Origin: Alphaproteobacteria bacterium
GTDB lineage: Bacteria; Pseudomonadota; Alphaproteobacteria; Caulobacterales; Parvularculaceae
Assembly: GCA_016125455.1 (NCBI GenBank)
Contig: WGLS01000013.1
Location: 62,001 to 126,000 of the forward strand
DNA length: 64,000 bases
Direction: 5' to 3'
Below the pieces are notes generated by a model. The model was not told the origin of the DNA. It ran no database searches and was given only the letters and a program-made list of their open reading frames with translations. Position numbers and translations under genes: made by a program. This document shows positions 1 through 64,000 of this stretch, in pieces; within the stretch, counting starts at the first letter, position 1; the number at the start of each line of letters is the position of its first letter.

Positions 1-3
1 GCG

Positions 4-1209
4 ATGACCGCGGCGATCGCGTCGTTCATAGTCGCGCCATTTTCCGGGCCAAGCGATCTGGCGCTGGCGCTGTTTCTTGTCGCCTCGACCGCGCTTGCCT
101 TGTCTCCTGCCGACGAAGGATGGGATCGCGCGATATTTGAAGGCTTGCTCGTCGGCGGCATCATGTTCGCTCTATGGCTACTTAATCCGGTGTTCACGCT
201 GGCGGGCTTCGCCGTTCTGTCCGCGTGTCCGTTCCTCACCGGCCTTGCTGGATTTTCGCGTTACGCGACAGCCTTTGGCACGTTCGTCGTCTTCGCGATT
301 GTGGCTGAAATTGCCGTGCCCGGCCTGAACGGGGCAAGGGCGGAAATCGCCTCGGCGATGGTTGCAGAAGGGCTTGTGAATACCGCGAGAATGGTCGGTG
401 CATGGGGGCTCGCCGGCGTCGCCGCGTCCAGCCTCGTGGTGATTGGCGCAACCGCTGTTTTCGGTGGGCGGGAACACGCGCGCGGTTGGGCCGCCGGCGC
501 CGGATTTCTGGCCATCGCCGCGCTAGCTTCCGCCCTCTCGGGCGCTCAGCCTGCGCTGGCGTTCGCTTTCGCCGGGGCGATGGCGGTCTTTTCGATCCAT
601 TCGCCTTTTTACGATGGCATATTTCGCGATCACGACCGAGGATCGATTGCGGCCGCTGGCGCCGTCGGGGCGCTGGTCCTGTTCTGGTTTGCGTTGACGG
701 GCGTCGACGGCGCGTCCCAGTTGAAGTCTCAGTGGCAGGCCGGCGCGCGCCAGGAATCCGGCGCCGCCGCTGCGCTCGCTATCGCTTATCCGACTGTCAA
801 CCAGCAGGCATCTTGGGCGCGGGCCATAAGCGGCTTTCGCGGCGGTCAATCCTTGGTCGGGAACGCGCCGATGGATCAGTCGGAAATGATGTTCGAGGCG
901 GCGACCCGCGCCAAGGCGATTTCGAAAGCCGGCGCTCCGATTGCGTTCCTTACGGGCGACGACACCGCTTGCGTCTTCGCCGGCGGTCGGCGCTGCCGGT
1001 CAGATGCCCGCGCGGCGGCGGCCGACGCAAGCGTCGTGTTCGTGCCGCGACTTGATCTGTCTGAGGCGACGCGCAAGCAGAAGGATCACGCTGAAGCGTT
1101 TCTGTACACGGAATTCAAGCTGGCGGAGCGAACGCAGTTTTGGGAGCTGTGGGTGCGTCGCGGCGCGCTCATTCCGGACGCAGCGATCGAATTCGGGCAA
1201 GGCCTTTAG
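4..1209 (+). CDS. Polytopic membrane protein of unknown function (possibly 5'-truncated by window edge)
   Basis: I do not recognise this 401-residue protein. Roughly the first 235 residues are strongly hydrophobic and hold about six predicted membrane spans. The last 160 residues form a soluble tail with a Cys-containing stretch (TACVFAGGRRCRS, about residues 322-334). The reading frame is open to the window edge and only three bases precede the ATG, so the true start may lie further left. No ribosome binding site can be judged. It ends four bases inside the convergent cysQ gene. The nearest same-strand genes belong to exopolysaccharide synthesis, so an envelope or polymer-export role is conceivable, but nothing in the sequence proves it. 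Confidence 0.6.
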   Translation: MTAAIASFIVAPFSGPSDLALALFLVASTALALSPADEGWDRAIFEGLLVGGIMFALWLLNPVFTLAGFAVLSACPFLTGLAGFSRYATAFGTFVVFAIVAEIAVPGLNGARAEIASAMVAEGLVNTARMVGAWGLAGVAASSLVVIGATAVFGGREHARGWAAGAGFLAIAALASALSGAQPALAFAFAGAMAVFSIHSPFYDGIFRDHDRGSIAAAGAVGALVLFWFALTGVDGASQLKSQWQAGARQESGAAAALAIAYPTVNQQASWARAISGFRGGQSLVGNAPMDQSEMMFEAATRAKAISKAGAPIAFLTGDDTACVFAGGRRCRSDARAAAADASVVFVPRLDLSEATRKQKDHAEAFLYTEFKLAERTQFWELWVRRGALIPDAAIEFGQGL

Positions 1210-2066
1210 CTGCAGGCATCCCCTGCGGACGCCGCTCTTTCTGGATCTCCCCAGGCGACAAAGAACGGGTTGTCGTAGCCTCGCGCGGCCTTTCCGTACG
1301 ACAGCGGCGACCATGAAGACGCCTCCAGCACTGTCCCGCCGGCTGCCTGCAGGACGGCCTGACCAGCGCCTGTGTCCCATTCCATCGTTCGTCCGAAACG
1401 CGGGTAGACATCCGCTGCGCCTTCAGCGATCCGGCAGAACTTGAGCGACGAGCCGGCTTTTAGAAAGTCGGCGATTGGCAGCCTGGCGAGAAACACTTCG
1501 GTGGCGTCCGACCCATGGCTGCGGCTGCCAACGGCTATCAACTCGGTCGGGGCTGGCCGACGGGTCATTATTGGTTCCCAGTCGCCGGCGACGCATTTCG
1601 GCGCTTCGGCTCTCCAGGCGCCGGCGCCTGCAATCCCGAGGTAAATGGCGCCAAGCGCAGGCGCGACCACAACGCCCTGAACCGGCGCGCCCTTCCGAAC
1701 AAGGGCGATATTGACCGTGAACTCGCCAGAGCCGCTGATAAATTCCTTCGTGCCGTCAAGTGGGTCGACCAGGAAAAACGGTCCCTCGGCATCCAGGCCC
1801 AGCGCCGGAAACGATCCGGTCGACGCCGCTTCCTCCGCGAGAATTGGGATTTCGGGGAACGCTTGCGCCAATCCGCTAGTGATAATGTCTTCGCCGTGGC
1901 GGTCGGCGTCGGTCACCGGCGAGGCGTCGTTCTTGCGATCCACAGAGACGTCAGAGCGAAAGTAGCCGAGAATGGTGCGGCCTGCTTTCAGGCTGATCGC
2001 GGCGATTTCCAGAGCATCCTCAGGTATGTCTCGCAGCACAGGCAAGGCTCCTCTCACCACGGCCAA
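1206..2066 (-). CDS. cysQ: 3'(2'),5'-bisphosphate nucleotidase CysQ (inositol monophosphatase family)
   Basis: The predicted enzyme removes the 3' phosphate from adenosine 3',5'-bisphosphate, a by-product of sulfate assimilation, and helps control PAPS levels. It acts in the cytoplasm with Mg2+. The 286-residue length is normal for CysQ. Family metal-binding motifs are visible: SPVTDAD at residues 49-55, the EE pair in LAEEA near 78, DPLDGTKEF at 101-109, and WDTGAG near 230. The gene is convergent with the upstream membrane protein and stands alone on its strand, with no other sulfur-assimilation gene nearby. Other members of the inositol monophosphatase superfamily share these motifs; the DPLDGTKEF form favours CysQ. 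Confidence 0.9.
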   Translation of the reverse strand: MAVVRGALPVLRDIPEDALEIAAISLKAGRTILGYFRSDVSVDRKNDASPVTDADRHGEDIITSGLAQAFPEIPILAEEAASTGSFPALGLDAEGPFFLVDPLDGTKEFISGSGEFTVNIALVRKGAPVQGVVVAPALGAIYLGIAGAGAWRAEAPKCVAGDWEPIMTRRPAPTELIAVGSRSHGSDATEVFLARLPIADFLKAGSSLKFCRIAEGAADVYPRFGRTMEWDTGAGQAVLQAAGGTVLEASSWSPLSYGKAARGYDNPFFVAWGDPERAASAGDACS

Positions 2067-2175
2067 TTGCCCGCGGCGACGGCCAGGCCGACGGCTACAG
2101 AATTCGGCGCTCGCAGGGAAGCCCGAATGCCCCGAAAGCCGCCCATGATCGTGTGGGTGCGCGCAGGCGCGTCAA

Positions 2176-2400
2176 TTATTTGAACGCCACGATAGTGAAC
2201 GCCGCGCACTGTTTCGCGGTAATCCCGCCGGCTGGAAGGATCCGATCGATGATCCAGCCCGCTTCCGCTAGTTCGCCGAGTTTATCTTCCAGCGCCGCCG
2301 CTGCAGCCGCCGCGTAGCTGTTTTCGTGCACGAAAATGCCCAGTGGCCGGTTCTTGGCGTCCCGCCATGAAACAAAGTGCGTGGAATACTGTTTACTCAT
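2176..2400 (-). CDS. Small protein of unknown function, 74 aa
   Basis: This is an unrecognised short protein starting MSKQYSTHF, with a run of alanines near the middle and an Ile/Val-rich end. The frame extends further upstream, but the ATG at 2400 is preferred: it has a purine-rich GGAAA stretch about seven bases before it, and the protein-like composition begins there. The pattern (polar N-terminus, amphipathic alanine helix, beta-strand end) suggests a compact alpha/beta fold. It lies between cysQ and the exopolysaccharide glycosyltransferase without tight spacing to either. It may be a lineage-specific gene. Confidence 0.5.
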   Translation of the reverse strand: MSKQYSTHFVSWRDAKNRPLGIFVHENSYAAAAAAALEDKLGELAEAGWIIDRILPAGGITAKQCAAFTIVAFK

Positions 2401-2601
2401 TGGCTGTTTCCAACGCGACGACGATGCGTCGACTCCAGTTTTCAGTGTCCATTGCCATGATGACAGCAAGAAACTCGCCTTATGGGCAACCGGCGGCGTT
2501 GCAATGTGATATCTGGCCGATCAAGCGCAAATTTTGCAAAAGTTTTGGTATTGGGCGTCAGTATCTGCCGAATTGTCGTTCGCATTTGCGGGAAGTAGAC
2601 G

Positions 2602-4161
2602 TTGAAAGAGGGCGATGCTATCGCAAGCGTGGGGGGCGACGGGCGTTGTGCAGCAGCGCCGAACGTCGATGTGCGCTTTATGCCTGATCAAGACTTCCCC
2701 TCCGCGGCCAAGGCCATGGCGACTGGGCCGTCCTCGTCAGGCGCTGCGTCGGAGAGGCGGGGGCGTTCGGCGCTGCCGCATTTCATTTACGGCGACATCA
2801 TTCAATTCGTTGATTTCGTTACTATTTCGCTCAATGCGGTCTTGGTCTCCTATATCTACCACATCGAGGTGCTGATCGCTGATTTTGACTATCAGCTCTA
2901 CGCCAGCGCTGGCATTATCGGCGCGACTGGCCTGACCGCCCTCCTCAGGCGTGACGGGTGCTACGACTTTGAAAGGCTGCTCTCATCTAGTCGCGGCATC
3001 CCGGCCATTCTGACGCGTTGGGCCATGGTCCTGCTCGGGCTGATCGCATTTGCGTTCACGCTGAAGATTTCCGGCGTCTATTCGCGCATCTGGCTGTTCA
3101 CATGGGCCGCATCGACAATCGTCATTCTTGCTGGCGTCAGGGTTGCCGCCAGCGCCTATCTCCGCCGCGAAGCGAAAGCGGGCGGCGTTTTCGGTCGCCG
3201 CGTAGCCCTGATCGGCGCAAAAGACACCTGCGAGGCGTTTCAATCGCAGCTTAATGATGGCGGGCTCGGCGTCACGGTCGTGGATGCGTTTTCCATCGAC
3301 GACGCCGGCGAGAGCTGCGGTCATAATCTGTTCGCCGACGAGGTGCGTTCGATCGTCAAGCTGGCGCGCGATGGCGCTGTTGACGATGTCCTGATTGCGC
3401 CGCGAAACATGGACCGCGAAACAATGCGGCGGCTCATAAATCAGCTGTCGGACCTGCCGGTATCCGTCGCTGTCTTGTCGAGCGTGCATTGGCTCGACCA
3501 CCGGGGCGGGGAAGTCATCAGGATCGGCGGCGCTCCTGCCCTCAGGCTTTATCGGCGTCCGCTCGAAGGTTGGGGAAGCTTCGTCAAGACGCTTGAAGAC
3601 CGGATCCTTGGAACCCTGATCTTTATCGCAGCGTCGCCAATCCTTGTTGCCTGTGCGATTGCGTTGATGATTCAAGGCGGAGGGCCGATCCTGTTCGTGC
3701 AACAGCGGCACGGGTTCAACCACGAAGTGTTCCGCATCTACAAGTTCCGGACAATGACCGTTGCCGAAGACGGCGATTCAGTCACACAGGCCACCAGAAA
3801 CGATGCGCGTGTGACTAAAGTCGGGGCGTTCCTTCGAAAATGGAGCCTTGATGAACTGCCTCAACTGATAAATGTCCTGAAGGGCGAGATGTCCCTTGTC
3901 GGCCCGCGACCGCACGCGTTGGCGCACAATGACGCCTATGCCCGGACGGTCGTGAATTACTCCGGGCGTCACAAGGTGAAGCCGGGCATCACCGGCTGGG
4001 CCCAGGTGAACGGGTATCGGGGTGAGACCTCGGAGAACGAGCACATGGCGATGCGGGTCAAATACGACCTTGAATACATCGACAACTGGTCGCTGTGGTT
4101 TGACTTCAAAATCATCGCTTTGACCGTTTCAGCGGTGCTGTTTCCAAGGAACGCCTACTAG
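2602..4161 (+). CDS. Undecaprenyl-phosphate sugar-1-phosphate transferase (polyprenyl glycosylphosphotransferase, WbaP/PssY type)
   Basis: The predicted enzyme starts exopolysaccharide synthesis by transferring a hexose-1-phosphate, probably from UDP-glucose, to undecaprenyl phosphate at the inner membrane. The protein has several N-terminal membrane spans (about residues 60-165), a soluble nucleotide-binding-like middle region, another hydrophobic helix near 333-357, and a C-terminal bacterial sugar transferase domain. Family motifs seen there are FRIYKFRTM, a conserved region with DELPQLINVLKGEMSLVGPRP, and PGITGWAQVNGYRG. The TTG start follows a GGAAG ribosome binding site at good distance; the alternative ATG at 2680 has none. 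UDP-glucose dehydrogenase follows on the same strand, which fits a polymer containing glucuronic acid. The exact sugar is inferred. Confidence 0.9.
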   Translation: MKEGDAIASVGGDGRCAAAPNVDVRFMPDQDFPSAAKAMATGPSSSGAASERRGRSALPHFIYGDIIQFVDFVTISLNAVLVSYIYHIEVLIADFDYQLYASAGIIGATGLTALLRRDGCYDFERLLSSSRGIPAILTRWAMVLLGLIAFAFTLKISGVYSRIWLFTWAASTIVILAGVRVAASAYLRREAKAGGVFGRRVALIGAKDTCEAFQSQLNDGGLGVTVVDAFSIDDAGESCGHNLFADEVRSIVKLARDGAVDDVLIAPRNMDRETMRRLINQLSDLPVSVAVLSSVHWLDHRGGEVIRIGGAPALRLYRRPLEGWGSFVKTLEDRILGTLIFIAASPILVACAIALMIQGGGPILFVQQRHGFNHEVFRIYKFRTMTVAEDGDSVTQATRNDARVTKVGAFLRKWSLDELPQLINVLKGEMSLVGPRPHALAHNDAYARTVVNYSGRHKVKPGITGWAQVNGYRGETSENEHMAMRVKYDLEYIDNWSLWFDFKIIALTVSAVLFPRNAY

Positions 4162-4257
4162 GGCGCCGCTTTCGCCCGAAGCTTCGGCCGGTCTCGACCT
4201 AGATCACGCCTTCGGTTAGTACGCCCGGTCAACTGGACTCGTGCAAGGGAGGCCGCT

Positions 4258-5562
4258 GTGAAGGTCGCGATCGTCGGATCAGGATATGTCGGTCTCGTCT
4301 CCGGCGCGTGTTTTGCGGATTTTGGCCATACAGTCGTTTGCATCGACAAGGACACGGCCAAGATTGACGCGCTGACGCGGGGGGAAATCCCGATCTACGA
4401 GCCTGGCCTGGATCAGCTCGTGGCTGAAAATGTCGCCGCAAAGCGGCTTTCCTTTACCACCGATCTCGCTGAGGCGACGCGGCAGGCCGAGGCCGTCTTC
4501 ATTGCGGTGGGCACTCCTTCGCGCCGCGGCGACGGCTTTGCCGATCTCAGCTATGTTTACGCGGCTGCCGAAGAGATCGCGGCGTCGATCGAGGGATTCA
4601 CCGTCATCGTCACCAAGTCGACCGTACCGGTTGGCACAGGGTCGGAGGTCGATGGGATTATCAGACGAACTCGTCCGGATGCGGACTTCGCAGTAGTCTC
4701 AAATCCGGAATTCCTGCGCGAGGGCGCGGCGATCGAAGATTTCAAGCGGCCCGATCGCGTCGTGGTCGGGACAGAAGACGACAGGGCGATCGAAGTGATG
4801 CGGGAGTTATACCGCCCACTGTACATAAATGAAACGCCAATTCTCTTCACCAACCGGACGACGTCCGAGCTGATAAAGTACGCCGCCAACGCCTTTCTGG
4901 CGACGAAGATTACCTTCATCAACGAAATGGCGGACCTTTGCGAACAGGTTGGCGCCGACGTTCAGCAGGTTGCGCGCGGGATCGGCCTCGACAGGCGCAT
5001 CGGGCCGAAATTCCTCCACGCAGGCCCGGGTTACGGCGGATCATGCTTTCCGAAGGATACGCTTGCCCTGGTGCGAACGGCGCAATCAGCGGGCGTGCCG
5101 ACCAAGATTGTTGAGGCCGTCGTTGAAATCAACGACAGGCGCAAGCGGCAGATGGCCGAACGCATCATCGCTGCGGCCGGCGGCTCCGTGTCCGGGAAGA
5201 CGATCGCCGTGCTTGGGCTGACCTTCAAGCCGGATACGGACGATATGCGCGAGGCGCCGTCGCTGTCGATTGTGCCGGCGCTTCTTGAGGCGGGCGCTAA
5301 GATTCGAGCGTTTGATCCGGCCGGCATGGAGGAAGCGCGTCCGCTGTTGCCGGCCGTGACTTTCTGCGAAGGTCCATATGACACCATGGATGGCGCGGAG
5401 GTGTCGGTGCTTGTCACCGAATGGGACGAGTTTCGCGCGCTTGATTTTGCGCGCGTCAAGGAACTGATGCGTACGCCGGTTTTTGTCGATCTGCGGAATG
5501 TGTACCGACCGGAAAAGATCCGGGAACACGGCTTTAGCTATTTTTCCATTGGACGGGCTTGA
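4258..5562 (+). CDS. ugd: UDP-glucose 6-dehydrogenase
   Basis: The enzyme oxidises UDP-glucose to UDP-glucuronate with two NAD+ in the cytoplasm, supplying acidic sugar for surface polysaccharide. At 434 residues it has the usual length. The N-terminal Rossmann motif GSGYVGL lies at residues 7-13, and the catalytic cysteine is C263 in the motif GYGGSCFPKD. The C-terminal UDP-binding domain follows. The start is GTG, supported by a GGGAGG ribosome binding site six bases upstream. It follows the glycosylphosphotransferase after a 96-base gap and probably shares its pathway. Confidence 0.96.
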   Translation: MKVAIVGSGYVGLVSGACFADFGHTVVCIDKDTAKIDALTRGEIPIYEPGLDQLVAENVAAKRLSFTTDLAEATRQAEAVFIAVGTPSRRGDGFADLSYVYAAAEEIAASIEGFTVIVTKSTVPVGTGSEVDGIIRRTRPDADFAVVSNPEFLREGAAIEDFKRPDRVVVGTEDDRAIEVMRELYRPLYINETPILFTNRTTSELIKYAANAFLATKITFINEMADLCEQVGADVQQVARGIGLDRRIGPKFLHAGPGYGGSCFPKDTLALVRTAQSAGVPTKIVEAVVEINDRRKRQMAERIIAAAGGSVSGKTIAVLGLTFKPDTDDMREAPSLSIVPALLEAGAKIRAFDPAGMEEARPLLPAVTFCEGPYDTMDGAEVSVLVTEWDEFRALDFARVKELMRTPVFVDLRNVYRPEKIREHGFSYFSIGRA

Positions 5563-5574
5563 GCGACGCCGGCG

Positions 5575-6081
5575 TCAGGCTGCGCGGAGCTTGTTGAGAA
5601 CGGTCGATTTGCGCTGGGAAGCCGATCGTGCTGGCGCAATGTCGAGACCGGCCCTGGCGAAAATGTCCGTCGCCACCATCGGGTGCTCCGATCTGAAGAC
5701 GGTGCGACCGCGGTCGTCGACGAAAATAACGTAGAAACCGTCTTCAGCGTCCATCGCATGTCTCAGCAGCGCCGGGTCGAGCCAGCTCAGGGGATCGCCG
5801 TTGAGTCGCGCTGTCGCGTCGCCGTAGATTTCAATCACCTTGACGTCTTCGCGGATAACCAGCGGTATGGCTGGCTTAAGCAGCCGGCGCTGCAGCCTGC
5901 AGGCGGCGTGGTCGGCTGTCGGGCCGATGATGAAAAGCGTGTTTCGCGGCGAAAAGCGCCGGATGTCCTCCGCGGAAATCGGCCTCGGTATTTCCGGCAG
6001 GTCTATCGGCCCGCGCGCCAGCATGGCCGCGATGCCGCCGAACGCTACGCAAAGACCGACAAAGAAAAGCGTTAGGCCCAT
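5575..6081 (-). CDS. DUF4174-like protein with N-terminal membrane anchor
   Basis: This 168-residue protein begins with one hydrophobic helix (about residues 2-20), so it is either exported or anchored with its body in the periplasm. The rest resembles the DUF4174 family: a strand-rich opening (RNTLFIIGPTADH), a central IREDVKVIEIYGD segment, and a C-terminal FYVIFVDDRGRTVFRSEHP stretch, a thioredoxin-like layout without a CXXC. No catalytic residue can be named. It is convergent with ugd, only 12 bases away, and shares no operon. The family assignment is from remembered pattern and is moderately secure. Confidence 0.65.
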   Translation of the reverse strand: MGLTLFFVGLCVAFGGIAAMLARGPIDLPEIPRPISAEDIRRFSPRNTLFIIGPTADHAACRLQRRLLKPAIPLVIREDVKVIEIYGDATARLNGDPLSWLDPALLRHAMDAEDGFYVIFVDDRGRTVFRSEHPMVATDIFARAGLDIAPARSASQRKSTVLNKLRAA

Positions 6082-6234
6082 TGCTCTGATCTAACCGATT
6101 GGCGCTTGCGGTTTATTTAACGCAAAAACGCAGAAAAACTTCGTCGGCAATTGCCGCCGGCCTTTTCTGGCTACCGCTGGCGCGTTCCTTCCTGCGACTC
6201 TGAGAGGCAAGAAGTGTTCCATTCACCATGTCCC

Positions 6235-7617
6235 TCAATATGGACGATCGCCCTTAGCCGGTTCGAACGAACCCGATGGCAACAACGCCCATCGCGAGAT
6301 CATGATGGCGCCAACCGCCAACATGGCGAGGCCGGCGAACAGGAAGGCCCGTTCAGGCGGCGCGTTCGTGCGGGTGATGTAAAGGGTCGACATTGACCCG
6401 GGGATGGCGAAGACGGCGTTGGTCAGGACGGCAGTCGCCATGATCCGCGCCCGCACGCCGCCGGGCGCGCGTCGCTGCATTGCAGCCTGTAGCGGCGCGA
6501 TAAAGAGGCCCATGGAAGCGGACGCGAGAAGGAACCCGCCGCCGAGGACGAGACCCTCGCGAGTGGTGAAAAGGTCATCAATCGTAAAGGCGGCTTTGGC
6601 CGCCGACAGCGACGGCGCAATCAGATAGATCGCAATGGCGACGATGCCGGCTGCAATGATTGCCAGCGTCGATATGGCGAGTCCGTTCGACCGCTTTGAG
6701 ATCAGGGTCGCGCCGATCGCGCCCAGCCCGGCCCCTATCGCGAAGAGGGCGTTGAGCGCCGTCGCGGTCAATGCGTCGCCATTCATCGTATCCCGGGCGA
6801 AAAGCGGCAACGCGACGGTGACGGCCGTGGACAGAAAAAAGAACGCGCCGACGCCGACCATTGGCGCAGCCACGCCGGGGGCTTTGCGCGTTTCCGCCAG
6901 CATTCGCCAGGCAAGTCGGGGCCAATTGACGCTGAGGGCGAGGTCCGGCGCGTCCGGCGGGCGTTCGGTAAGTCGTCGGGCCGCGAGGAATCCGAGGCTG
7001 GATGCCGCAAGAACCACCGCCCCGACGAACAACCCGCCATTCGGCGCCACAATCAACGATCCGCCGACGGCGTATCCAATCAGGATCGCCGCAAAAAGGC
7101 CTGCATTGCAGATGCCGTTGCCACGGACGAGTTCGTCCATCTGGAGGTATTTCGGCATCGCGGCGATTCGGGCCGGCGAGAAGAATGCCGACTGCGAGCC
7201 CATGGCAAAGAACGCCAGGATCGCGAGCTCGCCGTTGCCGGTCGCGAATGCAAACGCCGATACGGCCATTAGCGAGACTTCGATAGCCTTCAGTCGACGG
7301 ATCAGGAGCGCCGGCGCGACCTTGTCGGCGACCTGGCCGGCAAGGGGCGACGACAGGAAAATCGCGAGGGGCAAGAGCGCTCCGATAATGGGAACGGCAT
7401 CATCGGAATTTTGCAGGAATGGGACGTAAATGACCCCATACGGGATGCCGATCAGCAGCGCCTGACGCGGGACATTGTCGGCGAACGCGCCAAGCGTCAC
7501 GGTCGTCCAGATCGGCCAGAAGCGTCCTTGCAGCGCCAGCGGCCGGGCCTGACCGGAACGCCCGGCAATAGCTTTTTGGTCTTCGATGGCGATTTCCCCA
7601 ATCCTTATCTTTACCAT
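6235..7617 (-). CDS. MFS transporter (LplT-like major facilitator)
   Basis: A 460-residue inner-membrane transporter with about twelve hydrophobic segments and a cytoplasmic loop (LADKVAPALLIRRLKA-like, near residue 110) typical of the major facilitator superfamily. The N-terminal half resembles the lysophospholipid transporter LplT and related acyltransferase-fused MFS proteins, but no acyltransferase domain is attached. The substrate is unknown. The frame extends upstream past 7617, but that part reads as Arg/Ser-rich non-protein sequence and would overlap the divergent protease gene; MVKIRIGE is the sensible start, though no strong ribosome binding site precedes it. About 100 bases separate it from the divergent protease/ligase unit, so a shared regulatory region is possible. 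Confidence 0.82.
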   Translation of the reverse strand: MVKIRIGEIAIEDQKAIAGRSGQARPLALQGRFWPIWTTVTLGAFADNVPRQALLIGIPYGVIYVPFLQNSDDAVPIIGALLPLAIFLSSPLAGQVADKVAPALLIRRLKAIEVSLMAVSAFAFATGNGELAILAFFAMGSQSAFFSPARIAAMPKYLQMDELVRGNGICNAGLFAAILIGYAVGGSLIVAPNGGLFVGAVVLAASSLGFLAARRLTERPPDAPDLALSVNWPRLAWRMLAETRKAPGVAAPMVGVGAFFFLSTAVTVALPLFARDTMNGDALTATALNALFAIGAGLGAIGATLISKRSNGLAISTLAIIAAGIVAIAIYLIAPSLSAAKAAFTIDDLFTTREGLVLGGGFLLASASMGLFIAPLQAAMQRRAPGGVRARIMATAVLTNAVFAIPGSMSTLYITRTNAPPERAFLFAGLAMLAVGAIMISRWALLPSGSFEPAKGDRPY

Positions 7618-7718
7618 GCCATGTTCAAATGTCCGCGACGAGCGACCGATGTCGTAAAATTCATTTGCGATTGCCGACGGTCGCCCACACGTCATCGCGC
7701 CGAAGGAAGGGGAACCTG

Positions 7719-8303
7719 ATGCAACCTGAATTGAACTTGCGTCGGCTTGTCGCCGCCTGCCTGCTCCTGCTTCCCTGCACGGCTCTTGCGGAAGAGGAAG
7801 ATGCAATGGGCGACGGCGTTCGTGGGGAGGTCATTACCCTAGGCTACCTCGAAGACGTGCGGGTCGGCGCGCTGGGGCTGTCTATGAAAGGGAAGCTCGA
7901 TACTGGCGCCGACACCAGTTCCGTTTACGCTCGCGATATCGAGCTTTACGAACGCAAGAAAAACGACAACTGGGTTCGGTTCCGGCTCGTCGGCAAGAAC
8001 GGCCGGTCGATACGTTATGACCAGAACGTAATCCGCTTTGCGAGCATCAAGGACAAGCGCGGCGGCCGTATCCGAAGACCTGTCATTCACCTGCCGATCT
8101 GCGTTGGCGGGAAGGAAGGCGTCGCGGAAATCAATCTCGCGGACCGATCTGAATTCGACTACGACATTCTTGTCGGCCGCGAATTCCTGGCGCACCGGAT
8201 CGCTGTGGATTCCTCTCGGACCTTCGCCTCCGACGAGCCTTGCACCGAAGAACAAGACGAGGAGCAGGACGGCGCCACGGCGGCCGGGCCCTCTGAGGAA
8301 TAG
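7719..8303 (+). CDS. Periplasmic RimK-associated retropepsin-like protease (PF05618-type 'ATP-dependent zinc protease')
   Basis: A 194-residue exported protein with a clear signal peptide (LVAACLLLLPCTALAEE, residues about 10-26). The body carries the aspartyl-protease-like motif KLDTGADTSSV near residues 61-71 and a second FDYDILVGREFL motif near 146, both typical of the family found beside RimK-type ligases. The family name claims zinc and ATP dependence, but the DTGA motif points to a retropepsin fold. The acidic C-terminal tail (residues about 174-194) is probably disordered. The ATG follows an excellent AAGGAAGGGG ribosome binding site, which rules out the longer upstream start. It is the first gene of a three-gene unit. 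Confidence 0.87.
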   Translation: MQPELNLRRLVAACLLLLPCTALAEEEDAMGDGVRGEVITLGYLEDVRVGALGLSMKGKLDTGADTSSVYARDIELYERKKNDNWVRFRLVGKNGRSIRYDQNVIRFASIKDKRGGRIRRPVIHLPICVGGKEGVAEINLADRSEFDYDILVGREFLAHRIAVDSSRTFASDEPCTEEQDEEQDGATAAGPSEE

Positions 8304-8318
8304 GGGCCGGTTGCGGCC

Positions 8319-9866
8319 ATGAAATCGAACGCCCTTCACGCCACTGCGCTTGCCATCTTCCTCATGCTCGTCGGCGCGTCGATATTTCTCGTCAAGGTCG
8401 TCCGCTTCGACTATCCGGTCCGTCCCGGAACGACGGCCTCGGTCTGGACGGTCGAAGCGTTCATCGATTTCCGCGCGCGGGACGAACCCGCCCGCATTGA
8501 CCTGTTCATCCCAACCCAGGCGGCCGAACGAGAAGTCACAGGCGAGCAATTCTACAATGGTCCGTTCGGCCTCAATCTGACCGGTGAAGCGCAAACCGGA
8601 AATCGCCGTGCGGTATGGTCGTATCGGTTTCCGAGCAATCGCAAGGTGTTGCGCTACTCTGCGCAAACCGTCGGCGAATCGCCGTCGACGCCTTTGCCGG
8701 CGCTGTTCAGGGAAACAGCGGACCGGGCAACGCCTTTTGAGGCGGATCCAGTCAAGCGACAGGCGTTTATCGTCTGGACCCAGAGTCTGCGGCGCCGCTC
8801 CGCTGACGATGCAACCTTTACGGAGCTTATGCTCACCGAGCTGTTCGGACCCGCTTCGCGTCGCGGCGAAGAAGCGGATGAACAGGAAGTGTTGCTAAAG
8901 CAGTTGCCGCCGCCGCTCGACCGGCTGGAACTGGCGCGGCAAACTCTCGCGTCCCAGGGGATCCAGGCGCGGATCGCCAATGGCGTGAAACTGATTGATG
9001 ACACGCGACGGGCGGAGACGATCAGCTGGCTTGAATACCGGGTCGGGAACGAAGACGGCCGGTTTTTTCCGGACGGGACGCCGTCGCGGTTCCTGACAAT
9101 CTGGCGCGGCGCCGATGGGCCATTGAAGGCGTCCGGCGTTTCCGAACTCGACTTTCAAATTGCGGTGTCCTCGGAGCGGTCTTCCGCCGCGGCGCTTGCC
9201 CGGCGAGCCGGCGCCAGGGACGCGCCAGTCGCGACGTTCTTTGGTTTTGGCGATCTGCCGCTAACGACGCAGCTTGTTTATAAGACGCTCGTAACAATCC
9301 CGATCGGGATTACGTTGCTGGTATTTCTGCGCCAGTTCGTCGGGGTGCAGACCCTTGGCACTTTCATGCCGGTCCTGATCGGGATCGCATTCCGCGAAAC
9401 TGCGCTCGTTAATGGGATTATTCTCTTTTCAGCACTGATCGCGATGGGGCTTGCCGTCCGTTTCTATCTGGAACGCCTGCAACTGCTGCTTGTCCCAAGA
9501 CTGGCTGTCGTCCTGATTTTTATCGTTATCGCGATGGCAGGCGTCACCATCCTGTTGACCGGTTCAAATCAGTCGATCGGCCTTTCCGTATCGTTGTTCC
9601 CTATGGTGATCATCACGATGACAATCGAACGGATGTCGATCATCTGGGAGGAGTCCTCCGCGAGCGCCGCCTTGAAGCAGGGCGTCGGGAGCCTCGTTGT
9701 CGCAAGCCTTACCTACCTTGTGATGTCCAATCCACATGTCGAATATCTAATGTACAATTTCCCGGAGCTTCTGTTCATTTTAATGGGAATGTGCGTATTG
9801 ATGGGCAGATACACTGGGCTTCGCCTAAGCGAACTCTGGCGATTCCGTGGTCTTGCGAATTCGTAA
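8319..9866 (+). CDS. UUP1-family 7TM protein with inactive transglutaminase-like periplasmic domain
   Basis: A 515-residue membrane protein. One helix at residues 7-28 is followed by a periplasmic region of about 285 residues that matches the inactive transglutaminase-like family, then a C-terminal block of about seven membrane spans starting near residue 318 (YKTLVTIPIGITLLVF). The family is known almost only from gene neighbourhoods with a RimK-related ATP-grasp ligase and a retropepsin-like protease, exactly the arrangement here. It starts 15 bases after the protease and its stop lies 16 bases before the ligase ATG, so one transcript is likely. The molecular role is not established; a transporter or sensor for a ligase-made peptide is a reasonable guess. 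Confidence 0.88.
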   Translation: MKSNALHATALAIFLMLVGASIFLVKVVRFDYPVRPGTTASVWTVEAFIDFRARDEPARIDLFIPTQAAEREVTGEQFYNGPFGLNLTGEAQTGNRRAVWSYRFPSNRKVLRYSAQTVGESPSTPLPALFRETADRATPFEADPVKRQAFIVWTQSLRRRSADDATFTELMLTELFGPASRRGEEADEQEVLLKQLPPPLDRLELARQTLASQGIQARIANGVKLIDDTRRAETISWLEYRVGNEDGRFFPDGTPSRFLTIWRGADGPLKASGVSELDFQIAVSSERSSAAALARRAGARDAPVATFFGFGDLPLTTQLVYKTLVTIPIGITLLVFLRQFVGVQTLGTFMPVLIGIAFRETALVNGIILFSALIAMGLAVRFYLERLQLLLVPRLAVVLIFIVIAMAGVTILLTGSNQSIGLSVSLFPMVIITMTIERMSIIWEESSASAALKQGVGSLVVASLTYLVMSNPHVEYLMYNFPELLFILMGMCVLMGRYTGLRLSELWRFRGLANS

Positions 9867-9882
9867 TGTTGCGGGTGTTCCG

Positions 9883-10914
9883 ATGATCAGTACATGGCGA
9901 AAACTTCGCGAAAAAGGCGTCATCGGCATCAACGAGCGCAATGTAATGTTCGTTTCCGCGAAGAATCCGCGCCGGTTCATGCGCCGGGTTGACGACAAGG
10001 TTGAAACCAAACGGCTTGCGGACATCGCCGGCATTCCGAACCCAGAGCTTTACGGCGTCATCGAGACCGCGCGGGACATGAAAGCGCTGCCGGCGCTGCT
10101 GGCGAAACCTGACGGCTGCGTCATCAAGCCGGCCTGTGGTTCGCAAGGCAAGGGCATTATCGTCATAGACGGGCCTCTTCGCGAAGGCTGGCGCCTGTCG
10201 AGCGGCAAACGAATTACGCGGGACGCGATCAACCACCACGTGAATAATATCCGCTCAGGGATGTATTCTCTTGGCGGACAGACCGACAAGGCGGTCATCG
10301 AGTACAGGGTCAAGTTTGACCCCGTGTTCGGAAGAATCTCATTCAAGGGCGTGCCCGATATCCGGGTCATCGTATTGAACGGCGTGCCGGCATTCGCCAT
10401 GCTGCGTCTTCCCACGGCCGAATCGGACGGCAAGGCGAACTTGCATCGTGGCGGCGTAGGCGTTGGCGTATCGATTGTGGATGGGACCACGCGCTGCGGC
10501 ATGCAGTTCGACCGTCAGGTCGTTGTGCATCCGGACACGGGCGAAACGCTGACCGGGATAACTGTTCCGCATTGGGATGACATTCTTGTAATGGCGGCTC
10601 GATCCTACGACGTGACTGGCCTTGGCTATATCGGGGTCGATGTTGTGCTTGACGAAAAGCGCGGTCCGCTACTGCTCGAATTGAACGGCCGGCCAGGCCT
10701 TTCAATCCAGATCGCCAATCAGCGCGGCTTACGGCGTCATCTGGCCGCGATCTCGGCGCTCGACGTCGCCGGCGCATCTCCGGAATCGCGTGTCCGACTG
10801 GCGCAAAAAGTCTACGGCGAAAGCTACGAAGGGGGCGCGCTTGCGCCGGCGCCCGTCAGCGGCAAGCCTGTGCTTGACGTCCTCGAAGGCGGCCTCGCCA
10901 GCGCCGCAGCCTGA
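9883..10914 (+). CDS. Alpha-L-glutamate ligase-like ATP-grasp protein (RimK-related)
   Basis: A 343-residue ATP-grasp enzyme predicted to form amide bonds between an amino acid and a carboxylate substrate with ATP. The opening REKGVIGINERNVMFV is typical of the RimK-related E-ligase family. Further in come the phosphate-binding loop CVIKPACGSQGKGI near residue 83 and the Mg-binding end LLLELNGRPGLSIQIAN near 263-279. A GTG 36 bases earlier would overlap the preceding gene; the ATG at 9883 gives the usual family N-terminus. No signal peptide is present, so catalysis is cytoplasmic, while the protease partner is periplasmic and the 7TM protein spans the membrane between them. The acceptor is unknown. 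Confidence 0.88.
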   Translation: MISTWRKLREKGVIGINERNVMFVSAKNPRRFMRRVDDKVETKRLADIAGIPNPELYGVIETARDMKALPALLAKPDGCVIKPACGSQGKGIIVIDGPLREGWRLSSGKRITRDAINHHVNNIRSGMYSLGGQTDKAVIEYRVKFDPVFGRISFKGVPDIRVIVLNGVPAFAMLRLPTAESDGKANLHRGGVGVGVSIVDGTTRCGMQFDRQVVVHPDTGETLTGITVPHWDDILVMAARSYDVTGLGYIGVDVVLDEKRGPLLLELNGRPGLSIQIANQRGLRRHLAAISALDVAGASPESRVRLAQKVYGESYEGGALAPAPVSGKPVLDVLEGGLASAAA

Positions 10915-10993
10915 CGCAATACCCTTCGGCTGACCAGCTTCTTTTGCCTCAATTCCCGCGGATTTGGCCTTGCGGACCGCGGCGAGAGACATC

Positions 10994-11022
10994 TTGCTTT
11001 GCATACCCCATGCCCCTATAGG
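10994..11022 (+). promoter_or_regulatory. Putative csoR promoter
   Basis: TTGCTT and TATAGG are separated by 17 bases and fit a sigma-70 promoter. The -10 element lies inside the operator palindrome, as expected for a CsoR-repressed promoter. The predicted transcript start would fall at or next to the csoR ATGATG, which implies a leaderless message. This is inferred from spacing only. Confidence 0.45.
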
Positions 11023-11026
11023 GTAT
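11010..11026. promoter_or_regulatory. CsoR-family operator
   Basis: The 17-base near-palindrome ATGCCCCTATAGGGTAT has the A/T-flanked C-tract and G-tract arms seen in CsoR/RcnR-family operators; one base (G at the third position) breaks perfect symmetry. A further ATACCCC half-like copy lies directly upstream at 11003-11009. It sits four bases before the repressor start codon, so binding would block transcription of the repressor and the three genes behind it. Confidence 0.72.
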
Positions 11027-11029
11027 GTG

Positions 11030-11308
11030 ATGATGAAACCGGATACCAAAGCTTCCGTCGGGAAGCGGCTTGCACGCATAGAAGGTCAAATTCGCGGCGT
11101 CGCGAAAATGATCGAAGAGGATCGGTATTGCATCGACGTCGTCCGGCAGGTGCAAGCGATCAAGGCGGCGCTGACGGGCCTTGAGGGCGTTATTATTGAC
11201 GACCACCTTGAGACCTGCGTCGAACATGCCCTGACCGGCGACAACATCGAGGCGCGCCGCGAAAAGGTCGAGGAACTTGTCGCCGTCCTTGGCGGGCGCA
11301 AGAAGTGA
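11030..11308 (+). CDS. csoR: CsoR/FrmR-family metal-sensing transcriptional repressor
   Basis: A 92-residue all-helical repressor of the CsoR/RcnR/FrmR family, which releases DNA when metal binds. The typical opening RLARIEGQIRGVAKMIEEDRYC and the DDHLETCV segment are present. The metal ligand set C34, H59, C63 matches the X-C-H-C fingerprint of Cu(I)-sensing CsoR rather than the nickel, cobalt or formaldehyde sensors. The start is at one of two adjacent ATGs, directly after the operator palindrome; the AGGG of the palindrome could also serve as ribosome binding site. Its stop overlaps the GTG start of the next gene, giving translational coupling. Copper as effector is an inference from the ligands. 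Confidence 0.9.
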   Translation: MMKPDTKASVGKRLARIEGQIRGVAKMIEEDRYCIDVVRQVQAIKAALTGLEGVIIDDHLETCVEHALTGDNIEARREKVEELVAVLGGRKK

Positions 11309-11958
11309 CGTATTCCAGGTCGCCCGCACTCATGGGCCTTGCGCTAGCATTGGCTTCTGGCCCGGCGGCGAACGCTCGGCCAGTGTCCTATGAAGGCGGT
11401 TGGACGTTGATCGAGGCGACCGATCGCCAATCGACGTCGCTGCTCGTCCACCACACCGTCGATCCGAAGTTCTCGATTGGCGTGCGGAGTGAATGGGACC
11501 GAAAGCAGGATTTCGTCCTGAACGGGGTTCAGGCCACGTATCTCGCGAAGCGTTGGTTCGGTGAAAATTACCAGGCCAATCTATACGTCTACGGCGGGGT
11601 CGGCGCGGCGACTGGCGTTGGCGCAAATCAGGCCGGAACAAACGCCGCTGGCTTTGTCGGCGTGATGGCGGATTGGGAAACGCGGCGCCTGTTCGCCTCC
11701 TACCGGGCCCGCGCGCTGGCGGCTGGGGATGTAGACTCCAGCTTCATGCAGGCGGCGCGCGTAGGTTTTGCGCCTTATGAAGGCGACACAGGCGATCTAC
11801 ATGCCTGGTTGATGGTCGAGGTTGATCACCGCCCTGACAATGCTGACGCCGTCGGCGTTACGCCGCTCGTTCGTTTCTTCAAAGGACCGGCGCTTCTCGA
11901 ACTTGGCTGGAGCGTGATCGATAATGAACCGCTGGCAAACTTTACGTATCGTTTCTGA
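11305..11958 (+). CDS. Exported, probably outer-membrane-associated protein of the metal operon
   Basis: A 217-residue protein with a short signal peptide (ALMGLALALASGPAANA, about residues 8-24). The rest alternates polar and hydrophobic residues, has many Tyr, Trp and Gly, and ends in YRF, a terminal phenylalanine typical of outer-membrane beta-barrels. I do not recognise the family. Translation starts at a GTG overlapping the csoR stop (GTGA). Placement between a metal-sensing repressor and a His-rich HMA protein implies a role in metal resistance or efflux. No Cys or His cluster is visible, so it is more likely a channel or structural component than a metal binder. Confidence 0.7.
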   Translation: MTYSRSPALMGLALALASGPAANARPVSYEGGWTLIEATDRQSTSLLVHHTVDPKFSIGVRSEWDRKQDFVLNGVQATYLAKRWFGENYQANLYVYGGVGAATGVGANQAGTNAAGFVGVMADWETRRLFASYRARALAAGDVDSSFMQAARVGFAPYEGDTGDLHAWLMVEVDHRPDNADAVGVTPLVRFFKGPALLELGWSVIDNEPLANFTYRF

Positions 11959-11970
11959 AAGGAACGCGAG

Positions 11971-12498
11971 ATGACCCGATGCATTGCCATTGCCGCTTTG
12001 GCAGTATTGACAACAGCGACGCCTGGTGCGGCTGCGCCGCACGAAGGCCATGCAGAGATTGCAGTGGAACGCGCGCACGCGTCTGAAGGCGATGCGATGC
12101 AGGGCGATCACGAGGGCCATGCAGATCATGGAAAAGGCGGGCATGGGCACGAACACGATCATGCCGAGACGTCGTCATCGGCCGATGATGCGCCTCGCGA
12201 CGTGGCGTTGATCGTCCGTACCGACGCAATTGTCGCGGCTATTGCAGGAGGCGGCGAGCCAGTTGTCGTCGACGTCCTCGGGGTCGTTTGCGATTTTTGC
12301 GCCAAAGCGATGAACAAGACATTCGGCAAACGGAAAGAAATTGCGGCCGTATACGTCGACCTCGACCTGAAGACCCTTAACCTGGTCATCGAGCCCGGCG
12401 CCGAACTGGATGACGCAATGATCGAGGAACTGGTCAGAAAGGCGGGCTACAAGACGTCAGCAATCCGCCGCGGCGCCGCCGCTCTAGGAGAAGGATGA
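11971..12498 (+). CDS. Periplasmic His-rich protein with C-terminal heavy-metal-associated (HMA) domain
   Basis: A 175-residue exported protein. A signal peptide (residues 1-22) is followed by a histidine- and acid-rich segment to about residue 70 (HEGHADHGKGGHGHEHDH and neighbours), a low-affinity metal sponge. The C-terminal domain (about residues 95-168) has the HMA fold pattern with the binding loop GVVCDFCAK in place of the usual GMTCXXC. The protein probably binds Cu(I) or a similar soft metal in the periplasm and passes it to a partner. It starts 12 bases after the envelope-protein gene with an AAAGGAACG ribosome binding site, and the next gene begins one base after its stop. Confidence 0.84.
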   Translation: MTRCIAIAALAVLTTATPGAAAPHEGHAEIAVERAHASEGDAMQGDHEGHADHGKGGHGHEHDHAETSSSADDAPRDVALIVRTDAIVAAIAGGGEPVVVDVLGVVCDFCAKAMNKTFGKRKEIAAVYVDLDLKTLNLVIEPGAELDDAMIEELVRKAGYKTSAIRRGAAALGEG

Positions 12499-12499
12499 C

Positions 12500-12880
12500 A
12501 TGCGATTGATGATGCGCGAGGCCGCGGCCCCAACGATCGCTCTGTTTGCCAGCCTGTCGACTCTGGTGTGCTGCGCCTTGCCGGCGCTGCTTGTCACGAT
12601 CGGCGCCGGGGCGGTGATGGCCGGTCTTGCGGCAAACGTGCCGGGGCTGGTCTGGCTGACGGTCCACAAGGCGGCGCTGTTTATCGTCGCCGGTGCCTTG
12701 CTCCTCGGCGCCGGCGTCGCCAAGTGGTCGGTACGGAACGCCCCATGTCCGATTGATCCTGACCAGGCCCGCGCGTGCATGCGCATGCGTCGTGCCGGCT
12801 CGTTCATCCTCGGCGTCGCCGCTGTCGCCTATGTGGTTGGCGGCTTCTTCGCGTTCTTCGCCGCTGACGTCCTGCTCTGA
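12500..12880 (+). CDS. MerT-like small inner-membrane metal transporter
   Basis: A 126-residue protein with three hydrophobic segments. The first carries the vicinal cysteine pair in LVCCALPALLVTIGAG (about residues 22-37), the hallmark of MerT/MerF-type mercury and related metal transport proteins. Two more Cys lie in the loop NAPCPIDPDQARACMRM. No mercuric reductase or merR/merP is present, so mercury resistance is unlikely to be the full story. The start has an AGGAGAAGG ribosome binding site that overlaps the end of the HMA gene, so both are translated from one transcript. It is the last gene of the operon. Confidence 0.78.
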   Translation: MRLMMREAAAPTIALFASLSTLVCCALPALLVTIGAGAVMAGLAANVPGLVWLTVHKAALFIVAGALLLGAGVAKWSVRNAPCPIDPDQARACMRMRRAGSFILGVAAVAYVVGGFFAFFAADVLL

Positions 12881-12965
12881 TATCCTTATTCCGTCCGTTC
12901 ACCCTTTTTTCCGGACGCGGGCTTAGCTATCGGCATGGGACGGTACCTGCCCAGCCGGAGGCCGC

Positions 12966-13784
12966 ATGCCACTCGTTCAGCTTATCGTGCTCGCAATCGT
13001 GCAGGGCGTAACGGAATTCCTGCCGATTTCGTCGTCAGCCCACCTGATACTCGCCCCGCTTCTGGTCCCAGGATGGGACGACCAGGGCGCGTTGATTGAC
13101 GTCGCAAGTCATGTCGGCACGTTGCTCGCGGTGCTTGTCTATTTCCGTTCCGAAACGCTTATGCTGGTCCGCGGCGGTCTGGACGCAGTCTCCTTTCGAC
13201 CGAGTGACGACCGGAAGCTGTTTCTTCAAGTCGCAGCGGCGAGCGTTCCGATAATCATCATCGGCGGCCTTGTCGCGGCGACCGGCGCCATCGATGCGCT
13301 GCGGAACCCATACGTCATTGGCGTCGCAAGCATCGTCTTTGGCGTCGCGCTCTGGCACGGCGACCGGGCGGCGACGACGAAGGAGGGTCTGGACCGCATA
13401 TCCTGGCGAGAGGCGCTGGCGATTGGCGCGGCGCAACTTCTCGCGATCATCCCGGGCGCAAGCCGATCGGGCGTCACCATGACGGCGGCGCGCTATCTCG
13501 GCTGGTCCCGGCAGGAGGCGGCGAGATTTTCGATGCTGCTCGCAATTCCGACGATCCTCGCTGTCGGCGGCTTCGCCGCGATTGAGCTTGCGATGGAGGG
13601 GACGAACGAAGACTTTCGAGCCGCCGCAATCGTCCTTGTGCTGTCGTTTCTGGTGGCCTGGGGCGTTGTCGCGCTTTTCATGAGATATACGCAACGAATG
13701 AATTTTACGCCCTTCGTGATCTATCGTATCCTGATGGGAGTCGCGGTGATCGGGCTGACGTGGCGCTTTGGACTGACGGTTTGA
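12966..13784 (+). CDS. uppP: Undecaprenyl-diphosphate phosphatase UppP (BacA)
   Basis: A 272-residue integral membrane enzyme that dephosphorylates undecaprenyl diphosphate to recycle the lipid carrier for peptidoglycan and polysaccharide synthesis; its overproduction gives bacitracin resistance. The catalytic motifs are present: GVTEFLPISSSAH at residues 14-26 and PGASRSG near residues 163-169. About eight hydrophobic segments match the family. The ATG follows a GGAGG ribosome binding site. It sits 85 bases after the metal operon and 40 bases before the dehydratase gene. Confidence 0.96.
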   Translation: MPLVQLIVLAIVQGVTEFLPISSSAHLILAPLLVPGWDDQGALIDVASHVGTLLAVLVYFRSETLMLVRGGLDAVSFRPSDDRKLFLQVAAASVPIIIIGGLVAATGAIDALRNPYVIGVASIVFGVALWHGDRAATTKEGLDRISWREALAIGAAQLLAIIPGASRSGVTMTAARYLGWSRQEAARFSMLLAIPTILAVGGFAAIELAMEGTNEDFRAAAIVLVLSFLVAWGVVALFMRYTQRMNFTPFVIYRILMGVAVIGLTWRFGLTV

Positions 13785-13824
13785 CGACCGGCGCGCGGCT
13801 TTGCCGCAATCCGTGGAGATGTGA

Positions 13825-14844
13825 ATGAACAATGCATCCGTGACGGCTATGCTACGTGCGCCGACTGCCGATGGGGTCCGCGTCGCGGCGGAAAGGCTTG
13901 CCGGAAAGGTGATCCTGACGCCGTTGATGGAGGACGAGTTCATCAATGACGCGGTAGGCGGCCGCGTCCTTTTCAAGGCGGAGGTTCTACAGCGCGGCGG
14001 CGCGTTTAAGCTCCGCGGGGCCTACAATTTCATGGCGATGGTGCCCGACGCGGATCGCCACAAGGGAGTCGTCGCGTGGTCGTCCGGCAACCACGCCCAG
14101 GGCGTCGCGATCGCCGCGAGAATGTTCGGGATGAGCGCGACGATCGTGATGCCGGCCGACGCGCCTCGCATCAAGCTGGAGGCGGTGCGGCGCTACGGCG
14201 CCGACATCGTTACGTACGATCGCTATTCCAGTGACCGGGAGGAAATTGGCCGTCGGCTTGTCGGCGAGACCGGCGCAGCTCTGGCGCCTTCCTATGACCA
14301 TCCATTGATCATTGAAGGGCAGGGGACCGCGTCGCGTGAAGCGGCCGCCCAGGCTGCCGATCTGGGCGTCTCGATCGACCAGTTCATTTATTGCTGTGGT
14401 GGCGGCGGACTTGCCGCCGGCGGCGCGCTCGCGCTTGAAATCGCGTCGCCGGAAACAAAGGTCTTCGTCGCGGAGCCTGAGGGCTATGACGATACGATCC
14501 GGTCGCTCGCGGCTGGAAAGAGGTTATCGGCAGACACATCGCGACCGACGATCTGTGACGCCATTGCCACGCCAAGTCCCGGCGAGCTGACCTTTCCGGT
14601 TCTGGCGAGGCGAGCCGCTGGCGGAGCCGCTGTCACGGAAGCGGAGGTCGCCGCGGCCATGGCAATGGCGTTTGAGCGGCTCAAGGTTGTTGTTGAGCCA
14701 GGCGGGGCGGTGGCCTTCGCGGCGGTCCTCTCCGGCCGTATTGACGGTCGCGGCAAGACCACGTGCGTTACGCTTTCTGGCGGTAATGTCGATGCCGGAA
14801 CATTCACCAAGTTGTTATCGACGCGGTATACGGGTTCAAAATAA
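13825..14844 (+). CDS. PLP-dependent threonine/serine dehydratase (no ACT domain)
   Basis: A 339-residue fold-type II PLP enzyme that deaminates hydroxy-amino acids such as threonine or serine to 2-oxo acids and ammonia. The PLP lysine is K62 in GGAFKLRGA; the substrate-binding SSGNHAQG loop lies at about residues 86-93 and a glycine-rich phosphate cup (CCGGGGLAAG) near 190-199. The protein ends without the ACT or threonine-deaminase regulatory domain of biosynthetic IlvA, which favours a catabolic enzyme, a serine racemase or a 3-hydroxyaspartate ammonia-lyase; sequence reading cannot separate these. It follows uppP on the same strand. Confidence 0.87.
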   Translation: MNNASVTAMLRAPTADGVRVAAERLAGKVILTPLMEDEFINDAVGGRVLFKAEVLQRGGAFKLRGAYNFMAMVPDADRHKGVVAWSSGNHAQGVAIAARMFGMSATIVMPADAPRIKLEAVRRYGADIVTYDRYSSDREEIGRRLVGETGAALAPSYDHPLIIEGQGTASREAAAQAADLGVSIDQFIYCCGGGGLAAGGALALEIASPETKVFVAEPEGYDDTIRSLAAGKRLSADTSRPTICDAIATPSPGELTFPVLARRAAGGAAVTEAEVAAAMAMAFERLKVVVEPGGAVAFAAVLSGRIDGRGKTTCVTLSGGNVDAGTFTKLLSTRYTGSK

Positions 14845-15003
14845 AGGCTGCTTTCGGCCATTGAACCGTTATAATGTATCGCTACCTCTTGACTGAGACG
14901 GCGTCGGCTTCATCGTTTTCTAGGCTTTCGCCGGCAATCTTGACGCGATGCCGCGTGCGGACGGCTGGTTTTCCGCCCGACCGCCCTTTGGAGGTTCCCC
15001 GCA

Positions 15004-15300
15004 ATGAATAACCGACACGAACGCTTGCGGCGCTTTGGCGCCGACTCGTCGGCGATGACCCGTCGCGAATTCGAGGAACTGGGCGGCAAGAAACTGGTTT
15101 ATGTGCGGCCGGTGATGGTCGCGGACGTGGCGGATGACCTCGTCGACGAGGAAAGCGACCTGACGATTGATTTGCCGGACGACGCCATCCTGTATTCGGT
15201 CCATGCAGCCAACGGCGAGCGGATAGCGCTCGTAGGCGACAGGGCGCTCGCGTTTGCCGCTGCGCGCCAACACGAAATGAACCCGGTCAGCGTTCACTAG
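15004..15300 (+). CDS. DUF1150 family protein
   Basis: A 98-residue cytoplasmic protein with the full DUF1150 pattern: LGGKKLVYVRPV near residues 27-38, YSVHAANGERIALVGDR near 63-79, and the terminal AAARQHEMNPVSVH. The family is confined mainly to alphaproteobacteria, where it often lies next to small heat-shock proteins; none is adjacent here. Function is unknown. The ATG is preceded by a GGAGG ribosome binding site at a suitable distance. A strong intrinsic terminator follows 17 bases after the stop. Confidence 0.92.
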   Translation: MNNRHERLRRFGADSSAMTRREFEELGGKKLVYVRPVMVADVADDLVDEESDLTIDLPDDAILYSVHAANGERIALVGDRALAFAAARQHEMNPVSVH

Positions 15301-15316
15301 TTGATTGATTTGGCTT

Positions 15317-15350
15317 TAGAAAAACCCGGCCGCAAGGCCGGGTTTTTTTT
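15317..15350 (+). terminator. Rho-independent terminator after the DUF1150 gene
   Basis: A perfect stem AACCCGGCC / GGCCGGGTT with a GCAA tetraloop is followed by eight T residues. The A-rich left flank also lets it act on the opposite strand, where ptsN ends ten bases away, so it is probably bidirectional. Confidence 0.95.
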
Positions 15351-15360
15351 GCCTAGGCCG

Positions 15361-15825
15361 TCAGGCGGCGTTCGAAGTCGCCGTTTCGGTCAAGATCGCG
15401 TAGATCGCCTCTTTCGTGTCAGCCCCGCGCAGGGAGTTGCGGACGCTTTCGTCACGGAGCAGACGCGATGCCTTGGCCAGCGCCTTGAGGTGGGCCGCAG
15501 TCGCTTCTTCCGGCGCCAGCAGCATGAATACGATGTCGACGGGCGCGTCATCTATAGCGTCAAATTCCAGCGGCGCGTCCAGTTGGGCAAAAAGCGCCGT
15601 AATTTCCGTAAGGTCGCCAATCTTGCCGTGGGGAATGGCGACGCCATGGCCGACCCCGGTTGACCCGAGATGCTCTCGGGTCATGAGCGCTTCCTCGATC
15701 GTTTCGGCGTCAACGCCGGTGATCTCGGCGGCCCGGCGCGCAAGTATGGCCAGAGCCTCGCGTTTACATCGGGCATGCAGATTCGGGACAATCCCGTCCA
15801 GCGCCAGATACTCACTCAAACCCAT
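15361..15825 (-). CDS. ptsN: PTS IIA-like nitrogen regulatory protein PtsN (EIIA-Ntr)
   Basis: A 154-residue phosphocarrier of the nitrogen-related phosphotransferase system, which receives phosphate from NPr and modulates potassium transport, stress and sigma-54 related functions. The active-site histidine is H66 in GHGVAIPHGKI, with the usual surrounding TREHLGSTGVG. It is the last gene of the rpoN-hpf-ptsN run, 166 bases after hpf, so it may also have its own promoter. The start MGLSEYLALD matches family length. Confidence 0.94.
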   Translation of the reverse strand: MGLSEYLALDGIVPNLHARCKREALAILARRAAEITGVDAETIEEALMTREHLGSTGVGHGVAIPHGKIGDLTEITALFAQLDAPLEFDAIDDAPVDIVFMLLAPEEATAAHLKALAKASRLLRDESVRNSLRGADTKEAIYAILTETATSNAA

Positions 15826-15991
15826 CTCGATACCTCTTGCGGCGCTAAAAAGTGACGCCCGTCACGGATGCCGGCCCCGGGTTCCGGAATGCCCCCCGGG
15901 AAGGCCTGCTCACCCTTGTTTGGGCGGCGCTTCTAACGCCGATTGAACAAAAGCACAAAGGTCTTAATGCGTAGACCAGAATGCAAGAGTT

Positions 15992-16561
15992 CTACCGTGT
16001 CGGGTCGATCCATCCGATATGACCGTCACGCCGCCGGTAGACGACATTCAGGGCCCCGGTTGCCGCATTCTTGAACATGATGGCGGGATCGTCGACCAGA
16101 TCCAGTTGCATGACAGCCGCGCTGACCGTCATTTCCACAACCTTGGTCGTGCTTTCCGCAATCACGAGCGGCGCGCCCTCGTCCGCTGAAGCGGCATCCT
16201 CGTCGGAAGGCGACGCCAGGGTGAAGTAGGCGGCGTTTTCTGCAGGTAGAGGGTCCTTCGCGGTTGCGTGATGGTCTTTCAACCGGCGCTTGTATCGCCG
16301 TACGCGTTTTTCCAGCTTGGCCAGCGCCCGGTCGAACGCGCCATAGGCGTCGTCGGCTTCGTCATGGGCGGTGAGAAATACCCCGGAGGCCAGGTGAGCG
16401 GTCATCTCGCACTCAATCAGATGACGTTCTTTGGTGAACGTCACGATCGCATCGGCGCCGCGTTCGAAATACTTTGTCACGCCGTCCTCGAGTTTATCCT
16501 GGACGTAGACCTGCAGGGCGTCGCCAAGGTCCATGTTCTTGCCGGTGACTTGAATTTCCAT
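15992..16561 (-). CDS. hpf: Ribosome hibernation-promoting factor HPF, long form
   Basis: A 189-residue cytoplasmic protein that binds the 30S subunit and drives 100S ribosome dimers in stationary phase. The N-terminal domain (about residues 1-100) has the S30AE pattern starting MEIQVTGKNMDLGDAL. The C-terminal domain (about 130-187) is the dimerisation domain of long HPF, with the conserved end FKNAATGALNVVYRRRDGHIGWIDP region. The start has a strong GGAGGCCTT ribosome binding site. It sits in the usual place downstream of rpoN. Confidence 0.95.
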   Translation of the reverse strand: MEIQVTGKNMDLGDALQVYVQDKLEDGVTKYFERGADAIVTFTKERHLIECEMTAHLASGVFLTAHDEADDAYGAFDRALAKLEKRVRRYKRRLKDHHATAKDPLPAENAAYFTLASPSDEDAASADEGAPLVIAESTTKVVEMTVSAAVMQLDLVDDPAIMFKNAATGALNVVYRRRDGHIGWIDPTR

Positions 16562-16690
16562 AAGGCCTCCAGACTCCGCCTGGTGCGTGGCGGTTGTCTA
16601 ATATCGAGTGAAACAGGACGAGTTCCAAGGCCCCAGGGTGCTTGAAAACGTCGTCATCGCAGGCCTCGCGGGTCGCCGGCCGGCCGGCGC

Positions 16691-18217
16691 TCAGATCGCC
16701 GAACGCACTGCATCGCGGCGCCGCTGGACGGAAGATGGAATGCCGAGGGTCTCGCGATACTTGGCAACCGTCCGGCGGGCAATGTCGATACCCTCCGCGC
16801 CGAGAAGTTCGACGAGCTTGTCATCGGAAAGTATCGTTTCCGGCGTCTCCGCCGCGATAAATTCTTTGATCCGATGACGAACCGCTTCCGCTGAGTATGC
16901 ATCGCCGCCATTGTTGGAAGCGATCGACGCGGTAAAGAAGTACTTCAGTTCGAAGACGCCGCGCGGCGTGGCCACATACTTGTTCGACGTGACGCGCGAC
17001 ACGGTCGATTCGTGCATTTCAATTGCGTCGGCGACCGCGCGAAGGTTGAGCGGCCTAAGGTGTTTGACGCCATACGCGAGGAATGCGTCCTGTTGCCGGA
17101 CAATCTCCTCAGCGACCTTCAGAATTGTCCTTGCTCTTTGGTCGAGACTCTTGGCGAGCCAGCTTGCATTAGCGAACTGCTCGTGAAGGTACGATGCGTC
17201 CTTGTCCTTGGCCTTGTTCTTCGACACTTCAGCGTAATAGTGCTGATTGACAAGGATCTTTGGCAGCGTGTCGTTGTTGAGTTCCACCCGCCATCCGCCA
17301 TCCGCAGCCTTCCGTACAAAGACGTCTGGCGCGACCACCTGTACGGGGTCGGACCCGTACGCGTAGCCGGGCTTCGGGTTGAGCGCCCGCACCTCGGCGA
17401 TCATGTCGCGCACGTCGTCTTCATCGGCGCGCGTTGCCCGCATCAGGCCTTTAAGGTCGCCCTTCGCGAGCATTTCGAGATTGTCGATGAAAGACGCCAT
17501 CGCAGGGTCAAGCCGGTCGCGATCAATAAGCTGCAGGCGCAGGCATTCCTGGAGATCGCGGGCGCCGACGCCGCTCGGGTCGAATGTCTGGATGAGGCGC
17601 AGCGTGTCTTCGACGGTCGCTCTATCTGCGCCTAGTCGCAAAGCGATGTCGTCAACAGCTTCTCGCAAATACCCGGCGTCATCGACGAGATCGATGATAT
17701 AGGCCCCGACAAACAGCGACTGAGGATCGGATGTTGCGACCTGCAACTGGTTTGTCAGGTGTTCTTTAAGCGTAATGTCGCTGACGTGCGTCTCGCCGAA
17801 CTCGCGATCGTCGTCGAAGCCTCGTCCCCCGCCGACGCTCGCCCATTCATTGACTGCGTAGCCGCCATCGTCGCCGTCCGCGGACGCCCGTCCGTCATCG
17901 TCGAACGCGGCGTCAATGGCTTCCTCGGCCCGCGCGTGCGCGTCCTCGCTGGAAAGGTCGATGCCGTCGGCATCCTTTGGCTCCGCGTCGGCCGAGCTGA
18001 CTTCCTGTCCATTCGGCGCGGCGTCGGCCTGACCGGCGGGCCGGTCGTCGGCGCGTTCTTCAGGACGCTCAAGGAACGGATTTTCTTCTAGCTGTTGTTC
18101 AACGAACTCCGCGAGCTCAAGATTCGAAAGCTGCAGCAGCTTGATCGCCTGCTGCAACTGCGGCGTCATCACCAGCTGTTGCGACTGCCTGAGTTCGAGT
18201 CTCGGAGCTAACGCCAC
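16691..18217 (-). CDS. rpoN: RNA polymerase sigma-54 factor RpoN
   Basis: A 508-residue alternative sigma factor for enhancer-dependent promoters of the -24/-12 type. Region I is at the N-terminus (PRLELRQSQQLVMTPQLQQA), with an acidic region II (about residues 50-125) rich in Asp and Ala, then the core-binding and DNA-binding parts. The RpoN box ARRTVAKYRE is intact at residues 480-489. It starts 19 bases after lptB and is followed by hpf and ptsN, a conserved gene order. No bacterial enhancer-binding activator was recognised in the window. Confidence 0.97.
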   Translation of the reverse strand: MALAPRLELRQSQQLVMTPQLQQAIKLLQLSNLELAEFVEQQLEENPFLERPEERADDRPAGQADAAPNGQEVSSADAEPKDADGIDLSSEDAHARAEEAIDAAFDDDGRASADGDDGGYAVNEWASVGGGRGFDDDREFGETHVSDITLKEHLTNQLQVATSDPQSLFVGAYIIDLVDDAGYLREAVDDIALRLGADRATVEDTLRLIQTFDPSGVGARDLQECLRLQLIDRDRLDPAMASFIDNLEMLAKGDLKGLMRATRADEDDVRDMIAEVRALNPKPGYAYGSDPVQVVAPDVFVRKAADGGWRVELNNDTLPKILVNQHYYAEVSKNKAKDKDASYLHEQFANASWLAKSLDQRARTILKVAEEIVRQQDAFLAYGVKHLRPLNLRAVADAIEMHESTVSRVTSNKYVATPRGVFELKYFFTASIASNNGGDAYSAEAVRHRIKEFIAAETPETILSDDKLVELLGAEGIDIARRTVAKYRETLGIPSSVQRRRDAVRSAI

Positions 18218-18236
18218 ATTGCCCCCATCCCGCCGA

Positions 18237-19028
18237 TCACATCTGGAAGCTGTCGCCGAGGTAGACGCGACGCACGTCCTTGTCCCCGACGATGTCGCCC
18301 GGCGCGCCTTCGATCAGCACCTGGCCTTCGTGGATGATGTAGGCGCGATCGATGATGTCGAGGGTTTCGCGGACGTTATGATCCGTGATCAGAACGCCGA
18401 GGCCGCGATCCTTCAGGTGCATCACCAGTTCGCGAATATCTGAAATTGCGAGCGGATCAATGCCCGCGAAGGGTTCATCCAGGAGCATGAACGCCGGACC
18501 GGTCGCGAGCGCCCGGGCGATTTCGACCCGGCGTCGCTCGCCGCCCGACAGCGCCAGCGCCGGCGCTGAGCGGATGTGCGTGATATTGAACTCCGTGAGC
18601 AGATCGTCGATCAGCGCCTGCTGCTTGTCCTTGTTCTTGTGCACGAGTTCGACGACTGCCCGCAAATTCTGCTCGACCGTCAACCCACGGAAAATAGATG
18701 CTTCCTGCGGCAGGTAGCCGACGCCAAGGCGCGCGCGCTGGTACATCGGCAGGCTGGTCACGTCATGGCCGTCGATCTTGATCGAACCGAAATCCGCAGG
18801 GATCAGGCCGGTGATCATGTAGAAACAGGTGGTCTTGCCGGCGCCGTTCGGCCCGAGCAGTCCAACCACCTCGCCGCGATTGACCCGCATTGAAACGTCA
18901 CGGACCACGGGACGGCGCTTGAAGCTTTTCCCAAGATGGGACGCAATGAGGCCGCCGTCGCCTTCAACCACTTTGGGTTGAAGGGGCTTTTTCGTCGCGC
19001 TGTCGCCGGTGCCGTTCCGCTGGTTCAT
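18237..19028 (-). CDS. lptB: LPS export ABC transporter ATP-binding protein LptB
   Basis: A 263-residue ATPase that powers LptFG to pull lipopolysaccharide from the inner membrane into the LptC-LptA bridge. Walker A GPNGAGKTT is at residues 59-67, the signature LSGGERRR at 160-167, Walker B MLLDEP at 181-186, and the switch histidine follows in LITDHN. The N-terminal extension of about 25 residues before the ABC domain is lineage-typical. It lies 50 bases after lptA and 19 before rpoN. Confidence 0.97.
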   Translation of the reverse strand: MNQRNGTGDSATKKPLQPKVVEGDGGLIASHLGKSFKRRPVVRDVSMRVNRGEVVGLLGPNGAGKTTCFYMITGLIPADFGSIKIDGHDVTSLPMYQRARLGVGYLPQEASIFRGLTVEQNLRAVVELVHKNKDKQQALIDDLLTEFNITHIRSAPALALSGGERRRVEIARALATGPAFMLLDEPFAGIDPLAISDIRELVMHLKDRGLGVLITDHNVRETLDIIDRAYIIHEGQVLIEGAPGDIVGDKDVRRVYLGDSFQM

Positions 19029-19078
19029 CTTGGTCTCCGAATTAGCGCCGAACCCCTTAAGGTTCGATAACGCCAGCG

Positions 19079-19597
19079 TCAGGATTGGTTATCAAGTGAT
19101 TGCGTCTTGAAGACGCCGCGCACGCGTTGGCCGTCCCGGGCCGCGAAATGCGTCTTGCCGGTGTCGATCCAGTAGGTGAGATCGTCACCGGTCAGGACCT
19201 GTTCGCCCTGGGTGATCACCACGTCGCCGCGCATCCGGATGGTGCGTGAGGTCTCGGTGTAAATTGCAACGTCGCCACGGATCGCTTCCTTGCCGTTGGA
19301 ATACCGGACATCGCCGACCGCCCGGATCTCTTCGATGCCGCCATCGTCCGTCTGGGTAATGATCAATCGTTCCGAGGTGAGGATGGACTCGCCCTGAACG
19401 ACCCGCACCTCGCCAATCCAGGTCGCGATGTTGTTTTCGGTCTCCAGGCGATCGCTCGTTATATCGAGAGGTTCGTCGGAGTCCGCCGATAGCTGGGCGG
19501 CGGCCGGGGATCCCGCGAGCGCCGCCAGGGCGGTCGCAACAATGACGATCTGAAAATATTCAGCGCGGTTGCGCCGGGCGTGTCGAACATCGCGCAT
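19079..19597 (-). CDS. lptA: LPS transport periplasmic protein LptA (OstA-like)
   Basis: A 172-residue periplasmic protein with a signal peptide (hydrophobic stretch about residues 17-34) and an OstA-type beta-jellyroll body: LDITSDRLETENNIATWIGEV, QGESILTSERLII, GDVVITQGEQVLTGDDLTY. It forms the bridge carrying lipopolysaccharide to the outer membrane. Its ATG overlaps the lptC stop by one base (TGATG), so the two are translationally coupled. Confidence 0.92.
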   Translation of the reverse strand: MRDVRHARRNRAEYFQIVIVATALAALAGSPAAAQLSADSDEPLDITSDRLETENNIATWIGEVRVVQGESILTSERLIITQTDDGGIEEIRAVGDVRYSNGKEAIRGDVAIYTETSRTIRMRGDVVITQGEQVLTGDDLTYWIDTGKTHFAARDGQRVRGVFKTQSLDNQS

Positions 19598-20388
19598 CAG
19601 CGGTTCTCCCTGATCGTCGGCTCCGGTGAAACCTTACCATCCTCGCCGGCGCTTCGCTTGCAATTTTCCCCAGGGTCGCGCTCGCCGACCGGCGCGCCGA
19701 ATCTGGGCAAGCAGTCGCCCTCTTCCCGGCTGGGATAGATACGCACCTTGACGTTGCCCTCGAAAACGACCCGCTTGTCTTCGTTGTTTGCGGTCATCTT
19801 GTCGGCCTCAAGGGTCGCGCCGCGCGGGCCCTGGCCGCGAACGCCGGCGTCGCTGGTAACTTTGTCCTCGTCGATGAGGAACGTCGCGGACGGCGTCTTC
19901 ATGACATAGTCGTCGGCGCCAACCCGGCGTTCAAACGTCACGTCCTCGGTGAGCACAAGCGTCTTTGAATTGGAATCGAATTCGCCGCGGATGGCCGACA
20001 GGATGGATCGGTCGTCGCCGTTTGCGCCCGAGACCGCCCGTGGTCCCTCAAGGCCGATCCGCTTGGAATCGCCGGCCGCCTGGGTCGCCGCGTCGGCCGT
20101 AATGTCGAATGGGCGACCGTCAGCGTCGACGCCGGAGAAATGCGGCCGCGCCATTCGCAGTTCCTCTGTCGCGGCTTCAAGATCCTTGAATTGATCGAGG
20201 AAAACGTCGGCCGGGCCCTCGCCTCGGGTATTCGCCAGGAATACTCCAACGAGCACGGCGCCAATGGTCGGCAGGGCGATTCTTAGTCGTCGGACGTTGG
20301 CGGAATGGGCCGCGGCTTCTTTGCCCGTAAGGCGAGGCGCCGAGGGAAGATTGTCGAGCCGCCCTTTTTTTCCTGATGTTTCCGACAT
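19597..20388 (-). CDS. lptC: LPS export system protein LptC
   Basis: A 263-residue bitopic protein with one membrane helix (LRIALPTIGAVLVGVFLA, about residues 36-53) and a periplasmic jellyroll that receives lipopolysaccharide from LptB2FG and passes it to LptA. Motifs such as ITADAATQ, LEADKMTANNEDKRVVFEGNVKV match LptC/OstA-like repeats. It is longer than the roughly 190-residue E. coli protein, as usual in alphaproteobacteria, and has a charged tail after residue 220. It lies 54 bases after the RNase D gene and directly before lptA. Confidence 0.9.
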   Translation of the reverse strand: MSETSGKKGRLDNLPSAPRLTGKEAAAHSANVRRLRIALPTIGAVLVGVFLANTRGEGPADVFLDQFKDLEAATEELRMARPHFSGVDADGRPFDITADAATQAAGDSKRIGLEGPRAVSGANGDDRSILSAIRGEFDSNSKTLVLTEDVTFERRVGADDYVMKTPSATFLIDEDKVTSDAGVRGQGPRGATLEADKMTANNEDKRVVFEGNVKVRIYPSREEGDCLPRFGAPVGERDPGENCKRSAGEDGKVSPEPTIRENR

Positions 20389-20442
20389 GTAACGAACTTA
20401 GTCACGCTGGCCGCGAAGTCGAGCGACTTTGCCGGCAATGCT

Positions 20443-21057
20443 TCAGGAATGAGCAAAAATGTCGACCTCTGGCCATCCGGCAAGGTCGAGGGCGGCGCGC
20501 GTCGGCAGAAAGTCGAAACAGGACCGCGCGAGCGCGTCGCGGCCTTCGCGGACGAGGAGTGCGTCGAGCTTTTCCTTTAGGGCGTGTAGGTGAAGCACGT
20601 CCGAGGCGGCATAGGCGATCTGGGCGTCCGTGAGGTCGCTCGCGCCCCAGTCTGACGACTGCTGTTGTTTGGAAAGCTCGACGCCGAGCAACTCGCGCGT
20701 GATGTCTTTCAGGCCGTGCTTGTCGGTGTAGGTGCGGACCAGCTTTGACGCGATTTTGGTGCAGTAGATCGGCGTCGTGGTCACGTCGAGCCACTGCATG
20801 AAGACGGCGACGTCGAAGCGCGCGAAATGGAATATCTTGAGGACGTTCTCGTCGCCGAGCAGGCGCGCCAGGTTCGGCGCGTCGTAGCGGGACCGGTCGA
20901 GCTGTACGACATGGGCGTCGCCGTCGCCCGCCGATAGTTGCACGACGCACAACGGATCCCGGTGGGGGATGAGGCCGAGGGTTTCGGAATCCACGGCGAC
21001 GGCGTCGCCGAAATCGATGTCGGGCGGCAGGTCGCCGCGGTGCAGATAGTTCGTCAT
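20443..21057 (-). CDS. rnd: Ribonuclease D-like 3'-5' exonuclease (no HRDC domain)
   Basis: A 204-residue DEDDy-type exonuclease acting on tRNA 3' ends and structured RNA. The exonuclease motifs are visible: AVDSETLGL near residue 21 (Asp/Glu pair), FARFDVAVF near 77, and YAASDVLHLHAL near 168 (Tyr-x3-Asp). It is far shorter than E. coli RNase D because the HRDC repeats are absent, the normal form in many alphaproteobacteria. It heads the run that continues with lptC, lptA and lptB. Confidence 0.93.
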   Translation of the reverse strand: MTNYLHRGDLPPDIDFGDAVAVDSETLGLIPHRDPLCVVQLSAGDGDAHVVQLDRSRYDAPNLARLLGDENVLKIFHFARFDVAVFMQWLDVTTTPIYCTKIASKLVRTYTDKHGLKDITRELLGVELSKQQQSSDWGASDLTDAQIAYAASDVLHLHALKEKLDALLVREGRDALARSCFDFLPTRAALDLAGWPEVDIFAHS

Positions 21058-21212
21058 GGCGGGCTTCTAGCTCATTTTTCATCGCCGTCGACGCCTTCTT
21101 TGCGTCTGGGCCCTCCTTTGCGCCTGTTTGGCGTTTGACTTTCGGCCGAGGTCGGGTGGCGAAGACTTTCTGCAGGCCGGAGCGGGTGTGGAGGGTTCGC
21201 GAAGAAATCCCG

Positions 21213-21241
21213 TTGACTCAAAAGTTCATGTTTTGTTCTAT
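21213..21241 (+). promoter_or_regulatory. Putative imu operon promoter
   Basis: TTGACT at 21213-21218 and TTCTAT at 21236-21241 are 17 bases apart, a good sigma-70 spacing. The LexA box lies in the spacer and reaches into the -10 element, so repressor binding would exclude RNA polymerase. The expected transcript start is near 21248. Confidence 0.65.
21224..21238 (+). promoter_or_regulatory. LexA (SOS) box, GTTC-N7-GTTC
   Basis: Two exact GTTC direct repeats are separated by seven bases (ATGTTTT). This is the known recognition sequence of alphaproteobacterial LexA, and imuA-imuB-dnaE2 is a standard LexA target in the group. Confidence 0.88.
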
Positions 21242-21322
21242 TGAGGCATGCGATGGCCGCACGGACGCCCTGAGCGTCGCGTTACGGCGCGCGGATCGGG
21301 GAAGAGCTTTTTGGGGAAGGCT

Positions 21323-21418
21323 CTTTTCAGGGGGAGGCCGGACGGCCTGATTGTTCTGGTTGCGTTCGATCCTTCGACGGGTCCGGAACGCCAGGCCGTC
21401 CGTCGTCTCCCTCTGAAG
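21323..21418 (+). repeat. Long imperfect inverted repeat in the imu leader
   Basis: Arms 21323-21349 and 21392-21418 are about 27 bases long and pair with few mismatches and one short offset; the last nine inner bases (GACGGCCTG / CAGGCCGTC) pair perfectly. The loop holds a second short stem (GTTCTGG / CCGGAAC). No T-run follows, so it is not a normal terminator. Confidence 0.7.
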
Positions 21419-21478
21419 GCGTCAGGCGGCGCAATGGGTCGGGGCCATTTGGGGCCTTGTGGGCAGTAGGTGGATCGG

Positions 21479-22381
21479 ATGGCCAACAACATGGCCAGCA
21501 ATAGTCGTCGAACAAAAGATTCTCCGCTTAGGCGGCATCGCGAGATTGACCGCTTGCGGGCGCGGATCGCCGAGATTGAACGCCGCACGCCGGTTCTCGC
21601 TGACCCTCTGGGCGATTGGCGCCGGGATGCGCCGATGGCGGCTGCCGGCGACAATCCAGGTGCGTACTGGGGGTCCGCCTTTGGCGCCCGTGGCGTGCTT
21701 CACGAGGTGCGGTTCGCCAGCCTTGGGCGCGCCCAATGCGATGATGGCGGGACGCCGGATCACCGCGCCGCCGCGGCCGCCCTCAGTTTTGCGATCGCAC
21801 TGTCGGCTGGCGCCGAGCCTGCGCGCGCCGCGCCGCGGGTTTTCATTGAAAGAATCCATGAGGCGGCGGGGGAAGGGGCGATCCATGCGCCCGGTCTTGC
21901 GCCCCTCGGCGTCGCGGCGGGACGGTGCCTGTTCGTGCGCGCCCGCTCCGATCGCGAGGCCCTGTGGGCTGCTGAGGAGGCCCTGAGGGCGACGGGCGAG
22001 GGCGGGCGGTTTTCCGTAATCGCGCTTTTGCGCCAGCCAGGCCGCGAGGTGAATCTGAAGGCGACGCGACGGCTGCATCTCGCCGCCGAGGGAACTGGCG
22101 CACAATGCGTGCTCGTAAGGGGCGGCGCCGGGGAACCCTCTTGCGCCCCCTATCGCTGGCGCGTGGGGCCGCAGCCCAGCCGTCCCATGGCGGATGATCC
22201 ACGGGGACCCGGCCTTCCGGCGGTTCTCGTCGCCCTTGAGAAAGGCGGCGCGGTCCGGCCGGCCGTCACTCTTGAAATGAACCGCAGCGGCGCACGGCTG
22301 CAGGCAGAACATACGTATAAAGACGAAGTAGCGACTGGCTCTTTCCATCCCGTCCCGCTCGCTGTTGCGGGAGGGCAATGA
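21479..22381 (+). CDS. imuA: ImuA, SOS mutagenesis protein (RecA/SulA-like)
   Basis: This 300-residue protein is the first member of the imuA-imuB-dnaE2 mutasome, needed for damage-induced mutagenesis. It shows the ImuA layout: a coiled N-terminus (RRHREIDRLRARIAEIE), a GARGVLHEVRFA segment near residues 70-82, a central RecA-like core without a classical Walker A, and an arginine-rich C-terminal region. The chosen ATG has an AGGTGG ribosome binding site five bases upstream; an in-frame GTG lies nine bases earlier. Its stop overlaps the imuB ATG by four bases (ATGA), giving coupled translation. Confidence 0.88.
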   Translation: MANNMASNSRRTKDSPLRRHREIDRLRARIAEIERRTPVLADPLGDWRRDAPMAAAGDNPGAYWGSAFGARGVLHEVRFASLGRAQCDDGGTPDHRAAAAALSFAIALSAGAEPARAAPRVFIERIHEAAGEGAIHAPGLAPLGVAAGRCLFVRARSDREALWAAEEALRATGEGGRFSVIALLRQPGREVNLKATRRLHLAAEGTGAQCVLVRGGAGEPSCAPYRWRVGPQPSRPMADDPRGPGLPAVLVALEKGGAVRPAVTLEMNRSGARLQAEHTYKDEVATGSFHPVPLAVAGGQ

Positions 22382-24084
22382 TGGGCGCCGCTCTCTCCGG
22401 GCGCGGACGCAGGCGGCGCATTCTCGCCGTTGCATTCCCCGACCTCGCCATCGACCTTTTCGCGCGCCGCGCCGGCGGCAAGCATTCGCCGGATGAGCCC
22501 TTTGTCCTTTATGACCGCGTGAACAACGCTCTTCGCATCGCCCATGCGAACGTCGCCGCGCGCGCCGGAGGGCTTTATGCGGGACAGCCCTTCGCCGAAG
22601 CGCGTGCGATCATCCCGACCTTGCGCGCCGCGCCGCACAGGCCTCAAGCTGACGCCGCCGACTTCGAAAAAATCGTTTACGGATTTTTTCGTTATGGTCC
22701 CCATGTCGGAACTCCCGCTATCGCTTGCGTCTGTCTTGACGTCGCAGGCTCCGCGCATCTCTTTGGCGGCGAAGCCGGCCTGCTGGCTGATCTTGAAGCC
22801 CGGCTTGCGCGCGCACGTCTCGCTGCTGCGGCGGCGATTGCCGATACGCCCGCTGCCGCATTCGCCATTGCAAATTGCGTTTCGCCTGTCACAGGGCGCG
22901 CGCCGCGATCCGCGTTTGCATCGACGGGCGGGCGAGGCGGCCGCAACCCCGGCTGGCGCGGAGAGCTTGTCGGCGGATGCTCCGCTGCGCCATCGAAAGG
23001 GGTCGGTTTCGCTGCGCGCATATCTGCGCCCGGCGGCGACGCGGACATCATCGCCGGGTTGCCGATCGAGGCCCTTGGACTTGATCCTGATACGGCTCAA
23101 ACGTTGCGTACGCTCGGCCTCAAGACCGTTGACGCCGTGCGCCGCCAACCTGTGGCGGCGTTGACGAAGCGTTTCGGCGCGACCCTCTCCCGTCGCCTTG
23201 CGGCGGCGGCGGGCGACCTCTTCGAAAGCGTTTCGCCGATTGCGGAACGGCCTGAATATAGCGTTCTTCAACGTTCGCCTTCGCCAGTGATGACGGTCGA
23301 CGCGACGCTTGCGGCGACGCGCGGGCTTGCGGAAAAGCTTGCGCGGATGCTGGAGCGCGATGGCGTCGGCGCGCGCAGGTTCGAGCTGCGTCTCTTCCGA
23401 CTGGATAACTCATTCGTCATTGAAACGATCGATTTCGCTGCGCCAGCGCGAGACCCGGCGGCGATCGCGAGGCTTTTTCGGCTGAAATTTGAAAAGGGGG
23501 ACCGGCCGGTTGATCCGGGCTTTGGATTTGACGCATTGCGACTGACGGCGAACCGGCTTGCGCCCATCGCGCCCGAACAGCGAACCTCGCTAAAGAGCCT
23601 TGTGGACGATGCGCGCCGCGACGGCGACATTGCGCTCACCCGTCTTGCTGACCGCCTCGGCGCGGTTCTCGGCGCCGACGCCGTCGCTTTCGCCGAGTCA
23701 TGCAACGCGCATGCGCCGGAACGCGCCGTACGAATGACGCCGGCGCTCAAGGGCGCCGGCCGTGCGCAGGACTGGCCAGCGGCCGCCTCGCCCGACGGCG
23801 TTCCATGGCGGCCGCTTTTCCTCTCGCCGGCGCCTGAGCCGGTCGAGGTGATGGCGCTCGCCCCTGACGGTCCCCCGGCGCGCTTCATCTGGCGGCGCAT
23901 ACCCTATCGCGTGCGGCGCGCGACGGGCCCTGAGCGCATGCTCGGCGAATGGCGGCTTGGGCAGGCGCGCGTGCGCGATTATTACCGGGTTGAGGATGAC
24001 GCCGGCCGCCGCTTCTGGATCTACCGGGAGGGCGAGATGGGAGAAGCGGGCGCGCACTGGCGCCTGCACGGGATCTTCGCATGA
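22378..24084 (+). CDS. imuB: ImuB, catalytically inactive Y-family polymerase-like protein
   Basis: A 568-residue Y-family homologue that links ImuA, DnaE2 and the beta clamp in translesion synthesis. The N-terminus reads LAVAFPDLAIDLFARR in place of the catalytic HIDMDAFFA motif, and the second acidic motif is CLDVAGSAHLFGGE in place of SIDE, so the polymerase active site is missing, as known for ImuB. Helix-hairpin-helix sequence (LGLDPDTAQTLRTLGLKTV) lies near residue 240, followed by the little-finger region and the C-terminal tail. It overlaps imuA by four bases at the start and dnaE2 by four at the end. Confidence 0.93.
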   Translation: MMGAALSGRGRRRRILAVAFPDLAIDLFARRAGGKHSPDEPFVLYDRVNNALRIAHANVAARAGGLYAGQPFAEARAIIPTLRAAPHRPQADAADFEKIVYGFFRYGPHVGTPAIACVCLDVAGSAHLFGGEAGLLADLEARLARARLAAAAAIADTPAAAFAIANCVSPVTGRAPRSAFASTGGRGGRNPGWRGELVGGCSAAPSKGVGFAARISAPGGDADIIAGLPIEALGLDPDTAQTLRTLGLKTVDAVRRQPVAALTKRFGATLSRRLAAAAGDLFESVSPIAERPEYSVLQRSPSPVMTVDATLAATRGLAEKLARMLERDGVGARRFELRLFRLDNSFVIETIDFAAPARDPAAIARLFRLKFEKGDRPVDPGFGFDALRLTANRLAPIAPEQRTSLKSLVDDARRDGDIALTRLADRLGAVLGADAVAFAESCNAHAPERAVRMTPALKGAGRAQDWPAAASPDGVPWRPLFLSPAPEPVEVMALAPDGPPARFIWRRIPYRVRRATGPERMLGEWRLGQARVRDYYRVEDDAGRRFWIYREGEMGEAGAHWRLHGIFA

Positions 24085-27000
24085 TCTCCCCCGCCGCGCA
24101 TGGTGGCTATGCGGAGCTATCCACCTTCACAAACTTCTCGTTTCTACGCGGAGCGTCGCATCCGGATGAAATGATCGCTCAGGCCGCTGCGCTGGGACTT
24201 GCCGCCGTTGCGATCACGGATGTCAATTCCTTCGCCGGCATCGTTCGCGCCCATGTCGCCGCCCGGCAGGCTGGCGTGCGGCTTGTCGTTGGTGTGCGGC
24301 TACAACTTTCCGACGAGGCGCCAGACATTCTCGCCTGGCCGCAGGACCGCACAGCTTACGGACGGATTTGCCGGCTTCTCACCCGGGGAAAGCGGCGGGC
24401 GGCGAAGGGAAATTGCCTTGTCGCGACTGCCGACATTCTGGAGCTTGGCGCAGGAACCCTTTTTGCAGTCGCGCCGGAAACCCCGGAAGATGAGGGGCTT
24501 TTACCGCTCATCCGCCATCTTAGGGAGGCGTTTCCCGGCGATGTCTGGCTCGCCGCGGCAAGGACGTTCGGTCCCGACGACGTCCGGCGGCTCAACGGAC
24601 TCGCCCGCATTGCCGCTGCGGCGGGCGTTCCTCTGCTTGCGGTCAACCATGCGCTTTATCATGACCCGGTTCGCCGATGTCTGCAGGATGTGCTGACGTG
24701 CATCCGTGAAAAGACGACAATTGATGCGGCCGGGCGCCTGCTTGAGGCGAACGCCGAACGTTGCCTTAAGTCGCCGGCCGAAATGGCGCGCCTTTTCGCG
24801 GACTATCCGGATGCTGTGCGCCAGTCGCTCGAAATAGCCGATCGCGCGCGGTTTTCCCTCGACGAGCTTCGCTACGAATACCCAAAAGAGACTTCCGACG
24901 GCGAGGACCCACAGGAGGCGCTGGAGCGGCTCGCCTGGATCGGCGCGCGGGGCCGGTTTCCTGATGGCTTGCCCGACAAGGTCCGCACTGCGCTCGTTCA
25001 TGAGCTCGGCCTTATCGCCAGACTTCAGTATGCGCCTTACTTTCTCACCGTTTACGACATCGTCCGCTACGCAAGGTCCAGGGGAATTCTGTGTCAGGGG
25101 CGTGGATCGGCGGCGAATTCGGCCGTCTGCTACTGCCTTGGCATTACCGCAGTCGATCCATCCCGCATGGATCTTCTGTTCGAACGGTTCATCTCCGAAG
25201 AGCGGCGCGAGCCGCCGGACATTGATGTCGATTTCGAGCACCAGCGGCGCGAAGAAGTCATTCAGTACATTTATGAAAAGTATGGCCGTGAGCGAGCCGG
25301 CATTGCCGCCACAGTCATCTGTTATCGTGCGCGCTCGGCGTTGCGTGAAACTGGCAAGGCGATGGGGCTCACCGAAGACGCCGTCGCGGCGCTTTCCGGC
25401 ATGACGCGCGCCTGGCGCGATGGGCGCATCCGGGACGAAGCCGCGTCCGACAGCGGGCTTGATGTTTCAGCGCCGCGGGTCGCGATGACGCTCGCGCTTG
25501 CGCGTGAGTTAATGGGCTTTCCGCGCCACCTGTCGCAGCACACGGGCGGGTTCGTCGTGACCGACGGGCCGCTTGAGGAGACGATCCCCATCGGCAATGG
25601 GGCGATGCCCGACCGCACATTCGTTGAATGGGACAAGGACGACCTCGACGCCCTCGGGATTATAAAGGTCGACGTGCTTGGCCTCGGGATGCTGTCCTGC
25701 ATTGCGAAATCATTCGCTTTCCTAAGGGCGCACTACGGCGTCAATCTCGATCTCGCCACGACGCCGGCGGAGGAGTCGGCAGTATACGACATGATCTGCC
25801 GCGCGGATACGCTTGGCGTCTTCCAGATCGAGAGCCGCGCCCAGATGACGATGCTGCCGCGGCTTCGGCCGCGGACATTTTATGACCTCGTCATCGAAGT
25901 CGCGATTGTTCGTCCGGGACCGATCCAGGGAGACATGGTGCACCCCTATCTTCGCCGCCGCCGTGGCGAAGAGAAAGTCGAATTTCCGTCGAAGGACCTT
26001 GAGAAGGTTCTCGGCAAGACGCTTGGAGTGCCGCTGTTCCAGGAGCAGGCGATGAAAATCGCCATCATCGCTGGCGGCTTTACGCCGACCGAGGCGGATC
26101 AGCTTCGCCGCGCGATGGCGACCTTTCGGAAGACTGGCACGATACACACGTTCGGCGAAAAGCTCGTGGAGGGGATGAAGGCGCGAGGATACGATGCCGC
26201 TTTCGCCGAGCGTTGCTTCAAGCAGATCGAGGGCTTTGGGGAATACGGCTTTCCCGAGAGTCATGCCGCGAGCTTTGCGCTCATCGTTTATGTCTCATGC
26301 TGGCTGAAATGCCGGTATCCGGATGTATTTCTCGCCGCGATGCTGAATGCGCAGCCGCTGGGGTTTTATGCGCCGGCGCAGCTCGTTCGCGACGCGCGGG
26401 AGCATGGCGTTGACGTGCGACGCGTCGACGTCAATTCGTCCGGATGGGACGCCACGCTTGAGCTCAATGCCGCGAATGCGCAGCCAATCGGCGAACGTCT
26501 GCATCCGTCTCATTTAGAAATGACTGGTGAAATTCGGACCCATCATGCCGTCCGACTCGGCTTTCGTCAGATCAAGGGCGCGTCCGAAGACGCAGCTGTC
26601 CGCATCTGCGCGGCGCGCGCCGCCGGCGGCCCGTTCGATTCCGTTCGAGACTTGTGGTTGCGGGCCGGCGTATCGCGCGCCTTTGTCGAACGGCTCGCCG
26701 ACGCGGACGCCTTCGGATCGATCGGGCTATCGCGCCGTGATGCGCTTTGGGCGGCGAAAGGCCTTGATGCCGGGACCGGGCGCGACGAAAAGCCGTTGTT
26801 CCTCCATGCCGCAACCATGGACTTCGAGGCGGAAGCGTCGTTGCCGACGATGCCGATGGGCGAGGAGGTGATTCACGACTACCGCACGCTCCGCCTTTCG
26901 CTGAAGGCTCACCCGATCATTTTCCTGCGCGATAACCTTGATCGGCGCCAGTTTATTCGTAACGAGATTTTATCGGATACGGCGGATGGAAGGCTCGTTC

Positions 27001-27404
27001 GCGTCGGCGGCCTGGTTCTTGTCCGACAGCGTCCGGGAACGGCGTCCGGCGTGATCTTCGCAACTCTCGAAGACGAAACCGGCGTCGCCAATATCGTCAT
27101 CTGGCCGCGCGTTTTCGAACGCTTCCGGCGCGTCGTGCTTGCGGCGCGGTTCATGGGAATTGAAGGGCGGGTTCAGCGCGAAGGCGAGGTCATCCATGTG
27201 GTCGCCGATCGGTTGGTCGACCTGACGCCCATGTTGTCAATCCTGTCGGAGGACTATGGCGAGGCCGCCGAAGCCTATGCCCGCGCCGACGAATTCCGCC
27301 ATGGCGGCGAGCGCGCGGACCCTCGCATTGCGGCAAGCGAGAAAAAGGCCGCGAGCAAGGAGCGGCTGATGACCATCCTGCCGAAGTCGCGAGATTTTCA
27401 TTGA
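24081..27404 (+). CDS. dnaE2: Error-prone DNA polymerase III alpha subunit DnaE2
   Basis: A 1107-residue C-family polymerase that carries out SOS-induced translesion synthesis with ImuA and ImuB. The N-terminal PHP domain begins YAELSTFTNFSFLRGASHPDEM. The polymerase active-site acids are in PPDIDVDFEHQRREEVI (about residues 378-394), followed by the QHTGGFVV and FQIESRAQMTMLPRL motifs and the AISESHA-like FPESHAASFALIVY near 726. The OB fold (LVRVGGLVLVRQRPGTASGV) is near the end. Length and motifs match DnaE2, not replicative DnaE1. It ends 18 bases from a convergent symporter gene. Confidence 0.96.
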   Translation: MISPAAHGGYAELSTFTNFSFLRGASHPDEMIAQAAALGLAAVAITDVNSFAGIVRAHVAARQAGVRLVVGVRLQLSDEAPDILAWPQDRTAYGRICRLLTRGKRRAAKGNCLVATADILELGAGTLFAVAPETPEDEGLLPLIRHLREAFPGDVWLAAARTFGPDDVRRLNGLARIAAAAGVPLLAVNHALYHDPVRRCLQDVLTCIREKTTIDAAGRLLEANAERCLKSPAEMARLFADYPDAVRQSLEIADRARFSLDELRYEYPKETSDGEDPQEALERLAWIGARGRFPDGLPDKVRTALVHELGLIARLQYAPYFLTVYDIVRYARSRGILCQGRGSAANSAVCYCLGITAVDPSRMDLLFERFISEERREPPDIDVDFEHQRREEVIQYIYEKYGRERAGIAATVICYRARSALRETGKAMGLTEDAVAALSGMTRAWRDGRIRDEAASDSGLDVSAPRVAMTLALARELMGFPRHLSQHTGGFVVTDGPLEETIPIGNGAMPDRTFVEWDKDDLDALGIIKVDVLGLGMLSCIAKSFAFLRAHYGVNLDLATTPAEESAVYDMICRADTLGVFQIESRAQMTMLPRLRPRTFYDLVIEVAIVRPGPIQGDMVHPYLRRRRGEEKVEFPSKDLEKVLGKTLGVPLFQEQAMKIAIIAGGFTPTEADQLRRAMATFRKTGTIHTFGEKLVEGMKARGYDAAFAERCFKQIEGFGEYGFPESHAASFALIVYVSCWLKCRYPDVFLAAMLNAQPLGFYAPAQLVRDAREHGVDVRRVDVNSSGWDATLELNAANAQPIGERLHPSHLEMTGEIRTHHAVRLGFRQIKGASEDAAVRICAARAAGGPFDSVRDLWLRAGVSRAFVERLADADAFGSIGLSRRDALWAAKGLDAGTGRDEKPLFLHAATMDFEAEASLPTMPMGEEVIHDYRTLRLSLKAHPIIFLRDNLDRRQFIRNEILSDTADGRLVRVGGLVLVRQRPGTASGVIFATLEDETGVANIVIWPRVFERFRRVVLAARFMGIEGRVQREGEVIHVVADRLVDLTPMLSILSEDYGEAAEAYARADEFRHGGERADPRIAASEKKAASKERLMTILPKSRDFH

Positions 27405-27422
27405 TGCTTCAGCAGAAGAGCG

Positions 27423-28919
27423 TTATCCGGCGACCCTGCGGCTCGCGACGAAACCATCGCTGTGCGCGATCGCCTGCGGCTTTGTCGCAAGGCTGACGAC
27501 AACAAGCACAGGGACATGGACAAGAAGGCCGAGAACGCCTTCGTGAAGGCCGAATGGCCGCAACTCGTTCCCCAGGAAACCACTCAGGAAAAAGAACAAC
27601 GCCGTCGCGGATCCGGCGGCGAAGCCCGCGATCACGCCCGTCGTGGTCGCCCGCCGCCAATAAAGCGCAGCGACAATTGGCGGCGCGAGCTGGCAGATAA
27701 GGCCGTAAGCCGTCAGTAACAGGACGACAAGGGACGCAGACCCCGAAACCGCAAAGTAGTATGCGAGCGCGCCAAATGCGAGGACGAACGCCTGTATAAG
27801 GCGGCGCTGAAAAGCGTCGCTCAGCTTACGGAATGGGCCTATGGCGTCTTCCACAATGACCGAACCGGCGGCGTGCAGCAGAGCATCGCCGGTTGACATA
27901 GACGCAGAGAGGGCGCCCGCGCAGAACAACCCGACAATCAGCGCCGGGAGGTCGGCATTGAGGATCATGAACGGCATGATGAAATCCGGCGACGGCGCCT
28001 TCTCTGGGTACAGAACGCCCGCAAATCCAATCAGAAAAACTGGTATCAGGAATATCTGGAAGGTCGGAAAGAGGAACACGGTCTGCTTGAGCGTCCGGTC
28101 GCTGCGAGCGGTAAACGCCTTCATGAAAAGATGCGGCCACATCATGAGGCCGACGGCCGAAACGACGATCGCGCTCGAATAGGCGCCCCGGGTCCAGGGC
28201 GTTCCGTCGGCAGTGAGGCCGGGCGCTGTCAGGAGTTCCGGTCGCTCCGCGAGCAGACGCTCAAACATCTCGCCGACGCCGCCATAAAGAGCAGTCGGAA
28301 GATATAGTCCCAGCGACCAAGCGATCGCCAGCATGAACAGGCCCTGGAACGTATTCGTCCAGCCGACCGCTTTTGCGCCGCTCGTCAGCACATAGAGCAT
28401 CACGACGCCGTAGGCGACGCCTGCGCCGAGCCACAAAGGCACGTGTCCTTCGGTCACCGCCTCAATGACGATCCCGGCGCCGCGCATCTGCAAGGTGATG
28501 TACGGCACGAAAGCAACGAGCGTCATGGCGGCGATGAGCAGCGACAGGAGGCGGGACGGGAACCGTCCGCATATCAACTGCGCCTGAGTGACGTATCCAT
28601 TGGCGCGTCCGAGCGCGGCCGCTTTCGGACCGATGAAGAAATAGGGCGCCATGCCAAGGACGCCATAGGAAAGAATGTAGTACGCGGCTGCGCCGCGTGA
28701 ATAGGTCCATCCCGGCCCGCCGAGAAACGCGAACGCCGAAAACACCGACGCGCCAAGGACGAAGTACATGACGAGCAGTCCGAAATCCCGGTCTCCCGCG
28801 ACGTACCCGGCGACGCTCTTTGACGCGCCGCGCCCGGAAATCAGGCCGATCGCCAGCGTCAAGATGAGATAGGCGGCGATGACGCCGGAAACGATTTGCC
28901 AGCGTTCCATCGGCGTCAA
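27423..28919 (-). CDS. Sodium:solute symporter (SSS family), DUF3311-linked
   Basis: A 498-residue inner-membrane symporter with about 13 hydrophobic spans. It has the SSS family signature regions GYVAGDRDFGLLVMYFVLGASVFSAF near the N-terminus (split by spans) and FCAGALSASMSTGDALLHAAGSV (the sodium-site helix) near residue 345. Substrate is not determinable; relatives take up organic acids, amino acids or vitamins. The upstream DUF3311 gene overlaps its start by four bases (ATGA), a common pairing for this subgroup, so the two almost certainly act together. Confidence 0.9.
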   Translation of the reverse strand: MTPMERWQIVSGVIAAYLILTLAIGLISGRGASKSVAGYVAGDRDFGLLVMYFVLGASVFSAFAFLGGPGWTYSRGAAAYYILSYGVLGMAPYFFIGPKAAALGRANGYVTQAQLICGRFPSRLLSLLIAAMTLVAFVPYITLQMRGAGIVIEAVTEGHVPLWLGAGVAYGVVMLYVLTSGAKAVGWTNTFQGLFMLAIAWSLGLYLPTALYGGVGEMFERLLAERPELLTAPGLTADGTPWTRGAYSSAIVVSAVGLMMWPHLFMKAFTARSDRTLKQTVFLFPTFQIFLIPVFLIGFAGVLYPEKAPSPDFIMPFMILNADLPALIVGLFCAGALSASMSTGDALLHAAGSVIVEDAIGPFRKLSDAFQRRLIQAFVLAFGALAYYFAVSGSASLVVLLLTAYGLICQLAPPIVAALYWRRATTTGVIAGFAAGSATALFFFLSGFLGNELRPFGLHEGVLGLLVHVPVLVVVSLATKPQAIAHSDGFVASRRVAG

Positions 28920-29101
28920 TCCTTGTCGCTAAGGTAGAGCGCGAAAAGAACGGCCATTCCGGCCAGAACCAGAATCGCAATCGCAAAAAGATTGAACGGC
29001 AGCCCTAGGACAATCGGCGTCGGGCGGTTAACGAGCTCAAATCCTGGCCACGTGACAGCGACTAGAAAGAATAGGAAGAAAATCAGGGAAAAAAGTCGCA
29101 A
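28916..29101 (-). CDS. DUF3311 family small membrane protein
   Basis: A 61-residue protein with two hydrophobic helices (residues about 3-18 and 36-56) linked by VNRPTPIVLGLPFN, the conserved DUF3311 core. The family is found directly before SSS symporters and probably acts as an accessory subunit, similar in layout to other small symporter partners. Its stop codon overlaps the symporter start by four bases. Confidence 0.88.
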   Translation of the reverse strand: MRLFSLIFFLFFLVAVTWPGFELVNRPTPIVLGLPFNLFAIAILVLAGMAVLFALYLSDKD

Positions 29102-29333
29102 TGCGCCGCCTCGCCAGACCCAATTGCGGTTGAGACTAGTCCGGCGTCGCCGTCCCCGGCAACCTGTCGTCGCGCAGTGCCGCCGTTAGAGCTCGTCGTT
29201 TGACGCCGCCGACCTCGCCAGCGGGCGGCGCCGCCGCTTGGTCCCCGGCGCGCTGTTCGTCGCGGTCAATCCATGCTTTTCTCCCCGGTTCCGTAGCCCG
29301 TCACTCAAAGCGGCGCGGCCGTGAGGAGCTTGC

Positions 29334-30728
29334 ATGTCCATGCTCATCTGGATCATTGCCTTATATGTCCTCGCCCAGATTGCGATCTCCGCATGGGTTG
29401 CGCGCCGCACCAGGACGGATGCCGACTATCTTGTCGCCGGCCGTCGGCTCGGCGTTTTCCCGGTCGGCATGTCTCTCTTTGCAACATGGTTCGCCGCTGA
29501 GAGCGTTATCGCCACGTCTGCAGAAACCGCAATGAATGGGCTCGCTGGCGCCCGGATAGAGCCGTTCGCGTTCGGTCTCGGAATTCTATTGCTGGGCCTT
29601 TTCGTCGCCAAGGAGATCCGGAAAGGCGGGCACATGACGCTTGCGGATTATATTGGAGCGCGCTTTGGCGTCGCGGCTGAAACGCTAAGCGCTCTTGCGA
29701 TCGCGCTAAGCGGCACGGTATGGGCGGCGGCGCAGTTGTACGCACTGGCGACGATCATCGCCGGCGCCGTGGGAACCGGCTTCCTCCCGGCCCTCGTTGC
29801 GGCTACGGCGGTTGTGCTCGTCTACACGCTGATCGGCGGCTTGATGGGCGATATCGCGACGGATATCATCCAGGGCGCGGTCCTCGTTGTCGGCGTCCTT
29901 ATTCTTTTCTTCCTGATACTGAGCGCGTCGGGCGGCATAGGCGCCGCGATAGACGCCGTTCCCCCGGCCCGGCTGAATTTCACCGCGCCAGGCGAGAGTA
30001 TCCTTGATCAGATCGAAATTTGGCTCATCCCGATTTTCGCGTCGATTGTAGCGCAAGAAGCGATTTCCCGCACCCTCGCTGCGCGGACCCCGGAGATAGC
30101 CCGCAATGGCGCAGTTCTTGGATCGGCGATCTATGTGGTCGTCGGCCTGGTGCCGGTGATGTTTGGCCTCTTTGCTCCGCAGCTCGACCTGGCGCTTGGC
30201 GAGGGCGATCAGTTCCTTCCAAGCCTCGCCGAGGCGCTTCTGCCATCCTGGGCGTATGTGGTCTTCACCGGCGCCCTGTTGTCCGCGATTCTGTCGTCGG
30301 TAGATTCGGCGCTGCTTGCCGTTTCGGCGGTCGCGACGGAAACCGGCTACAGACGGTTTCGTCCCCGGACAACGCCGGAGCAAAGTCTCGTGGTCGCGCG
30401 CCTGGCAACCACGATTGCCGGTCTCGTCGCTTTCGCCGTTGCAGCGTCCGGCGAAAGCCTGCGCGAGATCGTACTTTCCGCGGCGTCCGTCGGCGGCGTC
30501 CTCGCGGCGCCAATACTCCTGACAATCGTCAGTCAGGGGAAGTTTGGCGGACCGATTGCAGCGACCGCATCCATCGCGATCCAGATCATTTGTCTCGGGG
30601 TGCTTGATTGGACGCTTGGCATTTCCGGCGCAGTCGTCATCACGTTTGCCGCAGGCTTTGCCACCTATATCGGGTTGGCGCTTGCCGCGTTCCTCGCAAG
30701 GTCGGTCAATTCCGCGTCAGCGGCGTAG
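29334..30728 (+). CDS. Second sodium:solute symporter (SSS family)
   Basis: A 464-residue inner-membrane symporter. The N-terminus has the family pattern RTRTDADYLVAGRRLGVFPVGMSLFATWF, and the sodium-binding helix reads FTGALLSAILSSVDSALLAVSAV near residue 315. About 13 spans are visible. It is divergent from the DUF3311-SSS pair across 232 bases and is not a close copy of the first symporter, so the two probably carry different substrates. No DUF3311 or DUF485 partner is attached. The 3' end overlaps the convergent TPR gene by 23 bases. Confidence 0.9.
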   Translation: MSMLIWIIALYVLAQIAISAWVARRTRTDADYLVAGRRLGVFPVGMSLFATWFAAESVIATSAETAMNGLAGARIEPFAFGLGILLLGLFVAKEIRKGGHMTLADYIGARFGVAAETLSALAIALSGTVWAAAQLYALATIIAGAVGTGFLPALVAATAVVLVYTLIGGLMGDIATDIIQGAVLVVGVLILFFLILSASGGIGAAIDAVPPARLNFTAPGESILDQIEIWLIPIFASIVAQEAISRTLAARTPEIARNGAVLGSAIYVVVGLVPVMFGLFAPQLDLALGEGDQFLPSLAEALLPSWAYVVFTGALLSAILSSVDSALLAVSAVATETGYRRFRPRTTPEQSLVVARLATTIAGLVAFAVAASGESLREIVLSAASVGGVLAAPILLTIVSQGKFGGPIAATASIAIQIICLGVLDWTLGISGAVVITFAAGFATYIGLALAAFLARSVNSASAA

Positions 30729-31968
30729 AGGAGTGATGCGAATCAATCGGCCGATGCGCGCTTGTCTGCGCCGCGGCGAAGGTTCTGGCCTCTTGGAAAA
30801 GGCCGCGTTGCGCATGGCTGCCGCCTATAAGGTGAAGGTGGGGTTCAGCGGCGGCAAATGCCGCAGCGGCCGCTGCAAGGTCGCCGCGGGCGAAGGCAAT
30901 CGCGCCATCCGCCGCCGGCAGGAGCGCCAATTTCCAAGTAGAAGCCGCCGGCCCATTGAGCGCCATGGCGTGCGCGCCGATCCTGTTTCTCATCGCATCC
31001 GCCTCGCCCGGCTCGCCGGCCCGTGCGAGAGCGTAGAGGTAATGAACGTCATGAAAAGGAAAGATATGCTCGTCGGCGCGCGCCCGCGCTTGCGACACGA
31101 CGGGCGCCCAGCGATCGCCCACGTCTATGCCGCGCATCTCCAGGCGCCAGAGCATTGAAACTGCGCCGATCTGTTCCTGGGGAAACTCTGGCCAGGCGCC
31201 CCACAGGCGCTCGTCGAAGATGGCGAGCGCGCCCGCGTCGTCGCCGGCGTTCAGATGGAACAGCGCCGTGTGCCACCAGTTGTGATCTCGAATGAAGACG
31301 CCCTTGGCGTCCCACGTGTGGGCGCATCGGGCCATCCATCGCGCGCCTTTTTCAGGATGACCGCGCGTTTCGTGGACGTGCGCGATTGCGTGATGCGCCC
31401 AGGCGTCGTCGATGGCGATTTCACATGCGCGCAGGCCTTCCGCCATGGCGGCGTCGAGGTCATGGTTCTGTTCAAGCGCAAAAGCGATCATTCCGTGGGC
31501 GTACGGACGGCCCTCATGGGCGATCCGCGCACGTCGCGCAAGGCGCAGAAGCGCAGGCTGATCGCCGAGATTGAAGGCGTGATACTGGGCCCATTTGATG
31601 GCGCACAGGTCGGCTGGCCAGCGAACCGATAACTCGTCAAGGTGTCCGAGAGCCCAATGGAAATCCTTGTTGGCCCAAGCGTCGACGGCCGCACAAAAGA
31701 GGCGCTCGCGCTCGCTTGCCGACGAACCTGCCCGCATCCGTTCGAGATACGGACGCGCATTGGTCCAGCCTTCGGCGCCTTCGAATGCGAGATGAAGCGC
31801 GGCGGCGTGCGCATTGATCAAGGGGGCGTCAGGCGCGGCATCAGCGACGGCGAACAGATCCCGAAGTCTCGCCCCGTAGGAGAGAAACTCCGTCACGTAG
31901 GCGTCATACCCGCGTGCAGTGGCCCCATCAGCGGCGGTGATAGTCAGGTCGGATGCATCTCGTGCCAT
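30706..31968 (-). CDS. TTC38-like tetratricopeptide repeat protein
   Basis: A 420-residue soluble helical protein matching the TTC38 family, which exists in bacteria and animals with no settled function. Typical segments are FHWALGHLDELSVRWPADLCAIKWAQ (near residue 105), HGMIAFALEQNHDLDAAM, DAWAHHAIAHVHETRGHPEKG, WWHTALFHLN and HDVHYLYALARAG. The repeats are rich in His and Trp. No signal peptide is visible, so it is cytoplasmic. It stands alone on its strand between the BI-1 gene terminator and the convergent symporter. Confidence 0.88.
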   Translation of the reverse strand: MARDASDLTITAADGATARGYDAYVTEFLSYGARLRDLFAVADAAPDAPLINAHAAALHLAFEGAEGWTNARPYLERMRAGSSASERERLFCAAVDAWANKDFHWALGHLDELSVRWPADLCAIKWAQYHAFNLGDQPALLRLARRARIAHEGRPYAHGMIAFALEQNHDLDAAMAEGLRACEIAIDDAWAHHAIAHVHETRGHPEKGARWMARCAHTWDAKGVFIRDHNWWHTALFHLNAGDDAGALAIFDERLWGAWPEFPQEQIGAVSMLWRLEMRGIDVGDRWAPVVSQARARADEHIFPFHDVHYLYALARAGEPGEADAMRNRIGAHAMALNGPAASTWKLALLPAADGAIAFARGDLAAAAAAFAAAEPHLHLIGGSHAQRGLFQEARTFAAAQTSAHRPIDSHHSSTPLTRN

Positions 31969-32071
31969 GCGGTCGAGCGGTAGCCGACAGTTGGGTGCGG
32001 CGCCAGCGCAAATCGCTCGCGATCGTTCACGACATTGTCGGCATGTGGCGCCATTGCCCCGGGCGGCGCAA

Positions 32072-32108
32072 AAAGGACCCCCGCAAGCGGCGCTTGCGGG
32101 GGTCCTTT
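32072..32108 (-). terminator. Rho-independent terminator after the BI-1 gene
   Basis: A near-perfect stem of about 17 base pairs (AAGGACCCCCGCAAGCG with its complement) and a very short loop is flanked by A-runs on the left, which read as a T-run on the minus strand, directly after the BI-1 stop. Confidence 0.92.
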
Positions 32109-32128
32109 CTGCGCCTTGGGTGGCGAAC

Positions 32129-32854
32129 CTAGTCGCGCATGATTCCGAGAATGTTCAGGATGTGGATGAACAGGGTCACGAACGACCCGTAAAGGGCGAA
32201 CGCGCCGAAGATCGCAGCGCGGTCGTTTGCCGCCCCGCCGTCGACATACATCGACTTGATCGTCTGGGTTTCCCAGGCTGTTATCCCCGAAAACACGAGG
32301 ACCACCGCGCATGACGTCAGCAGGCTGAAGAGGGTCGATCCAATGAACACGTTGACGACGATTGCGATGAGAAGGCCGATTGACGCCATCACAAAGAACC
32401 CGTCCATCCCCGACAGGTCGCGCTTGGTCGTGTAGCCATAAAGGCTGACCCCGGCGAAAAGTCCGGCAGTGATGAAGAATGCCCGGTAGATGTCCTGTGC
32501 GGCGCCCGCCTGGTTAAACGAGAACAGCATCGGGGCGATCAACAGGCCCCAGAGGCCGGCGTAAAGCCAGTACATGCCGTGGGCCATTGCCTTTGACCCG
32601 TTAAACATCACTCGCGGCGCGAACCAGCCAAGGCCGAGCAGGGCGGCAAAGACAACCCACTTCAGCGGCGTGCCGCCAATCGCATAGACAAGGCTCTGCT
32701 GGGAGGCGACGAAAAGGGAAACGAGGCCGGTCCCGGCCACGCCGAGCGCCATATAGTTGTAGACGCCCAGCATGTACTGCCGGAGGCCCTCATCAATGGC
32801 CCGGGCGCCGGTCGTCGCCGTCGTCGCGCCGTAGCCTTTGCGTAAATCGTTCAT
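32129..32854 (-). CDS. Bax inhibitor-1/YccA family membrane protein
   Basis: A 241-residue inner-membrane protein with seven hydrophobic spans. The opening DEGLRQYMLGVYNYMALGVAGTGLVS and the C-terminal DTIK-like block (WETQTIKSMYVDGG) followed by FGAFALYGSFVTLFIHILNILG are typical of the BI-1/YccA family, which includes pH-gated calcium leak channels and FtsH modulators. The ATG at 32854 is chosen because GGAG lies six bases before it; the longer frame to 32887 has no support. Monocistronic, with its own terminator. Confidence 0.93.
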   Translation of the reverse strand: MNDLRKGYGATTATTGARAIDEGLRQYMLGVYNYMALGVAGTGLVSLFVASQQSLVYAIGGTPLKWVVFAALLGLGWFAPRVMFNGSKAMAHGMYWLYAGLWGLLIAPMLFSFNQAGAAQDIYRAFFITAGLFAGVSLYGYTTKRDLSGMDGFFVMASIGLLIAIVVNVFIGSTLFSLLTSCAVVLVFSGITAWETQTIKSMYVDGGAANDRAAIFGAFALYGSFVTLFIHILNILGIMRD

Positions 32855-32976
32855 GTCAGCTCCAGTTTTGGGTCGAACCAGCGCCACAAGCGCCCGTCGA
32901 AGCCTACGTTATATTGGAAGGTTTCCGATCCGTTCAACCGGGATGCGCCGGACCGAATGACGCCGCTGCGCCGGCG

Positions 32977-34446
32977 TTAACCAACGTCGAAAGCGGCGGC
33001 GAAAAAGCCGTCGCAGCCGCCATTTTCCGGCAACATTGCCGGAGACGTGCGAAGCCATCCGTCTTTTGTCGCCGCGCTGCTCAAGTCGCCGAGCATGCCG
33101 GGCTCGACTGGCCTCAAGGTCAGATTTGGGTGTCTGGAAAGCGCCGCCGCCGCCTGCGCTTCGCCCTCTTCGGGCTGGAGGGAGCACACGCAGTAGACGA
33201 ATATTCCCCCGGGCGACGTCAGATTGACGGCGCGGTCGATGAGTTTTGACTGGAGCGCGGCCAGCGCGGCGAGGCTGTCCGGCGACTTCGACCACATTAC
33301 GTCCGGGTGTCGCCGGATTGTGCCCGTTGCGGTGCAGGGCGCATCGAGCAGGACCCGGTCGAATGGCGCAGCGGGGGCGTATGTCCGTGCGTCCTCTTTC
33401 AGGGTTTCCGCTTCGAGCTTGGTCCGGGCAAGGTTGTCAGCCAAGCGTTTCAGGCGTGGCCCGGACTGGTCAAGCGCGACGACGCGCGCGCCGCCGGCGG
33501 CCAGCTGCAATGTCTTGCCGCCAGGCGCCGCGCACATGTCGAGGGCGGCCAGGCCGTTGACGTCGCCAAAGAGCTTTACGGGCAGCGCCGCAGCAGCGTC
33601 CTGCACCCACCAGTCGCCATTGGCGTACCCCGGCAAGTCGGGGACATTCGGTTCGTGGAACAGCCGGATTGATCCGGCGCCAATTGCGACGCCGCCGGTT
33701 CGTTCGATGAATTCAATCAGCCTGCCCGGGTCCTTGACCGTCAGGTCGAGGGGCGGCGGCGACTTGCTGTGGGCGTCGGCAATCCGCCGCGCCCCGGCTG
33801 GTCCGTATGCGCGTTCCCAGCTGCGCCAGAGCCAGCCCGCCGTATCCACTCGCGCCGGCAACGCAGCGAGACGCGATTTCCCGGTCTCCGCAATGCGTCG
33901 GCAGATCGCGTTGATTACGCCAGCGAGCGACGCCGTCTCGCGATAGGCCTGGGCTAACGCCACCGCAGTCGAGGCGGCGGCGTGGGGGGCGGTGTCGAGG
34001 AACAGCATTTGCGCGGCGGCGGAGCGAAGAATGAGCATCGCGCGTCGCGCGCGCTTTGGGAAAGGCCTGTCGAGATGATCCCCGATAATTGCGTCGATCG
34101 ATCCGCGGCGCCTAAGCGTCGTTGACGCGATGGCGCGTGCGAATGCGCGATCGGCGCCTTCCAGCTGCGCGAATGCCCGGGACGCCGACAGGGCCTCTTC
34201 GAGGGTCAGGTCGCGCTCCGTCATGAAGAGAAGATCGACAGCGGCGGCGCGCGCCGGCCCGCCGGCAATCATCGAAAAGTCCGGCGGCGGCGCGGCCTCA
34301 TGCTCGACGTCGCGATCCTCGTCCTTGTCCCGTCGCTTGCCTTTGGGGCTTCTACGGTCGGCGCCGCCGCCGGGACGCGATGGCCGTCTGTCGGCGGCGC
34401 TGCGGGACTCGGGTCGCCCGGCGGCGCGCTTTACGCGATCAGTCAT
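32977..34446 (-). CDS. rsmB: 16S rRNA (cytosine-967-C5)-methyltransferase RsmB
   Basis: A 489-residue SAM-dependent enzyme that methylates C967 of 16S rRNA. A basic, low-complexity N-terminus (residues 1-55) precedes a NusB-like RNA-binding domain (about 60-195) and a methyltransferase domain. Visible motifs are the SAM loop LDMCAAPGGKTLQLA near residue 304, DAPCTATGTIRRHPDVMW with one key Cys, and YCVCSLQPEEGE with the catalytic Cys. The product lacks nothing expected. It begins eight bases inside the beta-propeller gene and could be co-transcribed with it. Confidence 0.94.
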   Translation of the reverse strand: MTDRVKRAAGRPESRSAADRRPSRPGGGADRRSPKGKRRDKDEDRDVEHEAAPPPDFSMIAGGPARAAAVDLLFMTERDLTLEEALSASRAFAQLEGADRAFARAIASTTLRRRGSIDAIIGDHLDRPFPKRARRAMLILRSAAAQMLFLDTAPHAAASTAVALAQAYRETASLAGVINAICRRIAETGKSRLAALPARVDTAGWLWRSWERAYGPAGARRIADAHSKSPPPLDLTVKDPGRLIEFIERTGGVAIGAGSIRLFHEPNVPDLPGYANGDWWVQDAAAALPVKLFGDVNGLAALDMCAAPGGKTLQLAAGGARVVALDQSGPRLKRLADNLARTKLEAETLKEDARTYAPAAPFDRVLLDAPCTATGTIRRHPDVMWSKSPDSLAALAALQSKLIDRAVNLTSPGGIFVYCVCSLQPEEGEAQAAAALSRHPNLTLRPVEPGMLGDLSSAATKDGWLRTSPAMLPENGGCDGFFAAAFDVG

Positions 34447-35629
34447 CCGAACCAGCCTTGCCTGTCAGCGGAATGACGATCGTCCTTTCCGGATCCCGGT
34501 CGATTTCGATCGTTCGAATGAACTGCAGCGATCCGGCGTCCACGACCAGAATTGCATTGTCGTCCGGCACGGTCACGAAGGCTTGCGCGCCATCCGGCGC
34601 GAACGAGATCCACGAGCCCTTGCCTGGCATACGCATGTGCCCCTTTGCCGGAAAATCGCCCTTCTCGATGAGGTGCACGTTCAGGTTCTTGCCGCAGGTC
34701 GACCAGACCTCTCTTTCGCCAGGCCTCACGGCGAGGCCTTCGCAGCGATTGAAGCCGTTAAAGTCCAGAAACCCGAATTCGCGGATCAGGCTGGGCAGTC
34801 CAAGGCTGCGCTCATGCTTTACTCGCCGGACATCGCCATCGCCGTCGGCTTCGGCGACCTTGAAGCCGTTATAGCCGTTGACTTGCGCAAAAATCAGCCC
34901 GTGCTTTTCGGCGACCGCCATTTTCACGATCCCGCCGCCGAAATCGATCATGGCGAGGTCGGACGGGTCCAGGTGTTCGGAGGCGTTTGGGTTCAGGCTG
35001 GCAACGCGGCTCCTCGCGCTGCGTGGCGACATGACGATGCGCCCCCGAGTATCAGCGTGAGCGAGAATGCCAGGCCGGAAAGGCAGCTTCCCGCCGCTCA
35101 GCCTCCCGCCGGTTGCGGCACCCAGACGGGCGAAACCGCCATTGGCGCCAGCGGCAATGATCTGACCGTCCGCGCTGGTGGTCAGGCCGGCGATTTCGAA
35201 GCCGACCGTCGTTCGCCAAATCTCGCCGCCATTAAGCGCGGAAAGCGCCAGGATGTCGCCTTGTCCGCCGTCTAGGGCGACAATCACGGACTGCTTGTAG
35301 CCGACAATATCGACCGGCTTGGCCTCAAAGGCCACATTGGAGAATGCCTCGCCCGTCATGGCGTCGAAGAATGCCGCCGTCGCATTGTCGCTCACCACGA
35401 CCAGCGCGGCCGGTTGGCGCTCGCCCGCAACCGCAGGCAAGGCGGGCCCGATGCCAAGGAGCAAGAAAAGCCAGCACCTCAGAATCTCTATGGTTGCCGG
35501 CTTGGAGGTCTGGTCGAGGCGGGGATGGATATGCAGCTCCTGAAGATCTGCGCGGCGTCCGGCATTTGGCGTTGGATAGCCGAAACCCATGGACGCGCGC
35601 GCTGCGATTGACAAGGCGACCCCCGCCAA
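34439..35629 (-). CDS. Exported beta-propeller (YVTN/PQQ-like) protein
   Basis: A protein of up to 396 residues made of repeated strands typical of a beta-propeller: AALVVVSDNATAAFFDAM, VIVALDGGQGDILALSALNGG, GLTTSADGQIIAAGANGG, ISFAPDGAQAFVTVPDDNAILVVDA. A signal sequence is likely at ILRCWLFLLLGIGPALPAVAG (about residues 49-69). The start is uncertain: the 48 residues before it are unusually long for a leader, and the ATGs at 35629 and 35590 are the only clear options; a non-ATG start nearer the signal peptide is possible. No binding residues can be named. It overlaps rsmB by eight bases; function unknown. Confidence 0.7.
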   Translation of the reverse strand: MAGVALSIAARASMGFGYPTPNAGRRADLQELHIHPRLDQTSKPATIEILRCWLFLLLGIGPALPAVAGERQPAALVVVSDNATAAFFDAMTGEAFSNVAFEAKPVDIVGYKQSVIVALDGGQGDILALSALNGGEIWRTTVGFEIAGLTTSADGQIIAAGANGGFARLGAATGGRLSGGKLPFRPGILAHADTRGRIVMSPRSARSRVASLNPNASEHLDPSDLAMIDFGGGIVKMAVAEKHGLIFAQVNGYNGFKVAEADGDGDVRRVKHERSLGLPSLIREFGFLDFNGFNRCEGLAVRPGEREVWSTCGKNLNVHLIEKGDFPAKGHMRMPGKGSWISFAPDGAQAFVTVPDDNAILVVDAGSLQFIRTIEIDRDPERTIVIPLTGKAGSDD

Positions 35630-35636
35630 TTACGCC
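35608..35636 (+). promoter_or_regulatory. Putative rpsD promoter
   Basis: A consensus -35 TTGACA at 35608-35613 is followed after 17 bases by TACGCC, a weak -10 of the kind common in alphaproteobacteria. It lies about 95 bases before the rpsD start and overlaps the 5' end of the opposite-strand propeller gene. Only the -35 is convincing. Confidence 0.4.
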
Positions 35637-35729
35637 GCCGCATCCATAGATGACGGGCAGGTGCGCTGCCGCCGTTGCAATCGTCCCGCGGATCGGCCGC
35701 GGGACCGGGGCGCGCCAAAGAGGTAGACA

Positions 35730-36347
35730 ATGTCGAAGCGTATCAGCGCGAAATACAAGCTGGACCGCCGGGTTGGCGAAAACGTGTGGGGCCGCCCCAA
35801 GTCGCCGTTCAACAAGCGCGACTATGGCCCGGGGATGCATGGCCAGCGTCGGAAGGGCAAGCTTTCCGACTTCGGCCTGCAACTGATGGCGAAGCAGAAA
35901 CTCAAGGGCTACTACGGCAACATCTCCGAAAAGCACTTCGAAAAAATCTACGTCGAGGCCGTGCGCCGTCGTGGCAACACGGCGGAAAACCTGATTGGTC
36001 TGCTTGAAAGCCGCCTCGACGCTCTCGTTTATCGGTCAAAGTTCGTGCCGACGGTGTTTGCGGCGCGCCAGTTCGTCAATCACGGGCATGTAAAGGTGAA
36101 CGGCGTTCGCACGAACATCCCGTCGTTCCGCTGCAAGCCGGGCGATGTGATCGAGGTCCGGGAAAAGTCGCGGAACATGGCGCTTGTCCTCGAAGCGTTG
36201 CAGAGCGCTGAAAGGGACATTCCGGACTATATCGACGTCGACCCCAAGAAAATGACCGCAACCTTCGTGCGCGTGCCGGAATTCGCCGAGGTGCCGTATC
36301 CCTGCACGATGGAACCGAACCTGGTCATCGAATACTATTCGTCGTGA
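35730..36347 (+). CDS. rpsD: 30S ribosomal protein S4
   Basis: The 205-residue primary-binding protein of the small subunit, which nucleates 16S rRNA folding near the central five-way junction. The opening [26 protein letters not shown] is the alphaproteobacterial form lacking the zinc cysteines of some S4 proteins. The S4 RNA-binding domain is at about residues 94-155 ([31 protein letters not shown] in parts). It stands alone, unlike in gammaproteobacteria where it lies in the alpha operon, and is followed by a terminator-like hairpin. Confidence 0.98.
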
Positions 36348-36384
36348 TCCCCGGCGCGCTCGCGCCGAACGGGAAAATATCCGG

Positions 36385-36414
36385 AAGGCGGCCGCTTTGG
36401 CCGCCTTTCGCTAT
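36385..36414 (+). terminator. Terminator-like hairpin after rpsD
   Basis: The stem AAGGCGGCC / GGCCGCCTT with a short loop is followed by an imperfect T-rich stretch (TCGCTATTT). It lies 37 bases after the rpsD stop and before the next gene. Confidence 0.75.
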
Positions 36415-36479
36415 TTGTGGGCCGTGGAAATTTAAACTACCATGTCGCTGGCAGGTTCGGCCTGAATGGAGGGGCGATT

Positions 36480-37214
36480 ATGGTGGGCATTAAGGTAGGC
36501 GCGGCGGCAATCGGCATGATGGCCGCGACGATCGGATTGGCGGCGGCGCAGGACGCTGAGATCTCGAAGCCGCGCGGCATTGTCGCCAACTTCGACGCCA
36601 CCCATCTCGGCCCGGTCCTTGATGAACTCGGGATCGCCTGGCAGGAACGGCGGACCGATGATGGCGGCCGTTACATCCGCGCCAGCGTCGGCACGGCGTT
36701 CGCCTTCAACATTGTGCCATCTGCATGCGGAGATTCGGTCGCCCTCACCGACTGCGTCGGCGTGAGCTTTATTGCTCTGTATGGCGGGCCGCAGATGAAT
36801 TATCAGACGGTGTCCGCATTCAATCAACGCTATGCGTTTACGACCGCCGGCGTATTGCCGGGCGGCCGGGACGCCTTCATCAGCCGGTATGAAATCGCCG
36901 ACTACGGGATCGCCCGGGGGAACGTCGCGTCGAGCATCGCGAATTTCGCTTACCTCGCCGACCGGTTCAAGAATGAGATTTCAAGCGGCGTGACGACCGT
37001 GGCGCAGGAGGGATTCGTCTCTGACATGTCCGAGAACGCGCTCAATCGCAAGGTCGCAGTCGCAATGGGCGGTGAGGATGAGGCGCTTGCCCATGCTGCG
37101 CCGGCCGTGCGGCACCGCGCGGCCTTCGAAGCGGTTGCCGAAGCTGTCCGGATGCTGAACGCTACGGAGCAGGCGCCGAAGAACAAGATCCAGAACGCCG
37201 TCGCAAAAAATTAG
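36480..37214 (+). CDS. YbjN domain-containing exported protein
   Basis: A 244-residue protein with a signal peptide (VGAAAIGMMAATIGLAAAQ, about residues 6-24). The body matches YbjN/DUF1790: LDELGIAWQERRTDDGGRYIRA, a Cys pair in SACGDSVALTDCVGVSFIALY, then NQRYAFTTAGVLPGGRDAFISRYEIADYGIARGNV in parts, and NFAYLADRF. The tail after residue 175 is helical and unassigned. The two cysteines could form a disulfide. The ATG follows a GGAGGGG ribosome binding site; the frame open further upstream is not used. It follows rpsD past the terminator, so its own promoter is expected. Confidence 0.86.
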   Translation: MVGIKVGAAAIGMMAATIGLAAAQDAEISKPRGIVANFDATHLGPVLDELGIAWQERRTDDGGRYIRASVGTAFAFNIVPSACGDSVALTDCVGVSFIALYGGPQMNYQTVSAFNQRYAFTTAGVLPGGRDAFISRYEIADYGIARGNVASSIANFAYLADRFKNEISSGVTTVAQEGFVSDMSENALNRKVAVAMGGEDEALAHAAPAVRHRAAFEAVAEAVRMLNATEQAPKNKIQNAVAKN

Positions 37215-37230
37215 GACAACGAAGGCGTCG

Positions 37231-37797
37231 TCAGTCGCAAGAGGTCGATGTCCGGCAATACTGGACCCTGAGGGCGCGTCGCGGCCATCTGGTCGCTATG
37301 CGTTCCATGTCGATCGACTTGATCAGAAGTTTCGACAACCCGGACGTATAGGCGAATTCGGTCTCGGCGACGATCAGGGAAGACGCGTCGTCAAGAAGCG
37401 TTGCATCCGGCAGGTCGGCATACGCCGACCCTTTTGAATAGGGCGTGCCGCCATTGTCGTCGCGGCTCCAGTCGACCTCCACCCTGTCATCGTCCGGGTC
37501 GTAGACAACGCTGATCACGCGAAAAGTCGTAGCGGCGTCCGTTGCGCCGGCGATCATTTCCATGCCGGCGAAAAGGCCGTCGAGATCGGCTTCCGTAATC
37601 TGGGATTCCTGCGCGACAAGATCGGCCAGCGTATTAGCCGCAAGCGTGATCCGCCGGCTGGCCGCAAGGGCGTCCGAACCTTCGACGACGGCGAAAAAGA
37701 GGAAGGCCATCACGGGCGCAATGAAAGCGAACTCCGTGGCGGCGATGCCGCGCCGGCAGGCCGCAAAGGACATCAACTGTCGACGAATGGCGTTCAA
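37231..37797 (-). CDS. TadE-like pilus assembly protein
   Basis: A 188-residue protein with the TadE-type N-terminus: a short basic lead (CRRGIAATEFAFIAPVMAFLFFAVVEGSDAL) in which Gly-x-Ala-x-x-Glu-Phe precedes one long hydrophobic helix, the pseudopilin form processed by TadV-type prepilin peptidase. The periplasmic part ends with two cysteines (QYCRTSTSCD) and resembles minor pseudopilins. It starts 14 bases after the related upstream gene, so both are one operon. The rest of the tad locus (rcpA, tadA, tadB) is not in the window, so an orphan copy or a satellite locus is likely. Confidence 0.85.
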   Translation of the reverse strand: MNAIRRQLMSFAACRRGIAATEFAFIAPVMAFLFFAVVEGSDALAASRRITLAANTLADLVAQESQITEADLDGLFAGMEMIAGATDAATTFRVISVVYDPDDDRVEVDWSRDDNGGTPYSKGSAYADLPDATLLDDASSLIVAETEFAYTSGLSKLLIKSIDMERIATRWPRRALRVQYCRTSTSCD

Positions 37798-37810
37798 GTG
37801 CTTCCCTCCG

Positions 37811-38401
37811 TCAACCGCCGAACGGTTCGTTTCTGAAGACCGATGTCGAAATCATCTTGTGCGCTCCCCCGTCAGCCTTTTTCAGGTTGAAGCCAATTGC
37901 CGGGTTGAAGCTGTCGTAGAGATAGCAAATCCGTACTCTGACGATATCCCGGGCGCCGCCGGACTGGTACGGCCTGTCGGCCGGGTCCGGTTCGCCCGCT
38001 GATGGGTCTGAGTCCCGGCAGACGGGGTTGGCGATGTCCGCCGCGAGGTCGGCGAAATTGTCATACCGCTCCACGTCCACGGTAAGGCGGGCGTCGCAGT
38101 CGCCGAAATGCGAAACAACCTCGCAGACCTCGTCGAAGAAGGCGTCGCGCGAAATGGCGCCGTCCTGTGTCTGTCCCGTCCGGATCAGGCGAGAGGCCTT
38201 GGCGTTTGCGGCGTCAACAGATGATGAAATGAAGAAGTAGATGCCCGCCTCGAGGATCGAGAACAGCAGCATGAAGAAAACGGGGGCGACGATCGCGAAT
38301 TCAACAGCCGCTGCGCCTCGGCGGTTCGCGACGAAACGTCCGACGCCGACAAGCCGCCTGGCCGTAGCTTGCGCCCCATCCTTTCCGAGCGTCCGCTGCA
38401 T
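37811..38401 (-). CDS. TadE/TadG-like minor pseudopilin
   Basis: A 196-residue protein, first of a two-gene operon. After a 25-residue basic lead comes RRGAAAVEFAIVAPVFFMLLFSILEAG, the TadE-type processing site and helix. The periplasmic part has four cysteines (VCEVVSHFGDC, VCRDSD, ICYLYD), suggesting disulfides. The ATG at 38401 is preferred over the longer frame because a GGGAGG ribosome binding site lies five bases upstream. Its partner follows after 14 bases. It probably functions with a Tad/Flp pilus encoded elsewhere. Confidence 0.85.
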   Translation of the reverse strand: MQRTLGKDGAQATARRLVGVGRFVANRRGAAAVEFAIVAPVFFMLLFSILEAGIYFFISSSVDAANAKASRLIRTGQTQDGAISRDAFFDEVCEVVSHFGDCDARLTVDVERYDNFADLAADIANPVCRDSDPSAGEPDPADRPYQSGGARDIVRVRICYLYDSFNPAIGFNLKKADGGAHKMISTSVFRNEPFGG

Positions 38402-38507
38402 GTCGCCTCCCTGTCCCTGCGCGAGCCGCGCGGGAGCGAGCATGGTTAGCAGGCCGGGCTTTAACGCTGCGTAATTGGCGATGGTTAACGCGGCCGTCGC
38501 CGCTCAC

Positions 38508-38534
38508 AAAAAAACCCCCGCCAGGGGCGGGGGC
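38508..38534 (-). terminator. Rho-independent terminator after the TonB receptor gene
   Basis: Read on the minus strand, a stem CCCCCGCC / GGCGGGGG with a short loop is followed by at least seven T residues. It lies about 55 bases past the receptor stop. Confidence 0.9.
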
Positions 38535-38589
38535 CGAGAAGTCCCGGCCAGCCGGCCAAAGGCCGACTGGCGGCGTTCCACGTATTCGA

Positions 38590-41340
38590 TCAGAAGTCCT
38601 TGCGGATCGAAACGCCATAGGTCCGCGGGGTCGTCACGTAGCCGTTGAGCGACCCGACCTGCGCAACCGACGGGAACGCCGTGATCAGGGCGTCGTCGTT
38701 GTTAAGGTTGCGGCCCCAGAGGTTAACGCTGAAGCCGTTTTCCATCGCGAATGCGATGTTGGCGTTGATCTGGCTGACCTTGCGGGTCGGGGCCAGGGCG
38801 TTGCCGTCCGCGAACAGGTCGGTTTCGCTCTCGAAGAGGTACTCGATCCGCGGCGTCAGCGTATTGCTGCCGAACACGAACTCGTAGCTCGCCGAGGTCG
38901 AGATGCTGACCGGGTGAATGCCGCTCGGGTTCGTTCCCGTCCGGTCGATCGTTGACACGCCCGGCACCGCACACGCTGCGACGACGGCCGGATCAGTGAA
39001 CGGCGCAACCCCCGCCGCCGGGCAGGCGGCCGCGGTGAACGAGTCGAAGTTCGGGTCGAGGTAGGTGAGGCCGAAGGTCAGCGTCATCGGGTCGACCGGC
39101 GAGTAAAGAGCGTCGACTTCAAAGCCGCGCACCGATTGTTCGCCGGCGTTGGCGAAGATGAAACCGGTGCCGGTGAAGGCGTTGGACTGGAAGTCCTCGA
39201 CCTTCTGGTCGAACAGAGCGACGTTCAGGAAGCCGCCGTCAAAGCGCATCTTGCCGCCTATCTCGAAAACGCGAACGTTTTCCGCGAAGGCGAACCGGCC
39301 GACCGCCCGGCCATCCGGGTTCAGCGACGGCGGACGCGCATCCTGCGACAGGTTGATCGCCGGCGCTTTGTAACCCGTGGCATAGCTGAAATAGACATTC
39401 AGGCTGTCCGTAAGGTCATAGGCGAGGCGCGCGGTAACGTTGATTGCATCGTCGACCACGTAACCGTCGTCGCTGAGCGTTATGCCGTCGTCCCGAACCG
39501 CCGTCGGCTGCGGGAACGAGGTTTGCGGCGGGATGAACTGGAACCCCGTGAGGCCAGCAAATGTGGCGAGCGGGTTCAGTGTCGGGTCAGCCGTTACTGC
39601 TGCGGTCGTGCCGGCGACGACCGCCGAACGCGTTGCAGCGAAGGCCGGGTTGGTCGCCGCCTCGATGCCGAGTGCGGTCAGGTAGCCTGTCGTGTCGGCG
39701 AAGAGCGCGCCGACGCCAGCCGCCGGGCTCGGCGCAAGGCCAAGAGCGGCGCCGAGGCTGCCGGCCGCCAGGATCGACGAGCCTGTGCCAACGCCCGCCG
39801 GGCTGCCCGACGCCGCGAAGAACTGCGTCAGGTCGGCGTTGTAGAACGGCTCGTTGTTGATCGTGTTGCCAACGGCCTTCTTGCGGTCGTTGGTGTACGA
39901 CACGCCGCCGGTCAGGGTCAGCCGTTCGGTGACCTCCCAGTCGGTCTGGAAGAAGAACGAGTAGGAACGGTTCTCGAGGTCATAAGACCCGCTGAAGCCG
40001 CGGCCAGGCTGGAACGAATCGCCGATGCCAAGGATCGTCGGGTTCGCCGCGCCGAATTCCGGGAACAGCGCCGTCGGGCCCTGGGTCAGCGCCGCAACGA
40101 TCTGCGAACCGCCCTCGACGTCGGCGAAGCCGTTGCCGCCGATCAGCAGGTTGCCGAAGTCGCGGAACTGGGTTCCGGCCAGTGTCGACTGCTGGAAGTT
40201 GACTTCTTCATTGAACAGGAAGCCGCCCGCGAGCCAGTTGAACACGCCAATGCCGGACTCGAATTCACCGGCGAGACGCAGTTCCTGGGTGAAGGTTTCG
40301 TACTCGACTTCCTGCGGCTGCACGGCGATATCCGCCGCCGTGAAGTCAACGTCGGTGTCGTTGCGGTCGCGCTGTTCGCGCACGCTGGTAATCGAGGTCA
40401 GCACCGCGAAGCCGAGATCCCAGTCGCCCTGTAGCGAAACGCCCCGGCCTTCCAGTTCGTTCGGCGGCTCAAGGTTAAGCGCGGCAAGGCGGTCGCCCGG
40501 ATCGGTCGACGGCGGGATGACCTCGCCCAGACCGACGCCGATGACGCCAGCCGTGACCGGGCCGTTTACGAGCAGCACCGTACCGCAGCAGGCTTCGTCG
40601 ATCTTGTTGTAGTCCGCGATGGCGCGGAAGCGCAGGGTCTCGGTCGGTTCCCAAAGGAGCTGGCCGCGGACCGCCCAGCGGTCGCGCTCGTTGAGATTGT
40701 CCTGGCCGTTGAAAACGTTGGTGTAGGTGCCGTCGCGATTGTTCGTCGAACCGGAGACGCGGAACGCCAGGGTATCGCTGATCGGCCCGGAGAGCGTGCC
40801 CCTGAACCGCTTCGTCCCGAGGTTGCCATAGGTTGCTTCTGCGGTGGCTTCCCATTCGAACGACGGCAGCTGGGTCGTGATCGAGATCGCGCCGACGGAC
40901 ACGTTCTTGCCGAACAGGGTCGACTGCGGTCCGCGCAGGACTTCGACCCGCTCGATTTCCGGCAGGTCAAGAAGCGCCGCGGCGGATCGTGAACGATAGA
41001 CGCCGTCGATGAAGACGCCGACCGACGGTTCGATGCCGGGGTTGTTCGCGCCGTTGCCGAAGCCGCGGATGATGAAGTTGGTCTGGGAAGCGTTCTGCTG
41101 CTGCGTCACGCGAAGGGACGGCACCGACGCCTGCAGGTCAATAATATCGACGATCTGCGCGTCCTGGATTGTTTCCGCACCGACAACGCTGACGGCGATT
41201 GGCACTTCCTGAAGGGTTTGCTCCCGCTTGGTCGCCGTTACGACGATTTCGTCGTTTTGCGCATAAGCGTTGGTTGCGGCCCCCGTTGCGGCCATCGCGG
41301 CGAGGCCCGCGCCGGCGAGCAGTCTGCTCGAAATTTTCAT
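38590..41340 (-). CDS. TonB-dependent outer membrane receptor
   Basis: A 916-residue outer-membrane receptor with a signal peptide (LLAGAGLAAMAATGAATNAYAQ, residues about 6-27), a TonB-box-like DEIVVTATKREQ directly after it, a plug domain (to about residue 170, with RVEVLRGPQSTLFGKN), and a 22-strand barrel ending RTYGVSIRKDF with a terminal Phe. It belongs to the alphaproteobacterial iron/vitamin-like receptor group; the ligand is unknown. A Gly/Ala-rich segment with few aromatic residues (about residues 505-590) interrupts the barrel pattern and probably forms a long extracellular loop. The ATG has a GAGGAG ribosome binding site. Confidence 0.93.
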   Translation of the reverse strand: MKISSRLLAGAGLAAMAATGAATNAYAQNDEIVVTATKREQTLQEVPIAVSVVGAETIQDAQIVDIIDLQASVPSLRVTQQQNASQTNFIIRGFGNGANNPGIEPSVGVFIDGVYRSRSAAALLDLPEIERVEVLRGPQSTLFGKNVSVGAISITTQLPSFEWEATAEATYGNLGTKRFRGTLSGPISDTLAFRVSGSTNNRDGTYTNVFNGQDNLNERDRWAVRGQLLWEPTETLRFRAIADYNKIDEACCGTVLLVNGPVTAGVIGVGLGEVIPPSTDPGDRLAALNLEPPNELEGRGVSLQGDWDLGFAVLTSITSVREQRDRNDTDVDFTAADIAVQPQEVEYETFTQELRLAGEFESGIGVFNWLAGGFLFNEEVNFQQSTLAGTQFRDFGNLLIGGNGFADVEGGSQIVAALTQGPTALFPEFGAANPTILGIGDSFQPGRGFSGSYDLENRSYSFFFQTDWEVTERLTLTGGVSYTNDRKKAVGNTINNEPFYNADLTQFFAASGSPAGVGTGSSILAAGSLGAALGLAPSPAAGVGALFADTTGYLTALGIEAATNPAFAATRSAVVAGTTAAVTADPTLNPLATFAGLTGFQFIPPQTSFPQPTAVRDDGITLSDDGYVVDDAINVTARLAYDLTDSLNVYFSYATGYKAPAINLSQDARPPSLNPDGRAVGRFAFAENVRVFEIGGKMRFDGGFLNVALFDQKVEDFQSNAFTGTGFIFANAGEQSVRGFEVDALYSPVDPMTLTFGLTYLDPNFDSFTAAACPAAGVAPFTDPAVVAACAVPGVSTIDRTGTNPSGIHPVSISTSASYEFVFGSNTLTPRIEYLFESETDLFADGNALAPTRKVSQINANIAFAMENGFSVNLWGRNLNNDDALITAFPSVAQVGSLNGYVTTPRTYGVSIRKDF

Positions 41341-41826
41341 GGTGCTCCTCATGTACGACCCCTGTTATTTCGCCCCTCCCTGAATGCGCTGGGGCGGACA
41401 TGCGCGACTTGAACGTCGACGATCACGCCATCGACTACTCATCTTCTCTCGCCGCCGCATAGTCTAGTGGCGAGGCCCGGCGCCCGTTGTCGCTGCGCCG
41501 CGAAGTAGCAAAAATGCAACAAAAGCCGCACTTTTTGCTGCGGCGCAGCAGAGCCGATTTCACTCCGCCTACGCCCTTAATCATCGCGCCACCTAATGCC
41601 TCTATGGTGAACGAGAAATTAACCGCCGAGATTTTGGGCCACCCTAAAGCTCTCGTGATGCCGGATGGCATCACTCTCAGGAACCGGAAGCCTCTTGGCC
41701 CTATGGCGGGCTGAGTTGGCGCTTGACGCTGATGATGGTGGCGGTGAAACGACACGCCCTGCACCTGACCCCCGCGCGCGACAGGTTGGCGGGCGGCATT
41801 GCGCAAAAAAAAAATTAAAAGAAAAA
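41341..41826. other. Intergenic region between the TonB receptor and tRNA-Val
   Basis: Nearly 490 bases with no convincing gene. The part near 41341-41460 should carry the receptor promoter; no clear consensus boxes or riboswitch fold were recognised. The short plus-strand ORF near 41604-41714 has a stretch of plausible composition but no ribosome binding site. The A-rich end is the tRNA terminator. Confidence 0.5.
41803..41826 (-). terminator. T-rich terminator of tRNA-Val
   Basis: On the minus strand, directly after the tRNA CCA, lies a T-rich run (TTTTTCTTTTAATTTTTTTTT) without a strong stem of its own; the tRNA structure may act in place of a hairpin. Confidence 0.55.
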
Positions 41827-41901
41827 TGGTGGGCGCGGCTGGGATTGAACCAGCGACCCCTACGGTGTGAACGTAGTGCTCTCCCGCTGAGCTACGCGCC
41901 C
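41827..41901 (-). tRNA. tRNA-Val (anticodon CAC)
   Basis: The minus strand folds into a complete cloverleaf: acceptor GGGCGCG / CGCGCCC, D stem GCTC / GAGC, anticodon stem CTACG / CGTAG with loop TTCACAC (anticodon CAC, reading GUG), five-base variable loop, and T stem GCTGG / CCAGC with loop TTCAATC. The discriminator A and CCA end are encoded. The total is 75 bases. Confidence 0.97.
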
Positions 41902-41938
41902 GGAGCGTCGCGCCGTTGCGGCGCGCGCCGGAGGCTCA

Positions 41939-41966
41939 TCACTAGCGGACAACCGGGAGGGGTCAA
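41939..41966 (-). promoter_or_regulatory. Putative tRNA-Val promoter
   Basis: On the minus strand TTGACC and TAGTGA are 16 bases apart, and the -10 lies 37 bases before the tRNA 5' end. Reasonable but only partly consensus. Confidence 0.45.
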
Positions 41967-42053
41967 GGGCATTTTCGGGCGGGCGCACAGGGCGTTGAAC
42001 GCCTCAAGTGACGCCCGCCCTTCGCCCCACGTTGGATCAGACGAGCGACATGT

Positions 42054-43238
42054 TCAGGCGCTGGCTCTGCCGCGATGCGAGGTCGCGCCCACCGCGGTGT
42101 CCGCAGCCACGGAGCCGACTGCGAGCCGTTTTTTTGGAAATACCAGAATTGCGCAAACACCCTTGTCCGGCGCCGTCTCAAGTTTGAATCGAGCGCCATG
42201 GGCGGAGGCAATCGCCTGGACAAGGGGCAAGCCCAGTCCGAGCCCTTCCTTGGAGCGCTGCAGCGACATATCGAGTTGCGTGAACGGCTGGGTCGCCGCT
42301 TTCACTTTCTCCGGCGCCATGCCCGGGCCGTTGTCCTTGACGACAATCGCGAGATCGCCGTCGCCGACAATCGCCGTTGCGACAATGATTTCGACGCCGC
42401 GCTCGGCGAACTTGATCGAGTTATCGATCAGTTTGCCGATCGCCCGACCGACCAGCAGTCGGTCGCACCTGATCTCCAAGTCAGGATCATGGAGCATGAA
42501 GTTTATCTTCGCGTCCGCCACCGACGCGACTTTCTCCGTCTGCGCGAGGGCGAGGTCCGCAACGTCCTGAAGAGAGCAGTCAACGTCGTTGATCGTTATC
42601 GGCCCGGTGCGAGCGTCCGAAGCCAGAAGCATGTCGGATACGGAATTCAACAGCCGCTTGCCGCCATCGACAATGTAGTCAGCGTACTCGCGATGAACGG
42701 GGTCGTGCGCCTTTTCGAACCGTTCGCCCAAAATCTGGCCAAACCCGATGATCGCATTCAGCGGCGTGCGCAGTTCATGGCTCATCAGCGACATAAGGCT
42801 GTCGCGAAACCGCGCGCCCGCTTCGGCCTGGTCGCGCGCCACCCGAAGCGCCTTTTGGTCGCGAGCCGCCCGCAACACGAACTTCGCTGCGTGACTGAGA
42901 AGGGACCAGTTGACCGGTTTGGCGAGGAATGACGTCGCGCCGACCGCAAAGGCGCGGTCGACGGCTTCGGCATGGTCGCTTCCCGTGATCACGATCACAG
43001 GGGTTTGCCGGAACGCCCGGGACGCGCGCATTTTTTCGGTCAGCTCGTAGCCGGTCATGACCGGCATATCGAGGTCCGCGATCACAAGTTCGGCCGGCGC
43101 GACCTGAAGCCTCGTCCATGCCTCCTCGCCATTGCCGGCGCAGTCGACCTCATAGCCCGCATCGGCCAGCTTGGCGCTGGCGAGCTCACGCATGAGGGGA
43201 TCGTCGTCGACGATCAGAATTCTGGTGTTGCGGGTCAT
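42054..43238 (-). CDS. Hybrid REC-histidine kinase
   Basis: A 394-residue cytoplasmic protein with an N-terminal receiver domain (phospho-acceptor Asp in VIADLDMPVMTGYE, near residue 55; conserved Lys in FLAKPVN) and then a HisKA dimerisation helix with the phosphorylated His in MSHELRTPLNAIIGFG (near residue 154). A HATPase domain follows with N-box LIDNSIKFAERGVEI, G1 DNGPGMAP and G2 GLGLGLPLV. No membrane segment exists, so it is driven through its receiver or by a soluble signal. The ATG at 43238 has AAAGG five bases upstream; the GTG six bases earlier is less likely. It is divergent from the larger hybrid kinase, 191 bases away. Confidence 0.92.
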   Translation of the reverse strand: MTRNTRILIVDDDPLMRELASAKLADAGYEVDCAGNGEEAWTRLQVAPAELVIADLDMPVMTGYELTEKMRASRAFRQTPVIVITGSDHAEAVDRAFAVGATSFLAKPVNWSLLSHAAKFVLRAARDQKALRVARDQAEAGARFRDSLMSLMSHELRTPLNAIIGFGQILGERFEKAHDPVHREYADYIVDGGKRLLNSVSDMLLASDARTGPITINDVDCSLQDVADLALAQTEKVASVADAKINFMLHDPDLEIRCDRLLVGRAIGKLIDNSIKFAERGVEIIVATAIVGDGDLAIVVKDNGPGMAPEKVKAATQPFTQLDMSLQRSKEGLGLGLPLVQAIASAHGARFKLETAPDKGVCAILVFPKKRLAVGSVAADTAVGATSHRGRASA

Positions 43239-43429
43239 CTGCACCTTTGTCGGCAGGTCGCCGTTCGCAAGTCGCCAGCGCGCGCTCGCCCGTCCACGGA
43301 CATGTCAGCGCGCCCTGAAGCGCCGACCATATAAAGCTGGTCGTTAACATCGCCTTGCCGGCCCGAATGAGCATCAACGTCGGGCAAGCAATTTGAAACT
43401 CTTTCTGGCGAAACAGTCATAGTGGAAAA

Positions 43430-46243
43430 TTGCGTCCGGGAGGCGCAGAAAGCGCCGTGGTCAGGCAGACGCAATCTCTGAGAAGTCGCCTCACGCTACT
43501 CGTGATTGTTGCGATCCTTGGGGCGGTTTTTGTCGCCAGCGGCTCATCGGTATGGCGCGAAATTCGGCAATACCGGATTGACGAAGCGGCAAAGCTCAAC
43601 ACCACCGCAGCCTTCTTTGCGTCCGCTCTTGCCGACCCTGTCGGGAACGGCGACCGACGTTTGACCCAGGAAGCGCTTATCGCCGTGGCCAGGCTGCCAA
43701 ACGTCGTCCACGTTCGGATTGAAGATCCGGATGGAAATGAAATTGCGAGTCTTGGCCGCGCTATAGCCGTGACGTCAGATTCGTCCGCGTCAGGTCCGAT
43801 GAACGCGATGGTTCGCGAGCGAGCGGTCGCGAGCGCGAGAATTCAGAGCGGCGGTCGCGACGTCGGCGAATTGACCGTCGTCGCGGAAGTGGAGCCTCTA
43901 TTCATCAGGATCCGCGATTTGCTTTGGGACGCCATGTTCGCCGCTGTTTTTGCGACGGCGCTCGGGCTCCTGATCGCGCTTCGCATGCAGCGCGCGGTGA
44001 CGAAGCCGATTTTCGAGCTTGCGCGCGTCATGACCGCCGTTCGCCGCACCGGCGACTTCGGGCGACGCGCGGTCAGGCTCAGCAACGACGAAGTTGGCTA
44101 TCTTGTCGACACCTTCAACGAGATGCTCAATGAAATCCAGGAGCGCGATGCAAAACTGCTGGCCCATCAGCAGAACCTGCAAAAGATAGTTCGTAAACGC
44201 ACCAATGAACTGAAAGTCGCGAAAGAGGCGGCGGAGGACGCGAGCCAGGCAAAGTCAGAATTCCTCGCTACAATGAGTCATGAGATCAGAACGCCAATGA
44301 ACGGCATGCTCGTTATGGCGGAATTGCTCAGCAACGCCGACCTTCAGCCGCGTCTGAAGCGATATGCCGATGTCATCGTGAAGTCTGGACAGAGCCTTCT
44401 GACCATCATCAATGACATCCTCGATTTTTCGAAGATCGAGGCCGGGCGGCTCGAACTGGAAGCCATCGCCGTAAAGCCCTCCGAGCTCATCAATGACGTC
44501 ATCGGACTGTTCTGGGAACGGGCGAGCACGTCGGGCGTCGACCTTGCCTCCTATGTCGGGCCTGACGTGCCGGAAGTTATCGAAGGAGATCCAGTAAGGC
44601 TCAACCAGATCCTGTCGAACCTCGTCAACAACTCACTGAAATTCACGCAGGAAGGCAGCGTCATCGTCACCGCCAAAATGATCCCGTCCGAAAGCGGCGA
44701 TTGCGTCATCGAGTTTTCGGTGACGGATACCGGCGTTGGGATCCCGCTTGAAAAGCAGCGCGCGATATTCGAAGCCTTCTCGCAGGTCGACCAGACAACG
44801 ACGCGCAAGTTCGGCGGCACGGGACTCGGTCTCGCCATCTGCCGCAAACTGGTGGAACGGATGGGCGGCGAGATTGGGGTGAATTCCCGAGAGGGAAAGG
44901 GCGCGCGTTTCTATATCAACATCCCGACCCGGATAATCTCGCCGGCGGCCCGCATGGTGGAAGCGCCCCGCGATCAGTCCGCAATCGTCTCAATTCCGGG
45001 GCGGGCGAGCGCCGTGATGATTTCCCGCTATCTTGAGGAGGCGGGCTTCGCTGTCCAGATCGTTGAGCAAGACAGCCTGGCGGCTGCTGCGCCGTCGTTG
45101 GCGAGCGCCGACGTGATATTCGGCTCGGCGCGGTTTCTGGAGGCGTTCGCCGCCCTTGCCCACGAAAGTCAGGACGACTGGCTTCCGGCCCGGATCTGCG
45201 TCAGCGAGCTTGGCGATTCTGCTCCTGACCGGTTGCTTGAAACGCAGCTTGCGGAAGATCTACTCATAAAGCCATTCTCCCGGGCGGATGTCGTCGACCT
45301 GATCGGCCGAGCTCTTGAAGGCCGGCTGCGAGGGCGCGCGGCGGTGCGGGCGGTCGCCAGCGGCGAAGCTTCGTTGCCGATGTTCGACGGCCGTAAGGTG
45401 CTTGCCGCAGATGACAGCGCCGTCAATCGCGAGGTCGTCAAGGAGGCGCTCCGGCGTCTGGGCCTTGAGCCAACGATCGTCAATGACGGTCTCATGGCCA
45501 GCGACGCCGTCAAGAACGGGAATTTCGACCTGGTGCTGATGGACTGTTCAATGCCGGTCATGGACGGCTTTGCCGCCACGCGCGCCATCCGGGAGTGGGA
45601 AAACGCCACCGGTGCGCCGAGGATACCGATTCTGGCGCTGACCGCCCATGTGGCGGGCCCTGCGGATGAATGGCGATCAGCGGGCATGGATAACTACCTG
45701 ACGAAACCATTCACGATTTCGATGCTTGCAAACGCCATTGGCGCCTATCTCCCGCCGATCGACGGCGCCACGGCGCTTGAGCTTCAGCGTCGCGGAGAAA
45801 ATGCGCGGCAGGCGGAAAATCAGGAAATCGCCGATCACGAGCGCGAGCTTGCGCGGCCCATTGACCCCGGCGACGAAGGCGCGCTCAGCGCATTCGACCT
45901 GAAGGTTCTTGCCAGCCTCGCCGAAATGGACAGCGGCAATGGCGATCTCATTCAGCGTGCGATCAACCTTTTTGAGGAGCATTCAAAGCCGGCAATCCTG
46001 CGGATTGCCCAGGCGGCGCACCATGGCGACAAGCAGGAAATTGCAAAGGCCGCACACGCGCTCAAGTCGATGAGCCTAAATCTTGGCGCGACGCAACTTG
46101 CCGCGGCCTGCAAGGAAATCGAAATGACCGCAGCCGCAGGCGCGGAGACCGCTCACCTGATCAGGGATCTTCGCGACGCATTCGCCGCCACCCACGACGC
46201 GCTCCCGGAGCTGCGTCGCAGGTTCCGGAAATCGGCCGCCTAG
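43430..46243 (+). CDS. Membrane hybrid histidine kinase (HAMP-HisKA-HATPase-REC-like-REC-HPt)
   Basis: A 937-residue phosphorelay kinase. Two membrane helices (about residues 20-40 and 165-186) enclose a periplasmic sensor of about 125 residues; HAMP follows (about 187-240), then HisKA with H284 ([11 protein letters not shown]), HATPase with [11 protein letters not shown] and DTGVGIP, then a receiver-like region (about 520-635) that lacks an Asp, a true receiver with D705 ([12 protein letters not shown]), and an HPt domain with H876 ([13 protein letters not shown]). The start is uncertain: TTG at 43430 or GTG at 43457. No response-regulator output gene is adjacent. Confidence 0.93.
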
Positions 46244-46247
46244 GCCC

Positions 46248-46991
46248 TCAACCCTCGAAAGCGCGCCGCCGCCGGCCCTGATGGAACTGGATCGCCGCCC
46301 TCGCGCAGCCGATCACTTCGAATGTGGTCGCCGGTCTCGCCGATGGGGCGACGCGAAGCCCATTCGCCATCGGCGCCGCCGGACATGTCACCAGCCGCCT
46401 AGGCCGGTCGCGCCAGATTCGCAACGCGGGCCGGCCGTCCACGGTCGCCAGGCAAAGGCCGCCATCTTGTGGGCGTCGATCGAGATAGTCGATGATGACA
46501 AGGCTCTCGCGCGGGACGATGCCGGTGATCTCCGCGTCGTCGGCGTGAACCGCAACAAGCGTCGATGATGCAAGCGCCACCGGCACGTAATCCTGGGCGA
46601 ACGCATGTGGGTCTTCCGGCGGCATGGCGAGAAGCCTGACCGACGTTTCAAGCGCGATCACGGGCGCATGGACAAGGCCGGCCTTGAGGTAGCGGGCCTG
46701 AAGGTCCTGGCGCGCAGCGGGTTCGCGTTGTTCCCCCGCGAGCCACTCAGGGGCGACGCCAAGGGCGGTCGCAACCCGGTCAAGCGTCGCCGCTCGCGGC
46801 CCGTGCGCGCCATTTTCCCAATTTGCGACGGAAGCCTGGGTGACGCCGACCAGCTTGCCAAGGGTCGACTGCTTCAGGCCGGACCGCTTGCGCGCAAGCC
46901 TTATCCTCGCGCCGGTCGTCAGATAATTTTTGTGCGGAACATCTGCACCCGTCAGTCCGCCAGATTTCTTTCCCGCCATTGCCTCCCCCAT
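46248..46991 (-). CDS. XRE-family repressor with degenerate S24 (LexA-like) C-terminal domain
   Basis: A 247-residue DNA-binding protein. The helix-turn-helix lies at about residues 26-85 (RIRLARKRSGLKQSTLGKLVGVTQASVANWENGAHGPR in parts). The C-terminal half aligns with S24/LexA-type domains (ITGIVPRESLVIIDYLDRRPQDGGLCLATVDGRPALRIWR in parts), but the region that should hold the catalytic Ser reads HADDAEITG and the catalytic Lys position reads RPALRIWR. Self-cleavage is therefore unlikely and the domain may only dimerise. The start may be 46991 or 46979. It is convergent with the hybrid kinase, four bases away. Confidence 0.82.
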   Translation of the reverse strand: MGEAMAGKKSGGLTGADVPHKNYLTTGARIRLARKRSGLKQSTLGKLVGVTQASVANWENGAHGPRAATLDRVATALGVAPEWLAGEQREPAARQDLQARYLKAGLVHAPVIALETSVRLLAMPPEDPHAFAQDYVPVALASSTLVAVHADDAEITGIVPRESLVIIDYLDRRPQDGGLCLATVDGRPALRIWRDRPRRLVTCPAAPMANGLRVAPSARPATTFEVIGCARAAIQFHQGRRRRAFEG

Positions 46992-47179
46992 TGCGGGATC
47001 GATTTATAGGATCGAGAAATAACGCGCGCCAGCGTGTTGCGCCGCAGCATAAGCTATTCAAATCAAAAGATGTTTTATGCCGCGGCCCCGAAATTCGGAT
47101 CATTTTTCGCTTGAAAAAATTAGCCCTGCTTATAATCTTTCCCGCGATGTGACGCACTGCACGCGACTGGGGTGATTGC

Positions 47180-47377
47180 ATGTCAGACTTTTGCGATGAA
47201 GACGGCGCGGCGCGTATTGCCGCTAAGATTCGCGAGTTTTGGCGTAAAAAGGGGTTCGATGTCGACGTCGAGATGAAGCCTGAAGGCTTCGTGTCGACCA
47301 TGCGCTCCGCTCGAACCGACGTACGTAGTGATATGGTCAACGGCATGCCAAGGCGATCAGCCTCTGCGCAGGCCTGA
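47180..47377 (+). CDS. Small conserved alphaproteobacterial protein (RSDMVNGMP family)
   Basis: A 65-residue cytoplasmic protein. The sequence AARIAAKIREFWRKKGFDVDVEM followed by a segment ending TDVRSDMVNGMPRRSA follows the pattern of a family of short alphaproteobacterial proteins that I recall as conserved but uncharacterised (a helix, then strands, then the invariant RSDMVNG). The ATG is preceded by GGGGTGATTGC, a weak ribosome binding site. It is isolated; the next gene is convergent and 175 bases away. Codon choice looks like that of neighbouring genes. Confidence 0.72.
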   Translation: MSDFCDEDGAARIAAKIREFWRKKGFDVDVEMKPEGFVSTMRSARTDVRSDMVNGMPRRSASAQA

Positions 47378-47551
47378 ACGTTTCGGCGGCGCTGCGCGAA
47401 CCACGCGGCGTCGCCGTCGACCCAAGCTCATTCAGCCAACGCCCGAATTGCGTTCGCGTAGAGGCGTTCAACGCGCTCGCACGCGCGTGGTGGTCATTCG
47501 TGGTCGAATGATCCAGCGCCCTGGAGCGGTGCGTTGCCGGATCGCACGCTC

Positions 47552-48256
47552 TCAGCCATTTGACGGGGCGCTGCGGCGCGCTGCGTCCGCAACAAGGTCG
47601 GGAACCGCGCCGAAATTTGAGAACGTCGCGAAAGCGCGGTCGCGCAGGGTCAGCGGGCCATAGCCGAACTCCGCCACAAGGCAGGGCGCGCCCGCCGCCA
47701 TTGCGGCGAGAATATCCGTGTCGCTATCGCCGATGAACACGCAAGTCGCGCCGCCGGCGCGCTTTACCGCCAGTTCCACTGGGGAGGGGTCAGGTTTGGG
47801 GCCGGCCGCCGTATCGCCCCCTACAATTGCGTCAAAAATCCCTGACAGCCCAAGTCGCTCGATCAGCAGCCGGGCCGGGCGCTCGCGCTTGTTTGTGCAA
47901 ATCGCCGTTCGGCAGCCGGCGCGGCGGAGCCGGTCGATTGCTTCCAGCGCGCCGTCAAACGGCTTCGACAGGTCATCGATATGCGCCTCGTAATAGGCAA
48001 GAAAGTCGGCCAGTCTCGTTTCGAGGTTAGCGTCCCCGGCGTCCCGGCCGTGCGCCCTGTACCCTTCCGCCATCATTGCTTTCGCGCCGTGGCCCACCAT
48101 GTGGCGAACGCGCGAGGTCGCAAGCGGCGGCAGGCCGTCAAGCGCAAGGGCGTGGTTCATCGCCGCCGCAAGGTCGCCCGCGGTGTCGATCAGCGTTCCA
48201 TCAAGGTCAAAGACGACAGCGACGCCGTCCAGGCGCGTTTCCATGCTTCGCTCCAC
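47552..48256 (-). CDS. gph: Phosphoglycolate phosphatase (HAD family)
   Basis: A 234-residue HAD phosphatase that clears 2-phosphoglycolate formed during DNA 3'-end repair or Rubisco oxygenation. Motif I is FDLDGTLIDT near residues 16-25, motif II CTNK near 120, motif III lysine in GPKPDP, and motif IV GDSDTDI near 177-183. The cap region sits between motifs I and II. The start is at 48256 or, equally plausible, the ATG at 48244. It is divergent from glmU. HAD specificity cannot be proven by motifs. Confidence 0.86.
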   Translation of the reverse strand: MERSMETRLDGVAVVFDLDGTLIDTAGDLAAAMNHALALDGLPPLATSRVRHMVGHGAKAMMAEGYRAHGRDAGDANLETRLADFLAYYEAHIDDLSKPFDGALEAIDRLRRAGCRTAICTNKRERPARLLIERLGLSGIFDAIVGGDTAAGPKPDPSPVELAVKRAGGATCVFIGDSDTDILAAMAAGAPCLVAEFGYGPLTLRDRAFATFSNFGAVPDLVADAARRSAPSNG

Positions 48257-48427
48257 CGCGGCGTGACGCTGCGGACTTCAGGGCGGTCTTTTGGCCCAGC
48301 CTTCGCGTCGATCGTTCGCATTTACAGTTCAGTTCAACTGTTCGCATCGCCGCGTTGCAGGTTCAAATGGATCATGAAATGAAAGCGGCGGTCATCCGGT
48401 TGATGGCGCGAATTGGGAGAAACGTCC

Positions 48428-49771
48428 ATGGCCGAAGTCGCTTTGTCGACCGTCATCCTTGCGGCGGGACATGGCACGCGGATGCGTTCGCGCACGTCGA
48501 AGGTTCTGCACGAGATCGCCGGGCGCTCTATGCTTGGGCATGTCATGGCGACGGTCGGCTCGCTGTCGGCCGAACGTCGTGCGGTCGTGATTGGCGATCA
48601 TGCGCCCGAAGTCGGCGCCGCCGCTCTCGCAGTTGACTCCGGCGTCAACGTTGTCGTTCAGGCCCCGCCGCGCGGCACCGGCGACGCGGTCGCGAAGGCG
48701 CAAGCCGCATTTGAAGGCTTTGATGGCGTCGTCGTTGTGCTTTACGCAGACACGCCGTTTGTCCGTGCGTCCACCGTCCGTGCGCTGGCATCCGAAGTGG
48801 CCGCCGGCGCGACGCTTGCGGTGCTTGGCTTTACGCCGGACGAACCCGGCGCCTACGGCCGCTTGAAGCGCGACGCCAATGGCGACCTTGTCGCGATCGT
48901 CGAAGCGAAGGACGCGACCGCCGAGGAGCGCGCGATTGGTCTCGTCAATTCCGGCGTCATGGCGATAGAATCCTCATTCCTGAGGCGCGGCTTGCCGCAG
49001 CTCACGGACAACAACGCAAAAGGCGAATTTTATCTCACCGACCTTGCCGCTATCGCAGCGCGCGAAGGCGGACGCTGCGCCGTTATTGAAGTGGCACCCG
49101 ATGAAGTTATGGGAGTCAATGCCCGCGACGAACTGGCGAAGGCGGAGAAAATATTCCAGGCGACGCGCAGGGCCGAAGCAATGGCGGCCGGCGTCACGCT
49201 CATTGATCCTGATACAGTCTATTTCGCGCATGACACCAGTATCGAGGCCGATGTCACGATTGAACCAAATGTTTACTTTGGCGCTGGCGTCTCGATAAAA
49301 TCCGGCGCCCGCATCAAGGCGTTTTCCCACATTGAAGGCGCCGCCATCGAAAGCGGCGCGCAGATTGGTCCTTTCGCGAGACTGCGTCCGGGAGCGAATG
49401 TCGGCCGCGATGCAAGGATCGGCAACTTCGTCGAAATGAAAAATGCCGTGCTGGGCGCAGAAGCCAAGGTTTCGCATCTTAGCTATATTGGCGACGCGAC
49501 GGTCGGCGCCCGCGCCAATATTGGCGCAGGCGTCATTACCTGCAACTACGACGGACTCAAAAAGCACCGGACCCAGATTGGCGATGACGCATTCATCGGT
49601 TCGAACGCCGCGCTGGTCGCCCCGGTGCGGATCGGCGCCGGCGCCTATGTGGGATCGGGTTCGGTCATCACCCGCGAAGTGCCGGACGGCGCGCTTGCGG
49701 TGGCTCGCGGCCGGCAGCGCGACATTCCAGGTTGGGCCGAAAAGCTGCGCGGTCGCCGCGACGACGGCTAG
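48428..49771 (+). CDS. glmU: Bifunctional UDP-N-acetylglucosamine pyrophosphorylase / glucosamine-1-phosphate N-acetyltransferase GlmU
   Basis: A 447-residue cytoplasmic enzyme making UDP-GlcNAc, the precursor of peptidoglycan and lipopolysaccharide. The uridyltransferase domain begins with LAAGHGTRMRS (residues 10-20) and the metal-binding loop YADTPF near 104. The C-terminal left-handed beta-helix of hexapeptide repeats (about 245-447) holds the acetyltransferase, with IGNFVEMKNA and TCNYDGLKKHRTQIGDDAFIGS in parts. The ATG at 48428 has GGGAG eight bases upstream; a TTG 15 bases earlier is not needed. rpiA follows 48 bases downstream. Confidence 0.97.
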   Translation: MAEVALSTVILAAGHGTRMRSRTSKVLHEIAGRSMLGHVMATVGSLSAERRAVVIGDHAPEVGAAALAVDSGVNVVVQAPPRGTGDAVAKAQAAFEGFDGVVVVLYADTPFVRASTVRALASEVAAGATLAVLGFTPDEPGAYGRLKRDANGDLVAIVEAKDATAEERAIGLVNSGVMAIESSFLRRGLPQLTDNNAKGEFYLTDLAAIAAREGGRCAVIEVAPDEVMGVNARDELAKAEKIFQATRRAEAMAAGVTLIDPDTVYFAHDTSIEADVTIEPNVYFGAGVSIKSGARIKAFSHIEGAAIESGAQIGPFARLRPGANVGRDARIGNFVEMKNAVLGAEAKVSHLSYIGDATVGARANIGAGVITCNYDGLKKHRTQIGDDAFIGSNAALVAPVRIGAGAYVGSGSVITREVPDGALAVARGRQRDIPGWAEKLRGRRDDG

Positions 49772-49818
49772 CGCTCAATCCTTCGCAACGCCACGAGGCG
49801 AAGAGAGTGAGGAATCGA

Positions 49819-50529
49819 ATGGCGAACGAGGCCTACAAGAAAAAGGCGGCGGAGGCGGCGGTCGAACTTGTCGAGACCGGCATGACGCTCGGCCTGGGGA
49901 CCGGCTCCACCGCCGCCCATTTCATTGCCGCTGTCGGCGCAAAATTCAGCGGGGGCGGATCGATCGCCTGCGTCGTCACCTCTGAGGCGACGCGCCGGGC
50001 CGCCCAAGACGCAGGCTTGCGGGTTGTGGAGCCGGATGAGACGACGCAGCTCGACCTTGCGGTTGATGGCGCTGACGAAATCGGTCCCGATGGGGCATTG
50101 ATCAAGGGCGGCGGCGGCGCGTTGATGCGCGAGAAGATCGTCGCCCAGTCGGCGGCCCGGTTCGTCGTGATTGCGGACGACACGAAGCTTGTCCGGCATC
50201 TCGGCGCGTTCGCGCTGCCGGTGGAAATAGAGCCGGCGCTGTTCGGCCTGACAGTCGCCGCCGTACGCCGCGCGCTCGCCGCGTGCGGTTACGACCGTCC
50301 AAACATCGCGCTTCGGCGCGCAGCGGACGGGACTGGCCCCTATCTCACCGATGGCGGCCGCTACATCCTTGATGCGGCGCTCGTGAGGATTGACGAGCCG
50401 GCTCTCCTCGATGACGCTTTGCGGGCAATCGCTGGCGTAACGGAAACCGGCCTATTCGTCGGTCTCGCGACCGACTGCATCGTCGCCGGCCCCAAGGGCG
50501 TCCGACGCATTCCAGTCAAGACGCCGTGA
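49819..50529 (+). CDS. rpiA: Ribose-5-phosphate isomerase A
   Basis: A 236-residue pentose-phosphate-pathway enzyme that interconverts ribose-5-phosphate and ribulose-5-phosphate. The motifs GLGTGSTAAHF near residue 24, DGADEIGP near 80, and IKGGGGALMREKIV near 94-107 (catalytic region) match RpiA. The ATG is supported by GAGG; the longer upstream frame is rejected because its 29 extra residues are unlike any RpiA. It follows glmU on the same strand and is probably co-transcribed. Confidence 0.95.
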   Translation: MANEAYKKKAAEAAVELVETGMTLGLGTGSTAAHFIAAVGAKFSGGGSIACVVTSEATRRAAQDAGLRVVEPDETTQLDLAVDGADEIGPDGALIKGGGGALMREKIVAQSAARFVVIADDTKLVRHLGAFALPVEIEPALFGLTVAAVRRALAACGYDRPNIALRRAADGTGPYLTDGGRYILDAALVRIDEPALLDDALRAIAGVTETGLFVGLATDCIVAGPKGVRRIPVKTP

Positions 50530-50620
50530 GCCGGTCGCGCGCCGCGTTGACCTTTGCCGCTCGCGCGGGTTCGCTGACCGGCGGGGACGGTTTCGGTTTC
50601 CGGCGGCGGAGTGCGCACTC

Positions 50621-51172
50621 ATGAACGGCGACGAGGCAAGGGCGGCTGGCGCCGCCGCCCCAGGCCAATCGCGTTTTGAGGAGCTGCGGGACGCCGTGCG
50701 CGGCTATGGCGATGCGGCGTTTCGAAACCTAATCCGTTGCCGCGCATTCGCGCGCGCGATTATCGACGGATTTGCCGCGTTCGAAGGGTGTCCGCCTGGC
50801 CAGGTTGTCGCCGTTCCGGCGGTTGGCGCATTCGATCCGCGTAAAGAGTATAAAGACGAAGCGTTCAGCTATCACTCCCGGCCGGTCGTGTTGCTTGAGC
50901 CGGTACGGTTTGGCCTCTGCCTCATTGTCGGCGATCTCGAGGATCAGGGCGCCCTCTGGCTCCGTACGCAGATCTCCATAGAAATGAGCGCCGAAGGTTT
51001 TGACGTCTATGTCGCCGCCCGACCGCGCATTCGTGCGCCGCTTGAGTTCGGCGTTGCGCTAGAGAGGATCTTCGAGGAAGTTCACGCTGAGTTCCTTGAG
51101 ACGTTCACACGCGAGCTGAACGACTTCAATGACGTATCCTTTTCCTCCCGTATCGGTTTTGCGCCGGTATGA
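50621..51172 (+). CDS. Conserved hypothetical protein, 183 aa
   Basis: I do not recognise this protein. It starts with an Ala-rich segment, has a mixed alpha/beta body (VVLLEPVRFGLCLIVGDLEDQGALWLRTQI near 88-120 in parts), and ends in an acidic helix-rich part. There is no signal peptide or membrane helix. A GGAG about nine bases before the ATG supports translation. It lies between rpiA and glutathione reductase on the same strand and may be co-expressed with them. No metal or nucleotide motif is visible. Confidence 0.75.
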   Translation: MNGDEARAAGAAAPGQSRFEELRDAVRGYGDAAFRNLIRCRAFARAIIDGFAAFEGCPPGQVVAVPAVGAFDPRKEYKDEAFSYHSRPVVLLEPVRFGLCLIVGDLEDQGALWLRTQISIEMSAEGFDVYVAARPRIRAPLEFGVALERIFEEVHAEFLETFTRELNDFNDVSFSSRIGFAPV

Positions 51173-51213
51173 AGAACCTGAATGATCGCAAGAGCTGACA
51201 GGAGCGCGGTCCA

Positions 51214-52587
51214 ATGACCGATTACGACTATGACCTATTCACCATCGGGGCCGGTTCGGGCGGGGTGCGCGCGTCGCGGCTTGCCGCGCGCTATGGCGCG
51301 CGCGTTGGCGTAGCGGAAGAATTCCGGGTTGGCGGCACCTGCGTCGTTCGCGGCTGCGTGCCGAAGAAGTTTCTGGTTTATGCGTCCGAATACGGGCGAA
51401 TGCAGCATGAATCTCTGGGCTACGGATGGTCAGCCTCCGATGTTGGTTTTGACTGGCGCAAGCTTGTTGAAGCCAAAGACGGCGAGATTGATCGCCTCAA
51501 CGGCATATACATCCGGAATCTGAAGAATGCCGGCGCGGAGATCCATGAATCCCGCGCCGTGCTGAAAGATCGGCATACGATTTATCTGGTCGACCAGGGG
51601 CGTGACGTGACGGCGAGGACGATCCTGATCGCCAGCGGCGGCGCTCCCTGGATAGACGAGACTGTCCCCGGCCATGAACTCGGCATCACGTCAAATGAAG
51701 TATTTCACCTGGAGACGTTTCCAAGGCACGTGGTAATCGCCGGCGGCGGCTACATCGCCGTCGAGTTTGCCTGCATTTTCAAAGGCCTTGGCGCCGACGT
51801 GTGCCTTGTCTACCGGGGCGAGGACATACTGCGCTACTTCGACAGCGATGTTTCGGTGCAGGTGCACGCCGAACTGAAACGCCAGGGTATCCGCGTCATC
51901 ACGCAGGCGACCTTCACCGAGATCGAAGACCTCGGGGCCGGCGAGCGGCGCGTGCGCCTGTCGAACGGCGCAAAGATCGACGCGGACCTTGTTTTCTGGG
52001 CTGTTGGCCGGCGTCCGGCGACCGAAGGGCTCGGCCTAAAGGAGGTTGGCGTCGAGCTTGCGAAGAACGGCGCCGTCAAGGTCGATGAATGGTCCAGAAC
52101 ATCGGTAGACAATATATTCGCGGTCGGCGACGTAACCGACCGTGTCAACCTGACGCCGGTCGCCATTCGCGAGGGCGCCGCGTTTGCCGAGACGGAATTC
52201 AATTCGAACCCCCAGAAGATGGACTACGCATTCATAGCCAAGGCGGTCTTTTCGAATCCGCCCGTCGGAACGGTCGGCTACACTGAATCGGAAGCGCGGA
52301 AAAAGTATGCGAAGGTCGACGTCTACAAGACCGATTTTCGGCAGATGAAGCATATGCTGACCGGCGACGAGCAGCGTACCCTGATGAAAATCATCGTCGA
52401 TGGCGAAACCGATGCGGTCGTTGGCGTGCATATCGTCGGCGAGCACGCGCCCGAAATGATCCAGTGCCTTGCAATTGCCGTGAAGGCCGGCGTCAAGAAG
52501 GCGGATTTCGACGCTACATGCGCCCTGCATCCCACCGCTGCTGAAGAGCTCGTGACGATGAGAGAAAAATTCACGCCGAAGTTCTGA
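51214..52587 (+). CDS. gor: Glutathione-disulfide reductase
   Basis: A 457-residue NADPH- and FAD-dependent enzyme that reduces glutathione disulfide. The redox cysteine pair is C43 and C48 in GGTCVVRGCVPKK. The N-terminal FAD motif GAGSGGVRASR, the NADPH Rossmann motif (VIAGGGYIAVEFA) near 172-184, the FAD region FAVGDVTDRVNLTPVA and the C-terminal HPTAAEELV with the proton-relay His are all present. No mercuric reductase features (N-terminal HMA or C-terminal CC) exist. It is followed 21 bases later by a flavoprotein gene. Confidence 0.95.
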   Translation: MTDYDYDLFTIGAGSGGVRASRLAARYGARVGVAEEFRVGGTCVVRGCVPKKFLVYASEYGRMQHESLGYGWSASDVGFDWRKLVEAKDGEIDRLNGIYIRNLKNAGAEIHESRAVLKDRHTIYLVDQGRDVTARTILIASGGAPWIDETVPGHELGITSNEVFHLETFPRHVVIAGGGYIAVEFACIFKGLGADVCLVYRGEDILRYFDSDVSVQVHAELKRQGIRVITQATFTEIEDLGAGERRVRLSNGAKIDADLVFWAVGRRPATEGLGLKEVGVELAKNGAVKVDEWSRTSVDNIFAVGDVTDRVNLTPVAIREGAAFAETEFNSNPQKMDYAFIAKAVFSNPPVGTVGYTESEARKKYAKVDVYKTDFRQMKHMLTGDEQRTLMKIIVDGETDAVVGVHIVGEHAPEMIQCLAIAVKAGVKKADFDATCALHPTAAEELVTMREKFTPKF

Positions 52588-52608
52588 CGCGCGACAAGGA
52601 GAGAATTC

Positions 52609-54024
52609 TTGGAAACAATCGAAACGGACTATCTTGTCATTGGCGCAGGCGCCGTCGGATTGTCATTCGCGGACGCGTTGCTGGCGGAATCGTCTGCGAC
52701 CATGGTGGTCGTCGATCGGCGCCACGCGCCCGGCGGGCACTGGAACGACGCCTACCCGTTTGTCCGGCTTCATCAACCATCGCTGTTCTATGGCGTCGCA
52801 TCGATGGAGCTGGGGTCAGGCCGCATCGATGATGCCGGTCCGAACGCCGGCAATTTCGAACTGGCTTCCGGTCCGGAGGTCGTCACGTATTTCGAGCGCG
52901 TGATGCGCGAAAGGCTGCTTCCATCCGGACGCGTTCGGTACTTGCCGATGCATGATGTCGTATCGACCGACAACGGCGGCGCCCTCGTCCGCGGACGCCT
53001 CGGCGGCGCGGATCGCAAGATTGTCGTCAACCGAAAGATCGTCGACGGAACCTACTACAACACGACGATACCCTCGACTCATCAGCGGAAATTTGACGTT
53101 GCGCCCGGCGTTGACTGCATCGCGCCAAACGACTTGCCGCGGCGCGCGCCAGGCGCAGGCCGCTTTGTCATCCTTGGCGGCGGCAAGACGGCGATGGACG
53201 TTGGAGTCTGGCTGCTGGAGAATGGCGTCGATCCTGATGCGGTCGTCTGGGTGCGGCCACGCGATTCGTGGCTGATCAACCGTGACACAACGCAGCCGAC
53301 GTCCAGGTTTTTCCATCAGTCAATCGGTTCGATGGCGACCCAGATGGAGGCGGCCGTCGTCGCAACGTCCGTCGACGACCTCTTTGATCGCCTTGAGGCC
53401 GCGGACATAATGCTCCGCATCGATCCCACGACGCGACCGGAGATGTTTCACTACGCGACGATTTCGATTGGGGAAGTCGAGCTGCTTCGTCGGATTGGCG
53501 ATGTGCGCCGCGGCGCCCGGGTCACCCGTATCGAGCCGGGAGCGCTTGCGTTCACGGACGGCGCGCGGTCCTCAACGCCGCCCGGTGCGCTGTACATTGA
53601 CTGCACGGCGACGGCCGTGGAGCGCCGTCCGCCGGTTCCGACGTTCAATGGCGACCGCATCACGCTCCAGATGGTCCGCCTGCCAAACCCCGCGTTCAGC
53701 GCGGCCCTCGCGGCATATGTCGAAGCTCACTATACAGACGAAGCCGAAAAGAACCGGCTATGCGCAGCATGCCCATTGCCGGATTCGCCAGCGGACTGGC
53801 CGGCGGCGACGGTCGCGAACATGATGAACCAGTACGCATGGAATCAGGACAAGACCTTGAGAGACTGGATCACCCGCTGTCGGCTTGACGGTTTTGGCCA
53901 GGTCGTTCGGGATGCTGACAAATCCGATCCGGCGCAAGCGGCGGTTCTGCAGCGCCTGAAGGAAGCGATTATGCCGGCGGTGATGAACCTGCAGCGACTG
54001 GCGGCGCAGCCTGACGCCGCCTGA
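52609..54024 (+). CDS. FAD/NAD(P)-dependent oxidoreductase of unknown substrate
   Basis: A 471-residue flavoprotein with two Rossmann motifs: the FAD motif VIGAGAVGLSFADALL near residues 8-23 with the acidic partner VVDRRHAPGGHWND, and a second NAD(P)-type motif VILGGGKTAMDVGVW near 186-200. It resembles the broad class of single-component monooxygenases and related amine or hydroxylating enzymes, but no specific substrate can be named. The TTG start follows an AAGGAGAG ribosome binding site. It follows gor by 21 bases and probably shares its transcript. The last 56 bases overlap the convergent gene of the ParA pair. Confidence 0.82.
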   Translation: METIETDYLVIGAGAVGLSFADALLAESSATMVVVDRRHAPGGHWNDAYPFVRLHQPSLFYGVASMELGSGRIDDAGPNAGNFELASGPEVVTYFERVMRERLLPSGRVRYLPMHDVVSTDNGGALVRGRLGGADRKIVVNRKIVDGTYYNTTIPSTHQRKFDVAPGVDCIAPNDLPRRAPGAGRFVILGGGKTAMDVGVWLLENGVDPDAVVWVRPRDSWLINRDTTQPTSRFFHQSIGSMATQMEAAVVATSVDDLFDRLEAADIMLRIDPTTRPEMFHYATISIGEVELLRRIGDVRRGARVTRIEPGALAFTDGARSSTPPGALYIDCTATAVERRPPVPTFNGDRITLQMVRLPNPAFSAALAAYVEAHYTDEAEKNRLCAACPLPDSPADWPAATVANMMNQYAWNQDKTLRDWITRCRLDGFGQVVRDADKSDPAQAAVLQRLKEAIMPAVMNLQRLAAQPDAA

Positions 54025-54574
54025 GTTTTTCCTCGAAGCAGCCGCAGCCCCGCATCTCTGATTTCCTCAGGTGCTCAAAGTACACATCCAGCGCGCTTCG
54101 GATCAGCGCCTGTTGGGGAATGTCGAGCACCGCCGATGCAATTCTAAGGATCTGTCGCTGGCGAGCGCTCAGCTTGACCGCTGTCTTGAAGGCGAGCGGT
54201 TCGTCCGGCCTACCGCCTTCGGCGCCGGCCTCGCCATCCGGACGCGGACGTTTGGCGGCGGCGCAGGCCGCAGGGGCTCGACACTGCGAAATGGCGGCTG
54301 TGGGTCGGGCAAGCGCGGGCAGGCCAAGACGACTAAGGTCCGTTTCGGCGACTTCTTCCTCGCGTTGCGCCTTCGCCGGTTCGTCGCGAATTGGCAGGTC
54401 AAGTTCGCGACTGTTGGCGATCACCTCGCGCCAGTCGATCCCGGTCGGGCCGCTGGCGGCGCCGATATTTCGTCGCGGCTGATCGCCGGCGAGCGGATGC
54501 CGGGCGGCAGGTCTGGCGTCGCCCTTGCGGGCAAAAAGGGCGGCAAGGCGCGGTCGCGCATCCGTCATTGACAT
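53969..54574 (-). CDS. Unknown protein, second gene of the ParA operon
   Basis: A 201-residue protein I do not recognise. The first 125 residues are low-complexity and rich in Ala, Pro and Arg, probably disordered. The C-terminal part (about 130-175, FKTAVKLSARQRQILRIASAVLDIPQQALIRSALDVYF in parts) reads as a compact helical domain with the look of a small DNA-binding or ribbon-helix-helix-like unit. The end holds GCGCFEEKL with two cysteines. It begins 12 bases after the ParA-like gene and is therefore likely its partner. Confidence 0.65.
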   Translation of the reverse strand: MSMTDARPRLAALFARKGDARPAARHPLAGDQPRRNIGAASGPTGIDWREVIANSRELDLPIRDEPAKAQREEEVAETDLSRLGLPALARPTAAISQCRAPAACAAAKRPRPDGEAGAEGGRPDEPLAFKTAVKLSARQRQILRIASAVLDIPQQALIRSALDVYFEHLRKSEMRGCGCFEEKLRRRQAAPPVAAGSSPPA

Positions 54575-54586
54575 CTTTCGCCTCGC

Positions 54587-55633
54587 CTATGAATTTGTCC
54601 GACGACCAAAGGTCGGGGGGCGGCGCCGGTCAACGAGACCCGTCGGCGGACCTTGATCCGCGTAGCGACGATCAAGGCCATGCCAGGGCCGGGCGTTGCG
54701 ATCCTCCTCCACGGCCGCGTGCGACGCCGGCGCATCGGCCCGCGGCTCAAAGTAGGCTGCAGCGGCGCCCGCGGTCTCCAGGGACTTCTCGCGAGATGGC
54801 GTTGACGACGGCCCTGATGCCGGCGCTGACCCTGATGCGGAGCCTGATGCGGAGCCTGGCGCCGACGGCGCCACTCGACGACGAAGCTGGCTTGGCGGCT
54901 CATCCTCCCCGCCGCGCATCGGCGAAAGCAATTCCACCTCGAAGCCGCGCTCAATTCGCGGCGCGATTTCGCCGCGTTCGATCGACGCTTTTTCCAGGCG
55001 CGCGTTCAGATAGCTCCACAGCAGGTCGACCTCCCGCGCTGAACGCGACTTTGGGCTGATCTCGCCGACCGTCCGGCCATCAATCATGCTTGCCGCGAAG
55101 TCGACGCGGTTGTGGATCATCACTGGGGTGACGGTTCCGTGTTGTGACAGGGTCACTGCCGTGTCGCTGGTGATCCGAGCCCGCGCCGTTGCGCAGTTGA
55201 CAACGAATACCAGGGGCTTTTTCTGGCATTCGACGAGATCGACGGTAAGGCCGACCGCGCGCAGATCATGCGGGCTCGGACGTGTCGGGACGATCACAAG
55301 ATCCGCATGGGAAATGATTTCGGTGATCTGGTTCGTCACCGACGGCGGCGTGTCGATCACGATAAGCTTGATGCCGCTTCGCTTGAGGGTTTCGAGATCG
55401 CGGGCCAGGGTGGGCACCGATGTGGTCGCGAAGGCGGGCGTTGACGCCTTGCGGACGTTCCACCACTTCGCGAGGCTGCCTTGCGGATCGGCGTCGACGA
55501 GGGCGACGGGGCCTGCGCCCGCCAACTCGGCGGCGACAGCAACGTGTCCGGAAAGAGTTGTCTTGCCTGAGCCGCCCTTTTGGGAGGCGAATACAAGCAC
55601 CTTCGTCTGAGGAAGAGGGGAATCGATCGCCAT
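54587..55633 (-). CDS. ParA-family ATPase with long disordered C-terminal tail
   Basis: A 348-residue ATPase of the ParA/MinD class. The deviant Walker A motif is intact in VFASQKGGSGKTTLSGHVA near residues 16-30, with VDADPQGSLAKWW (Walker A') and VIDTPPSV (Walker B) following; the last 120 residues are a low-complexity tail with Ser/Ala/Gly/Pro repeats (SASGSASGSA and others). The ATPase part positions plasmids, chromosomes or large complexes on DNA or membranes. No parB or parS site is recognised here. The ATG at 55633 is chosen; 20 residues of upstream frame read as unrelated sequence. The partner gene starts 12 bases after the stop. Confidence 0.85.
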   Translation of the reverse strand: MAIDSPLPQTKVLVFASQKGGSGKTTLSGHVAVAAELAGAGPVALVDADPQGSLAKWWNVRKASTPAFATTSVPTLARDLETLKRSGIKLIVIDTPPSVTNQITEIISHADLVIVPTRPSPHDLRAVGLTVDLVECQKKPLVFVVNCATARARITSDTAVTLSQHGTVTPVMIHNRVDFAASMIDGRTVGEISPKSRSAREVDLLWSYLNARLEKASIERGEIAPRIERGFEVELLSPMRGGEDEPPSQLRRRVAPSAPGSASGSASGSAPASGPSSTPSREKSLETAGAAAAYFEPRADAPASHAAVEEDRNARPWHGLDRRYADQGPPTGLVDRRRPPTFGRRTNS

Positions 55634-55773
55634 GGCGCGGATGGTCCTTTCATTGCGAACGGCCTCAATGAAGACACAGACAACACGGATCAAATTTGCG
55701 GCGCGCTAAACTCGCGGCAAAACATTAAGCTAATTTAATAGAAGGTTTGAGGGATCCGACGTCGATTCGGCCC

Positions 55774-56136
55774 CTAAGGGACCTGAATTGGCGCATTCCG
55801 GTCCAGTTCGACGGCTTGCCTGACGATCGCACGAAGCTCGTCGTCGATTTCTGACACCTGGCTCACCTTGACGTGACGAATATTCTTGCCGGTTCCCTCG
55901 ATCCGGTCTGGCCAGCCCTTCGCGAGGCGGTCGCCGGACCAAAACTGGAGATTGCACCGGCTGGCGTGCGCGATGATCGACGCAATCCTCGTCTCGCCAA
56001 TCCAGCAAGGAAAACCCCAGGCAAGTTTTCGTGCGGCCTCGGGCGCAGCGTCATCCAGGATCTGCCTCAGCGCGTCGGCTATCTCGCCGACCGCTCCCGT
56101 CTGTTTGGCAAAATAAACGTCAAATTCCGAAGACAT
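55774..56136 (-). CDS. DUF1801 (YdhG-like) family protein
   Basis: A 120-residue cytoplasmic protein matching DUF1801, with AVGEIADALRQILDDAAPEAARKLAWGFPCWIG at residues 15-47 in parts, then IIAHASRCNLQFWSGDRL and the conserved GTGKNIRHVKV segment. Members adopt a MORN-like/RelE-unrelated alpha-beta fold and have no clear biochemical role. It lies eight bases after dapD's stop, so it may be the end of the dapD operon. Confidence 0.85.
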   Translation of the reverse strand: MSSEFDVYFAKQTGAVGEIADALRQILDDAAPEAARKLAWGFPCWIGETRIASIIAHASRCNLQFWSGDRLAKGWPDRIEGTGKNIRHVKVSQVSEIDDELRAIVRQAVELDRNAPIQVP

Positions 56137-56144
56137 CGTGCGCG

Positions 56145-57005
56145 CTATCTCAGCAGCTCATTGATGGAGGTCTTGGACCGGGTGCGCTCGTCAACGCGTT
56201 TCACGATGACCGCGCAATAAAGGTTCGGGCCCCCTTTTTCGGACGGCATCGCGCCCGGCACGATGACCGAGTAGGGCGGCGTCTCGCCGTAGAAGATTTC
56301 CCCACTCTCTCGGTCGACTATTTTCGTGGAAGCGCCGAGATAGACGCCCATCGACAGGACGCTTCCCCGTCTTACGATGACGCCTTCGGCAACTTCAGAA
56401 CGCGCTCCAATGAAGACGTCGTCTTCGATGATGACGGGCGCGGCCTGGAGCGGTTCGAGGACGCCGCCTATGCCGACGCCGCCGGAGATATGGCAGTTCG
56501 CGCCGATCTGCGCGCACGAACCGACCGTCGCCCAGGTGTCGATCATCGCCCCCGGGCCCACATAAGCGCCGATGTTCACGTAGGAGGGCATCAACACGGC
56601 GCCTCGCGCCACGAATGCGCCGCGTCGCACTGCGCAGGGCGGGACGGCCCGAAAACCAGCCGCGTCGAAAGCCTCGCGCCCCCAGCCCTCGAATTTTGAG
56701 GGAACCTTGTCCCACCAGGCGCCGGCGACGCCCGGCCCGCCTTCGATTACGTCGTTCAGGTTGAGGCGAAACGACAGCAGCACCGCCTTCTTGAGCCAGT
56801 CATGCACGGTCCAGACCGTTGCGTCGCCGCCATCGCCCGGCGACGGCGACGCCACTCTGGCTTCGCCTCGATCGAGAGCGTCAATCGCGGCCGAAACGGC
56901 GTCTTTCACGTCCGGCGATCCGAGGGCGTCAGAATCGCTGCGCGCCTCCCACGCTGACTCGATAACGGACCGCGCGGCGTCAAGTCGCGGGGAATCGCCA
57001 GTCAT
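56145..57005 (-). CDS. dapD: 2,3,4,5-tetrahydropyridine-2,6-dicarboxylate N-succinyltransferase DapD
   Basis: A 286-residue enzyme of the succinylase branch of lysine and diaminopimelate synthesis. It has an N-terminal helical domain and a left-handed beta-helix with hexapeptide repeats ([26 protein letters not shown] in parts, then [38 protein letters not shown] in parts). The succinyl-CoA binding region is typical. The ATG at 57005 is favoured by a GGAGG ribosome binding site and by its four-base overlap (ATGA) with the upstream nucleotidase stop. Confidence 0.96.
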
Positions 57006-57811
57006 GTCTGCCTCCATTCCGGTTCCTCGGCGCCGGCGGGCGCGATGCCGCCAAGGAACGCCGCAAGATCGTCCGTAACATGATGAATGTAGTCCAGTTC
57101 GCCGACGTGCGATTTCCGTGCGGGCCGCCTATCCGAAGGTTCGTCCGCCATCCAGTCGGCCTCCGATGCGACGAGAACGGTCCTCATGCCGAGGAACGAC
57201 GGTTCCTGAAGGTTGATGGCGATATCCTCGAACATCGCCGACTTCTCAGGCAGGGCGCCAACGCGATCAATGAAACGTCGATAGGCCGTTCCATGGGGTT
57301 TCGGCGCGTAGCCGGACGCGACGATATCGACGATGTCATCAAATGCGCCGTCAAGGCCAAGCCTGTCGATGACGTTTTCGGCATGGGCGAGCGTGCCGTT
57401 CGTGAAGACAAACTTGCGGCCCGGCAAGTCGCCGATCAGCGCGGCGAGCCGGTCGTTCCGCGCGACGACGGAAAGGTCTATGTCGTGGACGAAGGACAGG
57501 AAGTCCTCAGGGGGAACGTCGTGCTCGTGCATGAGGCCATTCAGCGTTGTTCCGTACCGGACATAGTAATCCTTCTGAAGCCTGCGCGATTCCGGCGCGC
57601 CAAGCCCAAGCCGCGCTTCTATGAAAGAGGCCATGCGCGCGTCGATCTGACGGAAGAGATTGCATTCCGCCGGATACAGAGTGTTGTCGAGGTCGAAAAT
57701 CCAGTGGTCGATACCCTCGAACGCGGCCTTGAGGGCGACGCCGGCGTGAGCGTCCTGGTGTCGAATGTCGGGCATGACCGGCTTATCGCCCGCCGCCGCG
57801 CCGTCGGTCAA
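57002..57811 (-). CDS. HAD-family pyrimidine 5'-nucleotidase (Sdt1-like)
   Basis: A 269-residue HAD phosphatase with motif [10 protein letters not shown] near residues 39-47, the following [18 protein letters not shown] helix, motif II FTNGT near 135, and [10 protein letters not shown] with the catalytic Lys in motif III. This FDLDNTLYP type matches pyrimidine 5'-nucleotidases of the Sdt1/YjjG-like group. The C-terminal tail after residue 215 is not conserved. Its stop overlaps the dapD start, so it is translated together with dapD, a common alphaproteobacterial arrangement. Confidence 0.86.
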
Positions 57812-57838
57812 TAAGGCCGGACGGGCGAGGGGCGGCGC

Positions 57839-58870
57839 TTACTCCGACGCGGGCTGCGCGGGCGGGCCGACAAAGGCGTCGACCCGGAATTCATAGGTCG
57901 CCGAGTTGGCGCTGCCAATCTCGACGCGGCGGAAAATGGCGCTGTCGAGCTCCTGGTCCTCGCAGCTCACGTCATTCAGGGCGTTGAACTTGATTGCATT
58001 CACGCAGAACTCGCGGTCGCCGCCGACCAGCCGTTTTTCAGCGGCGTCGGCGTCGATGAGGCCGTAAACATAATAATGATCGCTCTTAAGCTCGCCCTTG
58101 AGGACCTTCACGCAGTCGCCGGCCTCGATCAGCCACCAGCCGCGGGAGCGGTACGTTTCCTCCTCAGGTTCGGCGAACGCCGACCACACGGGCGCGTCCG
58201 CCTTGTTGCAGAAGTAAAAGCCGAGCTTGGCTTCGCGGGCGTTTGCGTCTTCGACAAGGGCGGCAATCGTGTCGTCGTCGATGACGGCCCCGTCGCCCAG
58301 CGACTTTTTCTGCCGGTAGTTGGCGAGCGCCTGCTGGGTGTTCTTGCCAAGCGACCCGTCGATGCGGCCGGAAAATTCGCCGACGTCGATGAGAAGTCGC
58401 TGGATGCCGGCGACTTCGGCGCTGAAAACGCTATAGTTCTCCGCCTCGGCGAAATCGGTCCGCCAGTTGCCCTTGGCGGCCTCGGTCACGTCGACCGTGA
58501 AGAAATCGCGCTGCCGCGACGGGTCGTCCTTGCAGACTTCCTGATTGCGGAGGTTGAAGAAACCTTCAGGCTCGACGCAGAGCGGCGTGTCGCCCGACCA
58601 GGATCGCAACGGGCCTGCGTGTCCCTGAATCCCCTCCGCGTAGACGAAATACCGGCCCGGATCAGTGCTTTCCGTCAGCACGACCTTGCATTGGCCGGGG
58701 TTCAGGCGCCACCAGCCGCGCGTCGCCAGGCGGTCGCCGTCGACATATGCGATGGCGGCTGACAAGACATAGCTCGTCTTGTTGCAGAGGCTGTACTTCG
58801 CTTCGGCCGCCCCAAGCAGGCCAAAGGCGAAACCGAATGCGACGGCGGTCAGGCGAAGGACTCGTGACAT
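57839..58870 (-). CDS. Exported protein with two DUF1036 domains around a peptidoglycan-binding-like domain
   Basis: A 343-residue periplasmic protein with a signal peptide (FGFAFGLLGAAEA, about residues 12-24). The first DUF1036 (about 25-85) reads YSLCNKTSYVLSAAIAY...RGWWRLNPGQC in parts, and the second (about 215-270) reads FYFCNKADAPVWSAFA...RGWWLIEAGDC in parts. Between them lies a helical region resembling a peptidoglycan-binding domain (RIDGSLGKNTQQALANYRQKK, near 165-185). Matching Cys residues in each half suggest disulfides. It is divergent from priA by 99 bases. Confidence 0.85.
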   Translation of the reverse strand: MSRVLRLTAVAFGFAFGLLGAAEAKYSLCNKTSYVLSAAIAYVDGDRLATRGWWRLNPGQCKVVLTESTDPGRYFVYAEGIQGHAGPLRSWSGDTPLCVEPEGFFNLRNQEVCKDDPSRQRDFFTVDVTEAAKGNWRTDFAEAENYSVFSAEVAGIQRLLIDVGEFSGRIDGSLGKNTQQALANYRQKKSLGDGAVIDDDTIAALVEDANAREAKLGFYFCNKADAPVWSAFAEPEEETYRSRGWWLIEAGDCVKVLKGELKSDHYYVYGLIDADAAEKRLVGGDREFCVNAIKFNALNDVSCEDQELDSAIFRRVEIGSANSATYEFRVDAFVGPPAQPASE

Positions 58871-58969
58871 GAAAAAGCGACCCTATCGACGACGGCGCCG
58901 ACTGCGGTAATGCCCCCCCTCGCCGACGCCGCGTAATTCACCCGAAACCGGAGCTACGATCAAGCAGCC

Positions 58970-61174
58970 GTGAAGCTCGATCCCCATTCGCCACCGTCGC
59001 CGCGCGTCAGGGTGCTGTTTCCAACCCCCCTCGACAAGCCGTTTGACTACCTTCCGCCCGCTGGCGACCCGCCGGCGCCGGGGGCGTTCGTCGTCGCGCC
59101 CTTCGCCGGTCGTTCGCGAATTGGCGTTGTCTGGCCCGATGCGCCTGCTGGGGACCGCGAAACGCCGATCGAAAAGCTGAAGTCGATCGACGCCGTCCTG
59201 GCGTCGCCGCCCCTCGGGCCCGACATCATCGATTTCATCGCCTGGGTCGCCGACTACACGATGTCGCCGCTCGGCAGCGCATTGCGGCTCGTCATTCGCA
59301 GCGGCGACGTCGCATCGCCGCCGTCGTCGTTGCGCGCCTACCGGGCCGCGGCAATTGGCGCCGGCGCGGACGTCCGGTTGACGGAAGGAAGGCGAAGGGC
59401 GCTCATCGCAGCCCAAGGCGCGCCAAAATCCATCACGGCGATCGCCGCCGACGCCGGCGTCGGCGCCGGCGTGGTTCGCGGCCTGCTGAAGAGTGGCCTT
59501 CTCGAAAGCGCCGACCTTGATCCGGATGCCCCGTTCGATGCGCCGCGCGCGAGCGCGGCAGGCGCTCCGCTGTCGGACGAACAATCGCGCGCCGCGGCGA
59601 AACTGGTCAGCCATGTGCGCGGCGGCGAGGGCGTGATGCTCCTCGACGGCGTCACCGGCGCCGGCAAGACGGAAGTCTATCTGGAGGCCGTCGCTGAAAC
59701 GGTGCGCGCCGATCCAGAGGCGCAAGTCCTGATCATGATGCCCGAGATCGCGCTGACCCTGCCGTTCCTCAAGCGCATTCAGGCGCGCTTCGGCGCTGAG
59801 CCCGCGGCCTGGCACTCGGAACTTGGCGCGGCGGAACGCCGGCGCGCGTGGCGGCGTGCGGCCGACGGCAATGCGCGCATCGTCGTCGGCGCCAGGTCCG
59901 CGCTATTTCTTCCGTACAAAAACCTTAAACTCATCGTCGTCGACGAAGAGCACGAAACAGGCTACAAGCAGGAAGATGGCGTCGTCTATCAGGGCCGGGA
60001 CCTTGCGGTCGCGCGCGGCGCGCGCGCGCGCTTTCCCGTCATTCTGGCGTCCGCGACGCCGTCGCTGGAGACTGTCGTCAACGTCGATCAGGGCCGCTAC
60101 GGCATCGCCCGCCTTCGCGCGCGCTTCGGCGGCGCGACGACGCCCGACATTCGCCTTGTCGACCTTCGCCGCCGGCCGCCGGAGCGTGAAACGTGGCTGG
60201 CGCCCGACGCCGTCGACGCCATCAGCGCGACCATCGGCGCCGGCGAGCAGGCGCTCCTTTTCCTGAACCGGCGCGGATACGCCCCGGTTACCATCTGCCG
60301 AAAATGCGGTGAACGGATAAAATCGCCCTGCGCCGACGCCTGGCTCGTCGAGCACCGCTTCGAAAATCGCCTCGTCTGCCACCTTACCGGGTATTCCATG
60401 CCGAAGCCCGACGCCTGCCCCTCCTGCAAGGCGGTCGGTTCGCTTGCCCCATGCGGCCCCGGCGTCGAACGGATCGCCGAGGAGTCCCTGCGCCGCTGGC
60501 CCGCGGCGCGGCAGGCGATCCTGTCGTCCGACACGGCCCCGACGCCAAGCGCGATGCGCGACACGCTCGACCGCATGGCGGCTGGCGAGATCGACTTACT
60601 GATCGCCACCCAGGTGGTCGCGAAGGGGCACCATTTCCCGAACCTGACGCTCGTCGTCGTCGTCGACGCCGACATGGGCCTCGCGGGCGGCGATCTGCGC
60701 GCCGGCGAAAAAACCTACCAGCTGATCAGCCAGGTCGCCGGGCGCGCGGGGCGCGCGGCGAAGCCCGGCGCGGCGATCCTGCAGACGCACCAGCCCGAGG
60801 CGCCGGTCCTCGCGGCGCTGGCCGCCGGCGATCGGGACGCTTTCCTGGCGGCGGAGGCGGCGGGCCGCGAGGCGCACGGCTTTCCGCCCTATGGGCGCCT
60901 TGCGGCGATCATTCTTCGGTCCAAGGATGAAACGGCGTTGCGGGCGAGCGCGGCGGCCCACCGCGACGCGCTTTTTCCCGCTGACGGCGTCGAGGTGATG
61001 GGCCCGGCGCCCGCGCCGATCTATCGCCTGCGCGGCGAAATGCGGATGCGCTTTCTCGTCAAAGCCCGCCGCAACGTGCATGTCCAGCGGTTCCTCGCCG
61101 AGTGGCTCGGCCGGGCAAAGCCGCCGAACGCCGTCCGGCGGAACATCGACATTGATCCGTATTCGTTCCTGTGA
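58970..61174 (+). CDS. priA: Primosomal protein N' (PriA), replication restart helicase
   Basis: A 734-residue DNA helicase that restarts stalled forks. It has a 3'-end-binding N-terminus, Walker A LLDGVTGAGKTEVYLEA near residue 224, DEEH box in VVDEEHETGYKQEDG near 324, and later helicase motifs (IATQVVAKGHHFPNLTLV, RAGRAAKPG). The Cys-rich insertion keeps the first pair (CRKCG) and the last pair (CPSC), but the middle two pairs read SPCAD and CHLTG, so the second zinc site is not canonical. The start is GTG. It ends shortly before a low-GC region. Confidence 0.94.
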   Translation: MKLDPHSPPSPRVRVLFPTPLDKPFDYLPPAGDPPAPGAFVVAPFAGRSRIGVVWPDAPAGDRETPIEKLKSIDAVLASPPLGPDIIDFIAWVADYTMSPLGSALRLVIRSGDVASPPSSLRAYRAAAIGAGADVRLTEGRRRALIAAQGAPKSITAIAADAGVGAGVVRGLLKSGLLESADLDPDAPFDAPRASAAGAPLSDEQSRAAAKLVSHVRGGEGVMLLDGVTGAGKTEVYLEAVAETVRADPEAQVLIMMPEIALTLPFLKRIQARFGAEPAAWHSELGAAERRRAWRRAADGNARIVVGARSALFLPYKNLKLIVVDEEHETGYKQEDGVVYQGRDLAVARGARARFPVILASATPSLETVVNVDQGRYGIARLRARFGGATTPDIRLVDLRRRPPERETWLAPDAVDAISATIGAGEQALLFLNRRGYAPVTICRKCGERIKSPCADAWLVEHRFENRLVCHLTGYSMPKPDACPSCKAVGSLAPCGPGVERIAEESLRRWPAARQAILSSDTAPTPSAMRDTLDRMAAGEIDLLIATQVVAKGHHFPNLTLVVVVDADMGLAGGDLRAGEKTYQLISQVAGRAGRAAKPGAAILQTHQPEAPVLAALAAGDRDAFLAAEAAGREAHGFPPYGRLAAIILRSKDETALRASAAAHRDALFPADGVEVMGPAPAPIYRLRGEMRMRFLVKARRNVHVQRFLAEWLGRAKPPNAVRRNIDIDPYSFL

Positions 61175-61190
61175 GGGGGGGGCGACATTG

Positions 61191-61210
61191 CCGATAATTT
61201 TGATTATCGG
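61191..61210. repeat. Perfect inverted repeat after priA
   Basis: CCGATAAT / ATTATCGG flank a TTTG loop. AT-rich for this genome, it lies 17 bases after the priA stop at the edge of the low-GC segment. It could be a weak terminator or a protein-binding site. Confidence 0.6.
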
Positions 61211-61291
61211 ACATATCTTATTTGGTGCATTACAAACCGGGCTTTTCATGGATGCGGGCTGTGGGGCGGCCTAAAATCAACATTTTGACGT

Positions 61292-62182
61292 CTATTTGAA
61301 ACGCCATGCGGTCTGGCCATTCGGTAGTGGAATGCGTTCGATCGCATCCAAGTCAGCGACGTGCAAAAACTTTTCTTTCCTACACGCCAGGTCATAGACA
61401 GTGTAGAACTCCCCTTTCGGGGCGTCAGGAAGGTCTGCATTTATTGTCATTGATAGGATCGGCCAGACGGCAGCTCCGTAGCTAATTGGATCGGCACCAT
61501 CTTCGACATCATAGCCGGACGCGATTACACCACATAATTCACCTGCACTATTGAAAATTGGGCCGCCACTCATTCCAGAATCGAATCGGCAACTTGTTTG
61601 AAAGCACGGGAACGGCATTAACTTGTCGCGTCCACTCGGATGGACGGCATTGACTATGCCTTCACTTGTGTATGACATCAGTCTGATAGCCAATTTTTCA
61701 GGAGACGCGGTCAGAATATCAGATCCCGCGAATCCATAGGCGAATACTTTTTCGCCCTCTTGTGGAAGAGCCAGGCGAATTTTCGCAACTCCAATCTTTT
61801 TATCGTCAAGCCGCTGCGCGCCTTCGCTAGCTGGGGCTACAAGCAGAAGCGCTAGATCGGAGTCACTACATCGAAAGGTGCGACGGATAGACCAGAGCGC
61901 TGCCTCCGTCTCGGTATGTTGGATGCCAGTCAGCGAAAAACCGGCATTGCTTTGCGTCACCATTCCGATCGCAGTGTCTTTTTCCGTAACAGGAGTACCT
62001 GTTCCAAGCCTGTCGATAAAATCATCAAGCGTGTGACGACAGGTTATTGCTAGGCGCCCATTCACAAAGGTTGCAACGCCGCCAGCCTTTACGCTCTCGC
62101 GCGAGGGAGGCGTCGATTGTGCAACGTAAACGAACGAAACATAGTCTACTGCACATGGCTCGTCATGTTTAATGAAGTTCAT
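61292..62182 (-). CDS. Intracellular trypsin-like serine protease
   Basis: A 296-residue chymotrypsin-fold protease without signal peptide or membrane helix. The catalytic triad is visible: H50 in ITCRHTLDD, D109 in SDSDLALLL, and S205 in DSGMSGGPIF. The oxyanion-hole glycines G206 and G207 are normal. Substrate preference cannot be read. Its base composition is clearly lower in GC and its codon use more relaxed than both flanks, which points to acquisition. Standalone proteases of this sort occur in defence and stress islands, but no partner gene is present; the flanks are priA and an acyltransferase. The start MNFIKHDE lacks a strong ribosome binding site. Confidence 0.85.
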   Translation of the reverse strand: MNFIKHDEPCAVDYVSFVYVAQSTPPSRESVKAGGVATFVNGRLAITCRHTLDDFIDRLGTGTPVTEKDTAIGMVTQSNAGFSLTGIQHTETEAALWSIRRTFRCSDSDLALLLVAPASEGAQRLDDKKIGVAKIRLALPQEGEKVFAYGFAGSDILTASPEKLAIRLMSYTSEGIVNAVHPSGRDKLMPFPCFQTSCRFDSGMSGGPIFNSAGELCGVIASGYDVEDGADPISYGAAVWPILSMTINADLPDAPKGEFYTVYDLACRKEKFLHVADLDAIERIPLPNGQTAWRFK

Positions 62183-62510
62183 CGCCTATTTACCGCCTTA
62201 CGTCGAATTCAATGCTAAGCGTCCGTCGCGTCATCTATGATTTACTGAACCGCCGACTTGTTGCATAACTCAACACTCTTGCAACGCGCCCTCACGCCAA
62301 CAAAGACCAGGGGTTAGCTGTTGCGCAAATTCGTTGCGCAATCCCGGTGCGTCTGCGCCTGCGCGGCGGCAAGCGCGTCCGGGGTCATTGGCGTCAGGGT
62401 CAATGGCGTCAGGATTGATTGCGCGACGCCGTCGTCGCGATGCGCCGCCACGCCTTGCCGTCCCCATTCCGCCCAGCATTCGTTAACCGCGACGGCGATA
62501 AACTCGCGGC
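62183..62510. other. Intergenic region before the acyltransferase gene
   Basis: About 330 bases with no convincing gene. The left third is AT-rich like the protease gene. The middle holds a 15-base tandem repeat. Short minus-strand ORFs are possible but have poor start contexts. Confidence 0.45.
62384..62413. repeat. Tandem 15-bp direct repeat (two copies)
   Basis: GTCATTGGCGTCAGG is followed at once by GTCAATGGCGTCAGG, one mismatch. Two copies only, so this is a small duplication and not a satellite or CRISPR. Confidence 0.7.
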
Positions 62511-63674
62511 ATGGCGATCGCCGCGAACACGGATGGCCGGCATGCCGGCCCAAAGGAGAGGCCGGCCGGCGCGCGAAAGGCCCGCACCCTCGCCGAGGCG
62601 TGGAACGCCTCGCGTGAAGGTGGCCGCGCGCGGGCGCGCAATAATTTCGACGCGATCCGCCTCGTCGCCGCGGTGGCGGTTGTTCTCTCTCATTCCTTTG
62701 AAATCGTCGCCGGCGACCGGTCGACCGAGCCCCTGTTCCGCCTGACGGGGCAGATCTCCCTCGGCGAACTCGCGGTTCTCGTCTTCTTCGCGGCGAGCGG
62801 CTTTCTCATCGCTGACAGCTGGCGGCGGCGGCCGGACCTCGCCGACTTTGCGGCCCGGCGCGCGGCGCGCATCTTTCCGGCGCTTTGGATCAATGTGGCG
62901 GCGCTGGCGTTCATCATCGGGCCGATGGTTTCGCGCCTCGATGCCGGCGTCTATTTCGCCGACCCGCAGGTGGCGCGCTTCCTGCCGGCGGCCTTGCTGG
63001 TCAACATCGGCTGGACGCTGCCGGGGGTGTTCGAGACCGCGCCGATCGCCGGCGCTGTCAACTATCCGCTCTGGTCGCTGGCGTTCGAGGCGATGGGTTA
63101 TGGGCTCATCGCGGCCCTTGGCGCGATGCGCCGCATGTCGCCCGCGAGCCTGGGCGTCGCCTTCGCAGCCCTGATGGCGCTGCACCTGTCGCCGCCGGGC
63201 GAGGGCGCCGATGCAATGGCGGTACTGGCCTATCGAATGAGCCTCGTCCTGCCGACATTCTGCGCCGGCGCGATTGCGGCCTGCGTCGCGCCCGCCATCA
63301 AGATGACCTGGCGCCGGGCGTTCCTGGCGTTGGGCGCGCTAGCGCTGACCGGCGCAGTCGGCGGCATGGTTGCGGCGTTCTCGATCGCCGGCACCTATCT
63401 CGTGCTGTTCGTCGCCACCGTCGACCTGGGACCCGTCGCGGCGGCCGGGCGCCGGGGCGATTTTTCCTACGGCATCTATCTTTGGGGGTGGCCGGCGCAG
63501 CAATTCGTCCAGACGATCCTTGCGCCTGCCCACTGGGCGGCGAACTTCGCCCTGGCGGCGCCCATTGTCGGGGCGCTCGCCTATCTCAGCTGGCGGTTTG
63601 TCGAGCGGCCCGCCCTTATCAGTATACGGCATAAGGCGCCGCCGCGTGAAAATCGCGAGCCTTCGACGCCGTAA
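62511..63674 (+). CDS. Acyltransferase family 3 membrane protein (OafA/YrhL-like)
   Basis: A 387-residue inner-membrane acyltransferase with about ten spans. The typical start of the fold is NFDAIRLVAAVAVVLSHSFEIVAG (residues about 44-67; the His is the catalytic candidate), then VLVFFAASGFLIADSW, RRAARIFPALW and YPLWSLAFEAMGYG. Family members O-acetylate or acylate surface sugars. No SGNH hydrolase domain is fused at the C-terminus. The first 43 residues are hydrophilic and may be partly non-coding, since no clear ribosome binding site precedes the ATG. Its 3' end abuts a convergent gene fragment. Confidence 0.86.
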   Translation: MAIAANTDGRHAGPKERPAGARKARTLAEAWNASREGGRARARNNFDAIRLVAAVAVVLSHSFEIVAGDRSTEPLFRLTGQISLGELAVLVFFAASGFLIADSWRRRPDLADFAARRAARIFPALWINVAALAFIIGPMVSRLDAGVYFADPQVARFLPAALLVNIGWTLPGVFETAPIAGAVNYPLWSLAFEAMGYGLIAALGAMRRMSPASLGVAFAALMALHLSPPGEGADAMAVLAYRMSLVLPTFCAGAIAACVAPAIKMTWRRAFLALGALALTGAVGGMVAAFSIAGTYLVLFVATVDLGPVAAAGRRGDFSYGIYLWGWPAQQFVQTILAPAHWAANFALAAPIVGALAYLSWRFVERPALISIRHKAPPRENREPSTP

Positions 63675-63675
63675 C

Positions 63676-64000
63676 CTACTTCCTGCTGACAAGCTCCAGC
63701 CGCTTGGACGCGGCATCGTAAAGATAGAACTCGTCGCCGCCTTCGCTGCGCAGCACCCGCGCAATCGCGCGCACGCCGTCTTTCGAGGTGGAGGTTATAA
63801 TGACCGGCGCGCCGCCGAGCGCGCGCTCCAGCGAGCCCTGCAGGGCGCGAAGGTCTTCGTCCAGATAATAATGGGCGATCATGCCGCCCGCCCGGTGGAT
63901 CACCGCCGTCACCGCGGCTTTGGCGGGGTCGAATGACCACCCGATCGGCACGAGGTCCGCGTCCGTGACAAGCGACCCGGACACCGCGCCGCTGTTCTGG
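63676..64000 (-). pseudogene. Fragment resembling the beta-propeller end of an S9 (prolyl oligopeptidase) peptidase
   Basis: The frame is open to the window edge, so only the last 108 residues are visible. They read like the last propeller blade of S9-family peptidases: LVPIGWSFDPAKAAV, HYYLDEDLRALQGSLERAL, SKDGVRAIARVLRSEGGDEF and YLYDAASKRLELVSRK. In intact S9 enzymes this blade leads into the alpha/beta hydrolase domain, but here a TAG follows immediately, one base from the convergent acyltransferase stop. It is therefore either a gene truncated at the 3' end or a propeller-only relative. The family call is from recalled pattern, so confidence is limited. Confidence 0.55.

Follow-up and report, generated by a model that had tools for sequence, protein, structure and literature searches.

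A distant rloABC operon in a Parvularculaceae-related alphaproteobacterium and its possible role in making, exporting and trimming an acidic peptide polymer

The window (the whole stretch of 64,000 nucleotides that was analysed) derives from a Parvularculaceae-related alphaproteobacterium and contains a three-gene operon located entirely on the forward strand (Table 1). On the basis of sequence comparison, the three genes are an rloABC operon, distantly related to that of Pseudomonas aeruginosa, which was reported in 2025 (PMC12239564). The locus has the A-B-C order, the single coding strand and the short gaps of an rlo operon, with 15 bases between the first and second genes and 16 between the second and third. 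A first-pass annotation, made from the letters alone, had proposed the same trio of a secreted retropepsin-like protease, a 7TM/inactive transglutaminase protein and a RimK-related ligase with these gaps, and this is confirmed by the coordinates and by matches to Pfam and TIGR models. The scores against the NCBIfam models for the named proteins are well below the cut-offs (RloA1, 87.2 versus 280 bits; RloA2, 103.1 versus 250; RloA3, 90.8 versus 210; RloB, model NF052267, 293.7 versus 900), indicating that RloA and RloB of the window are distant homologues and not the named proteins themselves.

Table 1. Features of the rlo locus and the divergent neighbouring gene (positions in the window).
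Feature	Position	Strand	Length and matches
rloA homologue, secreted retropepsin-like aspartic protease	7719..8303	+	194 aa; PF05618
rloB homologue, TM helix, inactive transglutaminase domain, 7TM domain and tail	8319..9866	+	515 aa; PF14400, PF14402
rloC homologue, RimK-related ATP-grasp ligase	9883..10914	+	343 aa; PF14397, TIGR02291
Divergent MFS gene, probably outside the system	6235..7617	-	MFS_1 E 4.5e-14

The RloA protein matches PF05618 with 97.4 bits (E 8.4e-28), and its closest solved structures are 9g59 and 9g58. A signal peptide, read by eye, covers approximately residues 1-25 and ends in PCTALA, and the catalytic Asp61 is located within the sequence KLDTGADTSSV; both features had been recognized at first pass. 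Among the aligned RloA proteins, from which the RimB-like sequences of loci L103 and L122 had been removed beforehand, Asp61 and Arg120 are each conserved in 56 of 56 and Arg143 in 55 of 56. Judging from motif context, Arg120 and Arg143 are probably the equivalents of Arg114 and Arg137 of the P. aeruginosa protein, which contact poly-Glu. That protein cleaves runs of 8 or 10 glutamates (PMC12239564), and the earlier statement that the product of these families is not established is therefore partly outdated. In the same study, P. aeruginosa cells deprived of all three RloA proteases suffered in hypo-osmotic medium, and deleting rloB or rloC relieved this defect (PMC12239564). PF05618 proteins encoded away from RloB (20 loci read) are either adjacent to RimK or present as lone copies, with no common neighbour theme.

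The RloB protein carries the domains PF14400 (E 1.3e-22) and PF14402 (E 1.4e-85). Its hydropathy profile has a hydrophobic segment at residues 10-28, no segment over threshold until approximately residue 318, and then a multi-span C-terminal domain. This agrees with the single N-terminal helix, long non-hydrophobic stretch and multi-span end described at first pass, whereas a count of exactly seven spans is finer than a simple hydropathy scan resolves, the '7TM' label being the name of the Pfam family. The Cys and His residues of the transglutaminase triad are replaced by Pro199 and Ile235, and the domain is consequently considered inactive; an active transglutaminase-like enzyme was rejected because the Cys-His-Asp triad is absent. 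The triad Cys and His are present in four of the 46 aligned RloB proteins, all from a single family (f38), and a motif check identified them in a fifth protein of that family. The C-terminal tail, which is likely in the cytoplasm, is among the best-conserved parts of the protein, with G496, G500, E505, R508 and F509 invariant in the 46 sequences. A phmmer search of solved structures (E up to 1) gave no sequence relative of RloB, and AlphaFold2 models were too poor for fold comparison (mean pLDDT 40.9 from the single sequence and 48.4 from an alignment of eight rows). An internal duplication within the 7TM domain is unsupported, as the half-versus-half score of 12.4 was matched in 12 of 60 column shuffles. 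RloB-like proteins occur in two of 72,556 plasmid records, one from Legionella adelaidensis (54 kb) and the other a 4.9 Mb record from Aeromonas caviae.

The third protein, RloC, scores 388.9 bits against TIGR02291 (cut-off 314.2) and matches PF14397 with an E-value of 6e-81. There is an alternative in-frame GTG start at 9847, which yields a protein of 355 residues and overlaps rloB, compared to 343 residues from the ATG at 9883. Residues Lys82, Asp159, Arg161, Arg175, Asn186 and His188 are conserved in all 64 aligned RloC proteins, and Asp253, Glu266 and Asn268 in 63 of the 64. These are predicted to be the catalytic positions, based on alignment to RimK. The first-pass annotation had made its enzymatic model depend on an active site that is not degenerate; the residues listed show no such degeneration, so that objection does not arise. 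Because RloC scores far below the cut-off of the RimK family (TIGR00768, 47.5 versus 143.4 bits), the specificity for glutamate proposed here is by analogy. To our knowledge, no RloB has been demonstrated to transport a substrate and no RloC to act as a ligase.

Genome searches, in which the best few candidates per genome were scored, revealed RloB (PF14402) in 65 of 398 Pseudomonadota genomes and RloC (TIGR02291, at least 250 bits) in exactly the same 65. Among the matches listed for genomes lacking RloB, the top TIGR02291 score is 55.8 bits. The two genes are adjacent on one strand with rloC directly downstream of rloB in 64 of 64 loci, where L006 and L116 represent a single contig, and in 56 of these 64, with wider flanks included, a gene for RloA precedes rloB by no more than 150 bases. 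In the family to which the window belongs, the A-B-C order is present in 19 of the 20 RloB-bearing genomes, and the 20th locus runs off its contig. This recurrence argues for an operon arrangement and not for chance, in keeping with the three-gene unit proposed at first pass. Among the 22 most widespread clusters of ORFs at these loci, only RloA, RloB and RloC are common to more than four groups, the one exception being a cluster whose frames run opposite to the rlo genes or across them. RloB and RloC form a constant core, and the envelope modules around this core vary.

The commonest arrangement around the core comprises the inactive transglutaminase domain and RloA. In the f38 family, RloB has an intact Cys-His-Asp triad, genes for a TPR protein and a barrel-like protein are located downstream, and no secreted RloA was found. 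A different variant is the short RloB, a bare 7TM protein that lacks the periplasmic domain and is still paired with RloC. A barrel-like gene lies directly upstream in all nine loci of this type and in no other rlo locus examined. The barrel assignments are based on weak or absent Pfam matches, and the barrel-like gene/TPR part of f38 scores 52.2 bits against a PgaA model whose cut-off is 366.65. One genome (G671) encodes a single protein that combines the 7TM domain with an ATP-grasp domain (PF14402, E 1e-16; PF07478, E 1.5e-13), and a gene of the HlyD family overlaps upstream. Such a fusion implies that the C terminus of the 7TM domain must be cytoplasmic, but the fusion partner is of the D-Ala-D-Ala-ligase type and not RloC itself. 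Comparing the 7TM part of this protein with the 398 genomes gave matches in 60 of the 65 that carry RloB, plus one stretch interrupted by stop codons, and no second fusion of a 7TM domain and a ligase. Since the variants are confined to two families and one genome, they represent few independent events. Neither RloB as an exporter nor these architectural variants are described in the titles and abstracts listed by our searches of the open-licence literature. The 2009 amidoligase review by Iyer et al. may describe some of these associations, and we do not claim priority for the variants.

Taken together, the constant pairing of RloB and RloC, the swapping of modules and the ligase fusion accompanied by an HlyD adaptor suggest that RloB may move the product of RloC outward. 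Somewhat more probable than not, in our view, is a division of labour in which RloC synthesizes an acidic peptide polymer, RloB carries it outward and RloA cuts it. In the cytoplasm, RloC would couple amino acids at the expense of ATP, giving an acidic oligo- or polypeptide that is either free or attached to a small primer. By analogy with its relative RimK, the substrate would most likely be glutamates joined in alpha-linkage. The 7TM domain of RloB, as the constant partner of RloC, would then be a putative carrier of the product across the inner membrane, where the periplasmic inactive transglutaminase domain would receive it. Finally, secreted RloA would cut the chain in the periplasm and hold it to a length or amount that endangers neither the cell wall nor osmotic balance. 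We infer all three of the glutamate substrate, the polymeric nature of the product and the transporter function of RloB. The earlier proposal that a cytoplasmic ligase, a membrane protein and a periplasmic protease act on one product agrees with the published genetics and with the present observations, but its MFS component is not supported. More tentatively, and short of an even chance, RloC and the 7TM domain of RloB may be the synthase-exporter core, in the inner membrane, of a so far undescribed type of machine that makes an envelope polymer, either poly-alpha-glutamate or another acidic poly-amino acid, a core that plugs into differing outer-envelope modules. In the window, the polymer would be periplasmic and trimmed by RloA.

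One alternative, which we regard as unlikely, is that RloC decorates a precursor (a lipid-linked sugar, or one for the cell wall or an exopolysaccharide) with an amino acid and RloB then presents or flips it, in which case RloA would cut the peptide decoration and its cleavage of poly-Glu in vitro would be incidental. The Pfam name for the RloC family is 'sugar-transfer associated', and the two loci of this genus, that of the window and L009, have genes for a UDP-sugar dehydrogenase and for a bacterial sugar transferase upstream of the operon and a gene for BacA, of the undecaprenyl-pyrophosphate phosphatase family, downstream. Moreover, phenotypes of cell shape and of response to cell-wall antibiotics are published for rlo mutants (PMC12239564), and insertions in PA1766, PA1767 and PA1768 are listed among those from a suppressor screen, in a study of flagellar mutants with raised exopolysaccharide (PMC7314104). 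However, neighbours of this kind are missing from the 22 most widespread ORF clusters at rlo loci, and the Arg substitutions that impair cutting of poly-Glu by P. aeruginosa RloA also leave the protein unable to complement in vivo (PMC12239564).

It is similarly doubtful, and perhaps slightly more so, that RloB is a sensor or scaffold, using its inactive transglutaminase domain to recognize the product or a wall signal and to regulate RloC across the membrane. Enzyme domains that have lost catalysis could plausibly serve for binding, and the conserved tail of RloB could touch RloC. Nevertheless, sensing by the periplasmic domain cannot be the core job of a protein that remains paired with RloC when this domain is missing, and a pure sensor leaves unexplained how the product of a cytoplasmic ligase reaches periplasmic RloA.

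That the divergent MFS protein exports the product as a fourth member of the system, as suggested at first pass, is very improbable, and this candidate was rejected for lack of conservation. The start codon of the gene (ATG 7617, reverse strand) is 101 bases from rloA, and among protein families its product most resembles the MFS portion of acyl-[ACP]-phospholipid O-acyltransferase (NF005291, with an E-value of 1.3e-60 but a score far under the cut-off). Among the loci examined, a homologue adjoins the rlo triplet only in the genome of the window and in the sole genome of the same genus that has the operon. A tblastn search (E up to 1e-4) of flanks of up to approximately 6 kb, shorter at contig ends, gave no MFS homologue at the other rlo loci examined, so the co-occurrence that the first-pass annotation had suggested checking does not extend beyond the genus. 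Because it is kept only within the genus, the MFS gene is probably unlinked to the rlo system. As a separate observation, genome G254 has a gene for a related MFS-acyltransferase fusion in front of a lone RloA gene (locus L144, outside the rlo class), which leaves a weak MFS association.

The new elements of this analysis are the presence of RloB and RloC in the same genomes, their adjacency, and the variation of the envelope modules around them. If the preferred reading, in which RloB exports an acidic polymer made by RloC, is true, many Gram-negative bacteria bear in their envelope an acidic peptide polymer that we did not find described in the open-licence literature. The pairing, the ligase fusion and the swapping of modules also make the export idea directly testable and replace 'function unknown' with a concrete claim. 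In Pseudomonas, mutations in rlo genes surface in studies of exopolysaccharide, ceftazidime, biofilm and osmotic phenotypes (PMC12239564, PMC7314104, PMC10187892).

The closest known system is rloABC of P. aeruginosa, with which the window shares the three gene families and their order, the catalytic Asp and poly-Glu-binding Arg residues of RloA, the inactive transglutaminase domain, and an ATP-grasp RloC (PMC12239564). RloB of the window is 23-37% identical to RloB proteins outside its closest clade, in an alignment that does not include the P. aeruginosa protein. The genome of the window encodes one secreted RloA and one RimB-like protein, in contrast to the three RloA paralogues of P. aeruginosa. 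The RimB-RimK system for glutamylation of S6 likewise sets a related protease against an ATP-grasp ligase, but RimB is cytoplasmic, has no signal peptide and has no membrane partner, whereas the first gene of the operon encodes a signal-like N terminus. Indeed, a separate RimB-RimK pair is present elsewhere in the same genome (RimK, 465.9 bits with a cut-off of 331; RimB, 119.4 bits, under the cut-off of 200), which indicates that the locus in the window is not RimB-RimK. In PgsBC(A)/CapBC(A), an amide ligase is paired with a multi-span membrane protein, as in the proposed rlo logic, but that ligase differs in kind from RloC. Similar motif shapes had prompted the idea that the 7TM domain is a relative of CapC/PgsC, which is unsupported (hhalign probability no higher than approximately 3%, with a shallow CapC profile built from four similar proteins of one family, Neff of about 1.6). 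At E-values up to 10, in a search whose HMMER filters drop most weak matches, none of the 46 RloB proteins matched PF14102. Operons of the f38 family resemble PgaA-type exporters through the added TPR protein and barrel-like gene, a likeness of parts only, and the window lacks both. The same f38 modules are also reminiscent of polymer exporters of the AlgK/AlgE type, which combine TPR and outer-membrane barrel components.

The first-pass annotation described a three-gene unit of a retropepsin-like protease, a 7TM protein with an inactive transglutaminase domain and a RimK-related ligase, and gene calls and family models confirm its presence. The NCBIfam RloA and RloB models match the window proteins with scores under their cut-offs. 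The unit is an unexceptional example, from a new lineage, of the rlo operon (rloABC) recently described in P. aeruginosa (PMC12239564). One further PF05618 protein in the genome is RimB-like and adjoins a RimK, so the window holds the rlo operon and the genome has a separate rim locus, an arrangement reported for most organisms with RloABC (PMC12239564). Named relatives found with RloB are Marinicaulis/Parvularculaceae MAGs (seven loci, one labelled just Alphaproteobacteria), and RloB is patchy within the family (20 of 62 genomes). The RloB 7TM tree places the window protein in a clade of ten rows, together with members of its own family and order (100/100). L117 from the same family and L099 and L118 from the same order lie outside this clade, indicating that the history of the operon in this order is not simple.

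Coordinates and composition of rlo genes, variant loci and neighbouring features
Feature	Position	Size	Composition
rloA, gene 1	window:7719-8303	194 residues	PF05618, signal-like N-terminus, KLDTGAD
rloB, gene 2	window:8319-9866	515 residues	PF14400 and PF14402
rloC, gene 3	window:9883-10914	343 residues	ATP-grasp; TIGR02291, 388.9 bits (cut-off 314.2)
Cluster between rloC and BacA gene (at 12966)	window:10964-12880		metal-sensing repressor (PF02583), small membrane protein, two unknown-family proteins (one weakly CopZ-like)
f38 operons	L101:5474-11696; L102, L123, L124, L147		RloB (intact Cys-His-Asp)-RloC-TPR-barrel-like, without RloA
G671 fusion (tenth f8 locus)	L188:3478-6676		7TM domain fused to D-Ala-D-Ala-ligase-type ATP-grasp domain
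Lone secreted-looking RloA, G254	L144:1-2466		6 bases behind MFS-acyltransferase fusion gene
Double CapC-like proteins	L138:8486-11725; L139-L141	~1080 residues	two CapC-like (PF14102) units
RimB-RimK fusions	L157:2043-3506; L161:2028-3446		PF05618, then Rimk_N and RimK ATP-grasp, one frame
RloB-like gene, Legionella adelaidensis	NZ_LR134414.1:29843-31360		33% identity; 54-kb plasmid record

The suggestion that the divergent MFS transporter could add export to this unit was not supported. Of the rlo loci compared, the window and L009 of the same genus (genome G048) are the only two with a homologue next to rlo. The family that the window protein resembles best is acyl-[ACP]-phospholipid O-acyltransferase, in its MFS part. 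The fusion gene preceding the lone RloA of G254 is related to the window MFS gene. In L009 the BacA gene directly follows rloC, and the cluster that separates the two in the window was therefore probably inserted here or lost there.

The point of interest is the comparative pattern around the RloB-RloC core rather than the window operon itself. With the best few candidates scored per genome, PF14402 was found in 65 of 398 Pseudomonadota genomes, and exactly these 65 gave RloC-model matches of at least 250 bits (58 exceed the model cut-off); in genomes lacking RloB, the best among the matches listed reached 55.8 bits. Wide-flank loci numbered 64, drawn from 46 of the 65 genomes, 13 family genomes and five named contigs, with L006 and L116 representing one and the same contig. 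In all 64, rloB and rloC are immediate neighbours with a shared strand, either overlapping or separated by <60 bases, and RloA is directly upstream in 56. The eight loci without an adjoining RloA comprise L007 (a contig end), L087, whose genome encodes a secreted-looking but unlinked RloA at L144, and four f38 and two f8 loci from family-level groups with variant operons. An RloB-like gene was also noted on a Legionella plasmid record.

The ligase is not degenerate, a point on which the enzymatic reading of the first-pass annotation depended. Lys39, Lys82, Gly86, Asp159, Arg161, Arg175, Asn186 and His188 are invariant in 64 aligned RloCs, and Asp253, Glu266 and Asn268 are present in 63. By alignment, the RimK of the window genome has all of these residues except Arg175. 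Among solved structures, RloC has weak sequence matches to alpha-glutamate ligases and cyanophycin synthases. P. aeruginosa RloA is reported to cut 8 or 10 consecutive glutamates, with 6 or fewer left uncut, and to require its catalytic and key poly-Glu-binding residues for function in vivo (PMC12239564). The catalytic Asp and two key Arg residues are retained in window RloA and in 56/56, 56/56 and 55/56 aligned RloAs, respectively, the RimB-like matches L103 and L122 having been excluded beforehand. The chemistry and genetics of RloA argue that the product of the common form would be a chain resembling poly-Glu, with cleavage taking place in the periplasm. Alternatively, the ligase might attach an amino acid to a lipid-linked sugar or wall precursor.

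The f38 genomes are ~2 Mb and several are incomplete; PF14402 occurs in 5 of 78 genomes of their order. The f38 RloBs have matches to the core of active transglutaminases (PF01841; E 1.6e-16 in L101). Among 46 aligned RloBs, the triad Cys and His are found in four, each of them from f38, and the fifth f38 protein carries the same triad motifs. PF05618 is found somewhere in 61 of the 65 RloB genomes, and the four in which it was not found are all f38 (completeness 88 to 98%); the sole PF05618 protein of the fifth is a RimB without a signal peptide, beside RimK. All five operons encode, downstream of RloC, a TPR protein that has a hydrophobic segment at its N-terminus (40-72% mutual identity; one cut by a contig end, three scanned with Pfam), followed in the four readable loci by a barrel-like gene (34-79% identity; best Pfam match SlipAM, E 0.043). 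Four operons, all except L123, have a gene for a small membrane protein immediately upstream; the two such proteins that were scanned match PepSY_TM with scores under its cut-off. Separately, four RloB-less f38 genomes encode double CapC-like proteins, in L138 just downstream of a response-regulator gene.

In the alphaproteobacterial family f8, PF14402 is present in 9 of 249 genomes. Nine loci from eight genomes encode a short RloB (~250-400 residues) without the periplasmic domain, with RloC next. The gene directly upstream encodes a protein ending in Phe (9/9). This gene extends 11-23 bases into the longest rloB frame in eight loci and further in L187. Its product has a signal-like N-terminus in the six inspected and at most weak Pfam matches to barrel families, making it a putative barrel. 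The genome-wide PF05618 search within f8 covered G148 and G192, each with one such protein, without a signal peptide and beside RimK. Genome G666 has two separate short-RloB/RloC pairs (L182, L183), each with its own barrel-like gene upstream. In G671, an HlyD-family gene overlaps the 7TM-ATP-grasp fusion gene on its upstream side, and a separate RloC was not seen in the stretch read. A search of the 398 genomes with the G671 7TM part found no second such fusion. A possible serine hydrolase gene (FSH1, E 0.057, below cut-off) lies downstream of the G671 fusion gene.

Both the G671 fusion and the constant pairing of RloB with RloC point to the 7TM domain as the part that would handle the product of the ligase, and fusion to an ATP-grasp domain means that the C-terminus of the 7TM domain must be cytoplasmic. 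The presence of barrel-like and adaptor genes suggests outward movement of this product. RloB might alternatively be a sensor. The inactive version of the transglutaminase domain accompanies RloA, the active version occurs where RloA is absent, and RloBs reduced to the 7TM domain come with neither transglutaminase domain nor RloA. Read most simply, the transglutaminase domain would have been an ancestral processing enzyme whose cutting role was taken over by RloA. This reading rests on two clades, and with long branches in the 7TM tree the direction of change is not settled.

A description of these rlo envelope-module variants was not found in the literature searched, mostly at title and abstract level. 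Published reports note suppressor-screen insertions in PA1766, PA1767 and PA1768 (PMC7314104), mutation of PA1767 in four ceftazidime-evolved mutants (PMC10187892), vesicle overproduction in Shewanella upon loss of an inactive-transglutaminase gene (PMC12096838), and negative fitness values for an alpha-L-glutamate ligase-related gene in chromate and uranium tables (PMC5554334). The RimB-RimK fusion proteins are a parallel to the protease-ligase partnership.
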